In this document: one piece after another, positions 1 through 64,000 of the stretch
How positions within the stretch are numbered: the first letter of the stretch is position 1
Layout of the letters: each line of letters begins with the position of its first letter
The notes under the pieces: model-generated
The model's input: the letters and a program-made list of their open reading frames with translations, nothing else
Database searches by the model: none
What the model was told of the DNA's origin: nothing
Source of the DNA: Gammaproteobacteria bacterium
Lineage (GTDB): Bacteria > Pseudomonadota > Gammaproteobacteria > Ga0077536
Direction: 5' to 3'
DNA length: 64,000 nucleotides
Assembly (NCBI GenBank): GCA_021773835.1
Contig: JAJFJQ010000028.1
Coordinates: forward strand, 62,001 to 126,000
Program-made: the position numbers and the translations under genes

Positions 1-1
1 G

Positions 2-1789
2 CCGCTTCAAATAGCCCAGCAAAACGAACAACGGATTGGCGAACCGGCCGCCAGCATGATCAGGGCCCGCGCGCTCGCGGCGCTGATCGCCTTTCGCGAC
101 GGCGATGGTACGTTGCCGCCGCCACCCTCCCCGGACGTTATTCAGCGTATGGTGGATTACTACATCGGCGAGTCCGTTGCACCCGATTACATTCCAATGA
201 TTATGGAAGAGTTGGCGCTAGACGGCGTCGACAGTCGTGCCTACCAGTGGCGCGACGCCACCCCGCCGGCCAAGCGCGATGAAATGTCGGTACTTGTGGT
301 CGGCGCTGGCTTTGCCGGCCTGTTGGCAGGCATGCGACTCGCCGAGGCCGGTATCTCGTTCACCATCATCGAGAAAAACCCGGAGGTTGGTGGCACATGG
401 TACGAGAATCGCTACCCAGGCTGTCGGGTTGATAATGGAAACCATTATTATTCCTACTCATTCGCGCCGAACTATGATTGGTCCGAGCACTACTGTCAGC
501 GCGATGAGATCTTCGCCTATTTGAACCGCTTCGCCGACGAACGCGGTCTACGCGACGCGATCCGCTTCTCGACGGAGGTGACCGAGGCACGGTATGTCGA
601 CCGTAACTGGGAGGTCGACATACGACTGCCCGACGGCAGCATGGAGACCGTAGTCTTTGATGCGGTGATCAGTTGCGTCGGTCAACTTAACCGGCCCAAC
701 ATTCCAGAATTTCGCGGACGCGATCGATTTCGAGGGGTTGCTTGTCACACCGCGCGTTGGGATCGCGACATGGACTACGAGGGCAAACGTGTTGCGATCA
801 TCGGCATTGGCGCCAGCGGATTGCAATTAATCCCGGAGCTCGCAAAAAAAGCTGAAAAGCTAACCGTGTTCCAACGCGGGCGCCAATGGATCGCGCCGTG
901 CCCCGACTATCACGAGAAAGTAAGCGACGGACAGCGGTGGGTTATTAAGCACCTACCCTACTATGCGAGATGGTATCGTTTTCTTGTCTTCTGGTCGTTT
1001 GCAGACGGCACCATGCCGAGCTACATCGTGGACCCCGCATGGCCGGATCAGGTCCGTTCAATTAGCGCCGTCAATGAGCAATTGCGTCAAGTTTTGGTGC
1101 AATACATGGAAGGTCAACTACGTGACCGTCCTGATCTGATCGAGAAAGTGATCCCCGACTATCCGCCCGGCGGCAAGCGCCCGCTAATGGACAACGGTAG
1201 CTGGTTGCGAGCATTACAACAGGACAATGTGGACTACATTGTCGATCCGATCGAGGAGTTCACCGAAGACGCGATCGTCGACGCAAGCGGCATTCGTCAC
1301 CCGGTTGACGTGATCGTCTATGCCACTGGCTATCAAGCTAATAAGTTTCTCCAGCCAATGCGGGTCGTAGGACGCGGGGGCACTGAATTAAGCGAGGCGT
1401 GGGGCGAAGATCCCTATGCGTACCTTGGCATCGTCGTGCCGGAGTTTCCAAATTTTTTCATTACCTACGGGCCTGGCACGAACAACGGTCACGGCGGAAG
1501 CATCGTCGCAAATGCAGAATGGCAACTGCGATTTATTATGCAATCGCTGCGTCTCATGCTGGAGGGTGATTATCCCGAGATCGAAATACGCAAGGATGTC
1601 TGCGATGCCTTCATGTGGCGTTTGCGACAAGCGCAAGACCGAATGGTATGGTCGCATCCTCGGGTACGCTCATGGACGCAGAACAGCAAAGGCAAAGTGA
1701 TCACGAATAGCCCGTGGCTGCTTGTGCACAGTTGGAAATGGGCCAAGGAAGTCACACCGGAATTATTCGTCCAACCAACTACTGATTAG
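2..1789 (+). CDS. Flavin-containing Baeyer-Villiger-type monooxygenase, 5' end outside window
   Basis: This is an FAD- and NADPH-dependent monooxygenase of the HAPMO/cyclohexanone monooxygenase group, expected to insert oxygen next to a ketone in the cytosol. The frame is open to the left edge with no stop. The first ATG (base 56) has no ribosome binding site, and the region before the FAD motif resembles the helical N-terminal domain of 4-hydroxyacetophenone monooxygenase, so the true start lies upstream. Visible motifs are the FAD loop GAGFAGL, the GGTWYENRYPG block, the BVMO fingerprint FRGVACHTARW and the NADPH loop GIGASG. The substrate cannot be told. No neighbour on the same strand follows it directly. 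Confidence 0.9.
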   Translation, partial: PLQIAQQNEQRIGEPAASMIRARALAALIAFRDGDGTLPPPPSPDVIQRMVDYYIGESVAPDYIPMIMEELALDGVDSRAYQWRDATPPAKRDEMSVLVVGAGFAGLLAGMRLAEAGISFTIIEKNPEVGGTWYENRYPGCRVDNGNHYYSYSFAPNYDWSEHYCQRDEIFAYLNRFADERGLRDAIRFSTEVTEARYVDRNWEVDIRLPDGSMETVVFDAVISCVGQLNRPNIPEFRGRDRFRGVACHTARWDRDMDYEGKRVAIIGIGASGLQLIPELAKKAEKLTVFQRGRQWIAPCPDYHEKVSDGQRWVIKHLPYYARWYRFLVFWSFADGTMPSYIVDPAWPDQVRSISAVNEQLRQVLVQYMEGQLRDRPDLIEKVIPDYPPGGKRPLMDNGSWLRALQQDNVDYIVDPIEEFTEDAIVDASGIRHPVDVIVYATGYQANKFLQPMRVVGRGGTELSEAWGEDPYAYLGIVVPEFPNFFITYGPGTNNGHGGSIVANAEWQLRFIMQSLRLMLEGDYPEIEIRKDVCDAFMWRLRQAQDRMVWSHPRVRSWTQNSKGKVITNSPWLLVHSWKWAKEVTPELFVQPTTD

Positions 1790-1908
1790 CACACGATACC
1801 GAATATTGGATGTGGGATAGCCACAAAGGTCGCAATCAAATTGACCTGGGGCTGGAGCACGGTCAACTAAGTCAACATTTCGGTAACGTTCGATCGGTCA
1901 TAGCTAAT

Positions 1909-2571
1909 CTACCAACTTCTTTTTTCGCCATGTAGCCAAAACTGACCTGTCTCGACTTTACGATTGGCTAAATCAAACAACTCTAACGCGACCTCTTTTG
2001 TATCTCTTGGCGCATCTTCGCCCCCCATATCGGTCTTTACCCAACCGGGATCAAAAGAAGAAACGGTGATCCCCTTATTTTCCAATTGATATCCCATCGT
2101 CTTAGTGAACATATTGAGGCCCGCCTTTGAGATCTTATAGGCGGGGATATTCCACGATTCTTCAACCGGCTCACACAGTGACGAGGCCATGGACGAAATA
2201 TTTATGATATGGCTTGGCGAATCCAATTGATCTAAAAGACGACTAGTAAGATCGGCTGGGCCAATGAGATTAACTGCAATATCTTCTCTCAGAAGGTCGA
2301 TATCTAGAGGATCGTCTAGTACATCTCTAGCACTACCCGCATTATTTACCAATACGGTGAATTTCTTATGCGTGTTTTTTATAGTCCTAACTGCTTCTGT
2401 GACGGTTTCAGAGTTCAAATAATTTAATCTGATCGATAAGAAGTTATCGTCATTAATGTTTACTTTTCCGCTCGTAGAGGTGCCAACAACAAACCAACCG
2501 TTGCTTAAGAATTCTTGCGCTGTAGCAAATCCTATTCCACGACTTGCGCCAGTAATAACGATGTTCTTCAT
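1909..2571 (-). CDS. SDR-family oxidoreductase (AT-rich gene)
   Basis: A classical short-chain dehydrogenase/reductase of 220 residues, probably cytosolic and NAD(P)-linked. It shows the cofactor loop GASRGIG near residue 8, the NNAG motif, the catalytic serine in INISSMASS and the YKISK active site. The length is at the short end for the family. The gene is visibly richer in A and T than the genes on both sides and stands alone between a plus-strand monooxygenase and an acetyltransferase-like gene, which suggests recent acquisition. The ribosome binding site is weak. The substrate is unknown. Confidence 0.85.
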   Translation of the reverse strand: MKNIVITGASRGIGFATAQEFLSNGWFVVGTSTSGKVNINDDNFLSIRLNYLNSETVTEAVRTIKNTHKKFTVLVNNAGSARDVLDDPLDIDLLREDIAVNLIGPADLTSRLLDQLDSPSHIINISSMASSLCEPVEESWNIPAYKISKAGLNMFTKTMGYQLENKGITVSSFDPGWVKTDMGGEDAPRDTKEVALELFDLANRKVETGQFWLHGEKRSW

Positions 2572-2632
2572 CCATGCAATATACCAAAGATGTCATTTCA
2601 GTAAATGACTAACCGACGACCTCTTTGCAGCT

Positions 2633-3838
2633 CTACAGCGTCAGGTTTTTTTCGTAAATTCTGTAGCGCTTGGTGACCGTTCCTTGTAGGCCTTCGATGA
2701 TCGCACGCATCGATTTATTGTCCTCGAGGATCCACGACATCTCTCCGTAAAGCACGCCTTTTTTCGCGGTCGCGACGCGAATCCCCTCAATCAAAGCGAG
2801 CGCTAGTCCCGCACCAAGTGTCGTGTTGTGATAGCGCTTGCGCACGCCCATCAATGGCACCCGTCCTGTTTTCGGATAGGCGACCTTCAATCGCCATAGC
2901 AGCTTTAACCAGCCAAAAGGCAACAAACGTCCATTGAGATCGCGTTGCGCCTCGTTAACATTTGGCAGCACAACCATGAAGCCCGCGGGCTCACCGTCAA
3001 CGTCAATTATCTTTACCATGTCTTCAGCAAGGATTAAATTCAGTGCGCTGCCCAACTCTTTAAACTCCGCTGCCGTAAATGGTACAAATCCCCAATTATC
3101 CGACCAAGCATCGTTGAAAATATCGCGCATGATCTCGAGGTCCCGGTCGAACTCTTGCTTACAGATGTTGCGCATCTTTGCCCGGCCACCTTCTTTCATG
3201 GCCCGGTGAATGATCTTTTTTTGGACCTCGGAGTGCACATAGTCGGTGCCGACCCGGTAGGCCAACAGATCTTTAACTCCGTTGTAACCATGTGCTTCAA
3301 CGCGGGCGCCATAGTAACGAGGCGCATGTCCCATCATGACGAACTGTGGGCTATCAAATCCATCCACCAGCAATCCGCATTCTTCGTTAACCGCTAAGTT
3401 ATACGGGCCACGTACGCGCTGCATACCTTGGTCGCGCAACCACGATTCCGCCGCCGCAAACAATGCCGCGAAGACTTGCTCGTCGTCCGGTGCTTCGAGC
3501 ATTCCGAAAAAACCTGTGCCATCGGCGTAACGCTCAAGATGCAGTCGATCGACCTGCGCGCTGATCCTACCGACCGGCTTACCGTCCTGGAATGCGAGAA
3601 AGGGACACCACTGGAGGTGTTGAAAAACGGGGTTGCGTTTAGATATATGGTGTGCGCGCTCTATCAGTAGCGGCGGCACCCAATGTTGATCATTTTTATA
3701 GATCCGCCAGGGCATACGAACGAATTGGCGCCGTGCCGCCCTGTCCTCAACTTGTCTCACCTGTAACACATTCGACTCCCGGCCGCGCAGGTCTGAGATA
3801 ACCTGCTTGCCGCTCAATCTGCGGTGCCTCACCCGCAC
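2633..3838 (-). CDS. GNAT-like protein, YghO-type
   Basis: A roughly 380-400-residue protein resembling the YghO-type group of GNAT-fold proteins, known mostly as uncharacterised. The conserved-looking core runs from MPWRIYKND through NLAVNEECGLLVDGF to the C-terminal part with MGVRKRYHNTTLGAGLA, which has the look of an acyl-CoA binding turn. The first 23 residues are basic and unlike the rest; a GTG at about 3769 (VLQVRQVED) is a plausible real start. No signal peptide or membrane segment is seen. It is separated from the carboxylase genes by about 100 bases and its role is not deducible from context. Confidence 0.7.
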   Translation of the reverse strand: MRVRHRRLSGKQVISDLRGRESNVLQVRQVEDRAARRQFVRMPWRIYKNDQHWVPPLLIERAHHISKRNPVFQHLQWCPFLAFQDGKPVGRISAQVDRLHLERYADGTGFFGMLEAPDDEQVFAALFAAAESWLRDQGMQRVRGPYNLAVNEECGLLVDGFDSPQFVMMGHAPRYYGARVEAHGYNGVKDLLAYRVGTDYVHSEVQKKIIHRAMKEGGRAKMRNICKQEFDRDLEIMRDIFNDAWSDNWGFVPFTAAEFKELGSALNLILAEDMVKIIDVDGEPAGFMVVLPNVNEAQRDLNGRLLPFGWLKLLWRLKVAYPKTGRVPLMGVRKRYHNTTLGAGLALALIEGIRVATAKKGVLYGEMSWILEDNKSMRAIIEGLQGTVTKRYRIYEKNLTL

Positions 3839-3966
3839 TATTCAACATTAAAGTCCCGTAAGGTCCGCCGCGACACGGAGACGACGTCTTTTGGGACTAG
3901 CGTGAAATATTATCCAACAATCCGCACCTTCTGAAAAACTGGAAAAAACGATGCTTAAAAGATCTG

Positions 3967-4938
3967 TCAGTCTAATGTCGAGCGGATCTGCGCCAATATT
4001 GCTTTTCTCTCCGCTCTTGCCGCCAACGCCGCGTCCATGTCTACTTTGACGAAACGGGTAGGCAAATGCGGTTGCATTTGGCCAATAAGATCCATGTCGG
4101 CTGAGATCACGGTACCGATCTGAAAGTAACCACCTGCGGATACCGCATCTCGATGAAGCACAATGGGTTCTAAACCGCCCGGGATCTGAATCGATCCGTA
4201 GGGATAAGCGCTGTCCACCACGTTGGATGGATTAGCGCCGGCACCGAATGGCGGTTCGCGATCCACAAACTCGATCGCGCGACCACCACGGAAACGATAA
4301 CCGATACGATCGGCTTCTGGCGCAACCTGCCATTCGTCCTCGAAAAAATGCTGGCCCGCGTCCGCAGTGATGCGGTGCCAATAGAGCCCCGGCAGCACTC
4401 GAAGAGCCGCCGGTTGTTTCGGCATTCGGCGTAGCGATTCCGGCACGCAGCGGCCAGCCCGGCTTGCAGGTGCCGCACCCAGCGCAATGCGATCACCCGC
4501 CTTGAGCGTCCGACCTTCATAGCCACCCATCGCACCGATGAGGTAGGTTGATCGGCTATCTAGTACTGGCGGCACATCGACGCCGCCGCTAATAGCAATA
4601 TAGATCCGAGCACCGGTTTTGAGATATCCAAAACTCAAGACCTGTCCGTTGCGCACACTAAACCCAGTCCAAGGCGCTTGCTCCTCGCCGTCGAGCAAGA
4701 TCGGCATGTCCGCACCCGTGACCGCGACTACAGCGTCGGCTTGAAACATCAATTGCGGACCAAGAAAGGCAACTTCTAAGCCAGCCAGGCCTTCGTCATT
4801 CCCAACCAACAAGTTCGCTGATCGTAGCGCGAGACGATCCATCGCACCACCGATCGGAATACCCAAGTGATAGTGACCGGGTCGCCCGAGATCTTGCACC
4901 GTTGTCGCCAACCCTGGTTTTAATACTTCAATTGTCAT
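3967..4938 (-). CDS. KipA/PxpC-like carboxyltransferase subunit (AHS2 domain)
   Basis: Last gene of a four-gene minus-strand operon. The protein (about 323 residues) is an AHS2/KipA-type domain, recognisable by GLATTVQDLGRPG near the N-terminus, PIGGAMDR, and later GANPSNVVDS. In urea carboxylase the equivalent region together with AHS1 forms the carboxyltransferase; in 5-oxoprolinase it is PxpC. The ATG at 4938 overlaps the end of the KipI-like gene by 11 bases, so translation is probably coupled; a GTG at 4950 is an alternative start. With the upstream biotin genes this argues for a carboxyltransferase role rather than the kinase-inhibitor role described for Bacillus KipI/KipA. Confidence 0.88.
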   Translation of the reverse strand: MTIEVLKPGLATTVQDLGRPGHYHLGIPIGGAMDRLALRSANLLVGNDEGLAGLEVAFLGPQLMFQADAVVAVTGADMPILLDGEEQAPWTGFSVRNGQVLSFGYLKTGARIYIAISGGVDVPPVLDSRSTYLIGAMGGYEGRTLKAGDRIALGAAPASRAGRCVPESLRRMPKQPAALRVLPGLYWHRITADAGQHFFEDEWQVAPEADRIGYRFRGGRAIEFVDREPPFGAGANPSNVVDSAYPYGSIQIPGGLEPIVLHRDAVSAGGYFQIGTVISADMDLIGQMQPHLPTRFVKVDMDAALAARAERKAILAQIRSTLD

Positions 4939-5803
4939 CGAGCACACCACTCAGTTTCGTGTTGTAGGCATCGATGTTAGTTTCGAATTCGCGCAAATCG
5001 AAATGCACCTCACGGATTTTCGGTGTGAAGGTATTATTGGCAACCGCGACCATGTCTTCGTCGTATTGTTCTCGCGATATCGGTTTAAATTTGAAGATAT
5101 CGCCGTGCTGGCAAAACACCATCGAATCCCGCAAATAACTCTGCACTTGCGCCGGATCAAATATCGGCATCGGCGTTATCCCGAACATCTGGTAGCCGCC
5201 GGCACCACGCACCGGGTAGATGCAAGAGAAAGCGCCTCCGTGACCGATAGTAAGCTGCGGCGTATCCGTCCGCGGGCGGATGTACTTTGGTACCTGAATT
5301 TGTCGATCCCGGTCAACCATCTGATATAGCCATGGTGCGCCACACACAAAACCAACCTGCGATACAAACCACGGCGACTTGTGATGTGCCTCGATAAACG
5401 ACCCGACCGAGTCGTATCCGTTTATGCGCGCTCCGTATTCAAGATCGGTTGCGCTCGGATCTTGATGCCGTTCGCGAAAATTCATCATCGTCTCGTGCGT
5501 CCACGGATCCTGATAGTACGCGGGGACTTCTATGATGCGGGTGTCGAGCACAGGTTCGCTTTGGTCAATGACGCTATCGATCACCGTGATCTCGCGCAGT
5601 ATGTCATTTGGATGGATCACGTCCGGATCAAAGCGCACCATGTAAGACGCATTACCGCCACACAACTCCGTCACGCCATCAATAGCTGCTTCTCGGATCG
5701 CGCGCATCGCCGCCAAGCTTTTAAAAAACGCCTCGAAAGACATTTGCTCGGAGCACTCACCAACCAGATGATCGTCGCCGCCAAAGCTAAACCGAGTCTC
5801 CAT
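4928..5803 (-). CDS. KipI/PxpB-like carboxyltransferase subunit (AHS1 domain)
   Basis: A 291-residue AHS1-domain protein, the partner of the KipA-like product. Diagnostic stretches are ELCGGNASYMVRFDP, FVCGAPWLYQM, the RTDTPQL segment and the glycine-rich YPVRGAGGYQMFG that lines the carboxyltransferase site in the family. It is longer than typical KipI (about 240), because of an extra central segment around WTHETMMNFRERHQD. The ATG is preceded by GAGGT, a fair ribosome binding site. It lies 93 bases after the biotin carboxylase and overlaps the KipA-like gene. Substrate: urea, a lactam, or a related amide are all possible. Confidence 0.88.
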   Translation of the reverse strand: METRFSFGGDDHLVGECSEQMSFEAFFKSLAAMRAIREAAIDGVTELCGGNASYMVRFDPDVIHPNDILREITVIDSVIDQSEPVLDTRIIEVPAYYQDPWTHETMMNFRERHQDPSATDLEYGARINGYDSVGSFIEAHHKSPWFVSQVGFVCGAPWLYQMVDRDRQIQVPKYIRPRTDTPQLTIGHGGAFSCIYPVRGAGGYQMFGITPMPIFDPAQVQSYLRDSMVFCQHGDIFKFKPISREQYDEDMVAVANNTFTPKIREVHFDLREFETNIDAYNTKLSGVLDDN

Positions 5804-5896
5804 CGTATTACCTCGTCGGTTTCACTTGTTACCTGTGAGCCGGCATTGTTTTGACGCAATCGCCATGAACTCGCAGTGTTTCATTTTCGTGTCTAG

Positions 5897-7243
5897 TCAT
5901 CGATTAAGCCAGGTTTCAAGGAAACGCGTGTGTATACGACCCGCGACAACGGCTGGATCTTCGGCCAGCCGCGCATGCAAAGGTATGGTAGTCGGTATTC
6001 CAGTGACCTGCAGTCCTTTGAGCGTCTCGCTCAACTTCGCGAGACAGGTATTGCGATCGCGATCGTGCACGATTAGTTTACCGAGCAGGGAATCATAGAA
6101 CGGCGGTACGGTATAACCCGCGTACAGTAGACTGTCGAAGCGGATGCCTTCGCCTTCCGGGACCCGGAGCGTTTCGATCGTACCGGGCCATGGCCGAAAA
6201 TCGTTCTCCGGGTCTTCCGCATTTATGCGACATTCGATCGCGTGGCCATTAACGACAACGTCATCTTGTCTGATCGAGAGCGGCTCACCGCCCGCTATCC
6301 GAATCATGGACTGTACGAGATCGATTCCGGTGATCATTTCTGTCACTGGATGCTCAACCTGGATACGGGTATTGACCTCGATGAAGTAAAACGATTGAGC
6401 GCTTGGGTCGTAGAGAAATTCAACCGTGCCCGCACCGCGGTATCCGACTTCCGCGGCAAGTGCGACGGCACTTGCACACATGGCGTCTCTCACGGTGGTT
6501 GGTAAATCGAAGGCTGGACCCTCTTCCCAAACTTTTTGTCGGCGTCGCTGCATCGAACACTCACGTTCGTAGCAATGGATGAATCGCTCACCATCGCCAA
6601 GTATCTGAACTTCGATATGTCGTGCCGGGTCGATAAGCTTCTCTACGTACAATCCGCCGTCTGCAAACGACGATGCCGCTTCGGCCGACGCTTGGGGAAA
6701 AAGCCGCTCAAACTCGTCGAGGTTTGTCGCAACCCGAATCCCACGCCCGCCGCCACCGGCGGCGGCCTTGATCATGACGGGGAAGCCGATGGTCGCAACG
6801 ATATCCCGCGCCTCGTCGAAATTCTCTACGCGTCCATCACTGCCGGGCACCGTCGGTACACCGGCGCGAACCGCGACCTGTCGCGCCGCAACTTTGTCCC
6901 CGAGTAGTCGGATCGAATCGCCGTCCGGGCCAACAAATATGAAACCGCCGGCGGCCACAGCATCGGCAAAGTCTGCATTCTCCGCCAGAAACCCGTAGCC
7001 TGGGTGTACCGCATCGACGCCTGCAGCGTGAGCCGCCTCTAGCAGTGCATCGATATTGAGATAAGACTTCGCAGCTGGCGGGGGACCGATTTCAATCGCA
7101 TCGTCGGCAAGACGCACGGCGAGCGAGTCTGCATCGGCCGCGCTGTGGACTTGCACCGCGCGGATGCCGAGTGCCTTGCAGGCCTGGATAATGCGTACCG
7201 CGATCTCGCCTCTATTTGCGACGAGTACCGATCTGATAGTCAA
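5897..7243 (-). CDS. accC: Biotin carboxylase (AccC-type)
   Basis: ATP-grasp biotin carboxylase of normal length (448 residues), which carboxylates the biotin of the carrier protein using bicarbonate and ATP. It carries the N-terminal LVANRGEIAVRI motif, the glycine loop AAAGGGGRGI, the MQRRRQKV block, EVNTRIQVEHPVTE with the catalytic arginine, and a C-terminal domain ending in RFLETW. Its start overlaps the end of the carrier gene by four bases (ATGA). Because it sits with KipI/KipA-type genes rather than accA/accD, it probably serves a dedicated small-molecule carboxylase rather than fatty acid synthesis. Confidence 0.93.
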   Translation of the reverse strand: MTIRSVLVANRGEIAVRIIQACKALGIRAVQVHSAADADSLAVRLADDAIEIGPPPAAKSYLNIDALLEAAHAAGVDAVHPGYGFLAENADFADAVAAGGFIFVGPDGDSIRLLGDKVAARQVAVRAGVPTVPGSDGRVENFDEARDIVATIGFPVMIKAAAGGGGRGIRVATNLDEFERLFPQASAEAASSFADGGLYVEKLIDPARHIEVQILGDGERFIHCYERECSMQRRRQKVWEEGPAFDLPTTVRDAMCASAVALAAEVGYRGAGTVEFLYDPSAQSFYFIEVNTRIQVEHPVTEMITGIDLVQSMIRIAGGEPLSIRQDDVVVNGHAIECRINAEDPENDFRPWPGTIETLRVPEGEGIRFDSLLYAGYTVPPFYDSLLGKLIVHDRDRNTCLAKLSETLKGLQVTGIPTTIPLHARLAEDPAVVAGRIHTRFLETWLNR

Positions 7244-7482
7244 CTCTCGATCTCGGCAATCGCCTGACCGGCCATGATCGCCTCACCGTCCTCTACTAAG
7301 AACGTGATCGCTTTTCCGTCGACGTCCGCGGTAATCTCCTCGAAATTCTTCATCAGTTCGACCAAGCCAATCACGTCCGCGGCAGACACTGGATCGCCAT
7401 CTTGCTTGAACGGCGGACTCTCGGGCGAAGGTTTGCGGTAAAAAGTGCCCGGCAACGATGACATGACCTGCGCCTTACTCAT
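7240..7482 (-). CDS. Short biotin carboxyl carrier protein
   Basis: First gene of the carboxylase operon: an 80-residue lipoyl/biotinyl-type domain with no N-terminal linker. The biotin-accepting lysine is expected in LVELMKNFEEI (lysine about residue 46), which departs from the usual AMKM; two half-domains flank it (GDPVSAADVIG and FLVEDGEAIMAGQAIAEIE). An AGGGGG ribosome binding site precedes the ATG. The gene overlaps accC by four bases, the arrangement seen in other KipI/KipA/AccC clusters. The intergenic space of about 190 bases to the divergent flavin oxidoreductase gene must hold promoters for both directions. Confidence 0.85.
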   Translation of the reverse strand: MSKAQVMSSLPGTFYRKPSPESPPFKQDGDPVSAADVIGLVELMKNFEEITADVDGKAITFLVEDGEAIMAGQAIAEIES

Positions 7483-7674
7483 AAATTTCCCCCTTAGGCT
7501 TCATTGCAATCCGACTTAAGATGAGCGCTACGTGCGGAAGTGTAATACGTCGCGCCCAAGAAAGGACAGAAACACAGCGCTCCAAGTTTCAATCGTCAAA
7601 GAGATTTGCGGTGCGAAGCGCTATACTGCGTTGTTCGCGCGCTGCACAGGATCGGCGCGTCTTAGGAGGAGCAA

Positions 7675-8703
7675 TTGGAATTCTGGCTCGGACTCTACGG
7701 CATGCAGTCGCCGCGGGTGCACCCGCGCGCCTGGAGCGGTCTCTACAATGAGGTTGTCGAGCACGCCGAGTTCGCGGAATCCGTCGGCTTCGACAGCTTC
7801 TGGCTGACGGAGCACCATTTCTGGTACGACGGCTATTGTCCCGACCTCTATCCTGTGCTCGCCACGATCGCCCGGCGTACGTCTAAGATTGGCATTGGCA
7901 CGGGCGCGTCCCTGCTCGGCTTACACGACCCCCTGCGCGAGGCCCAGCAGATCGCCACCCTCGATGTGATTTCGAACGGGCGCGTCATCTTGGGGCTTGC
8001 GCCAGGCTACCGTCCAGAAGAATTTGAAGGTTTCGATATCGAAAAGAAAGTGCGGGGTAAGCGCTTCTACGAAGGCGCAGAAGTCATGAAGAAGGCTTTC
8101 AGCGGTGACCGTTTTTCTCATCACGGCGAATTCTTCCGCTACGATGATGTCTGTCTCGAACCGGCACCGCTACAACGCCCACATCCGCCAATGTGGGTTG
8201 GGGCCAATCGTTCGCATCAACAAGCACGAAATATCGGTCGCGCCGGACTCGGTTTTTGGGAAGGTCCGTCAATGAGTATTGAGACATTCGCGGAGAACGT
8301 CGAGGTATTCAAACAGGCAGGACGCGACGCCGGTCATGCCGAAGAAGATCTCAAGGTAGGTCTGTTCCGCGATATCTGCATCGCGGACACTGCCGAAGAA
8401 GCACTGCAGATCATGGACGAAGATCTATTACCGATGTACGAAGAACAATACGTCGCCTACGGCTATGTGCCCGAGGCGACGGGTAATCGACGAGAAATGC
8501 TCGCCCACCCGGTTTTCAAAGAGATCATCGACGCGTCGATGGTCGGTACTCCGGCGCAGATCATTCGAAAAATAGAACGCTACCGAAACCGCGTGCCATT
8601 TGACCATTTCATGCCACGCATCATGCATATGAGTCAAAAGAAAGAACGTCTGTTCCGTCAGATGGAATTATTTGCACGCGAAGTCGTGCCGTATTTCAAA
8701 TAG
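7675..8703 (+). CDS. LLM-class flavin-dependent oxidoreductase
   Basis: A bacterial-luciferase-like TIM-barrel flavoenzyme (342 residues) using FMN or F420. Typical blocks are FDSFWLTEHHF, the LDVISNGRVILGLAPGYRPEEF segment and PHPPMWVGAN. The start is TTG at 7675, because a perfect AGGAGGA lies at 7664-7670, four bases upstream, and no better start exists. It leads a plus-strand run: LLM, LLM, decarboxylase-fold protein, and a frameshifted LLM. It diverges from the biotin carboxylase operon, so the two units may share control and possibly a pathway. Substrate unknown; a monooxygenase on an N- or S-heterocycle is only a guess. Confidence 0.9.
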   Translation: MEFWLGLYGMQSPRVHPRAWSGLYNEVVEHAEFAESVGFDSFWLTEHHFWYDGYCPDLYPVLATIARRTSKIGIGTGASLLGLHDPLREAQQIATLDVISNGRVILGLAPGYRPEEFEGFDIEKKVRGKRFYEGAEVMKKAFSGDRFSHHGEFFRYDDVCLEPAPLQRPHPPMWVGANRSHQQARNIGRAGLGFWEGPSMSIETFAENVEVFKQAGRDAGHAEEDLKVGLFRDICIADTAEEALQIMDEDLLPMYEEQYVAYGYVPEATGNRREMLAHPVFKEIIDASMVGTPAQIIRKIERYRNRVPFDHFMPRIMHMSQKKERLFRQMELFAREVVPYFK

Positions 8704-8712
8704 GATCGGACA

Positions 8713-9795
8713 ATGCGCACTGGACTCTATTTCGGATGGGAAGGGACGGCCGGTAACGACGCTCAGGCGTTGCTCGGACAAGTACTCGACCAGGTAGAGC
8801 TTGGCGATCATTTAGGATTCGATACGTGTTTGTTCGCCGAACCGCAATTTGAACACGGGCGCATGAGCGTTTCCGTTCCCGAAATTATTGGTGCGGTGGC
8901 CGGCACTACGCATGGGATCCGGTTGGGTAGTGCAAACCGCGTGATCGCACTACAACATCCAGCAAGAGTGGTTGAGAATTACGCCGTGCTAGACCAGCTA
9001 ACAAACGGCCGTATCGTGTGTGGTGTGGGGGTTGGCCAGCACGAGTCCAGCTTCGCGGCTTACGACACACCTTTCGACGAGCGGTTCGCGCGCTTTGAAG
9101 AAGCACTCGATTTCATGCGCCAGGCCTGGTCCTACGACGCCATTGCGTTCAATGGAGAGTTCACCAAATTTCCACGATCGGCGGCTCGCCTGGAGCAGGC
9201 ATTCGAGTCCGAACCATACACAAAACCATACTTGTTACCGTGGCAACGTGTCGGCAAACCCGTCAACCATCTGGCCATCACCCCGCGCCCGCTACAGCTA
9301 CCCTATCCACCTATTTGGGTTGACGTTACCGATCCTGTGACGACAACGACCGCAGTGCAACGAGGTTGCGCCATTCTTCCCCCCGCAATTTTATCGCACG
9401 ACGCCGTGATTGATCGCTACCAACGCTTCGGCGCGGCCTTAGCAGACGCTGGACGTAGTGCGGAGGAATTCGAACGTCCGCTCGTGCGTAATGTGTTCGT
9501 CGCCGCATCACGCGAAGCCGCGATTTCGCTTGCCGGTGAAGCGTTCCAAGCGCTGTTTCGTGACCACACCGCGCAGGGAGAATTCGCGGACCCCTGTTCT
9601 CTCGAATACTTAACTGAACATCACCTTATATTGGGCGATCCGGACGATGTGTTCGACCAATTGAAAACGTTGCAACAAAAGGCTGGCGTTAATCACGTGC
9701 TTTGCCGCATGGCGCCTCCCGGCATCGCGCATTTGGACGTGCTGGCGAGCATGCGACTATTCGCCGGCGAAGTCATCACACGATTGAGATCATAA
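8713..9795 (+). CDS. LLM-class flavin-dependent oxidoreductase
   Basis: Second luciferase-like flavoenzyme of this operon (360 residues), starting nine bases after the first. Typical elements are LGFDTCLFAEPQF, the LDQLTNGRIVCGVGVGQHESSF block and LPYPPIWVDV. It differs from its neighbour enough that the pair may form an unlike-subunit complex, as luciferase alpha and beta do, though independent enzymes are equally possible. A short AGGATCGGA precedes the ATG. The gene ends 14 bases before the decarboxylase-fold gene, so the three are surely cotranscribed. Confidence 0.88.
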   Translation: MRTGLYFGWEGTAGNDAQALLGQVLDQVELGDHLGFDTCLFAEPQFEHGRMSVSVPEIIGAVAGTTHGIRLGSANRVIALQHPARVVENYAVLDQLTNGRIVCGVGVGQHESSFAAYDTPFDERFARFEEALDFMRQAWSYDAIAFNGEFTKFPRSAARLEQAFESEPYTKPYLLPWQRVGKPVNHLAITPRPLQLPYPPIWVDVTDPVTTTTAVQRGCAILPPAILSHDAVIDRYQRFGAALADAGRSAEEFERPLVRNVFVAASREAAISLAGEAFQALFRDHTAQGEFADPCSLEYLTEHHLILGDPDDVFDQLKTLQQKAGVNHVLCRMAPPGIAHLDVLASMRLFAGEVITRLRS

Positions 9796-9809
9796 CTAGG
9801 AGTTTTGGC

Positions 9810-10496
9810 GTGGCTGACAAAGAACTACAAACAGAATTGCTGCCCTACCCACTACCGCCGTGGCAACACCGATTCCGCACGCTCGCCGTGTTTTGCGAGG
9901 TGGATGAGGCGTCGATCGCACATCGAGTACCAAAACCGCTCGAACTGAGTTCGAACATTGTGCAAGTAACCGTGATGCATTTCGAAAGCACAGTGCCGCA
10001 TCGCCCGTACTACGACAGTGCGGTGATTGCACAGGTAAAACATGGCGATAGCATAGGCGGGAATTGGATCTACGGTTTTACTAGCACCGACCAAGTGCTG
10101 TCGCACACGCGCGAAGTGTGGGGCTACAACATGAAACTCTCCGAGATGGAACTTCATGTCGATCAAGACCGCATCTGGGGCCACACTACTCGACTCGGTC
10201 GCCGCATTGTCGACATCAATTTTACGCCGACCGGCCGCGCCTTCGACGTAACTGAGATGTATCCGCGCTTGTTCGTCAAGGCGCTGCCCGAAGCCGATCG
10301 ACCTGAGGCCATAAACCGCCAAGTCGTCATGATGGTGGCCGACACGGAGGTCACCGAAACGCGCTGGGGCGAGGCCGAACTTAATTTTGAAGTAAGCGAC
10401 GAAGACCCGCTATATCAAATGAAACCAACCCGGATTCTCGGCGCCTGCTATACCGCGGGCGAGCAGACACTGAACTGGGGGAAAGTGATCGGTTGA
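9810..10496 (+). CDS. Acetoacetate decarboxylase-fold protein lacking the usual Schiff-base lysine
   Basis: A 228-residue member of the acetoacetate decarboxylase superfamily. The GTG at 9810 is chosen because TAGGAG lies a few bases upstream; a longer frame from 9702 would sit inside the preceding gene. Family blocks are the PHRPYYDSAV region and REVWGYNMKLSEMEL. In clostridial acetoacetate decarboxylase this last block is AYPKKLG, with the nucleophilic Lys115 then Lys116; here methionine stands at the first position and only the second lysine remains. Simple decarboxylation by the known mechanism is therefore doubtful. It probably acts on the product of the LLM enzymes encoded just upstream. 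Confidence 0.82.
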   Translation: MADKELQTELLPYPLPPWQHRFRTLAVFCEVDEASIAHRVPKPLELSSNIVQVTVMHFESTVPHRPYYDSAVIAQVKHGDSIGGNWIYGFTSTDQVLSHTREVWGYNMKLSEMELHVDQDRIWGHTTRLGRRIVDINFTPTGRAFDVTEMYPRLFVKALPEADRPEAINRQVVMMVADTEVTETRWGEAELNFEVSDEDPLYQMKPTRILGACYTAGEQTLNWGKVIG

Positions 10497-10653
10497 TAAA
10501 AATAGGAGTCGGGACATTCCGAATTTCTATTTAGCAAAAAGCGGAATGCCTAATTTCCCCCCGGCAATGCGACCCGGGGTCACACACCGACTTGGCGGCA
10601 AGCCATCAGACGACGCAAAGCATCCTGATCTAGTAAGGCTTTAAGGGGAAACA
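10497..10653 (+). repeat. Intergenic region with two inverted repeats
   Basis: Between the decarboxylase-fold gene and the frameshifted LLM gene are two perfect inverted repeats: CATTCCG at 10515-10521 with CGGAATG at 10542-10548 (20-base loop), and CCCCGG at 10559-10564 with CCGGGG at 10574-10579 (9-base loop). Neither is followed by a run of T, so a classic intrinsic terminator is not supported; an operator, processing site or attenuating hairpin is possible. An AAGGGGA ribosome binding site for the next gene lies near its downstream end. Confidence 0.4.
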
Positions 10654-11728
10654 ATGAATCTCGGTTTGATATTAAACACCTGCGGGATCACTAGTCGCGA
10701 CGACAACGACTGGTGGCATCAACCGACCGATGCCGACCAGATACGCCCGGTCGAGTCCGCGCAGTTGGCCGAACGGTTTGGCTACCACTCAGTGTTTATG
10801 GGTGACCATGTTTCGCTCAAGGAGGAATCACCAGAGTCCGTCTCTCCGGTACACGTCGACGGCCGTTCCGATGAAAGCGTCCGGCAGCGCGGACGTGGGT
10901 GGCAGTCGGCGCCACCTACCGTCACGCCCAAACATACTCGACTGCTGCGCCTCATTCGGCGCGATCGCGGCAAGTACGAGCCGCATTAACTTCGGCCCGG
11001 GGGTGCTCGTCGCACCCTACCGCCATCCTTTAAGCGACGCTCGTCAATACGCCACACTAGATTATCTCTCCGGCGGTCGCGTGTTTTTCGGCGTGGGACC
11101 TGGGTGGATGAAAGAGGAATTCGACGCCGTCAATCAACCATTCGAGCACCGCCTGGCGATGACCGAAGAATGTATTCAGATCTACAAAAAGTCGTGGACC
11201 GAACCACATGTCACCTATCACGGCAAGTTCTACGACTTCGAAAATATGAGTATGGATCCTAAACCCATCAGTAAACCATACCCGCCGATAACCTACGGTG
11301 CGATCACGCCGGCTGGAGCCAGGATCGCTGCGCGCGAAGCCGACGCCTTCTATCCGATCCTAACGCGCCCACATGACGACCCACACATGCACGATCATTT
11401 GATCGAGATAATCAAGCGCGAGCTCGGTCGTATCAAGCGCCCCGAATCCGAGATCGGACTTATGGGACTAGTATCCGCCCGAATCAGCAACGCCAACGAC
11501 GCGGAGGCCAAGCGTGATCCACGCCGCACGCTCGGCGGCACGGCTGAGCAGATCTTGGACGATCTTCAACGCTTCGCCGACGCCGGCTATTCGCTTTTGG
11601 TGCTCGCCCCCGACGTCCCTTCGAACACCTACGCAGAGTTCGCGGAACAGGTCGAGTGGCTGGGTCGCGAGGTGCTACCCGCGGCCGAGAAGATTGTGCC
11701 CGCCGGTAACTGGCGCACTGAGTTCTAG
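10654..11728 (+). pseudogene. LLM-class flavin oxidoreductase with internal frameshift
   Basis: The N-terminal part (from ATG 10654, after a good AAGGGGA) encodes a normal LLM start with FGYHSVFMGDHVS, then loses similarity and stops at 10989. The rest of the protein continues one frame over, from about 10880 (LPSRPNILDC, then SRINFGPGVLVAPYRHPL, YLSGGRVFFGVGPGWMKEEF, YPPITYGAITPAG) to 11728. Joining the frames between about 10880 and 10925 would give a full-length enzyme of about 357 residues. Either a recent inactivating indel or a sequencing error explains it; both halves otherwise look well kept, which favours something very recent. It follows two intact LLM genes. Confidence 0.8.
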
Positions 11729-11848
11729 ACACGCACCAAAGCCGGTTTCGTTCGCTGCTAACGATTCAGCCTATACGGCGCGCTGGGGTACATCCCGATC
11801 AAAGAACACACGGAACCACGCCTAGCAGCAGCGGTGAGATCCTTGCGC

Positions 11849-13531
11849 TCAGAAATCGATGGGTTCGAGTAAGGCCAAGGTCAAGTCATCGCGCAGCGGA
11901 CCGGTTGGAGAGATCAGCTGGTCCACGATCGCATCGATTCGCGCGTTGGGCGGCACGCGTGCGTTCGCGTGCAGCATCGTCCTCAAGCCCTTGAGGCCGA
12001 GTTCTTGTCCCTGGTCGTCTAGCGCTTCGGTCACCCCATCGGAATAAAGATACAGGCTCGCATTTCGCATCGACAGTGCCTGCGATTTATAGACCGTGCC
12101 AGAAACGATACCGAGTGGCAGCGAGGATGCTTCGATTTCGGTGAAGTCATTCTCACCGACTCGCATCAACGGCGGCGGGTGGCCCGCGTTCACGAGTTCG
12201 AGCGTGCGGGTGCGTGGGTCAAACACGCCCGCGATCATTGTAACGAACATACCGCGAACCGCGGATTCGCACAGTTCGTCATTCAACACAGTCATGATCT
12301 CGGCGAGTCCAGTATGACGACGACCCAAACAATGAAACAGGCTGCTGGTTTTCGCCATCAACAATGCTGCAGTCAGGCCCTTACCAGAGACATCGCCGAG
12401 CGTAAAACAAATACAGCCGTCACCGCGCGTATAGAAATCATAGAAATCTCCCGAGAGAACTCGCGCAGAGACATTGCGCGCCCACACCGGACCACCGAAC
12501 TCTATGTCAGGGGGCAATAAGCTACACTGAATCTCGCGTGCGATGGCCATCTCGCGATCCCGCTCTTGCGCCAGTGCATCGCGTTCGCGCAAAGCTTGTT
12601 GCAATTGCCAATTCAGCTCCTGATAACTTAGGTTGTCGTCGGCAAGTTGGGTATTGATATGATCTGCTAGCGCATCGAATTCAACGCGCGAACTAACGGT
12701 GACTCCTAGACTTGCCGCCACTTCACTAACCAGGGCCGGGATCTCACTCAACATAGCGTGGCAGTCTTCGACCGTCACACCAAATGATCCAGCGCACAGC
12801 GACTCAAACTGTTGCAATGCCGCGTGTGGGTCGTCGGCGGTGAAAATTCCGTTTAGCCAATCTGCTGCCGCAAGGACCGCACCGAGGCCAGGCTTCGGCT
12901 TAGCTTCATGGTGCGAAACGAGTGCGGTAGTGAGGGTTTCGGGTAGATGCCATACGGTGCTGAGTTCTCCCAGCAAAGTATCGTGGCGCATACCAAATGT
13001 GTTGTCTTCTAGCGCTAGTCGTCTGTCCGGCAACGCAGTCCGCATTTTATTCCAGCTCTGCGGCGACACGTCGTGATACAGGTGAAACAGCGCCAGCAAC
13101 CCAAAATCCTGTAACAAGCCAGCGGCAAAGGCATCATCCGGATTGATTGCCGCATGCTTCGCCAGCTCGCGCGCGGCAACGGCCCGCCGTACTGAGTCTT
13201 CTAGGAACTGATCGAGATCCATGTTCCGCGGTTCTGCCGCCGATGCGGTCGCGTGTAGCGCGACGCATAAAACTCGCGTGCGTAGCGCGTTCAAACCAAG
13301 TAAGGACACTGCGAGCTCGATCGACGCGATCTCGCGATCAAAACCGAAGTAGGCGGAATTGATGATGCGGAGCAAGTCCGCTGTCAGCCCGGGATCTGCG
13401 GCAACTAGGCGCGCGATCGCGCCGAGTTCAGATTTCGGATCCGCGCACGCGGCAAGTATACGCAGCGCCGCTTCTGGCGGTCGCGGTAGGTCTTCGGGCC
13501 GCAATTCGGCTATACGGGATGGAGAGCTCAC
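11849..13531 (-). CDS. HDOD-domain / SpoIIE-type phosphatase signalling protein
   Basis: A cytosolic regulator of about 560 residues. An HDOD domain (roughly residues 10-210, with IINSAYFGF and SIELAVSLLGL) is followed by a helical linker (QLQQALRERDALAQERDREMAIAREIQ) and a C-terminal SpoIIE/PP2C-type Ser/Thr phosphatase with SGDFYDFY, GDVSGKGLTAALLMA and LYSDGVTE metal-binding motifs. Such fusions act in partner switching or stress and second-messenger networks, but no anti-sigma partner is encoded nearby. The frame is open back to 13714, but the upstream residues look non-coding; GTG at 13531 is the best start, without a clear ribosome binding site. Confidence 0.85.
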   Translation of the reverse strand: MSSPSRIAELRPEDLPRPPEAALRILAACADPKSELGAIARLVAADPGLTADLLRIINSAYFGFDREIASIELAVSLLGLNALRTRVLCVALHATASAAEPRNMDLDQFLEDSVRRAVAARELAKHAAINPDDAFAAGLLQDFGLLALFHLYHDVSPQSWNKMRTALPDRRLALEDNTFGMRHDTLLGELSTVWHLPETLTTALVSHHEAKPKPGLGAVLAAADWLNGIFTADDPHAALQQFESLCAGSFGVTVEDCHAMLSEIPALVSEVAASLGVTVSSRVEFDALADHINTQLADDNLSYQELNWQLQQALRERDALAQERDREMAIAREIQCSLLPPDIEFGGPVWARNVSARVLSGDFYDFYTRGDGCICFTLGDVSGKGLTAALLMAKTSSLFHCLGRRHTGLAEIMTVLNDELCESAVRGMFVTMIAGVFDPRTRTLELVNAGHPPPLMRVGENDFTEIEASSLPLGIVSGTVYKSQALSMRNASLYLYSDGVTEALDDQGQELGLKGLRTMLHANARVPPNARIDAIVDQLISPTGPLRDDLTLALLEPIDF

Positions 13532-13641
13532 GCATTGTATAGCGGCCGCGGACCAGTCTAATTGAGCGTAGCGAACCCAATGCGGGCGGAGCTGTACGGG
13601 CCTACCGTTGCAGAGGACTGGTCTATTAGAGCTGTCGCAGG

Positions 13642-14049
13642 CTAGGTTGCGTCTCCCCGATACGGGAACTGGTCGATCCAATGTCGGGCGATATCGATAC
13701 CGCGGCAAATCCAAACGTCCTCTGACGCCAAAACGTGATCCAAAAATCGCTCCAAGCCCGCCGCACGACTGGGGCGGATATGCTCACGTTTTATACGCTC
13801 GTCGACATCTTGATAGTTGATCCAACGGAAACCATTACAAACAACTTCGTGCCCCGCGGGGAAGCCCGCGACATCGGTAAGCATGTTTTCCGATCCCGCA
13901 TCACCATGCAGGATGTTGCTCTCGCGGCCGCTCTCGTAGGCGAGTACGAATTGAAGCGTAAGCCGCGCACGGCCGGGCCATTTCGGATCGGGTGGGTCGG
14001 GACCATAACCAATGAGGATTCGCGGATAACTTGCGGCGCTCATGGTCAT
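13642..14049 (-). pseudogene. Internally deleted PuuE-like allantoinase/deacetylase remnant (open frame)
   Basis: A 135-residue open frame built from three pieces of a PuuE-type polysaccharide-deacetylase-fold allantoinase, normally about 300 residues. Piece 1 is the N-terminus (YPRILIGYG, then FVLAYESGRESNILHGD); piece 2 resembles the middle (HEVVCNGFRWINYQDVDE); piece 3 resembles the C-terminus (AAGLERFLDHV, EDVWICRGIDIARHW). About 50 and then more than 100 residues appear to be missing at the two junctions, both in frame. An intact AAAAGGAG sits just upstream of the ATG, so it may still be translated. Most of the catalytic barrel is absent, so activity is unlikely. A full-length relative lies at 39919-40836. 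Confidence 0.7.
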
Positions 14050-14134
14050 TGGGCTCCTTTTGTTATCGAAATCGTTGAAACGAAACTACCGGGATACAGC
14101 CCCAACACGCATCACTCTTGTGTCAAACAAATGA

Positions 14135-15166
14135 TTATCGTGCGTAGCAAGCGCTGATCTTTTTTGTCATCCCCTGTGCATCGATAGCACCTTTGCAGCC
14201 AATCAATACGAGGCTTGAAGATGGTGTTTCACCGTTCCAAGCACTGCCTTGCGAATAGTTGTAACGCCGTCCGACGCGTTGATAGATTGTGCGGTATTCT
14301 GGATCACTCGATAGCCACAGGATCGCTTTCGCGCGCAACACGCTGGCGGGAATCTTGCCGAGCACCGCGTCGATTCGTTCATCGTCGAGTGGCACATCGC
14401 TAGTGAAGCTCCAACTCTCGAATCGTTCGGCATGACCGTCGATTAAAGCAGCAGAAACGGGTCGCCCGGTGTTGAGCCCGAGTGCCACGTCAACCGGCAC
14501 CACCGCCTGCACCGTCTCGACAATCGATCGATCAGGCCACTCGGTGTTGAGCCACCTACGAGCTGCCTCTTGATCTGTTGCATCGAGCAAGTCGAGCTTG
14601 TTGAGCACTATTAGGTCGGCTGCGGCGATTTGCGCGAAAAACGTATCGTGACAATCCGGATCGCGGGCGCGATCGGGTCCGGTTTCGGCGTCGACTATCG
14701 CCAAGATCCCGTCTAGCCTAAGTGATGGATTAGCTAATGCGACCTGTGCAATGGCGCGCGGGTCGGCCAAGCCACTCGCTTCGAGCACGATCGCATCCGG
14801 CGGCTCGGTACGCGCCGCGAGTTCAATCAGCGTTCGTGTGAGATCGCCTGCGACGCTGCAACAGGCGCAGCCGTTGGTCAGGCTGATGGTGTCTGCAGTG
14901 CGCGATTGGATCAGATCGGCGTCAATATTGATACGCCCGAAATCGTTAACCAGCACGGCGATCTTACGGCCATCGGGTGCACTCAATAATTGGTTCAACA
15001 ATGTGGTCTTGCCAGCACCGAGGAATCCGCCGATCACGGTTAATGGTAACGAACCCGGCGCGGCGCGTTGCGTTGATGGGATCATTTGCCCAGCTTGGAT
15101 AATGCCGGCGAGCATCTCCCAGGTTTCGGCGACCGCCGCTGCGTAGGTTTCTGGTCGGCGGTTCAC
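14135..15166 (-). CDS. COG0523-family GTPase (CobW-like metallochaperone)
   Basis: A 343-residue G3E GTPase, cytosolic, of the group that delivers metals, mainly zinc or cobalt, to target proteins. Visible are the P-loop GGFLGAGKTT (about residues 46-55), the CxCC metal motif GCACC (Cys100, Cys102, Cys103), the Walker-B-region EASGLADP and the guanine motif NKLD. The C-terminal CobW_C domain is present and fairly short. The first 28 residues may not be translated: a methionine at residue 29 (MIPSTQ) is an alternative. Its gene lies 10 bases from the amidohydrolase stop upstream in the same operon, so a metal-insertion role for that enzyme is plausible. Confidence 0.88.
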   Translation of the reverse strand: MNRRPETYAAAVAETWEMLAGIIQAGQMIPSTQRAAPGSLPLTVIGGFLGAGKTTLLNQLLSAPDGRKIAVLVNDFGRINIDADLIQSRTADTISLTNGCACCSVAGDLTRTLIELAARTEPPDAIVLEASGLADPRAIAQVALANPSLRLDGILAIVDAETGPDRARDPDCHDTFFAQIAAADLIVLNKLDLLDATDQEAARRWLNTEWPDRSIVETVQAVVPVDVALGLNTGRPVSAALIDGHAERFESWSFTSDVPLDDERIDAVLGKIPASVLRAKAILWLSSDPEYRTIYQRVGRRYNYSQGSAWNGETPSSSLVLIGCKGAIDAQGMTKKISACYAR

Positions 15167-15176
15167 GACGCGGATC

Positions 15177-16835
15177 TCAGGCGGACTGCAGCTTGCCCGC
15201 TAGTGCAGTGCCCCAGATCGGGATGTCCTTCAGCGCGATCGGGTCGACCTCAAATGGATCCGCTTCAAGCACAGCGAAATCTGCAAACTTGCCGGGCTCA
15301 AGACTCCCGACTTTGTTTTCCAGCCCGAGCACGTAGGCCGCGTCAATGGTGATTGCGCGCAAGGCCCGTTCGAGATTGATGCGCTCACCCGGCGCCATGA
15401 CAGTCTCGCCGTCAAGTGCGACCCGATTAATCGCCACCCACGCGGCGGTGAGTGGATGCAGGGGTAGCACGACCAAGGAAAAATCCGAATGCAGCGCGAA
15501 CACAACGCCTTCGCGTGCGAGAGACCCAAGTCTGCCGACTGCCTCAGAGCGATCCGGCCCGAAGCCATGCTCACTGTGTAGTTGGCTACGATAGTGCACG
15601 AAATTGATATTGACCGAGGCAAGACCGCCGAGCGCCTTCAGCCGACGGGCTTGCTCCGGAGTACTGATGCAGTAGTGCTCAATCGTAAAGCGATGGTCGA
15701 AGCGTGGTTGTATTTCTTGTAAACGTGCGAGCACATCTAACGACGCGTCGATCGCTTCATCGCCATTTGCGTGGCAGTGGATCTGAATACCGGCTCGCCA
15801 AAACGGCAGCATGCGCGCCGTTAAGTCCTCCCAAGGGACGTCGTTGCGTAACCCGTTTGAGCCGTCGAGGTAGCCGGGGAAATTTAAGCGCAAGGACATC
15901 GCTGGAAACGATCCGTCGGTCAACCACTTGATGCCGTGAAAAAATAACTTATCACTATTGCGCTCGGCGGCGGCACGCAGAAACTCCACGGCCTTCTCGC
16001 CGTGCGCTTTATATAATGGATTCTCGAGCGGCACCAAGGCCATGCGCAATGGAAATGTAGGGTCGTTAACTGCTTCGTTGTGCATCGCCCACTCGGTTTC
16101 AAAATCGATCCAACCAAATACCATTTCCGCCGTCGTGGTCACACCGGCGCGACGTGCCACATCGGCCATTCGCCGTAGACCAGCGACTCCACCACCCTTG
16201 TTTATTTCATCGCGCATGCCGGCCAATGCGATGCGCGTCGCCTCGATCTCCACAAACACCCCGTCGAGTCGTCCGTCTGCATAATGCTGCACACCATGGA
16301 CAGTAGATTCTTCCGCAATGCCGATCACTGCTAGCGCCGCGCTGTTGGTGTAGACGAAATGCGGCGCGTAGGAGATCACCCAAATCGGACGCGAACCGAC
16401 AAGCTCGTCAAGCTCATCGCGATGTAGGTGGCCGCCTTGCAATGCGGGGTCCAGCCCCCAGGCGATTATTGGTTTAGTCGGATCTTTTTCTTGCTCGTGC
16501 ACTTCTCGAAGTTTCGCTAGAACCGTCTCGTGCGTCGGTAGCGGTGGATTCATACCCGCCGGACCAGGTGACTCGATCGGCCCAATGTAATGCAAGGACA
16601 TAAATCCCGATGACATAGCGAAGTGCGTATGTGGATCGATCAGCCCCGGCATAATGACTTTGTCTTTAAGGGTGTCGTCGATGACATGCTGGTTCCGCGA
16701 TAGCCACGGTTGCATCGACGTTAAGGTGCCGGTTGATAGTACCCTACCGTCCATCACGGCGATGGCGTCGGCAAACGGACGGCCCGGGTCCATCGTGATG
16801 ACCTTGCGTGCTGGAAACACCGTGATCGTGCTCAT
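15177..16835 (-). CDS. Amidohydrolase, YtcJ-like
   Basis: Metal-dependent amidohydrolase-superfamily enzyme of about 552 residues in the YtcJ/Amidohydro_3 group. It has the N-terminal beta-sandwich segment, PGLIDPHTHFAMSS with the metal-binding HxH, IHCHANGDEAID, FTIEHYC, ALHSDF, and the C-terminal LEPGKFADFAVLE that returns to the sandwich domain. The start is ATG 16835, preceded by GAGGGG; a longer frame to 16883 lacks support. No signal peptide is seen. Members hydrolyse exocyclic amides, carbamates or cyclic amides, and the neighbouring metallochaperone-like GTPase fits a zinc enzyme. The exact substrate is unknown. Confidence 0.9.
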   Translation of the reverse strand: MSTITVFPARKVITMDPGRPFADAIAVMDGRVLSTGTLTSMQPWLSRNQHVIDDTLKDKVIMPGLIDPHTHFAMSSGFMSLHYIGPIESPGPAGMNPPLPTHETVLAKLREVHEQEKDPTKPIIAWGLDPALQGGHLHRDELDELVGSRPIWVISYAPHFVYTNSAALAVIGIAEESTVHGVQHYADGRLDGVFVEIEATRIALAGMRDEINKGGGVAGLRRMADVARRAGVTTTAEMVFGWIDFETEWAMHNEAVNDPTFPLRMALVPLENPLYKAHGEKAVEFLRAAAERNSDKLFFHGIKWLTDGSFPAMSLRLNFPGYLDGSNGLRNDVPWEDLTARMLPFWRAGIQIHCHANGDEAIDASLDVLARLQEIQPRFDHRFTIEHYCISTPEQARRLKALGGLASVNINFVHYRSQLHSEHGFGPDRSEAVGRLGSLAREGVVFALHSDFSLVVLPLHPLTAAWVAINRVALDGETVMAPGERINLERALRAITIDAAYVLGLENKVGSLEPGKFADFAVLEADPFEVDPIALKDIPIWGTALAGKLQSA

Positions 16836-16969
16836 GGCGGGCCCCTCGCAATGCTGAATTCCGGTAGGTCCGGTCGCGATCACATCCGAGTCGGATCTTG
16901 GAAACGTAAACGCGGTCGTACGCAGTTCAATCGAGTATCGCCGGGCGAGCGATCGGTAGTCAACCGGTG

Positions 16970-18085
16970 TTAGACCGTGGCGCCTAACACCTTGGCTCGG
17001 AACTCATGCACGATCGGAAGCAGATCTATCCATGGTGAGGCATCGGCGCGATCTTCATCGTCAGGATGGTGGGCGCCGGCGAAACCAGGCGGGATCTGGC
17101 TGTGTAGAACGGGACCATCATCGGTCTCGTCCATGTAGTGAAACTCGTAACCGGGCACACAAACGTCTTCGTCGATTGCCACGTTAATCGTGCGCAGCGC
17201 GAACGTCGTCAGTTCAGTGGTGAGCGCCTGTGGTGGAATGATCCAAACCCGCTGCGGTGCCGCCATGAACGCATACTGGATCTTCTGGTTAGTCGACAGC
17301 ACTCGGAAAAATCGCACGAGGCCACCGTAGTAGGCACTTTCCAAGTCAAGAACCTCGACGATACCGTGCGACAGATCGGGCTCGAACCCAGTAACAAAAC
17401 GCAGCGAAGCCGGATCGTGTTTGCGCGCAAAGGACGCGACCGGCCGGCCGCGATTTATCCGATTACGGGGTTCCGCCGCTGCGCGACGCCGGAGTCGGGT
17501 GAAATCAGCATACGGTAAGATCCGTCCCGCCGGAGCACGACGCAGCACGCGCTCGAGTATACGGTCGTTGACGGGGATGGACGGCGCACTGCGCGCAACC
17601 TTCTCAAGCGCTGCCTGCAGTTCGAAAGGCATATCGGTCGTCGATTCCTGCGAACACAGGTATTCCTCACCATCGATCTCAATCGTGGTGACATCGCCCT
17701 TGCCAATCCAAAACTCCCCACGATCTTTCACCAAGTGCGAGGCGGCGCGCCACATCAACGCCGTGTCTTTATAAAAAATGCGTGCATAAATTCGTGGACG
17801 TCGTGAATCGCGTTTCATAACGTATCCCACAAGAAAACGCAGATCCGGATTCTGATGAACGTTGGTAAGGAATATACGCAAGCCGAAAGGCTCGGCGTCG
17901 ATTTCATGCTTTGGTACGCAACTACCGCGTACTAGTGCGGACGGCCGCTTGAGCGGCTTTCCCCCAGCGACCAACACGCAGCCGTCGTGAAGTAACGCCC
18001 GAAAAGCGCGCGCGGCGGCGGATGCTGATTGCGGCCGCAATGCCAGGTTGCGCATGATCCGCGTTGGAATCACCATAAGATACAC
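16970..18085 (-). CDS. Uncharacterised protein, about 360-371 residues
   Basis: I do not recognise a family. The protein is soluble by eye, with no signal peptide or membrane span, basic at the N-terminus, and mixed alpha/beta. Two sections look like related beta-rich modules: around GLRIFLTNVHQNPDLRFLVGY with YARIFYKDTALMWRAASHL, and around GIVEVLDLESAYYGGLVRF. The C-terminus is acidic and histidine-rich (AHHPDDEDRAD). Codon usage resembles that of its neighbours and the strand-specific frame is long, so it is very probably real. Start candidates are 18085 and ATG 18055 (MRNLALRPQ). It lies between an amidohydrolase and a hydratase gene on the same strand. Confidence 0.7.
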   Translation of the reverse strand: MYLMVIPTRIMRNLALRPQSASAAARAFRALLHDGCVLVAGGKPLKRPSALVRGSCVPKHEIDAEPFGLRIFLTNVHQNPDLRFLVGYVMKRDSRRPRIYARIFYKDTALMWRAASHLVKDRGEFWIGKGDVTTIEIDGEEYLCSQESTTDMPFELQAALEKVARSAPSIPVNDRILERVLRRAPAGRILPYADFTRLRRRAAAEPRNRINRGRPVASFARKHDPASLRFVTGFEPDLSHGIVEVLDLESAYYGGLVRFFRVLSTNQKIQYAFMAAPQRVWIIPPQALTTELTTFALRTINVAIDEDVCVPGYEFHYMDETDDGPVLHSQIPPGFAGAHHPDDEDRADASPWIDLLPIVHEFRAKVLGATV

Positions 18086-18108
18086 ACAGGCTACGATTCC
18101 TTAGCAGA

Positions 18109-18912
18109 TTAAATCAGATCAATCGTCAGGTGGCTTAGCCCGGCCCCCGCAAACATAGCGGTCCATCGTTGCCCGGCATTAACCCGCGGGTAGTCGGTTA
18201 ATGTTCCGGTCGTGATGACCTCTCCGGAAACCAATGGATTCGCCCAAGCTTGAGTAACAAGCATATCGCATAGACTGGCAAGCGCGGATAAGGGACTGCC
18301 GAGCGCGTTGCGTCCAACGCCAGTGGTCACAACTTCGTCATCACGGCACAGCTTCACGGTAACATCCGCGAGCGCCTGGCGCAGCGCACGGCGATCTTGC
18401 GCCGCAAGCATTGTCTTCTCTCCGACAATCAACCGTGCGTGCGCACCGAAGTCGGCGACAATGTCGGCGGCGGTGAACTGCCAATCGGCGTAATGACAAT
18501 CAACAATCTCGAAACCCGGTGCGACCCACTCGATGGCGGATGCGATCGTATCCGGATCCGCTGCGATCCCAGTGATTCGATCATTTAGGCCGAGAACGAT
18601 TTCCGGCTCTATGCGGGGCGAGACTAAACTTCCCACGGGGACTTCGGTGATACGAGAGCCCGCATCGACAACTGTACGATCGTACATATAAGCCCAAATT
18701 GGGCTTGAAAGCCCGAATTCCGCCCACGTCGCAACGTTTGTGAATCCTATCTTGCGTCCTACATGTTGCCACCCGATTTCGCACAGCGCCGCATCCACGT
18801 TCGCGCCGGCTCTATAGCCTGCCTCCAAGTCGAAATTTTCGACGCTTTGACTTGGTCTCGGCGTTACAATGCCGCGTGTTCTCGCATCAATCAGTTGTTG
18901 TACAAAATCCAT
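18109..18912 (-). CDS. 2-keto-4-pentenoate hydratase / oxaloacetate-decarboxylase-type enzyme (MhpD-like)
   Basis: About 267 residues of the FAH-related MhpD/HpaH family, which hydrate 2-hydroxydienoates in meta-cleavage pathways or decarboxylate 4-oxalocrotonate. Signatures are GRKIGFTN, the metal-binding IEPEIVLGL, the VDCHYADW segment and NALGSPLSALASL with NPLVSGEVITTGT. The ATG at 18912 has AGGAT before it; six codons further upstream are possible. It begins the minus-strand run that leads through the orphan and amidohydrolase genes. No ring-cleavage dioxygenase is in the window, so the supply of its substrate is unclear. Confidence 0.85.
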   Translation of the reverse strand: MDFVQQLIDARTRGIVTPRPSQSVENFDLEAGYRAGANVDAALCEIGWQHVGRKIGFTNVATWAEFGLSSPIWAYMYDRTVVDAGSRITEVPVGSLVSPRIEPEIVLGLNDRITGIAADPDTIASAIEWVAPGFEIVDCHYADWQFTAADIVADFGAHARLIVGEKTMLAAQDRRALRQALADVTVKLCRDDEVVTTGVGRNALGSPLSALASLCDMLVTQAWANPLVSGEVITTGTLTDYPRVNAGQRWTAMFAGAGLSHLTIDLI

Positions 18913-19046
18913 AGTATCCTGGCATCCCACCTAAAACGTGAAGGTCATTCTATTCATTCAAATTCAATAGTCCACGCGCACCGTGATATACCTCGCCAAA
19001 CTGTCGGCGATCGAAATTTTCAGCGGCGACTCGGAGTAATTTAGAC

Positions 19047-19811
19047 ATGAACAAAACTCTCATATCTGCACTCATCTTTTCCTGCGTAATCGCCACTGGC
19101 CATAGCGGTGCAGAAGAACAAGTTGACCCAATGGCCGCAAGGATCCTGCAACAACTAAAATCCGACGGTCGCAACGAATATGACGCCGTTAAGGATCCGG
19201 ACAGAAAACCGGTTGAGACGATGCAGTTCTTTGGGGTCAATGCTGGCATGACCGTGTTGGATATGACCGCGGGCAACGGCTATAACGCAGAGATCTTATC
19301 CGCTGCAGTCGGCCCAAACGGGATCGTCTATGCACAAAACTCCCATTTTGTGACGACTTTAATCAAAGGGGCGTTGCATAAAGCCATGCGCGGAAGACTT
19401 GAGAACAATCGCCTACCGAATGTCCGCTACATCGTGGTCGACTCTGAGGACATGCCGTTCGACAAGTCGATCGACTTGGCCATCTGGGGGTTTAACATCC
19501 ACGACGTTTACAACCGCGACGGCGAGGCAGCCACCCTTCAATTCTTGGCGGACATCAAACGCGCGCTTAAACCCGGTGGCGTACTGGGTGTCAGTGAACA
19601 CGTCGGCGTCGCGGGAAACGACAACGCACAATTGCATCGACTTGAAACCAGTATCGTGCTCGGCATGCTCGAAAAGGCTGGATTTGTGGTTGAAGAGACC
19701 TCTGATCTACTCGCCAATCCAGACGACGACCATAGCCAATCGATCTATGCGGATGGATTGCGATATCGGACCGATCGCATCTTAATACGCGCACGAAAGC
19801 CGACCAGTTAA
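19047..19811 (+). CDS. Exported class I SAM-dependent methyltransferase (COG4798-like)
   Basis: A 254-residue Rossmann-fold methyltransferase with a Sec-type signal peptide (MNKTLISALIFSC, cut probably after HSGA). The SAM site is VLDMTAGNGYNAEIL, followed by the acidic VVDSEDMPF, WGFNIHDVYN and a KRALKPGGVLGVSEH post-motif. Export of a SAM-dependent enzyme is biochemically puzzling because the cofactor is cytosolic, yet this family (COG4798) is known to carry signal peptides. The stop overlaps the convergent acyl-CoA ligase gene by four bases. Function and substrate are unknown. Confidence 0.85.
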   Translation: MNKTLISALIFSCVIATGHSGAEEQVDPMAARILQQLKSDGRNEYDAVKDPDRKPVETMQFFGVNAGMTVLDMTAGNGYNAEILSAAVGPNGIVYAQNSHFVTTLIKGALHKAMRGRLENNRLPNVRYIVVDSEDMPFDKSIDLAIWGFNIHDVYNRDGEAATLQFLADIKRALKPGGVLGVSEHVGVAGNDNAQLHRLETSIVLGMLEKAGFVVEETSDLLANPDDDHSQSIYADGLRYRTDRILIRARKPTS

Positions 19812-21391
19812 CTCAAGCCGAACAATTCGACGAGGCGATTTCGCTGTAGCTTACCGGTCGTCGTCAGTGGAAGATCTTCTGCCTTGACGAAACAAAAACG
19901 GCGCGGCGTTTTATAGGCGGCCAGGACACCGCGGCAATGTGCCTGCAGTTCTGCTTCATTGGCAATCTGGTCGGGCTTTAGCACGATGACCGCGGCGATC
20001 GTCTCGTCGAGCCGTTCGTCGGGGATCCCGGTAACAAACGCGAGTTCGATGGCTGGATGTGTTGTCAGTACTTCTTCGACTTCGGCCGGCGCGACATTTA
20101 TCCCTCCCGTCTTCACCATTTCCTTAAGGCGTCCGCGATAATACAAAAACCCCTCGCTATCGAGCATGCCGAGATCGCCGGTGCGAAACCATCCGTGTTC
20201 ACTAAACGACTCGGCGGTGCGTTCCGGATCGTTCCAATAACCCGTGGTGAGGTAGCCGCGCAAAGTGATTTCGCCGCGTTGGCCTACGGGAAGCTCGGCA
20301 CCGGTGTCCGGGTCGATGATCCGAATTTCGGTCCCCGGTAGCGCTTGGCCAACCGTCCGAAGCCGTTGTTCGAGCGGTAATTCCGCATCAGCAACGGTTG
20401 AGTTGCCATAGGATTCGGTTAAGCCATAGACATTACAGATACTACTGGCGCCGAAGTCGACAATCCGTTGTAACTGCGCGGCGGTTCCAATCGTAGCGCC
20501 GGTGCGTAAGGTCTTTAATTTGGAGACGGCGTAGTGTGGATGCTCGGCAATGGCAAGTGACATATTTGGCGTGCCATAGAAAACCGTGCATCGCTCAGCT
20601 TCGATCAAGCGTAGCGCCTCGCCGGCATCGAAATGATATTGCAAGACAATCGTCCCGCCATGGGTGAACACCGCGAACACTGCATTGACACAGGCGAGCG
20701 CCCAAAACAAAGAGACAGCGAGCCATAAGCGATCTCCCGCAACCAGATGCTGACGCTCACCGATCCCCCACATATTCTCGATTAACCCACGATGGACTAG
20801 CGGTACTCCTTTCGGCAATGCCGTTGAACCTGAGGTATAGAGCAAGAAGGCGACATTGTCTGGGCCGACCCGCGCCTGGGCCGCGGCAAGATCATCCGCG
20901 TTGAGGGCCCTTCCACTCTCGACAAAATCGACATAGGGGCGCCATTGATCTTGGCCCTGAGCGTCGAGTGCAACGATACCTTCTAATTGAGGCAATCCAT
21001 CTGCAAGTGCGCGCGCTTGGGAGACTAGTCGAACGAAATTACGTTCACGGAATTGCGGCTCGACGAAAAGTAACTTTACCGCTGCATGATTTAGTTGATA
21101 GTTAAGTTCGTTCGCACTCGACCAGGTATTCAATCCGACCGTAATTGCGCCAATCGACATCGCCGCGAAATTGACGATAAGCCATTCGGCACGATTGCCG
21201 GCGAGGATTCCAACCCGATCGCCATGGACGATGCCGCTGGCCAACATTGCGCCTGCGCATTGATTAACGTCCTCCGTAAACGATTGGTATGACCAGCAAC
21301 GGCCGCGGTCGATAATAAAGTCGTGCGTCGGGTCACGGTCGGTGATCTCGTTCAGTACCCCGAGCGCGGTCCGGCTTTTGGGCATCTCCAT
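19808..21391 (-). CDS. Acyl-CoA synthetase (AMP-binding, ANL superfamily)
   Basis: ATP-dependent acid:CoA ligase of about 527 residues. It shows the P-loop-like YTSGSTALPKGVPL, the VYGLTESYGNST block, the hinge FRTGDLG, GGINVAPAEVEE and the C-terminal lysine in LPLTTTGKLQR. The methionine at 21391 (MEMPKSRTALG) is the likely start; upstream residues to 21496 run into the promoter area of the divergent binding-protein gene. It may activate the acid released from the amide hydrolysed by the adjacent transporter/DMFase island, but that is only proximity. The downstream end overlaps the convergent methyltransferase gene. Confidence 0.88.
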   Translation of the reverse strand: MEMPKSRTALGVLNEITDRDPTHDFIIDRGRCWSYQSFTEDVNQCAGAMLASGIVHGDRVGILAGNRAEWLIVNFAAMSIGAITVGLNTWSSANELNYQLNHAAVKLLFVEPQFRERNFVRLVSQARALADGLPQLEGIVALDAQGQDQWRPYVDFVESGRALNADDLAAAQARVGPDNVAFLLYTSGSTALPKGVPLVHRGLIENMWGIGERQHLVAGDRLWLAVSLFWALACVNAVFAVFTHGGTIVLQYHFDAGEALRLIEAERCTVFYGTPNMSLAIAEHPHYAVSKLKTLRTGATIGTAAQLQRIVDFGASSICNVYGLTESYGNSTVADAELPLEQRLRTVGQALPGTEIRIIDPDTGAELPVGQRGEITLRGYLTTGYWNDPERTAESFSEHGWFRTGDLGMLDSEGFLYYRGRLKEMVKTGGINVAPAEVEEVLTTHPAIELAFVTGIPDERLDETIAAVIVLKPDQIANEAELQAHCRGVLAAYKTPRRFCFVKAEDLPLTTTGKLQRNRLVELFGLS

Positions 21392-21489
21392 AAGGTGAAT
21401 GCTATCAGTATTCGCTACGAGCGCGATGTGTTTGAGCGCAACAGGACAAATCCCGCCATTGATGCAACAATTTACCGCGGAGGCAGCGT

Positions 21490-22776
21490 ATGGCAAAGCA
21501 GATAAGACGACGAACCGTGCTCAAGGGTATCGCGGCCGCAACCGCAGCAAGCGGCTTGCCACTGTCGAGTAAGGTCTTTGCCGACAACGAACCAATTGTT
21601 ATCGGGTTACCGACCTCACAAACGGCGGCCCACGGTGTAGCCGATGACCTCGACCACTTAAATGGCACGATTCTCGCGATGGAAGAGATCAACGCCGCCG
21701 GGGGCATACTTGGGCGCGAGCTGAAGATCGAGGTCGTCGATACCGATAAGTTATCTCCCGAGGCCTGCGCGGCATCGGTACGCGCGTTAGTCGACGCCAA
21801 AGTCCATGCGATATCCAATGCGTTTCTGTTTGTGCCGATCCCAGCGATGGACGCATCGGTCAAATGGGCTTGCCCCTATCTATCGGGAAACACACAACGC
21901 GCGGCAACTGAAGCCGTGCGCCAGAACCCGGATAAGTATCATCACATCTTCCAAGTCGACCCGTCGGAAGTTCACTATGGCTACCACTTTCCGATCTGGC
22001 TCCAGGCAATGAAAGACCACGGTGCTTGGAATCCCACGAACATGGGTGTTCATATCGTCCAAGAGCAGGTAGCGTACAACCAAACCATCTCGCGTGCGTG
22101 CCAGGACGCGTTGAAAAAGAGCGAGTTCGAACTCGCCGGCATCACCGACATTCAGTACCCGGTGCAAAACTGGGGACCCGTTGTTGAACAGATCCATAAA
22201 GTTGGCGCGGGGGCGGTGATGATCGACCATTGGGTCGCTGCGGAGTTTGCCGCATTTTGTAAACAATTCCGCGCCAAACCCTTAAAGAATTCATTGGTCT
22301 ATTTGCAATACGGGCCCTCGCAACCTGAGTTTCTCGATCTCGCCAGGCGTGCGGCCGAGGGATTTTGTTGGAGCACCGTGATGGGTCTCTACGCAGATGC
22401 GCAAGGATTGGCCTACCGCGAAAAATATAAGAAACGTTTTCCCGGCACGATGGGCGTGGTCTACACCGGGGTCGGTTACGATATCGTCTATTATCTCAAG
22501 GCCGCATGGGAAGCGGTTGGTGATCCGTCAAACTTTGAAGCGGTGTGCGATTGGGTGCGCACACACCCGCACGATGGGTTGTGCGGTCATATCGATATGA
22601 ACAACGAGTACCAAGAGGCCGCGCACTGGCCGGATAACGGCTATGATGTTCGCGCAAGTGAACTCAACCAAGGTGTGAGCCAACTCTACTTTCAGGTACA
22701 AGATCTCGAGCATCGCATTATCTATCCCTTCGAACTCAAAGAAGTCGCCCTTAAGCCGGCGCCATGGTGGACTTAG
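21490..22776 (+). CDS. ABC transporter substrate-binding protein, amide/urea/branched-chain amino acid type
   Basis: Periplasmic binding protein (428 residues) of the HAAT (LivJ/UrtA/AmiC) family. A twin-arginine-like leader (RRRTVLKGIAAATAASG) precedes mature sequence beginning about NEPIVIGLPTSQT; family blocks are NAAGGILGRELKIEV and GYDIVYYLKAAWEAV. GCGGAGG lies just before the ATG. It heads a plus-strand set with two ATPases, two permeases and a DMFase-like hydrolase, so the ligand is more likely an amide or amide-like compound than leucine. It diverges from an acyl-CoA ligase across about 100 bases that must hold its promoter. Confidence 0.92.
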   Translation: MAKQIRRRTVLKGIAAATAASGLPLSSKVFADNEPIVIGLPTSQTAAHGVADDLDHLNGTILAMEEINAAGGILGRELKIEVVDTDKLSPEACAASVRALVDAKVHAISNAFLFVPIPAMDASVKWACPYLSGNTQRAATEAVRQNPDKYHHIFQVDPSEVHYGYHFPIWLQAMKDHGAWNPTNMGVHIVQEQVAYNQTISRACQDALKKSEFELAGITDIQYPVQNWGPVVEQIHKVGAGAVMIDHWVAAEFAAFCKQFRAKPLKNSLVYLQYGPSQPEFLDLARRAAEGFCWSTVMGLYADAQGLAYREKYKKRFPGTMGVVYTGVGYDIVYYLKAAWEAVGDPSNFEAVCDWVRTHPHDGLCGHIDMNNEYQEAAHWPDNGYDVRASELNQGVSQLYFQVQDLEHRIIYPFELKEVALKPAPWWT

Positions 22777-23498
22777 ACCGCTCTCCCTTATTCGACTGCA
22801 CCGGGATCTGTCTCGACCTTGGTGGCCGCGAGATCCTCAACGACATATCACTGCGAGTCGAGTCCGGCGAGGTCCTTGGCATCATCGGCCCGAATGGTGC
22901 CGGTAAAACAAGTCTCTTTGAAGTACTTAGTGGGCGGATACAGGCGCGCTCAGGGTCCATTCGATTTCGCGGTGAGGCCATCACCGATCTCAAACTCTAT
23001 GAGCGCGCCCGTCTCGGTATTGGGCGCACCTATCAAACCCCGGTGGTGCCCGACGAGCTAACAGTCGGAGAAGTGCTGAAGGCCGCGCGCCAGGCATACA
23101 AACCTTATTGCACCCGTCACCAAGCGGAGTGGGCCTGCGAACTCGTCCACTTAGACATCACCATGCACCTGCCGGCCGCGAGCCTCGAAACCTTGAATCG
23201 ACGAAAATTGTTGCTCGCTTGTTTGTTGATGCGACATTGTTCAATGTTATTACTCGACGAGCCGGCCGCCGGCATGATCAATTCTGAAGTCGACGAATTC
23301 GATCATTTAATTCGGAGACTCTCCAAAGAACTTAACATCGGAATCGCCATTGTCGAACATCGTCTTGAACTGCTCGAAACCATCGCCGACAGCGTCATGG
23401 TAATTGACGCCGGTCAAACGATCGCAAACGGATCGCTCGCCGAAATACTCCACGACCCGAACGTTCACGAAGCCTATTTCGAAAATGGGTCAAATTGA
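22764..23498 (+). CDS. ABC transporter ATP-binding protein, LivG type
   Basis: Cytosolic ATPase subunit (244 residues) of the HAAT importer. Walker A is GPNGAGKTSLFE, the Q-region follows in IGRTYQTPVVP, Walker B is MLLLDEPAAGM and the switch histidine is in IAIVEHRLELL. The usual LSGGQ signature is replaced: the corresponding stretch reads ASLETLNRRKLLLACLL, unusual for LivG and possibly weakening the second ATP site. The ATG overlaps the binding-protein gene by 13 bases and the end overlaps the LivF-type gene by four, pointing to translational coupling. Confidence 0.9.
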   Translation: MVDLDRSPLFDCTGICLDLGGREILNDISLRVESGEVLGIIGPNGAGKTSLFEVLSGRIQARSGSIRFRGEAITDLKLYERARLGIGRTYQTPVVPDELTVGEVLKAARQAYKPYCTRHQAEWACELVHLDITMHLPAASLETLNRRKLLLACLLMRHCSMLLLDEPAAGMINSEVDEFDHLIRRLSKELNIGIAIVEHRLELLETIADSVMVIDAGQTIANGSLAEILHDPNVHEAYFENGSN

Positions 23499-24265
23499 GC
23501 GCACGATGCAACACCATGCCTGTTGACCGACAGCCCGACGACGTCGCACGCCCGGATATCCTAAGTGTTCGTGGGCTTTCGGCCGGTTACGGCCCGATGC
23601 GTATCCTTCATGATCTCGACCTTAATGTGCATGCTGGTGAACGCGTTGGCATCGTTGGTCTAAACGGACACGGCAAATCGACATTGTTCCTCGCAATCGC
23701 CGGCCTCACGGGTTGGCAACGCGGATCGATTCAATTGAACGGTCATGAGGTTGGCGGTACGCGGTCTCAGGGTCCTGGTCGCTATACCCACCGCGTGGTA
23801 CGAAGGGGACTCGCCCTGATCCCCCAAGGCGACGAAATTTTCCATGGACTCACAGTTGAGGAACACCTCGATAGCGGCGCATTCACAAAGACCGCGTGGC
23901 GTGAACGCCGGCGGCGAAAGGCTTGGGTACTCGATGTTTTTCCGCCACTGGCGAAGCTTATGTCCGTTTCTGTAGGGCGACTTTCCGGAGGTGAACGGCG
24001 CATGGTTTGTCTTGGACGTGGGCTGATGTCCGATGCATCGCTGTACTTAGTCGATGAGCCCTCGCTCGGGCTCGCGCCAAAGATCGGCAAGAGTGTGTTG
24101 GACACGCTGATGGCGATTGAATTGGGTGAATCGGCGATGGTGATCGCGGAGCAAAACGTCAGTCTGCTCGAAGGGCGGGTCGACCGTATCATCGGTATGC
24201 ATGCCGGTAAACTTAAAGGTGAAGCCTCAGTATCGCTTGCCGGCGCGATGCGTTGGGAAGCGTAA
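23495..24265 (+). CDS. ABC transporter ATP-binding protein, LivF type
   Basis: Second ATPase of the importer (256 residues). Walker A is GLNGHGKSTLF, signature SVGRLSGGERRMVCLGR, Walker B LYLVDEPSLGLAPK, and the switch region AMVIAEQNVSLLEG. Here the LSGGE signature is intact, in contrast to its LivG-type partner. The start is TTG at 23495, overlapping the previous stop (TTGA); ATG 23516 is an alternative and gives the same domain. An AT-rich spacer of 240 bases separates it from the permease genes. Confidence 0.9.
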   Translation: MSARCNTMPVDRQPDDVARPDILSVRGLSAGYGPMRILHDLDLNVHAGERVGIVGLNGHGKSTLFLAIAGLTGWQRGSIQLNGHEVGGTRSQGPGRYTHRVVRRGLALIPQGDEIFHGLTVEEHLDSGAFTKTAWRERRRRKAWVLDVFPPLAKLMSVSVGRLSGGERRMVCLGRGLMSDASLYLVDEPSLGLAPKIGKSVLDTLMAIELGESAMVIAEQNVSLLEGRVDRIIGMHAGKLKGEASVSLAGAMRWEA

Positions 24266-24505
24266 TTTTTTGCTCATTGGACCACGCCAACCAATGCACG
24301 CTGTACCGGGCCCTTATTTTTGAAATTGACCACGCAGAACATTAACGACACGGAGATTTGGAAAGATTAATTATTAATTATTTTTGTTAACTTTATTATT
24401 CGTATTCTTAGTGTTATCCGTAGTTTTATTCATGCCTTAAATTAGATCCACCCAAACAAACATAACTTTATAGTCAGGCAATAGGGTACATGGGGGAAAG
24501 TTGAG
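24266..24505 (+). promoter_or_regulatory. AT-rich spacer before permease genes, candidate promoter region
   Basis: A 240-base non-coding stretch inside an otherwise tightly packed transporter operon. Its centre (about 24366-24440) is strikingly rich in A and T, with the self-complementary TTAATTATTAATTA, quite unlike the surrounding genes. No convincing -35/-10 pair at proper spacing or T-tailed hairpin is seen. It may hold a second promoter, an RNA processing site or a terminator/antiterminator that sets permease and hydrolase expression apart from the binding protein and ATPases. GGGGGAAAG at its end serves the next ATG. Confidence 0.4.
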
Positions 24506-25387
24506 ATGGATTGGGGCATCATCGCCGTCGATGCGTTACAGCTAGCGTGTATTTATGGCACGCTCGCCGTCGGCATTTCGATCACCTGGTCGAGTCTCGG
24601 CCTGATCAATCTTGCCTACGGTTTCGTCTTCGCCGCCGGTGGCTACGGCGCATGGCTCGCGGCGGAACATTTGTCCGAGCATGGGATCGCTGTGATGTCG
24701 GCCGGCATATTGACCGGTGCATTGTTTGGCATCGTAGTGTGGGCGCTTGCCTTCCTGCCGATACACGACAAACCGAATTTCACCATGCGCGGCATGATCG
24801 CAACGGTCGCTATCTCGCTCATCGGTAATCAAACACTCATGTGGTACTTCGGCCCACGTGCTAAGGCCCTGCCCGAGATCTTTGGCTACGCACAAGTGGA
24901 ATATGCAGGGATCGTATTAACCGCCAATACCGCCGGAACAGTCGCCTCCTCTATCGTTCTGCTTGGGGTGGTCTTATGGTGGATGAAGTCGAGCCGCCGC
25001 GGCCTCGAGATCCGCGCGATGATGATGAATCCCCATGCCGCTTCACTGGTCGGCATCGGCGTACGCCGCACCGGTCTCTATGTGATGGCGTTAACCGGAG
25101 CGCTCGCCGGCCTCGCATCGGTGTTGTTGTCCCAGGTTTATTACGTGTCACCCTTCGCTGGTACAACGCCGTTGATCAAGGGTCTCGCGATCGCGCTGTG
25201 TGGGGGACTTGGGAGTATCGCCGGCGCATTGATCGCGGCGGTCATTCTTGCTGTAAACGAAGCTATTACTGCGGCCACAATCGGTGGACAGTATGTCTTG
25301 ATAACTCAATTCGGATTGATCATTTTGATCATTTTGATCCGGCCACGGGGGATCGCGGGGATCCTTGATCGAGCGCGCGAAGCCTAG
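24506..25387 (+). CDS. ABC transporter permease, LivH type
   Basis: Inner-membrane permease of 293 residues with about eight hydrophobic segments. Family marks are the N-terminal LACIYGTLAVGISITWSSLG, GLINLAYG, the cytoplasmic RGLEIRAMMMNPHAASLVGIGVRR coupling stretch and LIKGLAIALCGGLGSIAGAL. It pairs with the LivM-type permease encoded three bases downstream. A GGGGGAAAG ribosome binding site lies upstream. The transported compound is inferred from the island to be an amide. Confidence 0.92.
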   Translation: MDWGIIAVDALQLACIYGTLAVGISITWSSLGLINLAYGFVFAAGGYGAWLAAEHLSEHGIAVMSAGILTGALFGIVVWALAFLPIHDKPNFTMRGMIATVAISLIGNQTLMWYFGPRAKALPEIFGYAQVEYAGIVLTANTAGTVASSIVLLGVVLWWMKSSRRGLEIRAMMMNPHAASLVGIGVRRTGLYVMALTGALAGLASVLLSQVYYVSPFAGTTPLIKGLAIALCGGLGSIAGALIAAVILAVNEAITAATIGGQYVLITQFGLIILIILIRPRGIAGILDRAREA

Positions 25388-25390
25388 CCC

Positions 25391-27043
25391 ATGAGTGAGG
25401 ATCCGAAGCAACGCCGTTGGCGGAACCCCATCGCAAGATGGGGACGCAATGACTCGCCCGATGAGTTGCCGATCCAGGAGTGGCAAGATCCGCTGCAACC
25501 ATGGCGTGAAAACCGCGCCTACAAAGTTCGACTTTTCCGCATTGGGCATTTTCGCTACTACTGGAAATTTCGCGGGCACGGAAGCCGGCTTTGGCACCGC
25601 ACACGATGGTGGCCAACCCGTAGACGGATCCTATTGCTGCGAGGCGGTTACAACCCGAAAACGCTACGTGCGGAAAAAACCATCAGCGACAAACGTCCGG
25701 TGTATTGGATCATGGCCTTTGCCTTGATGGCAATCATGCCGTTTCTCGTACCGCAAAACCTGACCAACACGCTGTTGAGTGCCGCGGCAATCTTCGCGAT
25801 CTATGCCGCGATCAATCTATGTTGGATGCTCGTCATAGGCACCGCCGGTATCTATTCCCTCGCAACCTATTCGGTCGTTGGCGCGGCTGCATACGGTACC
25901 GCTTACTTGTCGATTCAATTCGGCATGCCTTGGTGGAGTTTGCCTTTCTTTGGCACGTTTATCGGTTTGGTCTTTGGCGTGTTGATCGCAATCCCTGCAG
26001 TGCGCCTCGACGGGTTTTACTATGCGCTACTGACCTTAGGTCTAAACGAGTTATGTCGTGTTTACGTCCTGCAATCACGCACCTTTGGCTCTGCGACTGG
26101 CGGACTCTACGGCGCGGAAACCTATATCCCGCAGCAGTGGAGTTCCGAGCATCAACTGATGCTTGGCTATTACGCCAGTGTGGTCGTGATGATCATGGCC
26201 TTGTCGCTATACCGACTCGTTGATGGGCGCCGACTCGGTCGGATACTACGCATGGCACCGGAAAAGCGAGAGGCCTTCGCCGAGGCTTGCGGCGTTAATT
26301 ACCGCCGTGCTCGGATCCAGGTGTTTCTAATTTCATCGACCGGGCTGGGAGCGATTGGCGGTTTCTACGCCGCGCATTTTCGTGGCGCATCACCGAGCTT
26401 GTTTGGTATCGAACTCGTATCGCTTGGACTTGCGATGTTGGTTATTGGCGGCATGCGCCGCGCGGAAGGTGTCGTTCTCGGCACCTTGATAGTCGTATTA
26501 GTGCGCGATGGCTTGGTCACTTGGGGTCCGATCCGATTGATACTGATAGGGATCATCATGCTCGCCGCTGTATTATTTTTGCGCGGTGGGTTGTTTGGGA
26601 TCAAACCGCAATTTAGAGCGTGGCGTGATAAAAAGAAAAGTGAAAACCGCTCAACTCGAGCCGAGAAAGGAGGCGAAATGCTGCCGGAAGAATCTACCGA
26701 GTGCCGAGATAAAGACCAAGTGTACTTTAGGCGCTTCGACAAGATGCAACGCGACTTTCTTAAGACCTTAGTGTGTGATGAAGTGATCGAGGAACATCGG
26801 CGCCAACCACTGGGGCAGCACAGTGAGGCGCTCGAACGACTGCTGCTCTACTTTCGGCGTCAACCGCAACGCGATAAGTACGCGATCCAGGCCATCGAGC
26901 CATTTAAGGCCTATCGCATTGTCGCGCTTTCCGGTCATCGCGGGGTGGCCCCGCGTGAGGTAGAGGAAAAAACCTACCCGTCTCAGGCGGCGGCGTATCA
27001 CGGTGTTTTTTTACGTCGCGTACAAGATTTACTCGAAACCTAA
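25391..27043 (+). CDS. LivM-type ABC permease fused in frame to a DMFase small-subunit-like domain
   Basis: A 550-residue reading frame in three parts. Residues 1 to about 105 form a Trp/Arg-rich cytosolic extension (RFRGHGSRLWHRTRWW is typical) not expected in LivM. Residues about 105-415 are the LivM permease: several membrane spans, CWMLVIGTAGIYSLATYSVVG, LTLGLNELCRVYV, MAPEKREAFAEACGVNYRRARI, ending at the usual GLFG motif. After a charged linker, residues about 430-550 resemble the small subunit of N,N-dimethylformamidase (EEH, YFRRQP, AYRI, VFLRRVQD). An internal ribosome binding site and ATG precede that last part. A tandem TGATAA at 26626-26631 lies in another frame, so a lost stop by indel is possible. 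Confidence 0.8.
   Translation: MSEDPKQRRWRNPIARWGRNDSPDELPIQEWQDPLQPWRENRAYKVRLFRIGHFRYYWKFRGHGSRLWHRTRWWPTRRRILLLRGGYNPKTLRAEKTISDKRPVYWIMAFALMAIMPFLVPQNLTNTLLSAAAIFAIYAAINLCWMLVIGTAGIYSLATYSVVGAAAYGTAYLSIQFGMPWWSLPFFGTFIGLVFGVLIAIPAVRLDGFYYALLTLGLNELCRVYVLQSRTFGSATGGLYGAETYIPQQWSSEHQLMLGYYASVVVMIMALSLYRLVDGRRLGRILRMAPEKREAFAEACGVNYRRARIQVFLISSTGLGAIGGFYAAHFRGASPSLFGIELVSLGLAMLVIGGMRRAEGVVLGTLIVVLVRDGLVTWGPIRLILIGIIMLAAVLFLRGGLFGIKPQFRAWRDKKKSENRSTRAEKGGEMLPEESTECRDKDQVYFRRFDKMQRDFLKTLVCDEVIEEHRRQPLGQHSEALERLLLYFRRQPQRDKYAIQAIEPFKAYRIVALSGHRGVAPREVEEKTYPSQAAAYHGVFLRRVQDLLET
26666..26673 (+). promoter_or_regulatory. Internal Shine-Dalgarno site inside permease frame
   Basis: AAAGGAGG, essentially a perfect complement of the 16S rRNA tail, four bases before an in-frame ATG at 26678. 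It lies exactly at the junction between the permease and the DMFase small-subunit-like domain, where a separate gene would be expected to begin. This is the best sequence evidence that the small domain is also made, or only made, as a free protein. Confidence 0.75.
26678..27043 (+). CDS. N,N-dimethylformamidase small-subunit-like protein (nested, in frame with the permease)
   Basis: Translation from the internal ATG gives 121 residues, close to the 132 of the known DMFase small subunit. As I recall that family, shared features are the helical N-terminal half, an EEH..NP-like EEHRRQPLG, YFRRQP, the AYRI stretch and a C-terminal VFLRRVQDLLE. The small subunit binds the large iron-containing subunit, and here the large-subunit gene begins 25 bases downstream, as expected for dmfA1-dmfA2 order. 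Whether it is made alone, as the tail of the permease, or both, cannot be decided from sequence. Confidence 0.7.
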   Translation: MLPEESTECRDKDQVYFRRFDKMQRDFLKTLVCDEVIEEHRRQPLGQHSEALERLLLYFRRQPQRDKYAIQAIEPFKAYRIVALSGHRGVAPREVEEKTYPSQAAAYHGVFLRRVQDLLET

Positions 27044-27068
27044 TAGCTGTATCTAACTGAACCTGCCA

Positions 27069-29390
27069 ATGGCCCAGATAAAAATATTCGGTTACACCGA
27101 TAAGATCTCCGTCAAACCGGGTGACGACATCGCGTTTCACGTCACCGCCGACGGCACCGACACAGCCGATGCCCAACTCGTGCGCCTAATTCATGGTGAT
27201 GAGCATCCCGATGGGCCGGGGTTTATCGAACAAGCGATGGACTGCCCCGCTAATGGTGATTGGGATGTGAAGAAACAATTCACGCAGGTTGGCTCTTATT
27301 TAACCGTTGCCGACCCGGATGGACATCTGCGTCTCGATGGTAGCTTCTCCCTCTTTGCCTTCGTCCATCCAACCGTACCGCAATGGGGCACACGCCAAGC
27401 GATCCTCGGTCGTTGGGACATCACGAGTAACGAGGGTTATTGTCTTGGCATAAGTCAGGACGGTTATCTTGAATTTTGGGTCGGCGATGGCACTGACATG
27501 GACTACATTCGCGCCGAAGTGCCGATGCTCGGTAATCAATGGTACTTCATCGCCGCAAGCTTTGATTCGAACAATGGCCACGCGACATTGCACCAGTGTT
27601 CTGTGTCAACCCGCTACAACAGCAGGCTAGGTAAAGTCGCACCGTTCGATTTCGAGTCGCACGTGCGCGAAACATTTCGATTCCGTGCGAAGAATTCGGC
27701 TGACATTCCATTCGTGATGGCTGGTAGCCGAGATTTTCACGAATTACGTGGACATTTTTTCGGACAGGCCTATTGCGGCAAGATCGATCGGCCGGGGATC
27801 TTCGAGCGAGTTTTATTAGCCGAAGAGCTTGAGTCGATCAAAGCGGGCGATGCGCCGCCGGGATCCGGCATGGTGTGTTATTGGGATACGACTGCTGGCT
27901 ATACGGATAAGGGGATCGGCGACGAGGTCATCGACGTCGGCCCACATCGCTTAAATGCCGCAGGCTTAAACCGCCCTAACCGCGCACAAACCGGCTGGAA
28001 TTGGAATGGTCGCAACGATAGTTTCCGACTTGCGCCGGAGGAATACGGCGGCATCGACTTTCACGCCGATGCCGTGATCGACTGTAAATGGGATGTTATC
28101 CAGACACTTCGTATTCCGGATGAATTAAAGAGCGGCGTCTACGCAATGCGCTTGCGCGCTGGCGACGGTGCAGGACTCGCCGAAGAGTACATCGTATTTT
28201 TTGTGCGCGCGAAAACGCCACGCGCAAAAATAGCGATGCTCATTCCGACCGCAAGCTATCTCGCCTATGCGAATGAACATCTGAGTTTTGACGCCCAAAT
28301 AGTGCAATCCATGACCGGCCAACCACCGATCGTCTCGGAGATCGATATCGAGATGTATCAAAACGAGGAGTTTGGTCTGTCGACCTATGACTCCTACCTC
28401 GACGGCCAAGGGGTCAACCTAAGTTCCTACCATCGTCCCATTGTTAATATGCGACCAAAAGCACGCATGTCGAGCATGGGCATCACATGGCAGTTCGCCG
28501 CGGATCTTTCGATCATCGGATGGCTCGAATCACGCAATGACGACTACGAGATCATCACCGATGAAGATCTACATCGCGAAGGTGTCGACTGCCTGAAACC
28601 GTACAACTGCGTGCTCACCGGCACCCATCCGGAATACACCTCGGAACGGATGCTCGATGGTCTGGAAGATTATGTCGAGGACGGCGGTCGACTCATCTAC
28701 ATGGGTGGTAATGGGTTCTATTGGGTGGTTGGGTTTCGCGACGATGAGCCTTGGTGTATGGAAGTGCGCAAACTCGACGCCGCGATGTGTGCGTGGCGCG
28801 CACGACCGGGCGAGCATTACTTGCAGTCCACCGGGGAGAAAGGAGGTCTGTGGCGACACCGCGGACGGCCGCCACAGAAACTCGCCGGGGTTGGTTTCAT
28901 CTCTGAAGGATTCGAACACTGCCAGCCCTATCGGCGCATGCCGGATTCCTACCATCGCCGCATTGAATGGATCACCGAGGGCATCGAGGGCGAAATCATC
29001 GGCGACTTCGGTCTCGCCCATGGCGGCGCAGGCGGTATCGAGCTCGACCGCTATGACCTAAAGCTGGGCACCCCACCGCATGCATTGATCGTGGCCTCGT
29101 CCGGCGGACATACCGACAATTACGTGCTCGTCACCGAAGAATTACTCTATGCCTACCAAGGCCTGAGCGGTACCCAAGACCATCGGATCCGCGCAGACCT
29201 CGTATACTTCCCCGCGCCGAATGAGGGCGCGGTATTCTCAACGGGGTCAATCGCATTTGGCCAAGCGTTGCCGGTTAATAACTTCGACAATAATGTGTCA
29301 AAACTGCTGCATAACGTGGTCAATACGTTTAGCAGCGATGGACCAATACCCGGAGAGCGATGGGTTTCACGGGAACGACAGTGGCGGTAG
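27069..29390 (+). CDS. N,N-dimethylformamidase large-subunit-like iron amidohydrolase
   Basis: A 773-residue protein matching the length and layout of the DMFase large subunit (about 762): an N-terminal beta domain, a LamG-like sandwich (about 85-255), and a C-terminal Rossmann/GATase-like catalytic domain from about residue 385. The known mononuclear iron site uses two tyrosines and a glutamate with a nearby histidine; plausible equivalents here are Tyr400 (SYLAY), Tyr440 (GLSTY), His520 and Glu522 (THPEY). It should hydrolyse a small amide, not necessarily dimethylformamide. No signal peptide, so cytosolic. It follows the importer genes closely, which argues for import followed by hydrolysis. 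Confidence 0.88.
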   Translation: MAQIKIFGYTDKISVKPGDDIAFHVTADGTDTADAQLVRLIHGDEHPDGPGFIEQAMDCPANGDWDVKKQFTQVGSYLTVADPDGHLRLDGSFSLFAFVHPTVPQWGTRQAILGRWDITSNEGYCLGISQDGYLEFWVGDGTDMDYIRAEVPMLGNQWYFIAASFDSNNGHATLHQCSVSTRYNSRLGKVAPFDFESHVRETFRFRAKNSADIPFVMAGSRDFHELRGHFFGQAYCGKIDRPGIFERVLLAEELESIKAGDAPPGSGMVCYWDTTAGYTDKGIGDEVIDVGPHRLNAAGLNRPNRAQTGWNWNGRNDSFRLAPEEYGGIDFHADAVIDCKWDVIQTLRIPDELKSGVYAMRLRAGDGAGLAEEYIVFFVRAKTPRAKIAMLIPTASYLAYANEHLSFDAQIVQSMTGQPPIVSEIDIEMYQNEEFGLSTYDSYLDGQGVNLSSYHRPIVNMRPKARMSSMGITWQFAADLSIIGWLESRNDDYEIITDEDLHREGVDCLKPYNCVLTGTHPEYTSERMLDGLEDYVEDGGRLIYMGGNGFYWVVGFRDDEPWCMEVRKLDAAMCAWRARPGEHYLQSTGEKGGLWRHRGRPPQKLAGVGFISEGFEHCQPYRRMPDSYHRRIEWITEGIEGEIIGDFGLAHGGAGGIELDRYDLKLGTPPHALIVASSGGHTDNYVLVTEELLYAYQGLSGTQDHRIRADLVYFPAPNEGAVFSTGSIAFGQALPVNNFDNNVSKLLHNVVNTFSSDGPIPGERWVSRERQWR

Positions 29391-29568
29391 TGATAATCTT
29401 TGATAACTCAGATGTGACCTGACAGACAGTGTCAGAGATCTTTGAAACTATGTTCTAAAGCGGGCGCTCAAAGTGACCCTAAAATTGTGTTGCTAATGGC
29501 TCAGATCGGCCAAGGGCAGACTGTGAATAGCTAATGGTGAGTCCGCGTTTCCGATTTACCTGCAGCCG

Positions 29569-30531
29569 CTAATGGTTGTCCCAGTGGTACAGCACGCGGG
29601 AGAAGTCGCGCTTGCGAAGATCATTGCGACGAATGAAAAACGCACCGATTCCGGCGTCGCCCCATAGAACCTCGGGCTGGTCGAGACTCAACGAACTCTG
29701 AATTTCGAACAGCAACAACCAGTCTTCGTCCGGATCAGCGTAGCGCGGATCCCACTGGGTAAAGAAGGCGTAGCCGCCAATCCACGCGATTGAACGAATC
29801 GTTACGTGACTTGAGTACCGCACGTACACGCTTTCGGCCTCGTCGCCAAAGCGTTCGAAAAAGCGGTAGTCTCCCTCGCCAAAGACTTTCTCGAAACGAT
29901 AGTCTCCGGGCACCGGGTAGCCGGTACTTGCTGTGAACGTCAGCCTCCCCTCGTCGACGATCGGCAATACTGTTCCGGATCGGCTAGGGTGTTTCTTCGT
30001 CAGTGCCTTTTCATCGCGGATCACGTCTTCGTGCCAAACGACGCGAAAGTAGTTTTGCTTCTGCTGCAGCTCGAACTGCGCTTTGGCGTCATGCGGCCTT
30101 GTGTCGAGGTGCTCAAGCCCCCAAACCTGACGAGTGTGGTCAACCGAGTCGGAGATATAGAATTGTAGGATGCCGCTCTCTGGGTAGTCGGGCAACGGCG
30201 GCACGTCGTCGAAGTTTATCTGCGCGAGAAAACTCAATGCACGTCCGTCGGGGTCGCGCGGGTACTCAAAGTCTTTCGGCATGTATGGCGTGCCGAGAAA
30301 CTTGCTGTCGAAGACCGAGGTTCGCGCCACCTTGCCCTCAGCCACCGCGATCGGCATCGCCGCTGCATCGAATGCCTCGCGATACTCGGCCATTTCGGCT
30401 GGATAGTCGGCAATAACGTTGCCTTCGTAATACTTGGCGAGCTCGTCATAGCGGCTGTCATGCTCGGGCACGCGATCTCCGCAGGCCGTTAGCGAAACGG
30501 CGAGGAGCGCTATGCAGGTGCGACTGTACAA
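29569..30531 (-). CDS. DUF1963/YwqG-like lipoprotein
   Basis: A 320-residue protein with a lipoprotein signal peptide (IALLAVSLTACG; lipobox LTAC, Cys17) and a YwqG/DUF1963 domain: TPYMPKDFEYP, LSFLAQINFDD, SGILQFYIS and, near the end, LLLFEIQSS with GDAGIGAFFI. The domain is widespread, often in toxin-immunity or unknown settings, and usually cytosolic; a lipid-anchored version is less common. It stands alone on the minus strand, convergent with the DMFase gene. Function unknown. Confidence 0.82.
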   Translation of the reverse strand: MYSRTCIALLAVSLTACGDRVPEHDSRYDELAKYYEGNVIADYPAEMAEYREAFDAAAMPIAVAEGKVARTSVFDSKFLGTPYMPKDFEYPRDPDGRALSFLAQINFDDVPPLPDYPESGILQFYISDSVDHTRQVWGLEHLDTRPHDAKAQFELQQKQNYFRVVWHEDVIRDEKALTKKHPSRSGTVLPIVDEGRLTFTASTGYPVPGDYRFEKVFGEGDYRFFERFGDEAESVYVRYSSHVTIRSIAWIGGYAFFTQWDPRYADPDEDWLLLFEIQSSLSLDQPEVLWGDAGIGAFFIRRNDLRKRDFSRVLYHWDNH

Positions 30532-30913
30532 AGTCGATCTCCGTGCGGGTATGGGCTAATCGTAGTCAGCATCAACATGGAGGAACGCGATACCGGTCAC
30601 AAAAGCCTGGATAGTCCTTCTACCTGTGTATCGAGCAGCCAGTTATTCCGTTTGCCCATTCGTAATCACCGAAAACGGGTGACGCTAGGCTTTCCGCAGC
30701 GGCTGCATTGGGCACAAAGCGGCGGTCGCCGATCAGTATTGGTGAACGTCTGCTTCAGAGATCATCTGACATCATCTGTCCGGTCCGATACCGACTATTA
30801 CAGATAATCGCTAGGGAAATATCTAGGCCCACTTACGGCTATTCCTGCTGCAGATTGGACCGGACCCCAAATTCAGTCCTAAAATGCCTTCAACCGCCCA
30901 CCGGAGAAAAGCA
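30532..30913. other. Intergenic region without evident gene
   Basis: About 380 bases between the divergent YwqG-like lipoprotein and amidohydrolase genes. Short frames exist but have neither ribosome binding sites nor protein-like composition. It presumably holds promoters for both directions; I could not identify a convincing -35/-10 pair. CCGGAG before the ATG at 30914 is the ribosome binding site of the amidohydrolase gene. Confidence 0.5.
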
Positions 30914-32191
30914 ATGACTAATCGAACGTTTCTAAGCGGCGCCAGACTTATCGATGGCGTGAACCCCCCACAAGATGACATGGTCATCGTGATCAAAGAT
31001 GATCGTATCGCTAAGGTGAGCAAAGCATCAAAAGCACCGACGCGACGCAAGAACGATACGCTCTTTGATCTGGCGGGAAAAACGTTGATGCCCGGTATGG
31101 CGTTTTGCCACTATCACCCTGCCTACGATAATGTGAACAGCTTGCAAGAGATCGATCTCAAGCACCCACCGACGACGTTGACATTGATCGCGGCTAAAAA
31201 CGCCGAACTTCTCCTTAACTGCGGATTCACCATGGCAGTCGGTGCTGGCGCCGCGCATTACATCGACGTTGCTTTGCGCAATTGCATCAATAACGGACTT
31301 ATTCCGGGCCCCCGGATCCTTGCATGCGGGAGCGACGTGGTGAGTACCGGCGACTCTGTCGACATGCACCCCAAATGGTGGAATCTTGGATTAAAGGGTC
31401 TTGCGAAGGTATGCGATGGTCCCGATGAATTTCGCAAAGCGGTACGTGAAGAGATCGCAAACGGGGTCGACATCGTTAAGCTCTACCCAACGGGCGGACA
31501 CGGATTGCCCAACGATTCTCATTTCATGAGCATGAGTGAAGAAGAAGTTCACGTCGCCGTGCGTACGGCACACGAACGCGGTGCAAAGATCCGTGGTCAC
31601 CTAATCAGCACGCGCGGCATTAAAGTCGCACTGGAAGCCGGCATCGATGTTGTTGACCATGGCGACGGCACCGACGATGAATGCCTCGAACTGTTTCTCA
31701 AACAAGGGACCTTTCTCGCGCCGAGTCTTTATTTTCCGTCAGTCTTGGTCAGTGGCTATTTGAGCGGTGACCACCCGGGCCTTGCCTCGATGGTTCCGGA
31801 GTTGGAACATACATTGGAAAATCACCCCGCGATGGTGAAACGTGCGAACGATGCCGGGGTACCGCTCGTCGTCGGTGACGATTTTGGCTTTGGCTCGTTG
31901 ATGCCACACGGCGATTACGCCAAGGAGCTCGCTGTGTACCCGGAACTTTGCGGCGTGTCGAACCTTGATGTGATCCGCTGGGCAACTTACAACGGTGCCG
32001 CGTTGCAAGGACGACTCGATGACCTCGGCACAGTCGAGGAAGGTAAGCTCGCCGATCTATTGGTCGTCGACGGCGACCCGTCGAAAGACCTACGCGTGTT
32101 GCAGGATCGGGACAACCTCAAAGCGATCCTCAAGGGCGGGGATTTTGTAAAGTGCACGCTGGCGCAACAAGACGTGCCGCAGGCGGCCTAA
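30914..32191 (+). CDS. Amidohydrolase, imidazolonepropionase/prolidase-like
   Basis: Amidohydrolase-superfamily enzyme of 425 residues. It has an N-terminal sandwich strand (FLSGARLIDGVNPP), the metal HxH in MPGMAFCHYHPAY, a lysine in VDIVKLYPTGGHG that could be the carboxylated bridge, GHLISTRGIKVALEAGIDVVDHG, the acidic VVGDDFGFG, and the closing GTVEEGKLADLLVVDGDP. HxH is preceded by Cys rather than the common Asp-Ala. The ATG at 30914 is preferred because of CCGGAG; ten more codons are open upstream. Cytosolic, substrate unknown, and it is followed by a methyltransferase gene. Confidence 0.9.
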   Translation: MTNRTFLSGARLIDGVNPPQDDMVIVIKDDRIAKVSKASKAPTRRKNDTLFDLAGKTLMPGMAFCHYHPAYDNVNSLQEIDLKHPPTTLTLIAAKNAELLLNCGFTMAVGAGAAHYIDVALRNCINNGLIPGPRILACGSDVVSTGDSVDMHPKWWNLGLKGLAKVCDGPDEFRKAVREEIANGVDIVKLYPTGGHGLPNDSHFMSMSEEEVHVAVRTAHERGAKIRGHLISTRGIKVALEAGIDVVDHGDGTDDECLELFLKQGTFLAPSLYFPSVLVSGYLSGDHPGLASMVPELEHTLENHPAMVKRANDAGVPLVVGDDFGFGSLMPHGDYAKELAVYPELCGVSNLDVIRWATYNGAALQGRLDDLGTVEEGKLADLLVVDGDPSKDLRVLQDRDNLKAILKGGDFVKCTLAQQDVPQAA

Positions 32192-32302
32192 GACGTACCA
32201 CTACGGTGATAATGGAGGGCGGCGAATCGGCCGCACTTCCTTTTACCGCAAGCTTAAAAATAGCCTCGTAGCTACAGCACCACCTTGTGACCATTAAACC
32301 CA

Positions 32303-33157
32303 ATGAGTAAGGCCGCGGCAGAATCGGATCTAGGCGTCGCGATCGATCGCCATTACGGATCACTCGACTTGACCGAGCGGATCCTCGACGCGTTGCGTGG
32401 GGCAGGCAAAGACCTTGAGAATCTGCACCGCGAAGATCTCTCAGGCTTCGATGAATTCCACGCAGGTGGTCTCGGTGCAACCCGTGAAATGGCGTTGTTC
32501 GCTGAAGTCTTACCGGAAGATAAGGTCTTGGATCTGGGTAGCGGTATTGGCGGACCGGCCCGTACCTTGGCCAGCGAATTCGGCTGCACCGTCACTGGGC
32601 TTGATATCACCCAATCGTTTTGCGATGCCGCGCGTGAACTGAGTCACCGGCTTAAGATGAGTGACAAGGTCGAATTCGTCTGTGCCGATGCGGTTGAAAT
32701 GCCATTACCCTCGGGACACTACGACGTCGTATGGGCACAATATTCGCTACCGAATATCAAACGCCAGAAGACCCTGTTCGAGCAGGTCTACCGCGTCTTA
32801 AAGCCCGGTGGCTCCTTTGTTTTTGAAACCCTGTGCCAGGGGCCGACTGGTGAGATCCACCTTCCCGTTTTTTGGGCGGCCGATCCCAAAAATAATCACA
32901 TTCAAACCCCGGACGATACCCGTCGCAATCTTGCCGCCGCTGGTCTAACGGAGATCACCATCGAGGATGTAACCGAGCATGTCCTCATCGCTGCCCGTCG
33001 GCGTCTGGCTGTCGCGCAAACGCAAACAGGCGCTGCGGCTTTGTGGCTTGGATTGATCGTACCGCAAGATGCGCGCGAGAAAATGCAGAATTCAATCCGC
33101 AATAGTGAAGAACACCGAACGATTTTGATCCGCGGACATTACCGCAAACCGAAATAG
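32303..33157 (+). CDS. SAM-dependent methyltransferase (UbiE/small-molecule type)
   Basis: A 284-residue cytosolic methyltransferase. The SAM-binding motif is VLDLGSGIGGPARTLA, followed by TVTGLDITQSF, VEFVCADAVEMPLPSGHYDVVW and RVLKPGGSFVFETL. The pattern resembles sarcosine/dimethylglycine and tocopherol-type N- or C-methyltransferases, but the N-terminal segment (VAIDRHYGSLDLTERILDAL) is closest in style to the glycine-betaine synthesis enzymes. The substrate cannot be fixed. It ends three bases before the convergent LLM gene. Confidence 0.85.
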   Translation: MSKAAAESDLGVAIDRHYGSLDLTERILDALRGAGKDLENLHREDLSGFDEFHAGGLGATREMALFAEVLPEDKVLDLGSGIGGPARTLASEFGCTVTGLDITQSFCDAARELSHRLKMSDKVEFVCADAVEMPLPSGHYDVVWAQYSLPNIKRQKTLFEQVYRVLKPGGSFVFETLCQGPTGEIHLPVFWAADPKNNHIQTPDDTRRNLAAAGLTEITIEDVTEHVLIAARRRLAVAQTQTGAAALWLGLIVPQDAREKMQNSIRNSEEHRTILIRGHYRKPK

Positions 33158-33160
33158 CCC

Positions 33161-34306
33161 TTACCCACCGAGCAAATGCGGCATTACTTCGTCGACGAAC
33201 AATTGCAAGCTACGCATGGTGTGCTCGTGAGCAAGCCCAGGCCAATGGCAGTTGAGAAGAACCTGCTCGACGTTTAGTTCGTCGCGTAGCTCTAACATTT
33301 GCTCGGCCACCTGTTCTGGCGTTCCGAACAATAGGCACCGTGGTTTAACGAACTCGTAGTCCAACTGACGTTCAAGCTCGGCCTGACGAGAGGCAGATAA
33401 GTTTTCGCCGGGGTTGAGATAGATCGAGGGACCACGCCAATTGCTAAAGTTGAGCGTCCCCATAACTGCCTCGCCGGCAAGGCGCGTGGCCTCCGCTTCG
33501 GTTTCCGCGACGAAGGCGTCACGCATAATGCCGCAGCGAGCGCCCGGCTCGACAGTATGTCCCGCCGCTTGAGCCGTTTCTCGATATAGCGTGAAGCGTT
33601 CCTTAAGTCCTTTTACAGTTGGCCGCCACATGATAATTCCGAGATCATTTTCGGCTGCGAATTCGATTGACCGATCACCGTCGACGACTTGCCACAAGGG
33701 TGGCCCCGGCTGCTGTCGCGGTCGCGGGTAGACAGAGATTTTGACCATATCGCCAGATTCATCGTCAACGTAATCCGGCAGCAAAACCGTATGCGCACGG
33801 TCTTTATTGAAACCAGGGTATGGAAAGGTGTATTTCTCACCCGAATAACCAAAGCGCTTGTTGGCAAAGGCGAGCTTGAGCACGTTCAGGGTGTCGGCAA
33901 ATACCGCATAGTTTTCTTCCGGCTTATTCGGATCTGCTTTTGGGTTGAGGTTTAAACCTTCAATACCGTAGTTACCTCGACCCAGACCTAGTTCAACCCG
34001 CCCATTACTCAATTGATCGAGCAGTGCAACGTCTTCGGCGAGACGTAGGGGATGCCAGAAAGTGATAATCGCAGCGGCCAATCCAATTCTGATCCGCTCC
34101 GTGCGTGCGGCGATGTCGGTACCCATCACAATAGGGTTTGGTAACATCTCGCGACCCCAGATACTAAAGTGATGCTCAGCAAACCAAATTGTGTCGAAGC
34201 CCGACGCTTCACAAAACATCGCGATCTCACGGACCTCGTCCAGCACCTCAAGATAATCGCGGGCCTGGTTCAAATTTGTTGGATTACAGAAGTAGCTGAT
34301 CTTCAT
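33161..34306 (-). CDS. LLM-class flavin-dependent oxidoreductase
   Basis: Luciferase-like flavoenzyme of 381 residues starting at MKISYFCNPTN (ATG 34306); an 18-codon upstream extension is unlikely. Blocks are FDTIWFAEHHFS, RIRIGLAAAIITFWHPLRLAED, LDQLSNGRVELGLGRGNYG and GPPLWQVV. It diverges from an aldo-keto reductase gene over about 130 bases. It may be a monooxygenase or dehydrogenase using FMN or F420. Nearby genes give no clear substrate, although the next plus-strand unit has carbonyl reduction and aldehyde oxidation functions. Confidence 0.9.
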   Translation of the reverse strand: MKISYFCNPTNLNQARDYLEVLDEVREIAMFCEASGFDTIWFAEHHFSIWGREMLPNPIVMGTDIAARTERIRIGLAAAIITFWHPLRLAEDVALLDQLSNGRVELGLGRGNYGIEGLNLNPKADPNKPEENYAVFADTLNVLKLAFANKRFGYSGEKYTFPYPGFNKDRAHTVLLPDYVDDESGDMVKISVYPRPRQQPGPPLWQVVDGDRSIEFAAENDLGIIMWRPTVKGLKERFTLYRETAQAAGHTVEPGARCGIMRDAFVAETEAEATRLAGEAVMGTLNFSNWRGPSIYLNPGENLSASRQAELERQLDYEFVKPRCLLFGTPEQVAEQMLELRDELNVEQVLLNCHWPGLAHEHTMRSLQLFVDEVMPHLLGG

Positions 34307-34439
34307 ACCGTCGCGCCGGATCGTTGAGAAGAGGATTGTATGACAATATACAATATACATTCCACGCCCGCTGTGGCAGATTCCGGGGTCTCATCGAATC
34401 TCAGTTTTACACGTGGATACCAGTCGCAGGATCACAGCT

Positions 34440-35411
34440 ATGGAATACGTTAATTTAGGTGCGAGCGGGCTCGCGATCTCACGCCTTGGCCTCGGCACAA
34501 TGGGATTCGGCGATCCGGCATGGCGCTCATGGGTTCTACGCGAGGACGCCGCGCGACCAATTTTTGATCGAGCCCTAGAACACGGCATAAATTTTTTCGA
34601 TACCTGTAATTATTACTCAGGTGGCGAAAGCGAAATTCTACTCGGTCGCCTCATCCGCAACGCCGGCGTTGAGCGAGAGTCGATTGTCGTTGCGACAAAA
34701 TTTGGTATGCCCATGAGTGATCACGCAAACGCTCGTGGCTACTCGCGCAAGAACATATTTGCTGCGGTTGATGCGTCGCTACGGCGCCTCGACATGGATT
34801 ACATCGATCTCTATCAAACCCACATTTGGGATCCGGACACTAATCTTGAGGAAATGATGTCGGCACTCGCCGATCTTATTGCCGCTGGCAAAGTCTTATA
34901 CATCGGCGCAACGGATATGCCCGCTTGGCAGTTCGTTAAAGCGAACTGCATTGCCGAAGCGCGGAATGCGCCTCAATTTGTGTCGATGCAAAACCACTAC
35001 AATTTGCTATGGCGCGAGGATGAAAGCGAGCTTTTGCCCTATTGCCATGCAAACGGAATTGGATGGATCCCCTACAGCCCGATGGCTCGCGGCGCGCTCT
35101 GTGGCCGTGAGCGACGTACAGGCGGCGCTAGCGAGCGACTGCGCACGGATGAATACATTGATATCTGGTACGGGCGGGATGCTGATTTGAGTGTTGGATC
35201 GCAAGTCGACCAAATCGCAGCAAAACATAAGGTTCAGCCCGGTCAAGTAGCGCTTGCGTGGGTTTTGGCGAGACATTTGCAGGCCGCGCCGATCATCGGC
35301 ATCGACGACACCGCTCAACTTGACGCCGCCGTCGCCGCACTAACATTGCAGTTAGACGATGATGACGAAAAATCGCTGACCGATAGTTATCTCCCGCGAC
35401 TGCGTGGCTAA
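34440..35411 (+). CDS. Aldo/keto reductase
   Basis: NADPH-dependent aldo-keto reductase of about 323 residues, a TIM barrel. It shows GLGTMGFGD at the start, INFFDTCNYYSGGESE with the catalytic Asp-Tyr pair, VVATKFGMP containing the lysine, YIDLYQTHIWD with the histidine, and the C-terminal VALAWVLARHL cofactor loop. ATG 34440 starts the conserved part; a GTG at 34413 would add nine residues. Of the general voltage-channel-beta-like/YghZ style. It could reduce an aldehyde formed by the nearby flavin or aldehyde enzymes. Confidence 0.9.
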   Translation: MEYVNLGASGLAISRLGLGTMGFGDPAWRSWVLREDAARPIFDRALEHGINFFDTCNYYSGGESEILLGRLIRNAGVERESIVVATKFGMPMSDHANARGYSRKNIFAAVDASLRRLDMDYIDLYQTHIWDPDTNLEEMMSALADLIAAGKVLYIGATDMPAWQFVKANCIAEARNAPQFVSMQNHYNLLWREDESELLPYCHANGIGWIPYSPMARGALCGRERRTGGASERLRTDEYIDIWYGRDADLSVGSQVDQIAAKHKVQPGQVALAWVLARHLQAAPIIGIDDTAQLDAAVAALTLQLDDDDEKSLTDSYLPRLRG

Positions 35412-35483
35412 AGCAGGGAATATGCACGAGCGGGGTCAAATTGTTTATCGCTCGTTGCGGCAATACGTTGGAAGATTAAATTC

Positions 35484-36188
35484 CTAGGCCGTCGCAAGGA
35501 TCTTCAACGCCACTTTAGCAGCGTGTTCGATCTGTCGGCGGCAAGCAGCTTGAGCCGCATCCGGATCGTGTTGCTTAATAGCGCGGAGCATGCGTCGATA
35601 GTTTGCAACTGATTGGCGGGTCCAACTCGGCGTGTGATGCGCCGTGGTTGCAGCGCGCAGATAGCGTACTCGCATACGCAGGCTTTGACTCATCGTCGCT
35701 ACGAGTTCATTACCACAGGTCGCGAAAACGATCGCGTAGTATTCATCGAGCGCCTCGATTACGCCTTGCGGATCTTTGGCTTCAATTGCCTTTTGATAAT
35801 TCTTGATTGCAACGTCGAGTTGTTTTATCTCGTCATTTGACGCGTGCTGCGCACACAAACCGATCGCCAGAGATTCGAGCGCTGCCCTGACCTCGTAGAT
35901 CTCCCGAGCTTCATCCATCGTCACAGACGATACCGCCGGCCCGACATGCGGTGTGATCGTCACCAATCCTTCGGTATCGAGTTGCCGTAGCGCTTCGCGC
36001 ACTGAGGTGCGACTAACTCCGGTGAGATCGCAAAGCTCACGCTCGATCAGGCGCTCACCCGGGCGAAAGTGAAAATCGAGGATCGCCCGGCGCAGTACTT
36101 CAACCGTGCGCTCGCGTAGCGTGCGACCGCCACGCTCGACTTTTAGCGTGAGCTGAGAACGGCGATTAGCGGTTAGCTTTTCGGTCAC
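35484..36188 (-). CDS. GntR-family transcriptional regulator, FadR/FCD type
   Basis: A 234-residue repressor-type regulator: a winged helix-turn-helix (TVEVLRRAILDFHFRPGERLIERELCDLTGVSRTSVREAL shortened over residues 25-65) followed by an all-helical FCD ligand domain with the usual histidines and aspartates. It lies 10 bases downstream of the aldehyde dehydrogenase gene on the same strand, so both are probably cotranscribed and it likely controls that operon, perhaps also the divergent hydrolase/RutA-like unit, in answer to an organic acid. Confidence 0.9.
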   Translation of the reverse strand: MTEKLTANRRSQLTLKVERGGRTLRERTVEVLRRAILDFHFRPGERLIERELCDLTGVSRTSVREALRQLDTEGLVTITPHVGPAVSSVTMDEAREIYEVRAALESLAIGLCAQHASNDEIKQLDVAIKNYQKAIEAKDPQGVIEALDEYYAIVFATCGNELVATMSQSLRMRVRYLRAATTAHHTPSWTRQSVANYRRMLRAIKQHDPDAAQAACRRQIEHAAKVALKILATA

Positions 36189-36198
36189 CGGCGGAAAT

Positions 36199-37683
36199 TC
36201 ACTGCATCACAAAGGGATCGGCGATTGGATCGGGTGATGTATTGATCCACACCGTTTTAGCTTGGGTGTAGTCGTATATCGCATCGAGGCCAGACTCGCG
36301 GCCCCAGCCGCTATCCTTATAGCCACCAAACGGTGCGATAGGAGACACCATGCGGTAGGTATTAACCCAGACGATGCCGGCGCGGATCTGTTTGGTGACG
36401 CGTAAAGCACGGCCGACGTCGGCAGTGAAGACACCGGCGGCGAGTCCAAAGCGACTGTCGTTCGCCGCGCGGATAACCTCGGCCTCATCTTGAAACCTTA
36501 GGACACTGACAACCGGGCCAAACAACTCATTGCGAACGACGTCGAGTCCCTGATGCGGGCAATCGACAATCGTCGGCTCAAAATACCACCCGGAATCGAG
36601 CCCCGCCGGCCGCTGTCCGCCGTGCACAATCGTCGCACCGTTTGCGCTTGCGTCGGCCACCGTCGCGGTGATGTTCTGCAGCTGACCAATAGTGGCCAGC
36701 GGCCCCATCTGACTCGAGTCGTCCAGCGGATCGCCAATGCGGATCTGACGCGCCTTAGCAGCGATGCGCTCGAGCATCTCATCGTGGATCTCCGCGTGAA
36801 GAAACAAACGCGAAGCCGCGACGCAACTTTGACCACTTGCGCTAAAAATGCTGAGTAAGACGCCGTTGGTCGCGCTTTCCAGATCGGCATCGTCGAAAAT
36901 CAGCAGCGGTGATTTTCCGCCGAGTTCAAGCGAAACTTGCGCGAAGTTTTCTGCCGAGTTGCGCACGACCTGTCGTGCGGTATCGGGCCCTCCGGTGAAA
37001 CTGATCCGGTTGACCAACGGGTGCGAGGTCAAGCGCTTGCCACAAGGATCGCCGTGGCCTGTAATGACATTGAACACGCCGGGCGGGAAGTCCGCTTCTG
37101 CAAACACTTTGGCGAACTCAAGCATTGGCGCAGATGCGTGCTCGGAAACCTTGAGGACGATCGTGTTGCCGGCCGCAAGCGCTGGGGCGATTTTTACCGC
37201 GCTCAAAAACAATTGCGAGTTCCAGGGTACGACCGCAGCGACAACTCCGAGCGGTTCACGCAAGGTCATCGTCCACATATCCGGTTTATCGATCGGTAAG
37301 GTGTCGCCGCTGATCTTATCGGCGAGACCAGCGTAATAGTGAAAAAACTCGGCAATGTAATTGGCCTGCCAACGCGTCTCTTTGAACAACTTCCCGGTAT
37401 CTATCGTCTCGATCCGACCGAGAGATTCCGAGTGCTGGTCCAACAAATCGGCAAGCCGGCGTAGGCAGCGACCACGCTCCGTAGCCGTCATCTGTGCCCA
37501 CGGACCCTCGGTAAACGCTACATGGGCGGCGGTAACCGCGCGATCAACGTCTGCGGTATCGGCCTCCGGTATCGTAGCCCAAGGCGCTGCGATGGCCGGG
37601 TTGAGGCTTTCGAAAGTGCGCCCACCGCTGGCGTCGACCCATTTGCCGTCTATATACATTTGGTACTTTTGCAAATCTGCCAT
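36199..37683 (-). CDS. Aldehyde dehydrogenase (NAD(P)-dependent)
   Basis: A standard 494-residue ALDH oxidising an aldehyde to an acid. Motifs: PWNSQLF, the cofactor turn SFTGGPDTARQV, catalytic glutamate in LELGGKSPLL, and the cysteine in FSASGQSCVAASR. The start ATG 37683 is preceded by TGGAG; upstream codons to 37701 are not needed. It is divergent from the hydrolase/RutA-like cluster and followed by its GntR/FCD regulator gene. The substrate is probably an aliphatic or aromatic aldehyde from the surrounding pathways. Confidence 0.93.
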   Translation of the reverse strand: MADLQKYQMYIDGKWVDASGGRTFESLNPAIAAPWATIPEADTADVDRAVTAAHVAFTEGPWAQMTATERGRCLRRLADLLDQHSESLGRIETIDTGKLFKETRWQANYIAEFFHYYAGLADKISGDTLPIDKPDMWTMTLREPLGVVAAVVPWNSQLFLSAVKIAPALAAGNTIVLKVSEHASAPMLEFAKVFAEADFPPGVFNVITGHGDPCGKRLTSHPLVNRISFTGGPDTARQVVRNSAENFAQVSLELGGKSPLLIFDDADLESATNGVLLSIFSASGQSCVAASRLFLHAEIHDEMLERIAAKARQIRIGDPLDDSSQMGPLATIGQLQNITATVADASANGATIVHGGQRPAGLDSGWYFEPTIVDCPHQGLDVVRNELFGPVVSVLRFQDEAEVIRAANDSRFGLAAGVFTADVGRALRVTKQIRAGIVWVNTYRMVSPIAPFGGYKDSGWGRESGLDAIYDYTQAKTVWINTSPDPIADPFVMQ

Positions 37684-37822
37684 GCCAATCTCCAGATACA
37701 TCTGTCCGCCGCGATATTTGCAGGATGGTTCTACGTCGTCGAAACCCGCATTGGTCTACGCAAAACCGATACCTGCATGATTAGTCTACACTAGCGCTGT
37801 TGACGCAGGCGCCGACTAACGA

Positions 37823-38695
37823 TTGATCTTGACGCCGGCAATCGAGGTAGATCATGCAAGCTTTGGCTCATCCGTGATGACACCAGATGGCACTTGGTAT
37901 GTCGTCGAAGGTGTGGCGAATTCAACGATACCCATCGTGTTGATTCATGGGGTTGGACTGGATCACTCCATGTTCGATGAGCAGGCTCTGTTGCTGAAAT
38001 CGAATCATCAGGTAATTCGCTATGACTTATTTGGGCATGGGCGCACGCCAGCGCTAACGAAGCAGGTATCGCTGTACGATTTTCGTGATCAACTGTTACT
38101 GTTACTTGACCACTTGCAGATTGAAAAGGCTTTCATAGTCGGCTTTTCGCTCGGTGGCATCGTTGCCCAACGTTTTGTCGCCGATCACGGACATCGTGTG
38201 GGTGGGATCGTCTTCATTAATACTTTTTATTGCCGAACAGAAGACGAGCTCGCCGGCGTGCGCGCGCGTTTGCGCATCACTGAAGAAATTGGACTCGAAG
38301 GAATAGTCGAACAGGCGATCGAACGTTGGTTCGATCCAAGTTTTCAGTCGCAACAACCAAAAACCGTTGCCAACATTCGCAGGATTTTGAGTAACAACGA
38401 TCGTCGTGGGTACACCGACGCCTACCGCGTATTCGCGGAGGCGGAAATCCACAATGGTGCGGCTTTACGCGGGGTGGACTGCCCTGCTCTGGTGATCACA
38501 GGATCCGAAGACCCCGGAGCGACCCCAACGATTGCCCAAAGAATGGTTGATGATCTTGGTAATGCACAATTGATTGTGCTCGACGGATGCCGACATATGA
38601 CCACGATCGAAGCATCTGCGTCGGTTTGTGCCGCAATGACAGCGTTTTTTGCTGATCTAGCGCAAAATGCCGACAAAGTACCGGAACAACGATAG
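37823..38695 (+). CDS. Alpha/beta-hydrolase (enol-lactonase/RutD-like)
   Basis: Alpha/beta-hydrolase fold protein of 270-290 residues. The oxyanion motif is LIHGVGLDHSMFD, the nucleophile serine is in VGFSLGGIVAQRF, the acid Asp in ITGSEDPG and the histidine in DGCRHMTTIE. No ATG lies near the start of the frame: TTG at 37823 or 37829 and ATG at 37877 (MTPDGTWYVV) are candidates and none has a clear ribosome binding site. It is the first gene of a unit containing a RutA-like monooxygenase; in the rut pathway the RutD hydrolase acts on the ring-opening product, so a similar job is conceivable. Confidence 0.85.
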   Translation: MILTPAIEVDHASFGSSVMTPDGTWYVVEGVANSTIPIVLIHGVGLDHSMFDEQALLLKSNHQVIRYDLFGHGRTPALTKQVSLYDFRDQLLLLLDHLQIEKAFIVGFSLGGIVAQRFVADHGHRVGGIVFINTFYCRTEDELAGVRARLRITEEIGLEGIVEQAIERWFDPSFQSQQPKTVANIRRILSNNDRRGYTDAYRVFAEAEIHNGAALRGVDCPALVITGSEDPGATPTIAQRMVDDLGNAQLIVLDGCRHMTTIEASASVCAAMTAFFADLAQNADKVPEQR

Positions 38696-38799
38696 TCTCA
38701 ATCCAACTACAGAAACGCATCAACAATGCGTTGATCTTAGTCGGCCGATCGGATTAATTTGACCGACCAGCTTTAGGTTTCACGCGATCAGGAGTAGCT

Positions 38800-39870
38800 A
38801 TGAAATTTGGCGTTTTCCTCCCCAATGGTAGTAACGGTTACATCCTCTCCGCCGGCAGCCCGGTGTACACGCCGACCTTCGAGCACAATAAGGCCATTTC
38901 AATTGAGGCTGAAAATCAAGGGCTCGATTTCGTATTATCGATGATGAAATTTCGTGGCTTCGGCGGCGAAACTGGTTTCTGGGATGCGTGCTTGGAGTCG
39001 TTTACCTTAATGGCTGGACTCGCCGGGGTAACCAACAGGATAGAACTGTTTCCGTCGATCGCCTTACTCAGCCAACATCCGGCGGTGACAGCACGCATGG
39101 TCGCGACTATCGATGACATTAGCGATGGTCGTTGCGGTTTGAATATCGTCACCGGCTGGAACGCCCCAGAATATAAACAAATGAACCTGTGGCCGGGGGA
39201 TTCGCACTACGAACGTCGCTATGAATACGCCGCCGAATACCTACAGATTCTCAAGACACTGTGGCGTGACGGTCGCTGTACCCACAAGGGAGAATTTTTC
39301 AATCTCGATGATTGCGCTATGTACCCAACACCGAGCCGCGAGATCCCGATCGTATGTGCTGGACAGTCGCCGACAGGGAAACAATTTGTTGCTAACTCGG
39401 GCGACTATCAATTCGTGACCGGCCCCAAAACGAAAGTAAAACCAGGGGTCGCTGACATCAAACAACGCGCCGAGGACGCAGGCCGAGATGTCGGGGTGTT
39501 CGCGTTGATGCAAATGGTCATCGCCGATACGGATGACGAAGCGGTACGCATCACTGAGGACATTGTTCGGCGCGCGGACATTGGTGCCATCACAAATATG
39601 GTTGCGAGTGCGAACATGGACACGAACAGAGAAGGCACCAGCGATGCCATTAAAGGCGCACTCGAAGAAAGCGTTGAAGAAGGGAACATGGTATTCATGG
39701 CGGTACCAGTGATCCTTGGCTCGCCCGAAACGCTTGCACGCCAGATTGACAAAATAGCTGCCGATACCGGCATCGACGGCATATGCTTCAGCTGGCCGGA
39801 CTTCGTGCCCAACATTAAACAGTTTGGCGAGGAAGTTATCCCGAGACTGCAGTGTGTGAAAGCGGCCTGA
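38800..39870 (+). CDS. RutA-like flavin monooxygenase (LLM class)
   Basis: A 356-residue LLM enzyme clearly of the RutA branch: GVFLPNGSNGYILS, SPVYTPTFEHNK, LNIVTGWNAPEYKQM, and IVCAGQSPTGKQF correspond closely to pyrimidine monooxygenase. RutA opens the uracil ring oxidatively with FMN. CAGGAG precedes the ATG. The rutB, rutC, rutF and rutG genes are not in the window, while a PuuE-like deacetylase, a cyclase-family hydrolase and an SDR follow, so the substrate is likely another cyclic amide or N-heterocycle rather than uracil. The flavin reductase must be encoded elsewhere. Confidence 0.88.
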   Translation: MKFGVFLPNGSNGYILSAGSPVYTPTFEHNKAISIEAENQGLDFVLSMMKFRGFGGETGFWDACLESFTLMAGLAGVTNRIELFPSIALLSQHPAVTARMVATIDDISDGRCGLNIVTGWNAPEYKQMNLWPGDSHYERRYEYAAEYLQILKTLWRDGRCTHKGEFFNLDDCAMYPTPSREIPIVCAGQSPTGKQFVANSGDYQFVTGPKTKVKPGVADIKQRAEDAGRDVGVFALMQMVIADTDDEAVRITEDIVRRADIGAITNMVASANMDTNREGTSDAIKGALEESVEEGNMVFMAVPVILGSPETLARQIDKIAADTGIDGICFSWPDFVPNIKQFGEEVIPRLQCVKAA

Positions 39871-39918
39871 ATCCCCTTCCGCTTAGCTCACCGGCAGACC
39901 ATAACCAGGAAAAAGATT

Positions 39919-40836
39919 ATGCCTGACCTTACTCAGACAAAACATTATGACTTTGAACCGATTATCGATCGTGCACCGCTCGAGCTACCCGACGGCCAAC
40001 GGGTTGCCGTTCTACCATTCATAAATATCGAACATTTTCCGGCGGCCATCGCCGGAACCGCGTTGGCTCCGGCAACTACCGGCTTAACCCCGGACCCGCT
40101 GAATTACGGCTGGCGCGATTATGGTATGCGGGTAGGACTTTGGCGAATGATGGAGACGCTGGACGCTTGCAAAATGCGCGCAACCGTCTGCTTGAATAGC
40201 GAAGTCATACGAGAGTACCCCCGAATCATAGAGGAAGGCGAGAAGCGGGATTGGGCGTGGATGGGTCACGGCGTCAATAACGCGCCGTCGAACCTGATTT
40301 GCAACTCGCGCAACGACGACGGCAGTGTGAATTACTTAGACGAGGCGGATGAACGATCGATATTGGAAGAAACCGTGACATCGATGCAAGCAGCGCTCGG
40401 TCGCAACGTCAAAGGCTGGTTGTCACCGTATCTCACCCACACGGACAACACACCTCGGCTGCTGGAGGAACTCGGGGTTGAGTATCTATGTGATTATACG
40501 GCTGACGATCACCCCTTCCGATTTAACACGCCGCAAAACAATCTGATTTCGGTGCCGTATACGCTCGAACTCAATGACTTCCCGGCCTTCTTGAACGTCG
40601 GGGTTTCGGCCAAGGATTTTGGCGACATGATCATCGATCAGTTTGATGTTCTCTATGAAGAAGGTGCCACTAATGCCAGGTGTATGCCGATATGTCTCCA
40701 CACATTCATCGTCGGACAACCGAATAAGGCTAAACACATCCGACGCGCGTTCGAGTACATCGCCGCTCATGATGGCGTGTGGATGGCAACCGGCGATGAG
40801 CTTAACGACTGGTATCGATCCGCGTATATGCAGTGA
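39919..40836 (+). CDS. Polysaccharide-deacetylase-fold hydrolase, PuuE-like
   Basis: A 305-residue NodB-homology (CE4-like) barrel protein of the PuuE/peptidoglycan-deacetylase side. Elements: LPDGQRVAVLPFINIEHF, DYGMRVGLWRMME, VCLNSEVIREYP, GHGVNNAP, KGWLSPYLTHTDNTPRLLEELG, DVLYEEGATNARCM, CLHTFIVGQP. Members such as PuuE hydrolyse a cyclic amide (allantoin) without metal; this and the RutA-like neighbour suggest opening of a heterocycle. Cytosolic, no signal peptide. AACCAGGAAAA precedes the ATG. Confidence 0.85.
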   Translation: MPDLTQTKHYDFEPIIDRAPLELPDGQRVAVLPFINIEHFPAAIAGTALAPATTGLTPDPLNYGWRDYGMRVGLWRMMETLDACKMRATVCLNSEVIREYPRIIEEGEKRDWAWMGHGVNNAPSNLICNSRNDDGSVNYLDEADERSILEETVTSMQAALGRNVKGWLSPYLTHTDNTPRLLEELGVEYLCDYTADDHPFRFNTPQNNLISVPYTLELNDFPAFLNVGVSAKDFGDMIIDQFDVLYEEGATNARCMPICLHTFIVGQPNKAKHIRRAFEYIAAHDGVWMATGDELNDWYRSAYMQ

Positions 40837-41003
40837 GATTGCTGTCAATGAATACCTCCCCTACAGCAGTCGAGGTAGCTTTCAAACGGCGTCTGGTGAC
40901 AAGCAATGGTCGGATGCGATCGATTCAGGTTGATCCAAATCACGCTCTATCGCTACCATGCTTGACGATTCGTGAAAGCCTAAATTCTCCGGAGAACTAA
41001 CCA

Positions 41004-41984
41004 ATGAAACGCTTTACGTTTTTACCTATCACTTTGGCCTTGATTTGGACTTTAAACACATACGCCGAGGATTGGCATACCTCTAAGTGGGGCAAAGATG
41101 ACACGCTTGGGTCAATAAACCTTATAACGTCTGAGAGCATCGTAGCGGCAAGCAAACTGGTTAAAACGGGCAAGCGCTATGCTTTGGGACAGATTACGAG
41201 CCGCGAAACGCCCGCGTTTGGTACCCGAATGTTTGAATTGTTTGCGGTGTCTCACGGCGGTGTGTTCGATGGTAGCGGCGAACCCTACAAGAATAATCGG
41301 ATGACGACGAACGATGATTGGGCACTGGTATGGTTCGGCGTCGGTTCACAAATCGACGGACTCGGCCATATCGGTATCGACCACGTCTACTACAACGGTA
41401 ATCACGTTAAAGATTTCTTCTCTTCCGGAGGCGTGAAGAAGCTCGGCATACAAGACATTCCGCCGATTGTGGCACGCGGCGTCGTACTGGACATCGTCGC
41501 CTACTTTAAGGAAAAGGACCCAAGTAAGGTCATTACGATCAATGGCCTTGAGATGCTTAAGGGCGGCACAGCGATCAATCAAGCTGAAATCGACGGTGCG
41601 CTAATGCGCCAAGGTATTAGCATTAAGAGCGGTGATGTCGTGCTGTTACACACGGGTTACATGGAAATGGCAGATGAGGACAAGGCGCTCTATATGAAAA
41701 CGATCCCAGGCTTGGGAGTGGGTGGCGCGCTCTACCTCGCGAGCTTTGATCCCGTCGCCGTCGGTGCCGATACGTTCGCGGTTGAAGTGATCCCATTCGA
41801 GAATAAAGACAATGCCTTTGAAGTGCATTTAGAGCTGATCCCGAAGCGCGGCATCTATATCCTCGAAAATATGGTGACGCGAGAACTCGTAGCTGATAAG
41901 GCGTGGGAGTTTATGTTTGTACTGGGGCAGGCACGGATGCAAGGTGCGGTACAAATGATCGTCAACCCCGTCGCGATCCGTTAA
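41004..41984 (+). CDS. Exported cyclase-family hydrolase (kynurenine-formamidase-like)
   Basis: A 326-residue protein with a Sec signal peptide (PITLALIWTLNTYA, cut near AED) and a cyclase-family fold, the metal-dependent amidase/formamidase group. Here the metal motif is in GVGSQIDGLGHIGIDH, the form used by the subfamily without the canonical HxGTHxD, followed by GDVVLLHTGY. The signal peptide places it in the periplasm, in contrast to its cytosolic neighbours. A CTCCGGAG stretch lies before the ATG. It may hydrolyse a formamide or cyclic amide before or after import. Confidence 0.85.
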   Translation: MKRFTFLPITLALIWTLNTYAEDWHTSKWGKDDTLGSINLITSESIVAASKLVKTGKRYALGQITSRETPAFGTRMFELFAVSHGGVFDGSGEPYKNNRMTTNDDWALVWFGVGSQIDGLGHIGIDHVYYNGNHVKDFFSSGGVKKLGIQDIPPIVARGVVLDIVAYFKEKDPSKVITINGLEMLKGGTAINQAEIDGALMRQGISIKSGDVVLLHTGYMEMADEDKALYMKTIPGLGVGGALYLASFDPVAVGADTFAVEVIPFENKDNAFEVHLELIPKRGIYILENMVTRELVADKAWEFMFVLGQARMQGAVQMIVNPVAIR

Positions 41985-41994
41985 ATAACACGCC

Positions 41995-42789
41995 GTGGCA
42001 CGCCTCGCCGGCAAAATCGCCATTGTGGTCGGCGCCGGCCAGACTCCAGGGGCGACTATTGGAAACGGCCGCGCAACTGCGATCCGTTTCGCCGAGGAAG
42101 GTGCGCGCGTTCTATTAGTCGATCGCGACCTTGAATCCGCTGAACAAACGTTGACGATGATCAACGAACGCGGCGGCGACGGCAGTTGCCTTAAAGCCGA
42201 TGTCACCGATGAGGCACAATGCCGTGCGATCGCCGAGACCTGTGTCGAGCGCTATGGACGCATCGATGTGCTGCATAACAATGTCGGTATTGGTCTCAAC
42301 GATAGCGGTCCTACGAAAATCACCGAAGCGGTATGGGATCAGATCTTCGACGTGAATCTGAAAGGAATCATGTTTATCTGTAAACACACGCTGCCGGTTA
42401 TGCGCAAACAAGGCAGCGGCAATATCATCAACATTTCCTCTATCGCCGCGATCTGTGAGATGGGATTGGTCAGTTATAAGGCATCGAAGGCCGCGCTCAA
42501 TGCGTATACGCACACCTTGGCAACGGGTGGTGCGAAGTTTGGTATCCGCGCGAACGTGATAATGCCTGGATTGATGAATACGCCGATGGCGATCGAGGGC
42601 TATGTTGAAGCGGGCCACGATCGTGAAACGCTGATTGAAAAACGTAATGCCAGTGTCCCGCTTTTAGGAGAAATGGGAACCGCCTGGGATGTCGCTAACG
42701 CGGCATTGTTTCTCGCCTCAGACGAAGCGAAATTTATTACCGGGGTATGTCTACCTGTCGACGGCGGACAATCCGCTTTGATCGGTTAA
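41995..42789 (+). CDS. SDR-family oxidoreductase (FabG-like)
   Basis: Classical NAD(P)-dependent SDR of 264 residues. Cofactor motif VVGAGQTPGATIGNGRA is longer than usual between the glycines; NNVG, the catalytic ISS in NIINISSIA and the YKASKAAL active site are present, then LMNTPM. The start is GTG at 41995, ten bases after the cyclase-family gene. It is the last gene of the hydrolase/RutA-like/PuuE-like unit and convergent with a dioxygenase gene. It probably oxidises a hydroxy intermediate of the same route. Confidence 0.9.
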   Translation: MARLAGKIAIVVGAGQTPGATIGNGRATAIRFAEEGARVLLVDRDLESAEQTLTMINERGGDGSCLKADVTDEAQCRAIAETCVERYGRIDVLHNNVGIGLNDSGPTKITEAVWDQIFDVNLKGIMFICKHTLPVMRKQGSGNIINISSIAAICEMGLVSYKASKAALNAYTHTLATGGAKFGIRANVIMPGLMNTPMAIEGYVEAGHDRETLIEKRNASVPLLGEMGTAWDVANAALFLASDEAKFITGVCLPVDGGQSALIG

Positions 42790-42794
42790 TCGAT

Positions 42795-43649
42795 TTAGGC
42801 ATTAAGCGCGGACTCTGTTGCCGGATCACCTTTGATCCGCGTATGCATCATGACCCGTTCCTCACGATGGTCGTAGGGTCGCGCTCGGTGTAACACGCAA
42901 CGGTTGTCCCACACGGCGATGTCGCCTGGCGCCCAGTTGTGCATAAACGTGCGCGGTGGCTGACAAGTAAATGACATCAGCTCACTCAGCAGTTTCTCCG
43001 CCGCATCGTCGTCCATCCCAGGGATTTGTCCAGCATGGCGGCCAATATAGAGCGCCGGCCGCGCGGTTTCAGGGTGTACCTTCACCAGCGGGCGGAGCGG
43101 CGGTTCGCCTTCGAAAAATCCATAACCCTCTCCGACCGCGACTTCGTGCCCAAGCTTCGCCTGAGAATAAAAATAGGAATGGTAGGCAGTAAGATCCCGC
43201 AGGCGGTCTTGCATTGCTTGATCGAGAGCATCATAGGCCGCGCGTGGATCTGCCCATTCCGTGTGTCCGCCACTAGACGGCACGACGTGTGCCGACAGCA
43301 CAGATGCTTTCGCCGATAGCGGCATGTACGAACTATCCGTATGCCAACCCTCATTGCCAGCTAAGAGTTTCATTCGAAAGCTATCGTCGTCCAATAGCGC
43401 GCCGTCCTCACCTTTATTGGTCAACGCAATAGTTGGCATATTTTCATTTAAGATCTCAATCTCACCAAAACGTTTGGCAAAAGCGAGTTGTGCTCGTGCC
43501 GACAAGGCCTGTGCCGGAAAGATCAACAACGCATATTCGTTAAAAGCATCTTTAATCTCGATCCAGGTCGCGTCGTCGAGCGCGGCAAGGTCGACATCGG
43601 TGATCGTCGCACCAAGCGTCGCGCCAGTTGGTTGAATCGTGAGCGCCAT
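42795..43649 (-). CDS. TauD/TfdA-family 2-oxoglutarate-dependent dioxygenase
   Basis: Fe(II)/2-oxoglutarate dioxygenase of 284 residues. The iron site is His and Asp in EGWHTDSSY with a distal His in CVLHRARPYDHRE, and the downstream arginine for 2-oxoglutarate is in this last stretch (EERVMMHTRIKG). Homologues release sulfite from taurine or cleave the ether of chlorophenoxyacetates; the substrate here is unknown. It precedes an EamA exporter gene in the opposite direction of the SDR unit; a pair with 50 bases between them may be cotranscribed. Confidence 0.9.
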   Translation of the reverse strand: MALTIQPTGATLGATITDVDLAALDDATWIEIKDAFNEYALLIFPAQALSARAQLAFAKRFGEIEILNENMPTIALTNKGEDGALLDDDSFRMKLLAGNEGWHTDSSYMPLSAKASVLSAHVVPSSGGHTEWADPRAAYDALDQAMQDRLRDLTAYHSYFYSQAKLGHEVAVGEGYGFFEGEPPLRPLVKVHPETARPALYIGRHAGQIPGMDDDAAEKLLSELMSFTCQPPRTFMHNWAPGDIAVWDNRCVLHRARPYDHREERVMMHTRIKGDPATESALNA

Positions 43650-43699
43650 CTCTATGTTTCCTCGAATTCGGGTTCTGTGACACAGAACCTACCCCCACA

Positions 43700-44617
43700 T
43701 TATTGACGTTTCCATAAGCGTCCATCAACCGCCGACAAGCCGAGCACGAGAAGCGCAAAGCCGGCGAAGTGCGTGCCTTTCATCGTCTCGCCGAGCACGC
43801 TCACCCCGAGCACGATGGCCGGGATCGGGACAAGGTAATTGACCAACAGGGCGTTCGTCGCTCCCGCGGACGCCAACACCCGAAAATAGAGGATGAATCC
43901 AAATGCGGTGGATCCAATCGCAAGCGCTACCACCGCCGCCATTACACCAACCCCTGGCGCCGCAAGCGTCCAAGGTTGATCGATAATGAGGGCAATCGGA
44001 ACCAGCAGGATCGATGACGTCGTCACCTGAGCGGTCGCAACAACCAACGGATTGATCCCGAGCGGCGCAAAGCGGCGGCCGAAAATGCCACTGACGGCGA
44101 AGCAGAAAGCGGCGGTTAGGCAAGCGGCTATAGCGACAAGCTGGCCAACAGCGCCATGCAAAGCTTCGACGCCGATCACTAGCACCACCCCAGCGAAACC
44201 GATCCCTGCGCCACCAAGCCGTAACGCCGTCATGCGCTCGTCGGACAAGGTTAGTCCGGCCAGAACCACCCCAAACAACGGCGTCGTTGCAACCAATATC
44301 CCGGCAAGCCCGGAGGCGATGTGGGTTTGAGCCCAAATTATCAGCGTAAACGGCACCGCGTTATTGATCAGGCCCATCACAGCATACGCTTTGAGTGCCT
44401 CGCCAGAGCGCGGTACTGGGATCTTTGCCGCCATCACCACGCACCATAAGGCGGCGCCAGCCAGAACAACCCGTGCGGCGACAATCGTCAACGGCGGCAA
44501 TTCTGTGACCGCAACGCCGATAAAGAAAAACGAGGAACCCCAAATACCACCAAGCAAGGCCAACATCAGCCAGTCGCGGAGATCCATTAACTGGGTTTGG
44601 TTTATTGAATCTTGCAC
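43700..44617 (-). CDS. EamA/DMT-superfamily transporter
   Basis: An integral membrane protein of 305 residues with about ten hydrophobic helices in two EamA repeats (LALLGGIWGSSFFFIGVA at the start; GSTAFGFILYFRVLASAGA and LLVNYLVPIPAIVLGV in the second). The family exports metabolites or amino acids. The ten N-terminal residues before MDLRDWLML may not be translated. It lies upstream of the dioxygenase gene on the same strand and could remove its substrate or product. Confidence 0.88.
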   Translation of the reverse strand: MQDSINQTQLMDLRDWLMLALLGGIWGSSFFFIGVAVTELPPLTIVAARVVLAGAALWCVVMAAKIPVPRSGEALKAYAVMGLINNAVPFTLIIWAQTHIASGLAGILVATTPLFGVVLAGLTLSDERMTALRLGGAGIGFAGVVLVIGVEALHGAVGQLVAIAACLTAAFCFAVSGIFGRRFAPLGINPLVVATAQVTTSSILLVPIALIIDQPWTLAAPGVGVMAAVVALAIGSTAFGFILYFRVLASAGATNALLVNYLVPIPAIVLGVSVLGETMKGTHFAGFALLVLGLSAVDGRLWKRQ

Positions 44618-44676
44618 GTTGCCGTTATCCCGGAGTAAGCCGCGAGGTATAACGGCACCGATCTCTTACCCCGACA

Positions 44677-44940
44677 TCACCGCGGTCGCGACTGACGCAG
44701 CGCGGGATTATCCTTATCTAAGTCCGCCTGAACTTGTTCTCGGGTTCTTTCGTAGATAATTTCACGACCCTTGACGCTCCCTGCATAAGCTAGACCATTT
44801 CTAGTCGGCAATAGCTCGCATCGAACACTGTGCACACCTTCGCCTAAGACGACTTCAATCTTGTCGGCATGCTTACGCAGAATAACAACGTCGAGGTTCT
44901 GTCCACTTTCCATTCTCACAGTAATCTTTTCACTATCCAT
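44677..44940 (-). CDS. Small uncharacterised protein, 87 residues
   Basis: A plausible small soluble protein, MDSEKITVRMESGQ at the start, with a strand-rich half (LDVVILRKHADKIEVVLGEG, then HSVRCELLPTRNG) and a charged helical tail. Composition is balanced and not that of a shadow frame; it is the only reasonable frame in the interval between the EamA and acyl-CoA dehydrogenase genes. I do not recognise a family. It may be cotranscribed with the EamA gene. Confidence 0.55.
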   Translation of the reverse strand: MDSEKITVRMESGQNLDVVILRKHADKIEVVLGEGVHSVRCELLPTRNGLAYAGSVKGREIIYERTREQVQADLDKDNPALRQSRPR

Positions 44941-45005
44941 ATTCGTTTAGGGCCCCTTCGGCCAATGCGTAGTGTGTTCGCGTTCGGGTAATCGATTGAT
45001 TATCG

Positions 45006-46241
45006 TCAAAGTTCCACGTCGCCCTTGAGCATACGGTTTGCGATCGTGCGATATAGGATCTCATTTGTGCCGTCAGCGACGTTTACAATACGTAACGAAT
45101 GCCAAGCGTCAGTAAGTCCCAATTCATTCGTAAATCCCATCGCGCCGTGGGTTTGAATCGCTTGATCGACCGCCTTAAACCCAATCTGCACAGAATAGGC
45201 TTTCGCCATACTGAGTTCCTTAATCGCGGGGTGACCCTGGTCGAGTAGCATCGCCGCATTTAGCCCCAGTAGATGGGCCGCGTGCAGCTCGGTGGCGGAC
45301 TGCGCCAATGGAAACGTCACGCCCTGATAGTTCGCGATGGTGGCGCCGAAGGATTCTCGTGTTTTGGCATATTCGAGCGCGAGTTCAATCGCCCAACGCC
45401 CGTAACCTACCGATCGTGCAGCATTATAGATACGGCCGAGGGAGACACCGTAGAGCGCCGCTTTAAACCCTTGGTCAAGCTCACCGACCAGCTGCCATGG
45501 TTCAACATAGAGATCGTCAAATGCGAGCTCTGCTTCATCGCCGCCGATGTGACCAAACAATCGGATAACCCGCTGCAGATTGAAACCGGGGGCGTCAGTC
45601 GGCACGATAAACGCACTGATCCCTCCTTGCTTAAGCTTGGCTTTCTCGGGGTCGGTGATCGCAAACACGACGCAGTAGTCTGCAACCGGCGCATTGCTGG
45701 TCCAGATCTTGCGTCCAGAAATCCGCCAACCATCGCCATCCCGCTCGGCCCGCGTTTTGATCATCGTCGCGTCCGACCCGGCATTTGGTTCGGACAAACC
45801 AAAGCACATCGATTGGGTGCCACTCATCAAGCCGGGCATCACGCGTTCACGCGCTTCACTGGTGACCTTCTCCAACAATCGACTCGGTCCGAACGCCCAA
45901 TGCGCGAGCGCATAGAGCATCAGCCAGTTGTGTGGGCCGCATCGATGAAACAAGGCTTCCCATGCGACATAGTAGGCAAGGTGTCCGAGTCCGGCACCAC
46001 CCAGGTCTTCGGGTGCGCACATGTGATAGAAACCGGCCGCAGCAGAGGCGGTGCGCACTTCGCGGATTAAGCTTAATACTTGATCTGAAAAACGCCCGTC
46101 CTCGCGATACAGTGCGCGCGGATCTTCGAAAAGTTTTTGGTTTGCCGCATGACGTGGCAGTACTTCATGTTCCGCGAAGGCGATAATTCCATCGCGCGCG
46201 GCGACCACGTCTTCGGGCAAGTCAATAGCGATGGCGCTCAC
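45006..46241 (-). CDS. Acyl-CoA dehydrogenase
   Basis: FAD-dependent acyl-CoA dehydrogenase of 411 residues, which introduces an alpha,beta double bond with electrons going to ETF. Blocks: CFGLSEPNAGSDATM, WRISGRKIWTSNAPVADY, SVGYGRWAIELALEYAKTRESFG, IQTHGAMGFTNELGL and NVADGTNEI. GTG at 46241 is the likely start since AAGGGG lies five bases upstream; a longer frame to 46262 exists. It stands 48 bases after the Lrp gene on the same strand, which could mean a branched-chain acyl-CoA substrate, in keeping with leuA nearby. Confidence 0.92.
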   Translation of the reverse strand: MSAIAIDLPEDVVAARDGIIAFAEHEVLPRHAANQKLFEDPRALYREDGRFSDQVLSLIREVRTASAAAGFYHMCAPEDLGGAGLGHLAYYVAWEALFHRCGPHNWLMLYALAHWAFGPSRLLEKVTSEARERVMPGLMSGTQSMCFGLSEPNAGSDATMIKTRAERDGDGWRISGRKIWTSNAPVADYCVVFAITDPEKAKLKQGGISAFIVPTDAPGFNLQRVIRLFGHIGGDEAELAFDDLYVEPWQLVGELDQGFKAALYGVSLGRIYNAARSVGYGRWAIELALEYAKTRESFGATIANYQGVTFPLAQSATELHAAHLLGLNAAMLLDQGHPAIKELSMAKAYSVQIGFKAVDQAIQTHGAMGFTNELGLTDAWHSLRIVNVADGTNEILYRTIANRMLKGDVEL

Positions 46242-46289
46242 TAGATCCCCTTTCTTCACCAAATGTAAAACGGACTCAAGCGATCCATC

Positions 46290-46793
46290 TTACGCAATAT
46301 GCTCCAACGGTAACTCCGTTTTATTGATCACCTTGCGCAATACAAAACTTGAATGAACCCCGCTCACGCCTTCGATGCGGGTGAGTCTGCCGAGTAGAAA
46401 CTCTTCGTAGTAGGTCATATCCGGCAATACCGCTTTGAGCAGATAGTCCGCGGTTTGTCCGGTTACGATGCTGCATTCGACGACCTCGGGGAATTCTCGG
46501 ACGCTTTGCTCAAAATGCTCAAAGCGATCGGGTGTGTGGCGATCCATCGTGATCGAGATCATTGCCGTGATGTTTAAACCGAGCCGAGCGCCGTTTAGAA
46601 TCGTGACGTGGCGCTCTATCAAACCAGATTCCTCGAGGCGCTTGACCCGACGCGAACATGGCGTCGGTGACAGACCTATTTGATCTGCGAGTTCCAGATT
46701 GCTGATGCGTCCATTCCCCTGCATCAAAGCGAGGATACGGCGATCCGTTCGGTCGAGTTTTATAGGTGAATGGGGTCCCAATTGCTTAGACAT
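46290..46793 (-). CDS. Lrp/AsnC-family transcriptional regulator
   Basis: A 167-residue regulator with an N-terminal helix-turn-helix (IKLDRTDRRILALMQ, NLELADQIGLSPTPCSRRVKRLEESGLI) and a C-terminal ligand-binding RAM domain (VVECSIVTGQTADYLLKAVL, and GVSGVHSSFVLRKV). It is divergent from leuA, so it probably senses a branched-chain amino acid or keto acid and controls leuA and itself through the AT-rich intergenic region. Confidence 0.93.
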   Translation of the reverse strand: MSKQLGPHSPIKLDRTDRRILALMQGNGRISNLELADQIGLSPTPCSRRVKRLEESGLIERHVTILNGARLGLNITAMISITMDRHTPDRFEHFEQSVREFPEVVECSIVTGQTADYLLKAVLPDMTYYEEFLLGRLTRIEGVSGVHSSFVLRKVINKTELPLEHIA

Positions 46794-46977
46794 ACAGTTT
46801 AGCCAGATAATTAGGTATTAAATCTAATATATCGTCTATTTGTAGATAATAATATCTTTAAATGACAATTATTGTAGTGATTTAGCAATCCTTCCCTAAC
46901 GCTCACCGCCTATAATCTGCTACCAAGCGCGACCACTGCCCGATGGTCGTCATCTTACTTAGATAAAGAGAACTGAC
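46794..46977 (+). promoter_or_regulatory. Lrp-leuA control region: candidate operators, -10 box and 5' UTR hairpin
   Basis: The 184-base divergent spacer is AT-rich near the regulator gene. It holds inverted repeats ATTAG (46810-46814) with CTAAT (46824-46828), and TCTA-TTTG-TAGA nearby, good candidates for Lrp binding. A perfect TATAAT at 46911-46916 points toward leuA; no good -35 is seen, suggesting activator dependence. Transcription would begin near 46923 and the leader then contains the hairpin CGACCA (46930-46935)/TGGTCG (46944-46949) with an 8-base loop, about 30 bases before the ATG. No leucine-rich leader peptide or T-box is evident. Confidence 0.55.
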
Positions 46978-48657
46978 ATGAGCACCTTCGATCATCGCAA
47001 ATATCTGCCCTACCCACCGATTGGCTTAACTAATCGAACTTGGCCCGATCGGGTCATCGAGCGTGCGCCGAAATGGTGCAGTGTTGATCTCCGCGACGGC
47101 AACCAAGCGTTAATCGAACCGATGAACGTTGCCCAGAAATTGCATATGTTCAAACTACTGGTGAAGGTTGGCTTCAAGGAAATTGAGGTTGGCTTTCCGG
47201 CCGCATCACAACCGGATTTCGACTTCGTGCGCTGTCTTATCAATGACGGCTTGATACCGGATGACGTCACGGTGCAAGTTCTAACTCAAGCTCGGCCAGA
47301 GTTGATCAAACGCTCCTTCGAGTCGCTCGCTGGCGCTAAGCACGCGATAATGCATCTGTACAATTCGACGTCGACTGTGCAGCGCGAGCAAGTCTTTGCG
47401 CTCGATCGCGATGGCATAAAAAAAATCGCGGTTGACGGTGCCGAGTTCGTTAAGTCTGAGGCGAAACAATATCCGGATACCGAATGGACCTTTCAGTACT
47501 CGCCGGAGAGTTTTACCGGCACTGAACTCGATTACGCCGTTGAAGTCTGCGATGCGGTTCTCGATGTGTGGGATGCAAAAGCAAGCAAACCGTGCATCAT
47601 TAACCTGCCAGCTACCGTCGAGATGGCGACACCAAATGTTTATGCCGATCAAATCGAATGGATGTCGACGAACATCAAACGCCGCGACGGCGTCGTATTG
47701 AGTCTGCATACGCATAATGATCGCGGATGCGCCGTCGCTGCGGCGGAACTCGGCGTAATGGGCGGTGCAGACCGTATCGAAGGGACTTTGCTCGGCAACG
47801 GTGAACGTACGGGCAACATGGACATCGTAACCATGGCAATGAATCTGTACAGCCGCGGTGTCGATCCCGAACTCGATCTGTCCAATATGGACGAAATCAT
47901 TCGTGGCGTTAAGGCGTGTACGCAGTTGCCGGTTCACCCACGTCACCCCTATGCTGGAGACCTCGTATTTACCGCATTCTCCGGTAGCCATCAGGATGCG
48001 ATAAAGAAATGCCTGGGCCGACGTAATCCCGATGATCCTTGGGAGGTTGCCTATCTACCAATCGATCCGGCCGATCTTGGACGCTCTTACCAAGAAGTTA
48101 TCCGCATTAATAGTCAGTCAGGCAAAGGCGGCATTGCGTATATTTTGGAGCAAGAGCAAGGCTTACAGATACCGCGTTGGCTGCAGGTCGACTTTAGTCA
48201 AGTGGTGCAGAAGTTCGCCGAGGACAGCGAAACAGAAGTTCCCCCTGAGACGATCGTGACGCTGTTCGATCAACAATATTTTGGTTCGCGCACACCATTT
48301 GACCTAACCGGCTACCAGCTATCGCGCGAGAACAATGAAGACCAACTCACTGCGAATCTAACTGAGAACGGTAATGCCTTAACATTAAGCGGCCGGGCAT
48401 CTGGGGTCGTCGGCGCATTCGTCTTAGCCCTAGAGACGCATTGTGGGAAGGACATCGTACTCGTCGAATATAGCGAACATACGCTCAATCAAGCCGATGG
48501 GGCGGGCGCCGACGCGATCACCTATGTCCAGTTAAATATCGATGGACGACGTTATTGTGGCGTGGGACGTTCAACTGATATCGTCGAGGCGTCGCTGCTC
48601 GCTATCTTGAGCGCGATAAATCAACCGCTTGCGGTTGGTGAGAATATCGCGGCCTAG
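46978..48657 (+). CDS. leuA: 2-isopropylmalate synthase, long form
   Basis: First committed enzyme of leucine biosynthesis, condensing acetyl-CoA with 2-oxoisovalerate. The 559-residue type with SVDLRDGNQALIEP (metal Asp, catalytic Arg) near residue 40, FQYSPESFTGTELDY, LSLHTHNDRGCAVA with the metal histidines, GNGERTGNMD and the C-terminal regulatory domain (YSEHTLNQADGAGADAITYV) that binds leucine. A GAGA-rich segment precedes the ATG. Divergent from the Lrp-type regulator; no other leu gene is adjacent, so the pathway is dispersed. Confidence 0.96.
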   Translation: MSTFDHRKYLPYPPIGLTNRTWPDRVIERAPKWCSVDLRDGNQALIEPMNVAQKLHMFKLLVKVGFKEIEVGFPAASQPDFDFVRCLINDGLIPDDVTVQVLTQARPELIKRSFESLAGAKHAIMHLYNSTSTVQREQVFALDRDGIKKIAVDGAEFVKSEAKQYPDTEWTFQYSPESFTGTELDYAVEVCDAVLDVWDAKASKPCIINLPATVEMATPNVYADQIEWMSTNIKRRDGVVLSLHTHNDRGCAVAAAELGVMGGADRIEGTLLGNGERTGNMDIVTMAMNLYSRGVDPELDLSNMDEIIRGVKACTQLPVHPRHPYAGDLVFTAFSGSHQDAIKKCLGRRNPDDPWEVAYLPIDPADLGRSYQEVIRINSQSGKGGIAYILEQEQGLQIPRWLQVDFSQVVQKFAEDSETEVPPETIVTLFDQQYFGSRTPFDLTGYQLSRENNEDQLTANLTENGNALTLSGRASGVVGAFVLALETHCGKDIVLVEYSEHTLNQADGAGADAITYVQLNIDGRRYCGVGRSTDIVEASLLAILSAINQPLAVGENIAA

Positions 48658-48663
48658 AGATCC

Positions 48664-48722
48664 GCCCGGGTGCCGGGCAGTGAATTAGCTCAGCGTGAGG
48701 GGCGAGACCGCGACTAGGTCTC
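48664..48722 (+). terminator. Two hairpins after leuA, weak terminator candidate
   Basis: GCCCGG (48664-48669) and CCGGGC (48673-48678) form a tight GC stem with a three-base loop seven bases after the leuA stop; a second stem GAGACC (48704-48709)/GGTCTC (48717-48722) with a seven-base loop follows. Neither has a downstream T run, so termination would be Rho-dependent or the hairpins serve RNA stability. The second stem together with TTCGAACC at 48733-48740 gives a faint tRNA look, treated separately. Confidence 0.35.
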
Positions 48723-48775
48723 ATTCGCCGCGTTCGAACCGGCAAGCACCAGGCTTTCTGCTACCTTTCTTTGTC

Positions 48776-49549
48776 ATGAGCAGGGGGTTCTTAAAGACGT
48801 GCGCGTACATGCTCGTGGTGAGCACCGCGCCGGGCTATGCGTTATCAATATCTCCCGCTACTGACTACACCATCAGTCAAACCACCGTGTATGACGCGTC
48901 AAGCGAGGTAACGATCGGGTTACGGATTGGCGCTAATAATCAATGCGACAGCATCAAGGCCAGCCTATTGCAACGCGCAACGGCGCTTGCGACAACCCTC
49001 GATGAACGCACTATCCCAACTTGCACTACGGATGCTAATGGTGACATTCCATTCAGCTTTACGGCGCCGGCCGTCGTTCGTACTACCCGGCTCACGTGGG
49101 AGATACAAAGCTGTGACCGAGAGCGACGTTGCGAAATCATCGGAGAATTCAATTTCATTGTATTACCGGCCGATTATTTGCAAACATTAATTGATTGGAG
49201 CGCGGAACATACGGTGTTGGTCGCCGATCCCGCTGGATGGCTTGCCGCATTCCTCGACCGGATTGGGGTGCAATATACGGAGAATGCACGCGCGGTGGCG
49301 GCCGACAGCGACGTCGTTGTGTTGGTAACGGTCACCGACCCAACTAAGCCCGCAGCGCACGGCCTACCGCCTCGATTCCCGAAACGCGTCATAGAATTCC
49401 ACGACTACCCGTCCGCGCAACCAATCGTGTGGGTCGAGTCCTCCGCTGATGGCACCGTCATTGCGGTTAAATATCCATGGATTCATGGATCCGAAAGAGA
49501 TGCCGCCAACAAGAAAATGTTCTATGAACTGTTTCAGCGCCTATTTTGA
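48776..49549 (+). CDS. Secreted protein of unknown function, first gene of the FlgO/CsgG-like cluster
   Basis: About 257 residues with a Sec signal peptide (LKTCAYMLVVSTAPGYA) if ATG 48776 is used; the longer frame from 48695 starts in unconvincing sequence. The mature N-terminal half is beta-rich with four cysteines (NNQCDSIK, IPTCTTD, IQSCDRERRCEI), likely two disulfides; the second half looks alpha/beta (TVLVADPAGWLAAFLDRIG, VVVLVTVTD). No family is recognised. The next gene is 17 bases downstream and the set appears to be one operon, so it is probably a periplasmic part of the same apparatus. Confidence 0.72.
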   Translation: MSRGFLKTCAYMLVVSTAPGYALSISPATDYTISQTTVYDASSEVTIGLRIGANNQCDSIKASLLQRATALATTLDERTIPTCTTDANGDIPFSFTAPAVVRTTRLTWEIQSCDRERRCEIIGEFNFIVLPADYLQTLIDWSAEHTVLVADPAGWLAAFLDRIGVQYTENARAVAADSDVVVLVTVTDPTKPAAHGLPPRFPKRVIEFHDYPSAQPIVWVESSADGTVIAVKYPWIHGSERDAANKKMFYELFQRLF

Positions 49550-49566
49550 AGGCTGGAGTATCCATA

Positions 49567-50535
49567 ATGACTAATGAAAATCTCGCTAATTTTTATGCCG
49601 CTATCAGTGCCGCAATATTGACGGTACTTTCGTTCGGCAGTTTCGCAGCATCGACCGATACCAATGCGACCGGTTTCAGCGTCGCTGTACTACCGTTTGC
49701 CGCCGATGAAGAACAATACGGCGAGTTAGGTCGGGATCTTCAAAGTTTGCTGACTGCGCACTTATCCTCAGACGCGAAAATTATATTAGTCGAACGGGCC
49801 GAACTCGACACCGCACTGTCGGAGACTGAGCTGGGGATCTCCGGCACCGTCGATCCGGAAACGGCGGCGAAGATCGGCTATATCACCGGCGCTCAAATTC
49901 TCGTAACCGGCCGCGCATTTAGCGTACAAAAAGAGCTCGTTGCCGTGGCAAAGATCATCGGTACGGAAACGAGTCGCGTGTACGGTGAAACAGCAACGAT
50001 GCCGCTACGTGGATCGGCGGTAGAGATGTCGATTGGCTTGGCCGAAAAGATCACCAACACGATCAACACGCGGGGCGATACATTGATCGCAACCCATGTA
50101 CCAAAAGCAGATGTCGTCACAGGCCTCCGCCCTCTAGTCGACGGCAAGACATTACCAAGCGTGTCAGTAAGCATCTCGGAAGTCAGCTTAAATCAGGAGG
50201 TTCCGGACCCGGCGGCAGAAACGGAGATTGCCTTTATCTTACAACAACTCGGTTTTCGGCTTATCGATCCGGAAGCCTCTAACGAACTGGCGGATGTTGA
50301 GATAAGCGGCGAGGCGTTCAGTGAATTTGGCTTACGCAAAGGGAATCTAGTGTCGACCAAGGCACGCATCGAAATCAAGGCAGTCGATCGCAGCGCCGGC
50401 GAAGTTTTGTTAGTTGATCGCGAAACGGCGGTTGCGGTGGATCTATCGCCTGAAATTGCCGGCAAGAATGCGTTGGCGAAGGGCGCGTCCCAACTGGCGG
50501 TACGGCTAGTGAGGCGGATCGTCGAGGGCAGTTAG
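49567..50535 (+). CDS. FlgO/CsgG/TolB-N-like secreted protein (cluster paralogue 1)
   Basis: About 322 residues with a signal peptide (AAISAAILTVLSFGSFAA). The first domain carries the pattern shared with two downstream proteins: VAVLPFA, a RDLQSLLTAHL helix, LVERAELDTALSETEL, GAQILVTGRAF. A second similar-size domain (VSVSISEVSLNQ, QLGFRLIDPEASN, ADVEISGEAF) looks like a degenerate repeat of the first. GGAG precedes ATG 49567. Such domains occur in outer-membrane FlgO, CsgG and in TolB; here no lipobox is seen, so a free periplasmic or partner-bound protein is likely. Confidence 0.75.
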   Translation: MTNENLANFYAAISAAILTVLSFGSFAASTDTNATGFSVAVLPFAADEEQYGELGRDLQSLLTAHLSSDAKIILVERAELDTALSETELGISGTVDPETAAKIGYITGAQILVTGRAFSVQKELVAVAKIIGTETSRVYGETATMPLRGSAVEMSIGLAEKITNTINTRGDTLIATHVPKADVVTGLRPLVDGKTLPSVSVSISEVSLNQEVPDPAAETEIAFILQQLGFRLIDPEASNELADVEISGEAFSEFGLRKGNLVSTKARIEIKAVDRSAGEVLLVDRETAVAVDLSPEIAGKNALAKGASQLAVRLVRRIVEGS

Positions 50536-50600
50536 CAGATTATTTACCCGGTTGCGCATTACCCAACATCGACTTCGATTCTTCAACAACCCGACGCCCA

Positions 50601-53600
50601 ATGCTTAGTCGCGTTGCCTCGATACTTATACTTAGCCTGTGCGCTGCCTTGGCCGAGGCCGAACCCATTACGATCACGGTCTTGCCGTTCGCTGCAGTAG
50701 ATGGTGAGCGACGAAGCTGGCTCGGTAAAGGCATAGCCGACATTCTCTCTCGTAACCTCACTGAGCTCGATCAATATCGAGTCGTCGACCGCGGCCAGCT
50801 ACAAGCGTATTTGCGCGAAATGGAACTCCAAAGCAGCGCCTTCACGAATACTGATCAAGCGCTTCGTGTGGCCCGCGTGACTAAAGTCGCGCAGATCGTG
50901 GTCGGTAGTTTCCGGGTAGATCGCGGTAAATTGAACGTGGAGCTCGCGCTAATCGAGCTCGGCGGCGAGACCATCACCCAGACGTTGAAAGTTAGTGGCG
51001 CTCTGGACGACTTACAGTCGTTGCTAGCTGATCTTATCGTGCGCCTCGCTCAAGGGCAGGGAATTAATGCCACTGAGGACACCCTCTCCCTGCTCTTGCG
51101 TCGACCGACCGAGTCATTGACCGCGCTTGAGTATTTTTATCGCGGTATGGATCTTCAAGACCAGGGCGAATACGAAGCCGCGGTTGGCGAGTTTATCCGC
51201 GCTGGAACCATTGACCCGAGGTACAGCGAGGCGCAACTTTGGGTAGGACGAATGTTTGAGTTTTTATCCTTGGATGCGCTTGCAATTAGTGCCTATGAAC
51301 AAGTCGCAGCGCAATTTCCACGCGCGGTGGACGGATTAGATGCAGGCCTGCTTGCAGCTCAACTAGAACGCCGCACTGACGCAGCATCGGCCGCGCGTAG
51401 ACTACAAGCGATTGCCGGGATTCGCCCAGTACGATCGCACACAGTGGAAGCTAGCTTTATGCTGGGTGAGGCACTCGAGTCGAAGGCCGACTTGCGAGCG
51501 GCCTACGAAGCATATGCGCAAGTACTCACGCTCAGCGAGCGGCTCGAGGACACCCATTCGATTAGACGAAAACCCGATTCACGGTTCTTCCCGTGGCGGG
51601 CTGCTCTCAAGCGAAATCGTGAGGCGAACATTCGTATGGTTCAAATTTGGCGCGATCTCGATTTGAACGCACTCGACAAAACAGCCCCGTCGCCCCCTCG
51701 CGGTAGTATTGTGGTTTCCAGCGATTCGCCGAGTTTCGTGGAGCGCAAATACGGTCACACAAAACCATTGTTTGTGAACGAGGCGCCATCACCAAACTGG
51801 GCCGAGAAGTTCTATGCCGTCATCGCGCCGCCGGGATACACGATATCCGGCGTTAATCTGGGAATTCATGGGCAGTTAACCCATCCCGGCGGACGCCATG
51901 ACTATACAATGCGGGTATCGCGGTTTCCCATTCCACGGAACTACCACAACAGCTGGTTGGGGGTGATCTACGGACAAACGTCCAAACCGCGACACCTCAG
52001 TAAACACATACCGTTTTACGGTGCCGATCAAGCGATCCTGGCGCTGCAGTTCATTGAGAACCATGGACGAATATTCGATTGGGGGATTGACCTAAGCCTA
52101 CGGCCCGATAGGGGGATCCAACCGCGGACGGATACTTATAAAAACAAATCCCGCGCCTTCCATGAGGGCATCTTGCGGGGACGCATCGAGTTACACGAAC
52201 CGGCGTTCTCGGGAGTCGCAAAACCTTTGAGTGAGCATTGGTATGAGGCGCGGCAATCGCTCGCGCTTGGACCCAAACGTGCGCAAGGTTTGCAGCTTGT
52301 GTTTGTCAAAGGCGACCTTGGCACATCACAAACCGACCTGTGGGGATCAGAAAGTAGCGGCGGGCGGCAGTGGACTTCTCCGGTACGGCTTGGGTTTAAT
52401 TCCTTAAGCGACGATTTTCTACCACAACTGGTTGGCGCAGAAGACGGTAGTGTGCGCGCTTTTTGGATCTCGAATCGGCGCGGTTTAGGGTGGGAGTTGT
52501 GGACGAGCATGCGGAACCAAGGCACCGCCGCGTGGGAACCCGCACTGCGCGTGCCCTTGGAAGCGTTTGGCGTGAACAGATCGCAATCCGATCATGCACC
52601 GACAAGATTGTTACATTACGCGGGGATCCAAGACCGGCGCGGACAGTGGGTCTTGGCGGTCGCTGCGCCAAAGCGAAAAACCGTCTTGATTCTCCTCTCT
52701 GTCGACGGTGAAACTTGGGTTCAGAAAGGGGCAATCGAAGCGCCGTTCGCCGTTGTTAACCCGGCTATTGTTGAAGATGCTGGAGGCCGCTATCGCCTAG
52801 CTGCGTTCGGCACGGCCGGCCGGTTTCATCTTTGGAGTTCGAACGACCTCGTAGAATGGGGCACGCGTGACTTCGAGCTGAACAACTACAACCATATCAG
52901 TGAAGTAGCGCCGCACCGCATCCAGCTAATTTCGCATAGCAACGATGAACTCACTGCTCTCATATCTGACACCAAGGTCGGCTTACAGTACGCGCGATTC
53001 AACCCAGATACGGACGCGCCCATATTCGACCTCGTGCGGCGAGTAGGGCTTGAAGATTACGCCGTGAGTGCCTACGACGGCCGATATCTGGTCGCGCGCC
53101 GTCTAAATGATGCAATTGAGTTTCGTGAGTACGAGCACTTCCAGACGCACCCGGGAGATCGCAAGCCGGATCGCGGAATCATCTACTCGGAATATTCGCA
53201 GGGCATCGCTGGTAACGATTGGCGCCGTATATTTGCTCGCCGGCGTGTGATCCAACCCGATGTAACAACCGTTGGGGTCGGTGCCGATGAGCGGGTGTGG
53301 TGGGGGATCGAAACCGGTGCAATGACGTTAAAAAAAAGCGATTTCTTCGCAGTCGACGTAGCGGATGGTTTTTTCCATCACCATGTCACGATAATCACGC
53401 CGTGCGGAAAAACGACCGGATTCGCCTCTCGCGATCTTGAGCAGCCACGTATCGGGATCGCACGCCGGCGCGCTAACGGTTTTAAATTTAGTCGGCGAGA
53501 TCTACCGAAAGCGAAGGGTAAGGTCACGGCGATGATATGCAGCAGTAATGGCGTGTATGTCGTCGGAACCTCACACGGGCATGTCGTCGCAGTTGATGGC

Positions 53601-54107
53601 CCAAGCATAAAACTCCTGCATCATTTTCCAGATGAGGGGATCACGGCCCTCGCACACGGCGGATCGGACGCTAGCTTTCTCGTTGGGACCAGCGGCGGGA
53701 AAATCGCACGCTTCGATCCTGAGTTAACGGAATTGGAGATGGACGGGGTTACGGCTGGCTCCATAACGGCCCTCACCGCCGATCGCCATGGCGCGATCTG
53801 GTTTGGAGTTGACGGCGGTGGCGTATACACCGGTACAAGTGGTGCTTGGTGGCAGCCGATGAAGGATTTTGAACAGGCCTACGCCACCGTAAGTCAGATC
53901 CGAGCCGACCCACACGATGGCGTGTGGATGATTTCAAATCCGGATATTCGTTCTCGCGGCGTTCTCTACAGTAACGCTAAGCAGCATCAATTGTTGCACC
54001 CGATCGATTATGAGCTGCGTGCACCGACCGGGCTCGCCGTCTCACCAATGGGTACGGTTTGGGTCGGTACCGCATTCGATGGTTTATTTGGAATGGCGAG
54101 GCGATGA
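50601..54107 (+). CDS. Giant envelope protein: FlgO/CsgG-like domain, TPRs and beta-propeller repeats (cluster paralogue 2)
   Basis: A 1168-residue secreted protein. Residues 1-20 are a signal peptide (SRVASILILSLCAALAEA). Residues 22-160 are a FlgO/CsgG-like domain (ITVLPFA, GKGIADILSRNL, VVDRGQLQAYLREMEL, AQIVVGSF). Residues about 173-330 hold TPR-like helices (EYFYRGMDLQDQGEYEAAVGEF). From about 345-560 lies an unrecognised middle part. About 596-866 reads like a sialidase/GH43-type propeller (RAFWISNRRG, FHLWSSNDLVEW). About 1010-1168 has two-component-regulator-propeller repeats (ITALTADRHGAIWFGVDGGG; GLAVSPMGTVWVGTAFDGL). No ribosome binding site is obvious. Function unknown. Confidence 0.8.
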   Translation: MLSRVASILILSLCAALAEAEPITITVLPFAAVDGERRSWLGKGIADILSRNLTELDQYRVVDRGQLQAYLREMELQSSAFTNTDQALRVARVTKVAQIVVGSFRVDRGKLNVELALIELGGETITQTLKVSGALDDLQSLLADLIVRLAQGQGINATEDTLSLLLRRPTESLTALEYFYRGMDLQDQGEYEAAVGEFIRAGTIDPRYSEAQLWVGRMFEFLSLDALAISAYEQVAAQFPRAVDGLDAGLLAAQLERRTDAASAARRLQAIAGIRPVRSHTVEASFMLGEALESKADLRAAYEAYAQVLTLSERLEDTHSIRRKPDSRFFPWRAALKRNREANIRMVQIWRDLDLNALDKTAPSPPRGSIVVSSDSPSFVERKYGHTKPLFVNEAPSPNWAEKFYAVIAPPGYTISGVNLGIHGQLTHPGGRHDYTMRVSRFPIPRNYHNSWLGVIYGQTSKPRHLSKHIPFYGADQAILALQFIENHGRIFDWGIDLSLRPDRGIQPRTDTYKNKSRAFHEGILRGRIELHEPAFSGVAKPLSEHWYEARQSLALGPKRAQGLQLVFVKGDLGTSQTDLWGSESSGGRQWTSPVRLGFNSLSDDFLPQLVGAEDGSVRAFWISNRRGLGWELWTSMRNQGTAAWEPALRVPLEAFGVNRSQSDHAPTRLLHYAGIQDRRGQWVLAVAAPKRKTVLILLSVDGETWVQKGAIEAPFAVVNPAIVEDAGGRYRLAAFGTAGRFHLWSSNDLVEWGTRDFELNNYNHISEVAPHRIQLISHSNDELTALISDTKVGLQYARFNPDTDAPIFDLVRRVGLEDYAVSAYDGRYLVARRLNDAIEFREYEHFQTHPGDRKPDRGIIYSEYSQGIAGNDWRRIFARRRVIQPDVTTVGVGADERVWWGIETGAMTLKKSDFFAVDVADGFFHHHVTIITPCGKTTGFASRDLEQPRIGIARRRANGFKFSRRDLPKAKGKVTAMICSSNGVYVVGTSHGHVVAVDGPSIKLLHHFPDEGITALAHGGSDASFLVGTSGGKIARFDPELTELEMDGVTAGSITALTADRHGAIWFGVDGGGVYTGTSGAWWQPMKDFEQAYATVSQIRADPHDGVWMISNPDIRSRGVLYSNAKQHQLLHPIDYELRAPTGLAVSPMGTVWVGTAFDGLFGMARR

Positions 54108-54931
54108 CCCACCCGGCGCAAAGTGGAGCATCGGATCGATCTGCTCGGTGCAAACTTTTGCTGCTACGACCGCTGCTGGCTGTGATATTCGGTTGGTCGG
54201 TATTCAACACGCACGCGAGTGGCCCCGCGTTATTGTTACTGCCGTTCGACAATGCGACCGGCGCTCGGCAATTCGACGCACTGGCAGGTGGAATGCCAGA
54301 CCTGTTAACGGCGTGCTTTAGTCACTATCCAGACCAACTTGTTGTGATTGACCGCTCAGCATTGAGCCGCGCTATGAACGAGGTCGGACTATCGGTTGAA
54401 GCCTACGTAGATCCGGCCGAACGGCAACGCGCCGGCGCCATCGTGGGCGCAGATTTTGTCGTACGGGGTAGCTTCACCATGATTAACGGGGAGCTAAAGC
54501 TCGAAGTACTCACATTTAGTGTGACCGATGCCACACTCGTCGCAGCAATTGCGGCAACGCTCAGTGGCGAAGCTATTATTGAACAGGTATGCCGCGAATT
54601 GGCCGCACCCATGGTAGCGACATTGGCACGATTACCGGCGCAGGCGAAGCCATCCGCTGTAGATGATCCGGTTGAACAAGCGTTGATGATGGAAGGATTG
54701 AGTCACTACTACACGAACGATTTTGTTGCCGCGATCGCACCGTTTCTAAAATTGGTGCGCCTCGCGCCCGAAAATGAGAGCGCTCATTATTGGCTTGGTA
54801 AGAGCTTCGCTGGTGCAAAATTGGATAAATTTGCGGCGATCCAGTTAAACGCTTACCTAGCGGCGTTTCCGACCAGTCATCGAAGTGCGGAAGTCGAATC
54901 TATCGCGAAGTCACTAACTCCGAAAAGGTGA
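54104..54931 (+). CDS. FlgO/CsgG-like plus TPR secreted protein (cluster paralogue 3)
   Basis: About 275 residues from ATG 54104, which overlaps the stop of the giant protein by four bases (ATGA), so translation is coupled. A basic N-terminus and hydrophobic segment (LLLLRPLLAVIFGWSVFNTHA) act as signal or anchor. The domain shows LLLPFDNATG, AGGMPDLLTACF, VIDRSALSRAMNEVGLS and GADFVVRGSFTM, the same pattern as the two upstream proteins. Residues about 200-265 form one or two TPRs (GLSHYYTNDFVAAIAPFLKL, AHYWLGKSFAGAKLDKFAA). Confidence 0.75.
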   Translation: MTHPAQSGASDRSARCKLLLLRPLLAVIFGWSVFNTHASGPALLLLPFDNATGARQFDALAGGMPDLLTACFSHYPDQLVVIDRSALSRAMNEVGLSVEAYVDPAERQRAGAIVGADFVVRGSFTMINGELKLEVLTFSVTDATLVAAIAATLSGEAIIEQVCRELAAPMVATLARLPAQAKPSAVDDPVEQALMMEGLSHYYTNDFVAAIAPFLKLVRLAPENESAHYWLGKSFAGAKLDKFAAIQLNAYLAAFPTSHRSAEVESIAKSLTPKR

Positions 54932-54953
54932 AAAATAGACGAGAGAATCAAGC

Positions 54954-56195
54954 ATGAACGAGACGCAGCACCCCAGAACCGCACGCCCTTTATTGTGGAT
55001 GATGGCCATCGCAACGGCCGCGCTGATGATTTTTTGGATACTAAACCCCACGACTGGGCCGAACTCTACATCCACCACAGTTACGCACTCAAACACGCCA
55101 CAATTATTCAAAGAGCATCAAGGGCTTGATTTTCCATGGCCGCCGAGGTTGGGTGAGCCATTCCCTGACCTCGAGCTGGTCTCCCACACCGGTGCGACGG
55201 TGCGCCTATCCGACTTTCGCGGAAAGATTATATTAGTCGAGCCGATTGGGATGACCTGTGCTGCCTGCAATGCGTTTTCAGGTGCTCGCCAACGTGGTGG
55301 GTACCAGAATGTAATGGCGCAAGAGAACCTCCCATCAATTGAAAAGTTGCTACCGCGCTACGCGCAAGGCCATTCACTCGATGATGACCGCATTGTGCTA
55401 GTGCAATTACTGCTCTACGACATGAAGCTTCAGGCACCGTCTGCCGAAGACGCACATGACTGGGCACAACATTTCGGTTTCGATCAAAAACCAAACACCT
55501 ATGTATTAGCTGGCGACCAACGGTTTATCAATAAAGCTAGCTACGACATGATCCCAGGTTTTTTTCTTTTAGATAAGAACATGATCTTGCGCGCGGACGC
55601 CACCGGCCATCAGCCAAAACACAACCTTTTCACCGGATTACTTGTAAAAATACCAGAGCTATTGATTGCTAAGGTCAGCGCTGAACCGTTGGTAGATCAA
55701 AACACGACGATCACTTTATCGATGACTGTTGCCGAGGCCTACCAGGCAATTCCACACCAACAAACCACCTTTGCGCCCAACTTAGCATCCATGCCCATCA
55801 ACGAGCGCCGATTCATTGAAAGCTTATTTGAATTAACCGATTTTGCGGTGGCGGAGCGCGTGCAATCCTTGCACTACTTTCAAACCGGCGGGCAACGAGG
55901 AAACGCTCCGGTCAATTACCAAACGCTTTTGGCGCGCCTTAACGCGCTTAGTGCGCCACTAGCACTTGGGGAGGTGAAATCCTTAATTGCTTCAGCGGTT
56001 ACTGAGCAACAACGCTATTTTTCCAATCTTAATCCGCAAACGGAGCTGAAATTTAATTCACGTGACCCGCTGGTGCAAAGTTCGCATAGAAAACTGCTTG
56101 CAGCCTACCAGTTGTTGATTGCGCGCTACCAAAGCGAACACGCGCATAACAAAAAGGCCTTTTTTGATCACCTTTGTGCTTTGGATTTTATTTGA
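54954..56195 (+). CDS. Membrane-anchored thioredoxin-like protein with large C-terminal domain
   Basis: A 413-residue protein with one N-terminal membrane span (WMMAIATAALMIFWIL, 15-30) and a periplasmic redoxin/SCO-like domain (GEPFPDLELVSHTGATVRLSDFRGKIILVEP) with Cys102 and Cys105 in TCAACNAF, then GFFLLDKNMILRADATGH. Residues about 230-413 form a mainly helical C-terminal domain I do not recognise. It lies 22 bases after the preceding FlgO/CsgG-like gene and is likely the last gene of the operon. It may form or reduce disulfides in the cysteine-containing cluster proteins. Confidence 0.8.
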   Translation: MNETQHPRTARPLLWMMAIATAALMIFWILNPTTGPNSTSTTVTHSNTPQLFKEHQGLDFPWPPRLGEPFPDLELVSHTGATVRLSDFRGKIILVEPIGMTCAACNAFSGARQRGGYQNVMAQENLPSIEKLLPRYAQGHSLDDDRIVLVQLLLYDMKLQAPSAEDAHDWAQHFGFDQKPNTYVLAGDQRFINKASYDMIPGFFLLDKNMILRADATGHQPKHNLFTGLLVKIPELLIAKVSAEPLVDQNTTITLSMTVAEAYQAIPHQQTTFAPNLASMPINERRFIESLFELTDFAVAERVQSLHYFQTGGQRGNAPVNYQTLLARLNALSAPLALGEVKSLIASAVTEQQRYFSNLNPQTELKFNSRDPLVQSSHRKLLAAYQLLIARYQSEHAHNKKAFFDHLCALDFI

Positions 56196-56226
56196 TTCGA
56201 TATCACATGCTGACAGTTGGTGTGCG

Positions 56227-56862
56227 CTACGAACCCTGCGCAGGAAAATAATCGGCAACATCGTCCGATTGCACTTCCGTCACGCTCATTCCCGCACCGC
56301 CGTCGCTAGCCGCTTCAGAAAATTCTTTTCTTAAAGAAAGCCGTAACCCATCGGCAAGTTCCTTCTCTAAGATCTTGTCCGTCAACTTTGGCATGATCAC
56401 TGGAAAACTACCAAGACCCAATAATGTGTCGTCCAGCAACACCATCGGTATGCCTTTATTAACATTTAGGATCTGCAGGAACACTGCATAGTAGGTTCCA
56501 ATCAGGCCGTATTTATCATCACGTTGGACTTGCTCGAGCAACTTTTCTCGAGACAATGAAAGAATGTTATTGCGGATCCGGTAATCTGAGTCACTGACCG
56601 CAAGGCCATCGAACCACACGCCATAAAACGTCATGCTTCGATTCCATTGGATTCCAAGTTTTGGATCCGGCATCCCGACCCGGCCGATTCTAAGCGGATC
56701 GGGGTCGCTAAACGATCCAATGGTCTCAAGCGTTAGAATCCCATTGGGCGTCGTAAGCCGGTTTATGGTGAAGTTGTCTTCCTTTTTTAAGGCGATATAG
56801 GTCTTCTTAAGACCCATGATGGACAAAGCTTTAGCGATATTCTTGCGTGAAAAGGCTGCCAT
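56227..56862 (-). CDS. Uncharacterised protein, 211 residues
   Basis: A soluble-looking protein, basic at the N-terminus (FSRKNIAKALSIMGLKKTYIALKKED), then beta-rich with many charged residues and a C-terminal acidic helix (ILEKELADGLRLSLRKEFSEA). No signal peptide, membrane span or known motif. Codon usage is a little more AT-rich than that of the metabolic genes. It is convergent with the thioredoxin-like gene, and no partner lies on its strand within 200 bases. I do not know a family. Confidence 0.6.
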   Translation of the reverse strand: MAAFSRKNIAKALSIMGLKKTYIALKKEDNFTINRLTTPNGILTLETIGSFSDPDPLRIGRVGMPDPKLGIQWNRSMTFYGVWFDGLAVSDSDYRIRNNILSLSREKLLEQVQRDDKYGLIGTYYAVFLQILNVNKGIPMVLLDDTLLGLGSFPVIMPKLTDKILEKELADGLRLSLRKEFSEAASDGGAGMSVTEVQSDDVADYFPAQGS

Positions 56863-57045
56863 CAGTCTAGTCTCAAGCTATTTACCAAGGCCGTCCGGTG
56901 GCGAGATAGTGGAGAGCTGGCGTGCGCATACCGCGCGTTACTCTCGATGTCAGCGGCCACAAAATGGCGCCGCTTACTACGACGATAGCGCAATACTGAG
57001 AACGTCGTTGTAAATTTCTGTTTCTAGGGCCAGCTCACGGCGGGC

Positions 57046-57471
57046 TTAAGCGATCAAACCGTCCGGGTAGTCAGGAAATTGCTCGATCGCTGTTGGAAGT
57101 TCAAGCCACGGTTGGCCGCTCGAGCACCAAAGGCAGAATGTGGGGTTAAGCCGCGATTTGTCGTCAACCGTACCCCCCATCATCGAACGGATCTCAGGAT
57201 AGCGGTCTAGCGTTATCATTACCGCGGACCCGCATACCCCACAAAAATGTCGATTTAGCGCGGCGCCTCCATCATCGTAGGCGGTATACGTTTGCAGCGC
57301 CGCATAATTAATTTCGACCGCGAATTCAGCGTAGACAACGGCGATTAAGAACGAAGAACCCGATTGTTTTTGACATCGCTCGCACTGGCACAAACCCTGA
57401 CTATCAGGCTCGCCGCGGCAACGGTAACGCACTGCGCCACATAGACATCCACCAGTCAGATCGTCAGCCAT
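57046..57471 (-). CDS. GFA-family protein (CENP-V/glutathione-formaldehyde-activating type)
   Basis: A 141-residue zinc-binding Mss4-fold protein. Cysteines in GGCLCGAVRYRC, CQCERCQKQSGSSF and HFCGVCGS make the two zinc sites expected for the family. Some members assist glutathione-formaldehyde condensation, but most have no proven function, so formaldehyde handling is only a possibility. It ends the minus-strand stretch before a gap and is not in an obvious operon. Confidence 0.88.
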   Translation of the reverse strand: MADDLTGGCLCGAVRYRCRGEPDSQGLCQCERCQKQSGSSFLIAVVYAEFAVEINYAALQTYTAYDDGGAALNRHFCGVCGSAVMITLDRYPEIRSMMGGTVDDKSRLNPTFCLWCSSGQPWLELPTAIEQFPDYPDGLIA

Positions 57472-57816
57472 ATTAATTTCTCCGAGAAAGCGCGTCGCCT
57501 ACGCTGGGTTGGCGACGTTGCAGAACCTCCAGATCGTAACCCGTCCTAAACTCATCCTGCCACCCATCATCCCGGGCAACCGCTACGCAAGCCGATATCC
57601 AGACCACGGCTATTTAGCGCCGCTCGCTTATTGAGTCGATGGATATCGGCATTCGCCGGTATGAAGGGGAACATTTACTCGACTACTGATAACGCACGAT
57701 GATGGATTGCTCCTCCGCCGCCATTGAAGTAGTACCGGCTCTGTAACGAAATGTACTAGCTGCATCGATGCAGCTACGCGATAATTGCGTCTCAATTCCG
57801 ATAGCAAAACTCAAAC
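57472..57816. other. Intergenic region, no gene recognised
   Basis: About 345 bases between the divergent GFA-family and hydrolase genes. It contains one perfect stem, CGTCGCC (57493-57499) with GGCGACG (57511-57517), 11-base loop, near the GFA start, and no reading frame with a ribosome binding site. Promoters for both genes must lie here, but I cannot name a convincing one. A repeat-like TGCATCGATGCA palindrome lies at about 57760-57771, a candidate operator for the hydrolase gene. Confidence 0.45.
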
Positions 57817-58713
57817 ATGCGCGAAGACATTCAATTCGACGCTAACGGTACCGTATTGAGAGGTTGGTTCTATACACCGAAGTCCTCGGTAGGCCCCCAT
57901 CCAACGGTCATACTTGCCCACGGCTTTTCAGGCTTGAAGGAAATGGGTTTAGATCGTTATGCGGAAGTTTTTGCGGCCGCCGGCCTCGCGTGCCTCGTTT
58001 ACGACAATCGAAATCTGGGCGCGAGCGATGGCGAGCCGCGGCATGAAATCGATCCGGTAGCGCAAATGCGGGATTATCGGCACGCGGTGTCTTACGCGCA
58101 GACCCGTAGCGATGTTGACTCAGATCGTATCGGGATCTGGGGTACGAGTTATACCGGTGGTCTCGTGCTCATCGCTGCCGCAACCGATCGCCGGGTCAAG
58201 TGTGTCGTCTCACAAGTCCCGGAGATCCATAGCGGCGAGAATATCAAGCGTTCATACACCATCGAGGCGATACGCGAGCGCATGCAGATGATCGACGACG
58301 AACGTGCATCGCTGCAGGCGGGAAATCCTCCTCGTACAATCGAAATCAGTACCTACGCTCCTGAGCAACCGTCAACATCACCGGGCAATCGCACCTATGC
58401 CTTTTTTAACGCCTTCAATGGCGAAGGTGGATCCGCCTGGCCAAATCAGGTGACGGTGCGTTCGTTGGAATTACGCTTGGAATATGATGCACTCGCCTTT
58501 GCCGACCGGGTTAGTCCTACTCCATTGTTGATGATTGTTGCAGGTGACGACGAGATAACACCCACCGATCTTGCGATGACCGCCTTTGATCGCGCACTCG
58601 AACCGAAAAAGCTGCACATTATTCCGGGCGATCACTATCGTCCGTATCTTGAGGCGTTTGAAGAGTCCAGCGCCGTTGCGCGTGACTGGCTGGTCACGCA
58701 TTTATGCACTTAA
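57817..58713 (+). CDS. Alpha/beta-hydrolase (dienelactone-hydrolase/S15-like)
   Basis: A 298-residue alpha/beta-hydrolase. HGFSGLKEMGLDRY is the oxyanion loop; VYDNRNLGASDGEPR is typical of the S15/dienelactone-like group; the nucleophile is the serine in GIWGTSYTGGL, the acid likely Asp in AGDDEITPTD, and the histidine in IPGDHYRPYL. Cytosolic, no signal peptide. Ester, lactone or peptide hydrolysis is possible. It is convergent with an acyl-CoA ligase gene, 36 bases apart. Confidence 0.9.
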   Translation: MREDIQFDANGTVLRGWFYTPKSSVGPHPTVILAHGFSGLKEMGLDRYAEVFAAAGLACLVYDNRNLGASDGEPRHEIDPVAQMRDYRHAVSYAQTRSDVDSDRIGIWGTSYTGGLVLIAAATDRRVKCVVSQVPEIHSGENIKRSYTIEAIRERMQMIDDERASLQAGNPPRTIEISTYAPEQPSTSPGNRTYAFFNAFNGEGGSAWPNQVTVRSLELRLEYDALAFADRVSPTPLLMIVAGDDEITPTDLAMTAFDRALEPKKLHIIPGDHYRPYLEAFEESSAVARDWLVTHLCT

Positions 58714-58749
58714 TCTCCTCCCCATCCGTGTGGCCGAAAGCATTCCCAG

Positions 58750-60399
58750 TTACGACGCAGCAGCCTGATTGGGATCCCCGAGTTTCTCAAGTGCGCTGGC
58801 TCGTAGTTTTACTTTTTGTACTTTGCCCGATGGGGTCATAGGAAATTCGTCAACGAAAATCACGTGGCGGGGGATCTTAAAACTCGCAATATGACCACGC
58901 AATTCGGACAACACATCTTCTTCGGTGAGTTGACCTTTCCCACTACGAACAATGTAGGCGACCGCAACTTCATGCAAACGCGGATCCGGATAACCAACGA
59001 TGGCAACCGCGCCGACTCCATCTAGGGCCATGAGCCGCGCTTCGATTTCAGCCGGCGAGACGTTTTCCCCACCCACCTTGAGCATATCTTTGTAGCGGCC
59101 GAGAAAAACGAAGCGACCGTCATCGCGCAGTTTTGCCATGTCACCGGTTAGGAACCAGCCGTCATCGTTAAAGCTCGCTGCGGTTTCCGTAGGCTTATTG
59201 TAGTAGCCCTGCATTACCGTATAGCCCTTCACCATTAGTTGCCCTGGAACCTCCGGCGGTAACGGTTCACCGGTTTCAGGATCGCCGACCTGATACTCGA
59301 TTCCATTCATCGGGCAGCCGGAGGAGTAAATGCGCTGCTCGCGCGTTTCCGTTGGAAAAGAGACTGAAATAAAGGCCCAAATCTCGGTCATACCAAAACC
59401 TGAAAGCGTCGGGCAAAAGACGTCTTGCACGCGCTCGGCAATGGGAATGGTCGCGTCCGTACCGGATGGCAATGTACCCAAACGAAGTGAAGAAACATTG
59501 CGAGGCTGGTCAGCCTGTGCGTCAAGCAAGTCCTTCCAGTGCGTGTCAAAGCCATGCGCGATAGTTACTTTTTCGCGTTCAATGATGCTTAACGCCTCCG
59601 CCGCATCGAAAGTATCCATTAGAATTTGTTTTGCACCGGATACGATGCATAGCATTGCTACCTCGCACAGCCCATAGAGGTGAAACATCGGTAGGTAATT
59701 GATCTCGGTGTCGGTGAACGTCAGACCCATAATCGCCGCCCGCTCCATGCAATTGCGGATATTGATGTGCGTATGCATAACGCCCTTTGGACTACCCGTC
59801 GTGCCCGAGGTGTAGGCGATCATGAGCAGGTCATCTGGGTCTACGGCGTCGGCGCGCGCTTGCAGTACATCGTCGCTAATCTGCTCCCCACGCAGCAACG
59901 CTTCCTCCCAACTGAGCGTGCCCGGTAGTTTGTCCTGGCCGACGAAAACGATCCGGCGTAAATCAGGGAAGCCTTCCAGCTGGTGCGCGATCGGATCGCC
60001 CCCTTGCGTATCGGGTAGAACGTCGCGCAGCATGCCTAAGTAATCGACTGGCCCGGACCTATCATCCGAGATGACCGTTCCCGTGGTCGATTGCTTAACG
60101 ACATAGTCAATGTCTTCAGTACGATATCGTGTATTCAATGGCACCAATACGGCACCAACTTTCGCCACCGCATACATTTGAAACAACCATTCCGGCTTAT
60201 TGTTCATCCATAACGCCACTTTTTCGCCGGGGAGCACACCGATCGCCATAAGCGCCTTCGCCGCGCGATCGACCTCGGCCAAAAACTCGTTCCAAGTCCA
60301 GCGGCTGTCCTTAAACACCAAGGCCTCGCGGCTACCCCAGCGACGTGCGGCGTCGGCGGGTAATTGACCTAGGGTGCGCTTCTCAAACCATTCGCTCAT
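58750..60399 (-). CDS. Acyl-CoA synthetase (AMP-binding, ANL superfamily)
   Basis: ATP-dependent acid:CoA ligase of 549 residues. Motifs: AYTSGTTGSPKGVMHTH, GFGMTEIWAF, the hinge FLTGDMAKLRDDGR, GGENVSPAEIEARL and the C-terminal lysine in PMTPSGKVQKVKL. Normal length and start. It is the second such ligase in the window, similar in plan but clearly not a recent copy of the one at 19808. It probably activates a medium-chain or aromatic acid from the degradative routes around it. Confidence 0.92.
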   Translation of the reverse strand: MSEWFEKRTLGQLPADAARRWGSREALVFKDSRWTWNEFLAEVDRAAKALMAIGVLPGEKVALWMNNKPEWLFQMYAVAKVGAVLVPLNTRYRTEDIDYVVKQSTTGTVISDDRSGPVDYLGMLRDVLPDTQGGDPIAHQLEGFPDLRRIVFVGQDKLPGTLSWEEALLRGEQISDDVLQARADAVDPDDLLMIAYTSGTTGSPKGVMHTHINIRNCMERAAIMGLTFTDTEINYLPMFHLYGLCEVAMLCIVSGAKQILMDTFDAAEALSIIEREKVTIAHGFDTHWKDLLDAQADQPRNVSSLRLGTLPSGTDATIPIAERVQDVFCPTLSGFGMTEIWAFISVSFPTETREQRIYSSGCPMNGIEYQVGDPETGEPLPPEVPGQLMVKGYTVMQGYYNKPTETAASFNDDGWFLTGDMAKLRDDGRFVFLGRYKDMLKVGGENVSPAEIEARLMALDGVGAVAIVGYPDPRLHEVAVAYIVRSGKGQLTEEDVLSELRGHIASFKIPRHVIFVDEFPMTPSGKVQKVKLRASALEKLGDPNQAAAS

Positions 60400-60589
60400 T
60401 GCTTATCTCTCCAGTCATTCAATGGAGGCCCTTACCACATTGGACCCGCAATTCTGGCTGAGGCGGCGGGTACAGGCAACCGGGTAGCGCTGAACGACAA
60501 ATTGAAGGGGGGCGATCGATCTGGCCTACCGCAGCATGGTAATTTACTCGCAGTCCTACCATCACAGCTTTGCACGTAGGAGGAACCCA

Positions 60590-61513
60590 ATGATCATGCC
60601 GGGTAAAAGTTTGGGCGTATTTTTGTATCCGGACAACTTCGCTGGTGCGGAGCTCAGCGATTATGCCCGTCGATTCGAACGCTTAGGCTACGCCTCGATC
60701 TGGTATCCCGAAGCCATGTTTTATGAAAGCTTCACCGTTGGCGGTTTTCTATTGAGTAGCACTGAACGCATCACCATCGCGAGCGGCATCGCTAATATCT
60801 ACGCGCGCGACGCGGTGGCAACCTTGCAGTGCAGTCGAGGACTGCAAAAATTCTATCCGAACCGTTACATCACAGGTCTTGGCGTATCTCACAAATCACT
60901 GGTTGAAGACCTGCGAGGCCATACCTATCGCAAACCCATGGCCGCAATGATCGAGTACTTGGATGCTATGGATGCCGCTCGGCCCAAACTGGCTGGCGAG
61001 GACACGCCACTCGTACTCGCAGGCCTCGGCCCCAAAATGATGGAACTCGCCGCCGCCAGAAGTGACGGTGTGCATCCATTTAATTCGCCACCGGAGCATA
61101 CGCGCTGGGCGCGGGAACTAGTTGGGCCCGATAAGTGGATCTGTACCGCGCAGCACGTCTGCCTAACAACCGATGCAGAAGCTGCTCGCAACGCTGCCAG
61201 GCGTGCTTTGGATTTTTATTTTGTGACACCGAACCATTATCGCAACTGGTTGCGCGTGGGATACGACCGATCGGATCTTGAAAACAGCGGCAGCGACCGA
61301 CTCATCGATGCGCTCGTAGCCTGGGGCACCGAAGCGCAGATCCGCGATCGCATTCAGCAACATTTCGATGCCGGGGCGACGCAGGTCATTGTGAACACCA
61401 TCCGGCCGGAGGCGAAAGGCAGTACCGACAACAACATCGGCGGGCACAACTTTCAATCGTCGCCCGACTGGGGCGTGTACGAACTCTTGGCGCCAGTTAA
61501 ACCGAACGCATAA
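60590..61513 (+). CDS. LLM-class oxidoreductase, probably F420-type
   Basis: Luciferase-like enzyme of 307 residues starting at ATG 60590, which has GTAGGAGG upstream; a longer frame from 60536 lacks such a signal. Blocks: RLGYASIWYPEAMF, ERITIASGIANIYARD, ITGLGVSHKSLVEDLRG, PLVLAGLGPKMMELAA, SDGVHPFN. The style recalls LLM F420-dependent groups, which would need F420 synthesis elsewhere in the genome. It is the sixth LLM-type gene in this window and the shortest. Confidence 0.88.
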   Translation: MIMPGKSLGVFLYPDNFAGAELSDYARRFERLGYASIWYPEAMFYESFTVGGFLLSSTERITIASGIANIYARDAVATLQCSRGLQKFYPNRYITGLGVSHKSLVEDLRGHTYRKPMAAMIEYLDAMDAARPKLAGEDTPLVLAGLGPKMMELAAARSDGVHPFNSPPEHTRWARELVGPDKWICTAQHVCLTTDAEAARNAARRALDFYFVTPNHYRNWLRVGYDRSDLENSGSDRLIDALVAWGTEAQIRDRIQQHFDAGATQVIVNTIRPEAKGSTDNNIGGHNFQSSPDWGVYELLAPVKPNA

Positions 61514-61561
61514 TTGCGATCACGCGAGCTACCTGGCGAGTCACCATGAATTATTGCGCCA

Positions 61562-61984
61562 CTATTTTCTACGCTTTGCCGGCGTCAATAGTGAAACGTA
61601 ACTAGTTCCAGGTCGATTATCCGCAGTGGTTGGAAGATTGAACTGAGCCCACCCTTGGTGCCCTTGGGACATGGCAGACACGTTTGTGAAGCCGTCGTCT
61701 ACCAACGCCTTGGCCGCATCCATCGCACGCCCACCGTCGTCGGCACCTAGAATGATACGTGCGCCTTTTTCGAAAACGTCGTTAACGACGAGTAAAAAGC
61801 TTGCGTTCGGGTGCGTGTCTTTCGTCGTCGGGTGGAAGAAGACAAATGGCACATTGACCACCTTGGGCGCCTTGGGGTGACGAACGGCAAACTCTGCCAC
61901 CGCGCGCACGTCCACGTAGGTCGCCTGCGCGTCCTCTTCCAATACCGCGTAGGCCTCGAGCGGGTTCAAGATCGGTGCCTCCAT
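61562..61984 (-). CDS. Rhodanese-domain protein without catalytic cysteine
   Basis: A 140-residue single rhodanese domain from MEAPILNPLEAY (ATG 61984, five bases after the stop of the 83-residue gene). ATYVDVRAVAEFAVRHPKAP is the usual first half; the active loop, expected as CxxGxR, reads GADDGGRAMDAAKAL, with alanine or glycine where cysteine should be. It cannot act as a sulfurtransferase by the known route and may bind a partner or ligand. With the upstream small gene it is divergent from the aldehyde:ferredoxin oxidoreductase operon. Confidence 0.75.
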   Translation of the reverse strand: MEAPILNPLEAYAVLEEDAQATYVDVRAVAEFAVRHPKAPKVVNVPFVFFHPTTKDTHPNASFLLVVNDVFEKGARIILGADDGGRAMDAAKALVDDGFTNVSAMSQGHQGWAQFNLPTTADNRPGTSYVSLLTPAKRRK

Positions 61985-61988
61985 GCGC

Positions 61989-62240
61989 TCAATCCAAAAC
62001 CGGGAATGCCGGGACCATCGGCGGGATGATCTGGCACCGGCTACGCTCCGGCTGCGGCACCTGACCATTGATGGTGTATAGCGTGATACCGGACTCATCG
62101 CTGACATCCACCTCTTCTAGATGGTGATGAAGGATTGGACCATCCGGCGAGAGGGCGAAGATACAGTCCAGGAGCTTGCGCGCCGGGATCCGCCCGTACT
62201 CCGTATGGACTAAGGCTTCAGGTCGTTTTTGTTCAGTCAT
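61989..62240 (-). CDS. Small uncharacterised protein, 83 residues
   Basis: A small soluble protein with GRIPARKLLDCIFALSPDGP and a proline-rich, beta-like C-terminus (GITLYTINGQVPQPERSRC). It lacks the C-terminal Gly-Gly expected of MoaD/ThiS proteins often seen beside tungsten enzymes, so that identity is not supported. A TAGGAGAAATT-like ribosome binding site (GGAGAAATTGGC before the ATG) supports translation. It is followed directly by the rhodanese-like gene and is divergent from the ferredoxin/AOR genes; a role with them is a guess from position. Confidence 0.6.
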   Translation of the reverse strand: MTEQKRPEALVHTEYGRIPARKLLDCIFALSPDGPILHHHLEEVDVSDESGITLYTINGQVPQPERSRCQIIPPMVPAFPVLD

Positions 62241-62382
62241 GCCAATTTCTCCTGGCCACTATTCTAGGGCGACCAGCCCCCAAGAGCCAATCCGATAAGG
62301 CCCAGAATCACCCGGTTTTCCTTGACAACAGAACGGCTTACGGATTAGATGCTGACGACTAAAGCTGAGGTTTTTCCTAATT

Positions 62383-63036
62383 ATGTCCGCCCAACCGCAG
62401 AAAGAACTCGTCACCGGCGAGACTTGGTACCAGCCTGGGGATGAAATCCCCAATGTCGGCATGAAACTGTTTGCACTGCGTAACCAGTGCACCGAGTGCA
62501 ACGTCTGTGAAGTCGCTTGTTCGTTGGTGCATTCTCCTGATGGGGAAATCAACCCGCAGCTCTCACGCGTGCGCATTGACCATGCCCCCGAAAAACCGAG
62601 CAAGGTCAATCAAGAAGGTCTCGGCTTTGTTGCCGAAATTTGTCACCACTGTGGCAACCCACCGCCATGTGCAGAAGTTTGTCCTACCGATGCGTTCTAC
62701 TATGACCCGAAAACGCTGGCGGCCGTGATCGATCAGGACAATTGTATCCAGTGCATGGAATGTGTACCGGGCTGCCCATTTGATGTGGTGTTCGTCGCAC
62801 CAAGCGGTGAATTATTGAAATGCGATCTCTGTGGTGGCGACCCGGTGTGCGTAAAGGCATGTTCCACCCGTCCTGAGATGCTAAACAAAGGAAAACAATA
62901 CAACCGTATGCCGGTACTTTTTTACGAGGAACAATCAGAATTCAACCGACTGTCCCGTGAGGAGCCTGTGGCGCGTGACGAAGTTGGCATCATGCAAGCC
63001 ATGTTAGAGGCCGGCAAGATCAGTTCGGGCGCCTAA
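62383..63036 (+). CDS. Four-cluster ferredoxin-like electron-transfer subunit of AOR
   Basis: A 217-residue iron-sulfur protein of the HycB/DmsB type with sixteen cysteines in four groups: CTECNVCEVAC, CHHCGNPPPCAEVC, CIQCMECVPGC and CDLCGGDPVCVKAC, enough for four [4Fe-4S] clusters. No signal peptide, so cytosolic. It lies 16 bases before an aldehyde:ferredoxin oxidoreductase gene and must pass its electrons to an acceptor. Neighbour genes for an NADH-linked flavin subunit could lie past the right edge. Confidence 0.92.
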   Translation: MSAQPQKELVTGETWYQPGDEIPNVGMKLFALRNQCTECNVCEVACSLVHSPDGEINPQLSRVRIDHAPEKPSKVNQEGLGFVAEICHHCGNPPPCAEVCPTDAFYYDPKTLAAVIDQDNCIQCMECVPGCPFDVVFVAPSGELLKCDLCGGDPVCVKACSTRPEMLNKGKQYNRMPVLFYEEQSEFNRLSREEPVARDEVGIMQAMLEAGKISSGA

Positions 63037-63052
63037 ACCGAGGAATAAGACG

Positions 63053-64000
63053 ATGGAAAGCAACTTATTGAGAGTAGACCTGACGACTGGCGAAATTAAG
63101 AACGAAATTATCGGACACGACGTGTTCGAGCGCTGGGTCGGGGGCTCGGGTATCAACAACTGGATAATGTGGGAACATTTTCTCACCCATGACATCAATT
63201 GCGATCCACGCAGCCCAGATAACATTTTCGTTTTCGGTGTCGGCCCACTCGCAGGCTCCGGCGCCGGTAGTGGCGTGAAAGGGCGCATCACTTTCAAGAG
63301 CCCTTGCTACGACATGTTTGGCGACTCTGCGGGCGGCGGCAAATTTCCTTACATGATTCGCTTCACTGGTTTCGAATATATCGCCATCACCGGTCGGGCA
63401 CCAAAGCCTGTTTATTTGCACATTTGTAATGACGAAGTATCGCTGCGTGACGCGAGCCATCTATGGGGCAAAGACACTAAAGACACACACGCCATATTGC
63501 AGAAAGAATTAGGCGACTATCCGTCTAAAACGCACACCTTGTCGATCGGACAAGCGGGAGAAAATCAAGTTGGCATAGCGGGGGTTGTTTCCGACGCGTT
63601 GCGCATCCACGCACGCTGCGGCGGTGGTGCCGTGTTGGGGTCAAAGAACTTAAAGGCGATAGCAGTACAGGGCGACGGTGGTATAAAGATTAAACGCCCG
63701 GAAGGATTAATGAAATGGTCGGACGAGTTTCGCCAAAGCCTTGACAAAAACGAAGCGGTCTACGGTTTCAAACGCCGCGGCACCTTGGGCGCAGTGGAGA
63801 TGTACCAACACATTGGTAGCCATTTCTGGCGTAATGGCCAAGGCAATATGTTCCGTGGCGACGACATCACCTCCGATAACTGGGTGAAACGCTTCCATAA
63901 GTATTCCGAAGTTTGCTCGTCGGATTGCTTCATTGCGTGTGACGCAAAGTACAAGATCGACGGTACGGAATCGGAGGCTTCGAAAGAATACATCGGCGAA
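63053..64000 (+). CDS. Tungsten-type aldehyde:ferredoxin oxidoreductase, 3' end outside window
   Basis: The first 316 residues of an AOR-family enzyme, open to the right edge; family members have about 600 or more. Typical N-terminal features are LLRVDLTTGEI, FERWVGGSGINNW, FVFGVGPLAGSGAGSGVKGRITFKSP split around the pterin region, GDSAGGGKFPYMIRFTGFEYIAITGRA, and GGGAVLGSKNLKAIAV. The [4Fe-4S] cysteines begin at Cys288 as CSSDCFIAC, i.e. CxxxCxxxC instead of the CxxCxxxC in Pyrococcus AOR. GAGGAAT precedes the ATG. It oxidises an aldehyde to an acid with the four-cluster ferredoxin encoded upstream. Confidence 0.92.
   Translation, partial: MESNLLRVDLTTGEIKNEIIGHDVFERWVGGSGINNWIMWEHFLTHDINCDPRSPDNIFVFGVGPLAGSGAGSGVKGRITFKSPCYDMFGDSAGGGKFPYMIRFTGFEYIAITGRAPKPVYLHICNDEVSLRDASHLWGKDTKDTHAILQKELGDYPSKTHTLSIGQAGENQVGIAGVVSDALRIHARCGGGAVLGSKNLKAIAVQGDGGIKIKRPEGLMKWSDEFRQSLDKNEAVYGFKRRGTLGAVEMYQHIGSHFWRNGQGNMFRGDDITSDNWVKRFHKYSEVCSSDCFIACDAKYKIDGTESEASKEYIGE

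Follow-up and report, generated by a model that had tools for sequence, protein, structure and literature searches.

Does the open reading frame at 25391-27043 of the window, by which we mean the whole 64,000-nucleotide stretch of gammaproteobacterial DNA analysed here, encode one protein or two? An earlier note, made from the sequence alone, had read it as a LivM-type permease that runs without a stop into the small subunit of an enzyme like N,N-dimethylformamidase (DMFase), with a second start at the junction, and had left open whether the cell makes a tethered subunit, a free one, or both. It had also warned that a one-base indel might have created the fusion artificially.

The fused reading frame and its relatives

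The claimed passage from permease into small-subunit-like residues is borne out, as the frame is single and open over 550 codons. It specifies, in this order, a basic N-terminal extension, a LivM-type ABC permease, a short basic linker and a DMFA1 domain (Table 1). In Pfam, residues 129-394 match PF02653 (E=2e-23), the final hydrophobic segment ends at about residue 401, and no family is found after the permease, which leaves the small domain uncovered. Among solved structures, the DMFase small subunit 6lvb_B was matched by residues 433-547 (E=1e-9, or E=2e-10 when this part was searched alone). An AlphaFold model built from 42 orthologues, with three plasmid rows left out (mean pLDDT 75.7), places the same domain on 6lvb_B with a TM-score of 0.80 of the target and a Foldseek probability of 1.00; for the permease part the model is similar to type II importers such as 2nq2 and BtuC. 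Sequence and fold both identify the C-terminal part as a DMFase small subunit, as the earlier note had supposed. Model confidence is low for the N-terminal extension and for the linker; the former is retained in relatives with several invariant residues, and R412, K415, E418, R420, R423, G427, G428 and E429 are invariant in the latter. Since both are rich in lysine and arginine, the positive-inside rule assigns the two permease termini to the cytoplasm, where the extension (residues 1-102) probably lies. In public annotation the gene is a 'branched-chain amino acid ABC transporter permease', a name that conceals the small subunit of an amidase family.

Table 1. Positions of the operon genes and of the parts of the fusion gene in the window
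Feature	Position	Strand	Basis or property
Periplasmic substrate-binding protein, LivK type	21490..22776	+	PF13458 E=8e-27
LivG-type ATPase	22764..23498	+	PF00005 E=3e-23, plus BCA_ABC_TP_C
LivF-type ATPase	23495..24265	+	PF00005 E=2e-26; true start may be internal to the ORF
LivH-type permease	24506..25387	+	PF02653 E=1e-28
Fusion of LivM-type permease and DMFase small-subunit domain	25391..27043	+	550 aa, 63.0 kDa
Basic N-terminal extension, residues 1-102	25391..25696	+	26 K/R, 10 D/E
Permease membrane domain, residues 103-401	25697..26593	+	PF02653; type II importer fold
Basic linker of constant length, residues 402-429	26594..26677	+	comparison of relatives
Internal Shine-Dalgarno sequence AAAGGAGG	26666..26673	+	codon-bias and start-site controls
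Internal start codon ATG (Met430)	26678..26680	+	present in all 42 class A loci and in none of 16 in class B
Free small subunit (DMFA1-like), predicted second product	26678..27043	+	121 aa, 14.5 kDa
DMFase-like large (catalytic) subunit	27069..29390	+	773 aa; 6lvb_A E=3e-181; PF20254 E=6e-87

The open frame is shared, at 73% identity, by a near relative that belongs to a different genus. When 84,980 species genomes were scanned, 69 loci were recovered, spread over alpha-, beta- and gammaproteobacteria; this sample is biased toward fusions because two of the six search patterns used fall within the linker or small domain. Of these loci, 66 that span the junction were measured, and in every one the frame is continuous and permease and small domain are separated by exactly 63 nt. 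Searches of whole genomes with the complete protein as query, which are less biased, also recovered only fusions, in 15 of 397 genomes of one order, 2 of 385 of one class and 3 of 398 taken phylum-wide, and none of these positives has a stop between permease and small domain. The TAG of L098 stands ahead of its N-terminus and not at the junction.

This bears directly on the possibility that a sequencing or assembly indel erased a genuine stop. The TGATAA at 26626-26631, which had raised the suspicion, is present and out of frame as described. It is, however, part of CGT GAT AAA, the codons of a conserved Arg-Asp-Lys, and the relatives read through the same residues. Because these conserved codons account for the TGATAA and no relative has a stop at the junction, the warning is refuted; the frame is identical in orthologues of many species, complete chromosomes and plasmids included, so that an indel can be rejected as practically without probability. 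The fusion itself is certain, and the original observation is confirmed in a stronger form than first claimed.

Two of the records (L063 and L082) are titled Oceanobacillus and Klebsiella pneumoniae, names with which their proteobacterial fusion loci are at odds; these are probably contaminations or mislabelled bins.

The internal start signal

The loci fall into three classes. Class A (42 loci, among them the window) has the fusion followed by the large subunit, with no other small-subunit gene at the locus. In class B (16 loci) the fusion is followed first by a separate free small gene and then by the large gene, and in class C (11 loci) the order is fusion, large, free small and a second large gene. 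The sequence AAAGGAGG does stand four bases ahead of an in-frame ATG at 26678, as had been pointed out. This ATG, codon 430, occurs in all 42 class A loci including the window, in 8 of the 11 class C loci and in none of class B, where the codon specifies alanine 14 times and is once a GTG (Val) and once a CTG (Leu).

The residues EKGGE before Met430 are near-identical across all classes, so the choice of codons is a fair test of whether the signal itself is kept. Lys426 is encoded by AAA in 35 of 37 class A genes, compared with 19% for the other lysines of the same genes, and GGA is used for at least one of the two following glycines in 30 of 38, compared with 0 to 7 at four other Gly-Gly pairs. 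Of 25 genes in classes B and C, 24 use AAG for this lysine and one has GGA. The bias at Lys426 ranks first among 335 codon positions with a log10 p of -22.6, a nominal value like all codon p-values here, as the sequences are related and shared ancestry is ignored; the other positions of the same genes are the better control, having the same ancestry as the test site. A Shine-Dalgarno 4-mer precedes ATG430 in 38 of 38 class A genes and a 5-mer in 27 of 38, whereas at six other conserved methionine codons of these genes a match is found in 5 at most. By these codon and start-site controls a chance Shine-Dalgarno sequence is rejected. A single class A locus, L088, has a weak one (AAG GGT GGT GAA ATG).

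Other measures were less telling. A windowed scan for synonymous conservation did not flag the junction, because the relatives alternate between GGA-GGC and GGN-GGA. The hybridisation energy of the Shine-Dalgarno sequence, scored against synonymous shuffles, separates class A from class B (p=3e-6) and from class C (p=2e-5), with few loci singly significant, since the score handles the GGN-GGA forms poorly; it was dropped in favour of codon counts. Accessibility of the mRNA is 0.56 in class A vs 0.48-0.50, a difference confounded by base composition.

Deep relatives have the start at a shifted position. In L098, the permease of which is 46% identical, the sequence is AAAGGAGGTGA, and the ATG lies one codon later, giving the pair AAAGGAGGTGAAGTC-ATG. 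L120 and L121 have an ATG at the same shifted codon, with AAAGGGGG and AAGGGAGG upstream, and L118 and L119 have no methionine there but the start-capable leucine codon TTG behind AAAGGAGG or AAGGGAGG (in L118 as the pair AAAGGAGGCGAACCA-TTG). A shifted start with a retained Shine-Dalgarno sequence is best explained by a function that was kept rather than by simple inheritance.

One could still suppose that the fusion is the sole product and that KGGEM is a protein motif which resembles a ribosome-binding site by chance. Conservation of EKGGE at the protein level in all classes would fit this. Against it, the codons for this peptide are AAG GGC GGC in loci that have a separate small gene and AAA GGA or GGN GGA in those that lack one, Met430 has given way to alanine in most class B loci, and the deep relatives retain the Shine-Dalgarno sequence while moving the start by one codon. 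We regard this explanation as highly unlikely. The pattern of codons makes it very likely that the internal Shine-Dalgarno sequence and start codon are under selection.

Probable duplications of the small-subunit domain

At the window locus the small subunit is encoded solely as part of the fusion, and the selected internal start predicts a free form. In whole-genome searches of 20 class A genomes, only two, both Methylopila, gave a further close small subunit read in its own frame (49-53% identity); one Bradyrhizobium has a second fused copy, and the remaining ones have weak paralogues at most. In the genome of the window there are also diverged free small subunits with their own large subunits, which counts against the dual-product reading.

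In a tree of the small domains, which has few columns and some weak forks, the free genes of class B fall as a single group within a branch that contains the fused domains of that class together with L061 (96, starred), and those of class C make up another group (89), close to the fused domains of class C. The simplest reading of this tree is that two separate duplications of the fused domain gave rise to the separate small genes. The least diverged free copies begin with MLPLEYD or MLPEDAI, which are the residues that the internal start would produce; the former or a near variant is found in seven class C loci, and L070 of class B has MLPEDAIEIDDKD. After duplication the relatives with a separate short gene lost the internal start, the Shine-Dalgarno sequence in B and C and the start codon in B, and retained the fused domain. 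Conversely, L061 (SAR11) and L093 (an Aminobacter plasmid), class A loci that branch beside the B and C groups, have no separate small gene and have kept both Shine-Dalgarno sequence and ATG. In an independent-pairs test both of two contrasts went in the expected direction, a number too small for a significant sign test.

These losses also speak to the idea that the internal Shine-Dalgarno sequence merely makes the ribosome pause once the last membrane helix has been made and so aids membrane insertion without initiating anything. Its location just past the last transmembrane segment is what one would then expect, but a start codon accompanies the signal throughout class A, the signal decays once a separate small gene is present although the membrane part is unchanged, and the early duplicates begin exactly at the internal site. 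Pausing alone is thus very improbable.

The three options named at the outset can be narrowed to both products, since loci that have lost the internal start still keep the fused frame, and the internal start is kept in all loci that lack a separate gene. With considerable confidence we predict from these comparisons that the gene yields a permease-tethered subunit as well as a free one.

What the tethered copy does is less certain. In class B it is 60-68% identical to the domain of the window, vs 35-63% for the free copy, and this better conservation points to a role beyond the supply of the small subunit. That copy might serve the importer as sensor or regulator, with gating by the enzyme or by substrate; both products would then be made, and no enzyme would be tethered. 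The fused domain has, however, kept the fold of the small subunit, and in class A it is the very same sequence as the free form. We consider a purely regulatory role unlikely, though to be taken seriously beside the docking described below.

Class A and class C loci may occur in one cell, as in R. palustris 2.1.18 (L056 and L089, on one contig) and in Bradyrhizobium sp. 141 (L044 and L081).

Operon, substrate and the proposed assembly

The operon on the plus strand comprises a binding protein, two ATPases, LivH, the fusion of LivM with the small (alpha) subunit, and the large (beta) subunit. Binding protein, two ATPases and two BPD_transp_2 permeases, all recognised by Pfam in one operon, make up an importer of the LivKHMGF type, and the LivK-type gene comes first at most related loci. 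The large subunit aligns with 6lvb_A across its full length and has retained all iron-binding and catalytic residues: Y400, Y440, E522, H520 and N548 correspond to Y399, Y440, E521, H519 and N547, which are known as a 2-Tyr-1-Glu iron site and the catalytic His and Asn (PMC7686228). Four further DMFA2_C large subunits are found in the genome of the window (C21:430247, C59:300911, C47:224699 and C71:288629), the first of them about 20-30 kb from glutamine-synthetase-like and methylglutamate-synthase-like genes. On the conjugative Aminobacter plasmid pMDW2 (L093:13709-18452) two close large-subunit copies stand in tandem behind one fusion gene.

The neighbourhood gives a hint at the substrate. 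In L038 and L039 the genes just upstream encode a glutamine synthetase of type III, like GmaS, and proteins resembling N-methylglutamate synthase; parts of this methylamine-assimilation set adjoin L044 and L061, and a primary-amine oxidase is near the class C locus L086. In the genome of the window, genes resembling those for MgsC (52%) and GmaS (660 bits, above the cut-off) are found on the same contig at a distance of about 370 kb. From the neighbouring methylamine-pathway genes, methylamine is a probable product and an N-methylated amide a probable substrate. Hence the substrate is likely to be a small N-methylated amide such as N-methylformamide, on which the Paracoccus DMFase has its best catalytic efficiency (PMC7686228), and the methylamine released would enter the N-methylglutamate pathway. 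The coupled hydrolase and these neighbours point to the amide as the cargo of the importer, too. The substrate need not be dimethylformamide, given that the large subunit is 41% identical to that of the Paracoccus enzyme and lies on a separate branch in the tree. In the SAR11 single-cell genome (L061) the fusion operon lies between N-methylglutamate-synthase-like genes and an ammonium transporter, hinting at a marine use of methylated amides. Many fusion loci (L025, L027, L040, L042, L045, L065, L067, L068, L077 and L095) have beside them a divergent cluster in which a hybrid histidine kinase and a LuxR-type response regulator accompany a gene like that of a binding protein; this cluster may sense the same amide.

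Taken as a whole, we think it quite probable that this is a dual-product gene in an operon for amide uptake and hydrolysis, providing tethered and free alpha subunits. Translation from 25391 would give the LivM permease with a DMFase-type alpha subunit on its cytoplasmic C-terminus, joined at the N-terminus of the small subunit, and initiation at AAAGGAGG and ATG (26666-26680) would give free alpha. Both forms should be able to pair with beta, which is probably inactive on its own by analogy with the Paracoccus DMFase, where alpha is required for activity and lines the entrance of the active site (PMC7686228). Free alpha would enter a soluble alpha2beta2 enzyme, and the fusion would dock the beta dimer at the inner face of the importer, near the exit of the substrate. 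Both forms would be wanted because a LivHM importer has one LivM and the enzyme presumably two alpha subunits. The comparisons show the fusion and its conservation, selection on the internal start and duplication at that point, and from them we infer accumulation of both proteins, docking, channelling and the substrate. That the tethered subunit places the amidase at the importer is plausible, somewhat favoured on present evidence; the preservation of the arrangement in many species suggests direct docking of an enzyme on the importer that feeds it. We likewise lean toward a selected transporter-enzyme assembly, in which part of the enzyme pool is docked and fed and the dual-product gene was split twice, each time by copying just the product of the internal start. 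Physical coupling of importers and enzymes has often been proposed and is rarely encoded as plainly as here, in one gene. Furthermore, the gene can be cloned from culturable species, the loci with their own free-subunit gene are natural controls, and the duplications document clearly how two proteins from one gene become resolved into separate genes.

Three known systems invite comparison. The Paracoccus DMFase (DmfA1/DmfA2, 6lvb) is alike in sequence and fold of the small subunit, and all iron ligands and catalytic residues of its large subunit are shared with that of the window; its small subunit is, however, a separate gene with no adjoining importer gene. In the tree of large subunits the fusion loci, deep L098 excepted, form a separate, starred branch. 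The one-gene, two-product logic is that of Cas11 in cas8/cas10d, the free form being a prediction in our case; other CRISPR systems have the small subunit as a separate gene. In cas8 and cas10d a single gene gives the full-length protein and, from an internal start, a free C-terminal small subunit (PMC11899642). The proteins are unrelated to ours, and as the long product here is a membrane importer, the locations of the two products would differ. In fmdDEF of Methylophilus methylotrophus, binding-protein-dependent uptake likewise stands beside an amide-hydrolysing enzyme, but this is a formamidase unrelated to the enzyme of the window; the Fmd permeases are LivHM-like, and we know of no permease-enzyme fusion there. 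No description of the fusion was found in the titles and abstracts searched, a scope that lacks most subscription journals. The fmd cluster includes a porin (PMC10781810). A parallel to it may exist in Methylobacillus arboreus (L033:9677-10828), where an outer-membrane-protein-like gene, without a match in Pfam and only guessed from its sequence to be a porin, separates the fusion from the large subunit.

Follow-up and report, generated by a model that had tools for sequence, protein, structure and literature searches.

A co-directional gene set for predicted envelope proteins

Five co-directional genes, A to E, span positions 48776-56195 of the window (the whole 64,000-nucleotide stretch of DNA analysed), all on the plus strand, as the preliminary description had correctly reported. 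Gene A (48776..49549, 257 aa) encodes a putative exported protein with five Cys and no known family; B (49567..50535, 322 aa) a protein with a signal peptide, a CsgG-like domain recognised by Pfam (B1) and a conserved second domain (B2); C (50601..54107, 1168 aa), from Pfam, an AlphaFold2 model, fold matches and the orthologue alignment, a CsgG-like domain (C1), a TPR solenoid, a beta-sandwich and two beta-propellers; D (54104..54931, 275 aa) a CsgG/LpoB-type domain (D1) with a TPR tail; and E (54954..56195, 413 aa) a membrane-anchored, thioredoxin-like domain (E1) fused to a helical domain (E2). The stop of C and the start of D share 4 bases (ATGA), and gaps of 17, 65 and 22 bases separate A from B, B from C and D from E, respectively. 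Nearly all the proteins of the module have N-terminal hydrophobic segments. When checked with PADLOC for known anti-phage defence systems, none of the five window proteins was matched at E 0.01, and a reading as a defence system was hence dropped.

Protein A has orthologues in six other loci, and yielded neither a Pfam family with a meaningful E-value nor a PDB sequence match. Its initial assignment as a secreted, cysteine-containing protein is plausible: each of the six orthologues has a 17-residue stretch above KD 1.5 near its N-terminus, although the window copy has none.

B, C and D share an N-terminal domain of the CsgG/LpoB type

As judged from profile comparisons, the N-terminal domains of B, C and D are homologous, and the three proteins are paralogues. 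B1 (49672..50100), C1 (50661..51074) and D1 aligned in hhalign with scores of 75.4 (B1-C1), 75.1 (B1-D1) and 74.4 (C1-D1) at probabilities of 97.6-97.7%, compared to best scores of 18.1, 19.0 and 14.1, respectively, in 30 column shuffles per pair. The common domain initially proposed for the three is thus upheld, its motifs being approximate (C reads KVAQIVVG and D reads GADFVVRG). The Pfam CsgG family (PF03783) scored above its curated cut-off in window B (E 8.7e-13) and window C (E 3.3e-6), as it also did for both in a search of their own genome; window D was below the cut-off (E 0.085), and the D protein of a Nitrospinaceae locus above it (21.7 versus 20.8 bits). FlgO did not exceed its cut-off in any case (best score 15.9 versus 22.6 bits, in Nitrospinaceae B), and LpoB (PF13036) stayed just sub-threshold in B (best score 22.0 versus a 22.3-bit cut-off). 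Profile matches of D1 to Escherichia coli LpoB (61.9%, and 36.2% with more sequences) and of C1 to the TolB N-domain in hhalign (17.5%) were weak, and window C had no Pfam match to TolB_N up to E 1. The original FlgO/CsgG labels are too specific: a domain of the CsgG/LpoB/TolB-N type is indicated, but the lipobox and membrane hairpins of CsgG are missing.

The remainder of B, which is 47-78% identical to its six orthologues overall, is formed by B2 (50134..50532), a highly conserved domain of unknown fold. It had been taken for a degenerate second copy of B1, which finds no sequence support: the B2-B1 hhalign score of 16.7 is at the level of shuffles (maximum 16.9). B2 may still share its fold with B1. 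PDB sequence searches with B matched no solved relative, and the small first profiles were likewise empty.

TPRs and propellers in C and D

In C, the N-terminal domain is followed by a TPR solenoid (51075..51650, model residues 159-350) identified by Pfam and AlphaFold2, a beta-sandwich-like domain (51771..52106, residues 391-502) modelled at moderate to low pLDDT, a first propeller (52260..53129, residues 554-843) of incomplete confidence and a second propeller of the seven-bladed type (53202..54104). The latter matched virginiamycin B lyase (2z2o) in VIA with Z 30.6, rmsd 2.6 and 282 aligned residues; the VIA matches for C cover residues 868-1168 and barely sample the N-domain. Confidence in the C model is modest overall (pLDDT 67.6, pTM 0.44), Pfam Reg_prop fell just under its cut-off, and the tandem-propeller structure 4a2l ranked 38 with a TMq of 0.32. 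C thus shares tandem propellers with the BT4663-type sensors (Reg_prop), but is not joined to a histidine kinase and has CsgG-like and TPR parts. The TPRs of C and D are alike (hhalign 95.5%), and those of D resemble solved YbgF/CpoB chains. Both the TPRs and propellers ascribed to C, by Pfam, model and fold matches, and the TPR tail ascribed to D were hence borne out. The copy of C in genome G009 has an in-frame TGA.

E combines a membrane thioredoxin with a conserved helical domain

A single hydrophobic helix at the N-terminus of E precedes a thioredoxin fold with a CAAC motif, in agreement with its description as a membrane thioredoxin. E1 (55131..55673) was assigned a TlpA/ResA/Sco-like fold by Foldseek (3me7, E 5.2e-6) and VIA (Z 12.8, rmsd 3.8, 152 aligned), the VIA matches for E covering residues 55-239 and barely sampling E2. 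CAAC, at residues 102-105 (55257..55268), is the predicted active-site motif, and both CxxC and IPG occur in all seven E1 sequences, IPG being presumably the cis-Pro motif. Pfam AhpC-TSA scored 18.9 in the window and 26.1 in locus L119 against a cut-off of 26, and the small first profiles of E found thioredoxins only, at sub-significant levels. With TlpA/ResA/Sco oxidoreductases E1 shares the fold, CxxC, IPG before a strand and a membrane anchor, but it has a long insertion after CxxC and E2 is fused or adjacent to it; L036, an ordinary TlpA-like protein, was left out of the module. We also came across a lone E1 on an Obscuribacter contig with no B, C or D, which suggests that E1 can work without the scaffold. 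This contig was discarded as a route to function, its two upstream neighbours having no convincing similarity to A-E.

The second domain, E2 (55713..56192), had been overlooked. Its extent and helical nature follow from the alignment of six orthologues and from model blocks mostly at pLDDT 75-96. The motifs IPH, SH.KL, HN and FFDHLCALDF do not vary among the six, nor do four His and a single Cys. For E2 we recognised neither a metal-binding family nor a solved relative, PDB sequence matches being at chance level. E1 and E2 are fused in three genomes and separate genes in three others, and one of the fusions belongs to an order in which two other genomes keep them separate.

The same gene order is found in distant genomes

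Five other genomes have the full A-E order and one has part of it (G002, where the contig ends inside C); they belong to two Pseudomonadota classes and, in one case, to a Nitrospinaceae MAG. With the window this makes six complete loci and a partial one, with small additions or splits; weak matches to the CsgG or TPR part alone were not counted. The gene order is therefore not unique to this contig, and the flanks mostly differ, those of the window, G009, G401 and G403 loci being unlike one another by inspection. Frequencies are low: 3 of 36 genomes in its own order, 3 of 142 in another order and 1 of 77 in Nitrospinota, and full-length C was found in none of the 397 other genomes of a phylum sample that included the window's own genome.

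In a phylogenetic tree the B, C and D sequences each form a monophyletic group (99/99, 100/99 and 99/98, respectively), so that the divergence into three genes predates the dispersal of the set. When identities are compared over 15 genome pairs, the matrices for A, B, C, D, E1 and E2 show correlations of 0.84-0.98, in line with co-inheritance. In the L118/L119 comparison, A, B, C, D and X (a further gene described below) all have a dN well under dS; the window/G002 comparison points the same way, although dS has reached saturation there for A and B.

Three alphaproteobacterial loci start with an ECF sigma factor, whose domains Pfam recognised at E 1e-17 to 7e-20, followed by a probable anti-sigma protein, a pair seen in these three only, and add gene X, which is missing from the three G000-family genomes searched. 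An ECF promoter pattern had no match upstream of A or of any of the three sigma genes.

Discussion

We favour, at a probability of roughly 0.55, the five genes being a module that is inherited together and serves a periplasmic complex. The recurrence of the set, in unchanged order, in distant bacteria indicates that A-E probably constitute one undescribed cell-envelope machine, and no description of the module appeared in the titles and abstract openings searched, which included few subscription journals. Of the multi-part envelope machine first proposed, the conserved module is supported by the homologous N-domains and the recurring order, whereas its working as a single machine is what we infer, and conserved order may also reflect co-regulation of independent proteins. 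The restriction of the sigma pair to three loci, the absence of X from the G000-family genomes searched, the lone Obscuribacter E1, the modest confidence of the C model and the in-frame TGA in G009 likewise weigh against this reading. In such a complex B, C and D would contact each other through their N-domains, and C would act as a large scaffold, holding partners with its propellers and TPRs. E1 would maintain a metal or thiol site in the reduced state, the most likely candidates being the invariant Cys and His residues of E2 or else the Cys of A, and in the alphaproteobacterial form the ECF sigma/anti-sigma pair would turn the set on when a signal arises outside the cytoplasm. Given its domains, the module would not be expected to form a membrane pore.

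A system that assembles or senses a metal or thiol site, in which a TlpA/Sco-like E1 would reduce E2 and B, C, D and A would provide the receptor or scaffold, is a possible, if doubtful, alternative: the fold of E1, its fusion to E2, the invariant His and Cys of E2 and the ECF sigma pair in three loci agree with it, but E2 resembles no recognised metal-binding family or solved protein. Less probable still is envelope coordination like that of LpoB-CpoB-TolB, in which D would combine LpoB-like and CpoB-like parts, C such a domain with TPRs and propellers, and all would tune peptidoglycan or outer-membrane work. The profile matches of D1 to LpoB, an activator of PBP1B, and of C1 to the TolB N-domain and the likeness of the D TPRs to YbgF/CpoB point this way. 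Yet the matches are weak, TPRs are widespread, and the proteins, lacking a lipobox, do not appear to be lipoproteins like LpoB. Moreover, D has a TPR tail; C shares with TolB and CpoB a plan of N-domain plus propeller and CpoB-like TPRs, but has two propellers and a sandwich domain and no TolB_N match. The gene context differs too, visual inspection of the neighbouring genes having revealed no TolQRA or other Tol gene and no gene for Pal or a PBP.

A curli-kind system for secretion or fibre assembly, with B, C and D as an outer-membrane pore, is improbable. The N-domain core of B, C and Nitrospinaceae D is homologous to that of CsgG, the curli secretion channel, but the Pfam matches reach no further than position 98-104 in a model of 210 positions. 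By inspection, the stretch after the core is about half as long in B, C and D as in E. coli CsgG and has no counterpart to the CsgG part with the membrane hairpins. No lipobox pattern was found in the first 40 residues of the A-E and X proteins listed; the module adds TPR and propeller parts, and Pfam recognised no csgE/csgF-type partner family in A-E, X or the sigma-region proteins scanned. We rejected a CsgG-type pore on the missing lipobox and hairpins. A chance neighbourhood of unrelated exported proteins, to which the rarity of the set might point, can be dismissed almost entirely, the recurrence of an identical five-gene order in two phyla already contradicting chance.

We tentatively envisage, as a bolder reading against which the odds are considerable, a trans-periplasmic machine of an undescribed kind, transferred as a block between phyla and in some cases turned on by an ECF sigma factor of its own. 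B, C and D would form a mixed ring or platform in which C holds cargo through its TPRs and two propellers, and E1-E2 would supply or sense reducing power or metal there. The module joins parts known singly (a LpoB/CsgG-type domain, TPRs, propellers, a TlpA-like thioredoxin and an ECF sigma factor) in a fixed arrangement in two phyla, and yields proteins and domains of no known family in A, X, E2 and B2. Should the products form a single complex, the envelope would have a new kind of assembly, one with a redox step open to testing, whose purpose the built-in signal of the alphaproteobacterial copies could reveal.

Locus and domain composition

Genes A-E lie at 48776-56195 on the + strand, with gaps of 17 and 65 bases, then a 4-base overlap, then 22 bases. 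A encodes a putative exported Cys protein; B, C and D encode proteins with CsgG/LpoB-type N-domains (B1, C1 and D1); and E encodes a TlpA/ResA-like thioredoxin domain (E1) fused to a helical domain (E2). By eye, a leuA-type gene seemingly lies 5' of the set, small unrelated other-strand genes lie 3' of it, and an iron-sulfur protein and a putative aldehyde ferredoxin oxidoreductase start at the right edge of the window (62383-64000).

Pfam CsgG scored above cut-off in window B and C, and against D below cut-off in the window but above it in the Nitrospinaceae orthologue. Profile-profile comparison linked B1, C1 and D1 with scores of 74-75, compared to ≤19 for shuffled columns (30 shuffles per pair). 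The second region of B, B2, scored at shuffle level, and its description as a degenerate second copy is therefore without sequence support. Pore formation by the module seems unlikely, as the CsgG matches extend no further than position 98-104 of the 210-position model and a search of the module proteins for a lipobox gave none.

At six loci in four Pseudomonadota genomes (L075, L076, L077, L081, L083 and L084; G550, G648, G509 and G601), a TPR-bearing protein terminates mid CsgG-like domain, at profile position 118-120. In the five loci where the next ORF was examined, that ORF starts with a separate N-terminal hydrophobic stretch and seems to carry the remaining CsgG-like domain and TPRs, with an ATGA overlap in two cases. 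There, the domain looks to be naturally divided over two exported proteins.

For C, an AlphaFold2 model built from a 4-row alignment (mean pLDDT 67.6, pTM 0.44) places the N-domain at residues 23-152, a TPR solenoid at 159-350 and a beta-rich stretch at 391-502, followed by two propellers. Foldseek matches to this model include tandem propellers, among them the BT4663 and BT4673 sensor domains. The second propeller matched virginiamycin B lyase (VIA Z 30.6, rmsd 2.6, 282 residues) with many WD-type rows tied slightly below, so that the fold alone is informative. TPR matches of D were designed TPRs, YbgF/CpoB and MamA.

E was modelled (7-row alignment; pLDDT 73.6, pTM 0.46) with a helix at the N-terminus, then a thioredoxin fold and, at the C-terminal end, a helical domain. 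Its top match was Aquifex aq_2194 (3me7; Foldseek E 5.2e-6; VIA Z 12.8, rmsd 3.8, 152 aligned); further fold matches included ResA, CcmG and Sco. A single fused gene encodes E1 and E2 in the window, G009 and G984; G401, G403 and G981 have a separate gene for each. Motifs invariant in six E2 sequences (IPH, SH.KL, HN and FFDHLCALDF) form a plausible candidate thiol or metal site for a TlpA/Sco-like partner.

Distribution and inheritance

Occurrence counts, all lower bounds because samples were partial, many MAGs are incomplete and the scan demands exact short-pattern matches, gave the module in 3/36 genomes of the window's order (the window's own, G009 and G002, the last broken by a contig end), in 3/142 of the order of an alphaproteobacterial MAG (G401), in 1/385 of the class sample around it (solely the centre genome) and in 1/77 Nitrospinota genomes. 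Full-length C (1/398 sampled phylum genomes), full-length B (1/249) and full E (1/369 class genomes) occurred solely in the window's own genome, with only the thioredoxin part of E in seven others. When 84,980 species were scanned once for E, 37 pattern stretches and five related loci emerged: UBA981 (proteins identical to G009), the alphaproteobacterial MAG (L033), a Nitrospinaceae MAG (L035), an Obscuribacter contig (L034) with E1 alone, and L036, set aside as a distant TlpA-like protein. The Obscuribacter E1 protein (L034, 7235-7882) is 53% identical to window E1, and B, C, D and E2 were not found near it; a large VIT/vWA-like protein, by eye, lies 5'.

The order A-B-C-D-E is complete in the window, G009 (locus L022), G401 (L033), G403 (L035), G981 (L118) and G984 (L119), and partial in G002 (L023). 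Identity matrices of six parts across 15 genome pairs correlated at 0.84-0.98, and in a tree of 29 N-domains, including 10 outsiders, B, C and D each formed one group (99/99, 100/99 and 99/98), whose mutual relations are unsure because of several long branches. dN was well below dS in all five genes compared between the alphaproteobacterial loci L118 and L119; between the window and G002, synonymous change was saturated in A and B. The fixed order and scattered occurrence together suggest that the module moved as a block by putative transfer. The G009/UBA981 C orthologue (L022, 8218-11760) contains a single in-frame TGA, located after the sandwich region and before the propellers, with both halves conserved around it; mutation, assembly error or two separate proteins could equally account for it.

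In the alphaproteobacterial L033, L118 and L119, A is immediately preceded by two genes, one for an ECF sigma factor (Pfam Sigma70_r2, E 1.3e-17 to 7e-20) and one for a short, probable anti-sigma protein that had no Pfam match. These loci also carry, between C and D, gene X (141-167 aa), which in L035 adjoins the operon on the opposite strand and was not found in G000 (the window's genome), G009, G002 or G402. The product of X is small and anchored and contains repeated strands rich in G and D; neither of the two members scanned against Pfam matched a family. G401 holds a second X-like gene off the operon (L120, 8840-9397).

Working model

Several features point to the periplasm as the predicted site of the module: E1 has a membrane anchor, hydrophobic segments occur at the N-termini, TPRs and propellers are present, and an ECF pair precedes the genes in three loci. 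B, C and D would probably meet via their common N-domain, and E1 and E2, being fused in some genomes, may work jointly. Against this model count the lone E1 of L034, the absence of the sigma pair from some copies and the weak single-sequence comparisons with E. coli LpoB (61.9% with D1, falling to 36.2% with more rows), TolB (17.5% with C1) and CsgG (below 4%). A literature search of incomplete coverage, at title and abstract level, found no paper naming such a module. The component domains are known but their combination as a set appears undescribed.
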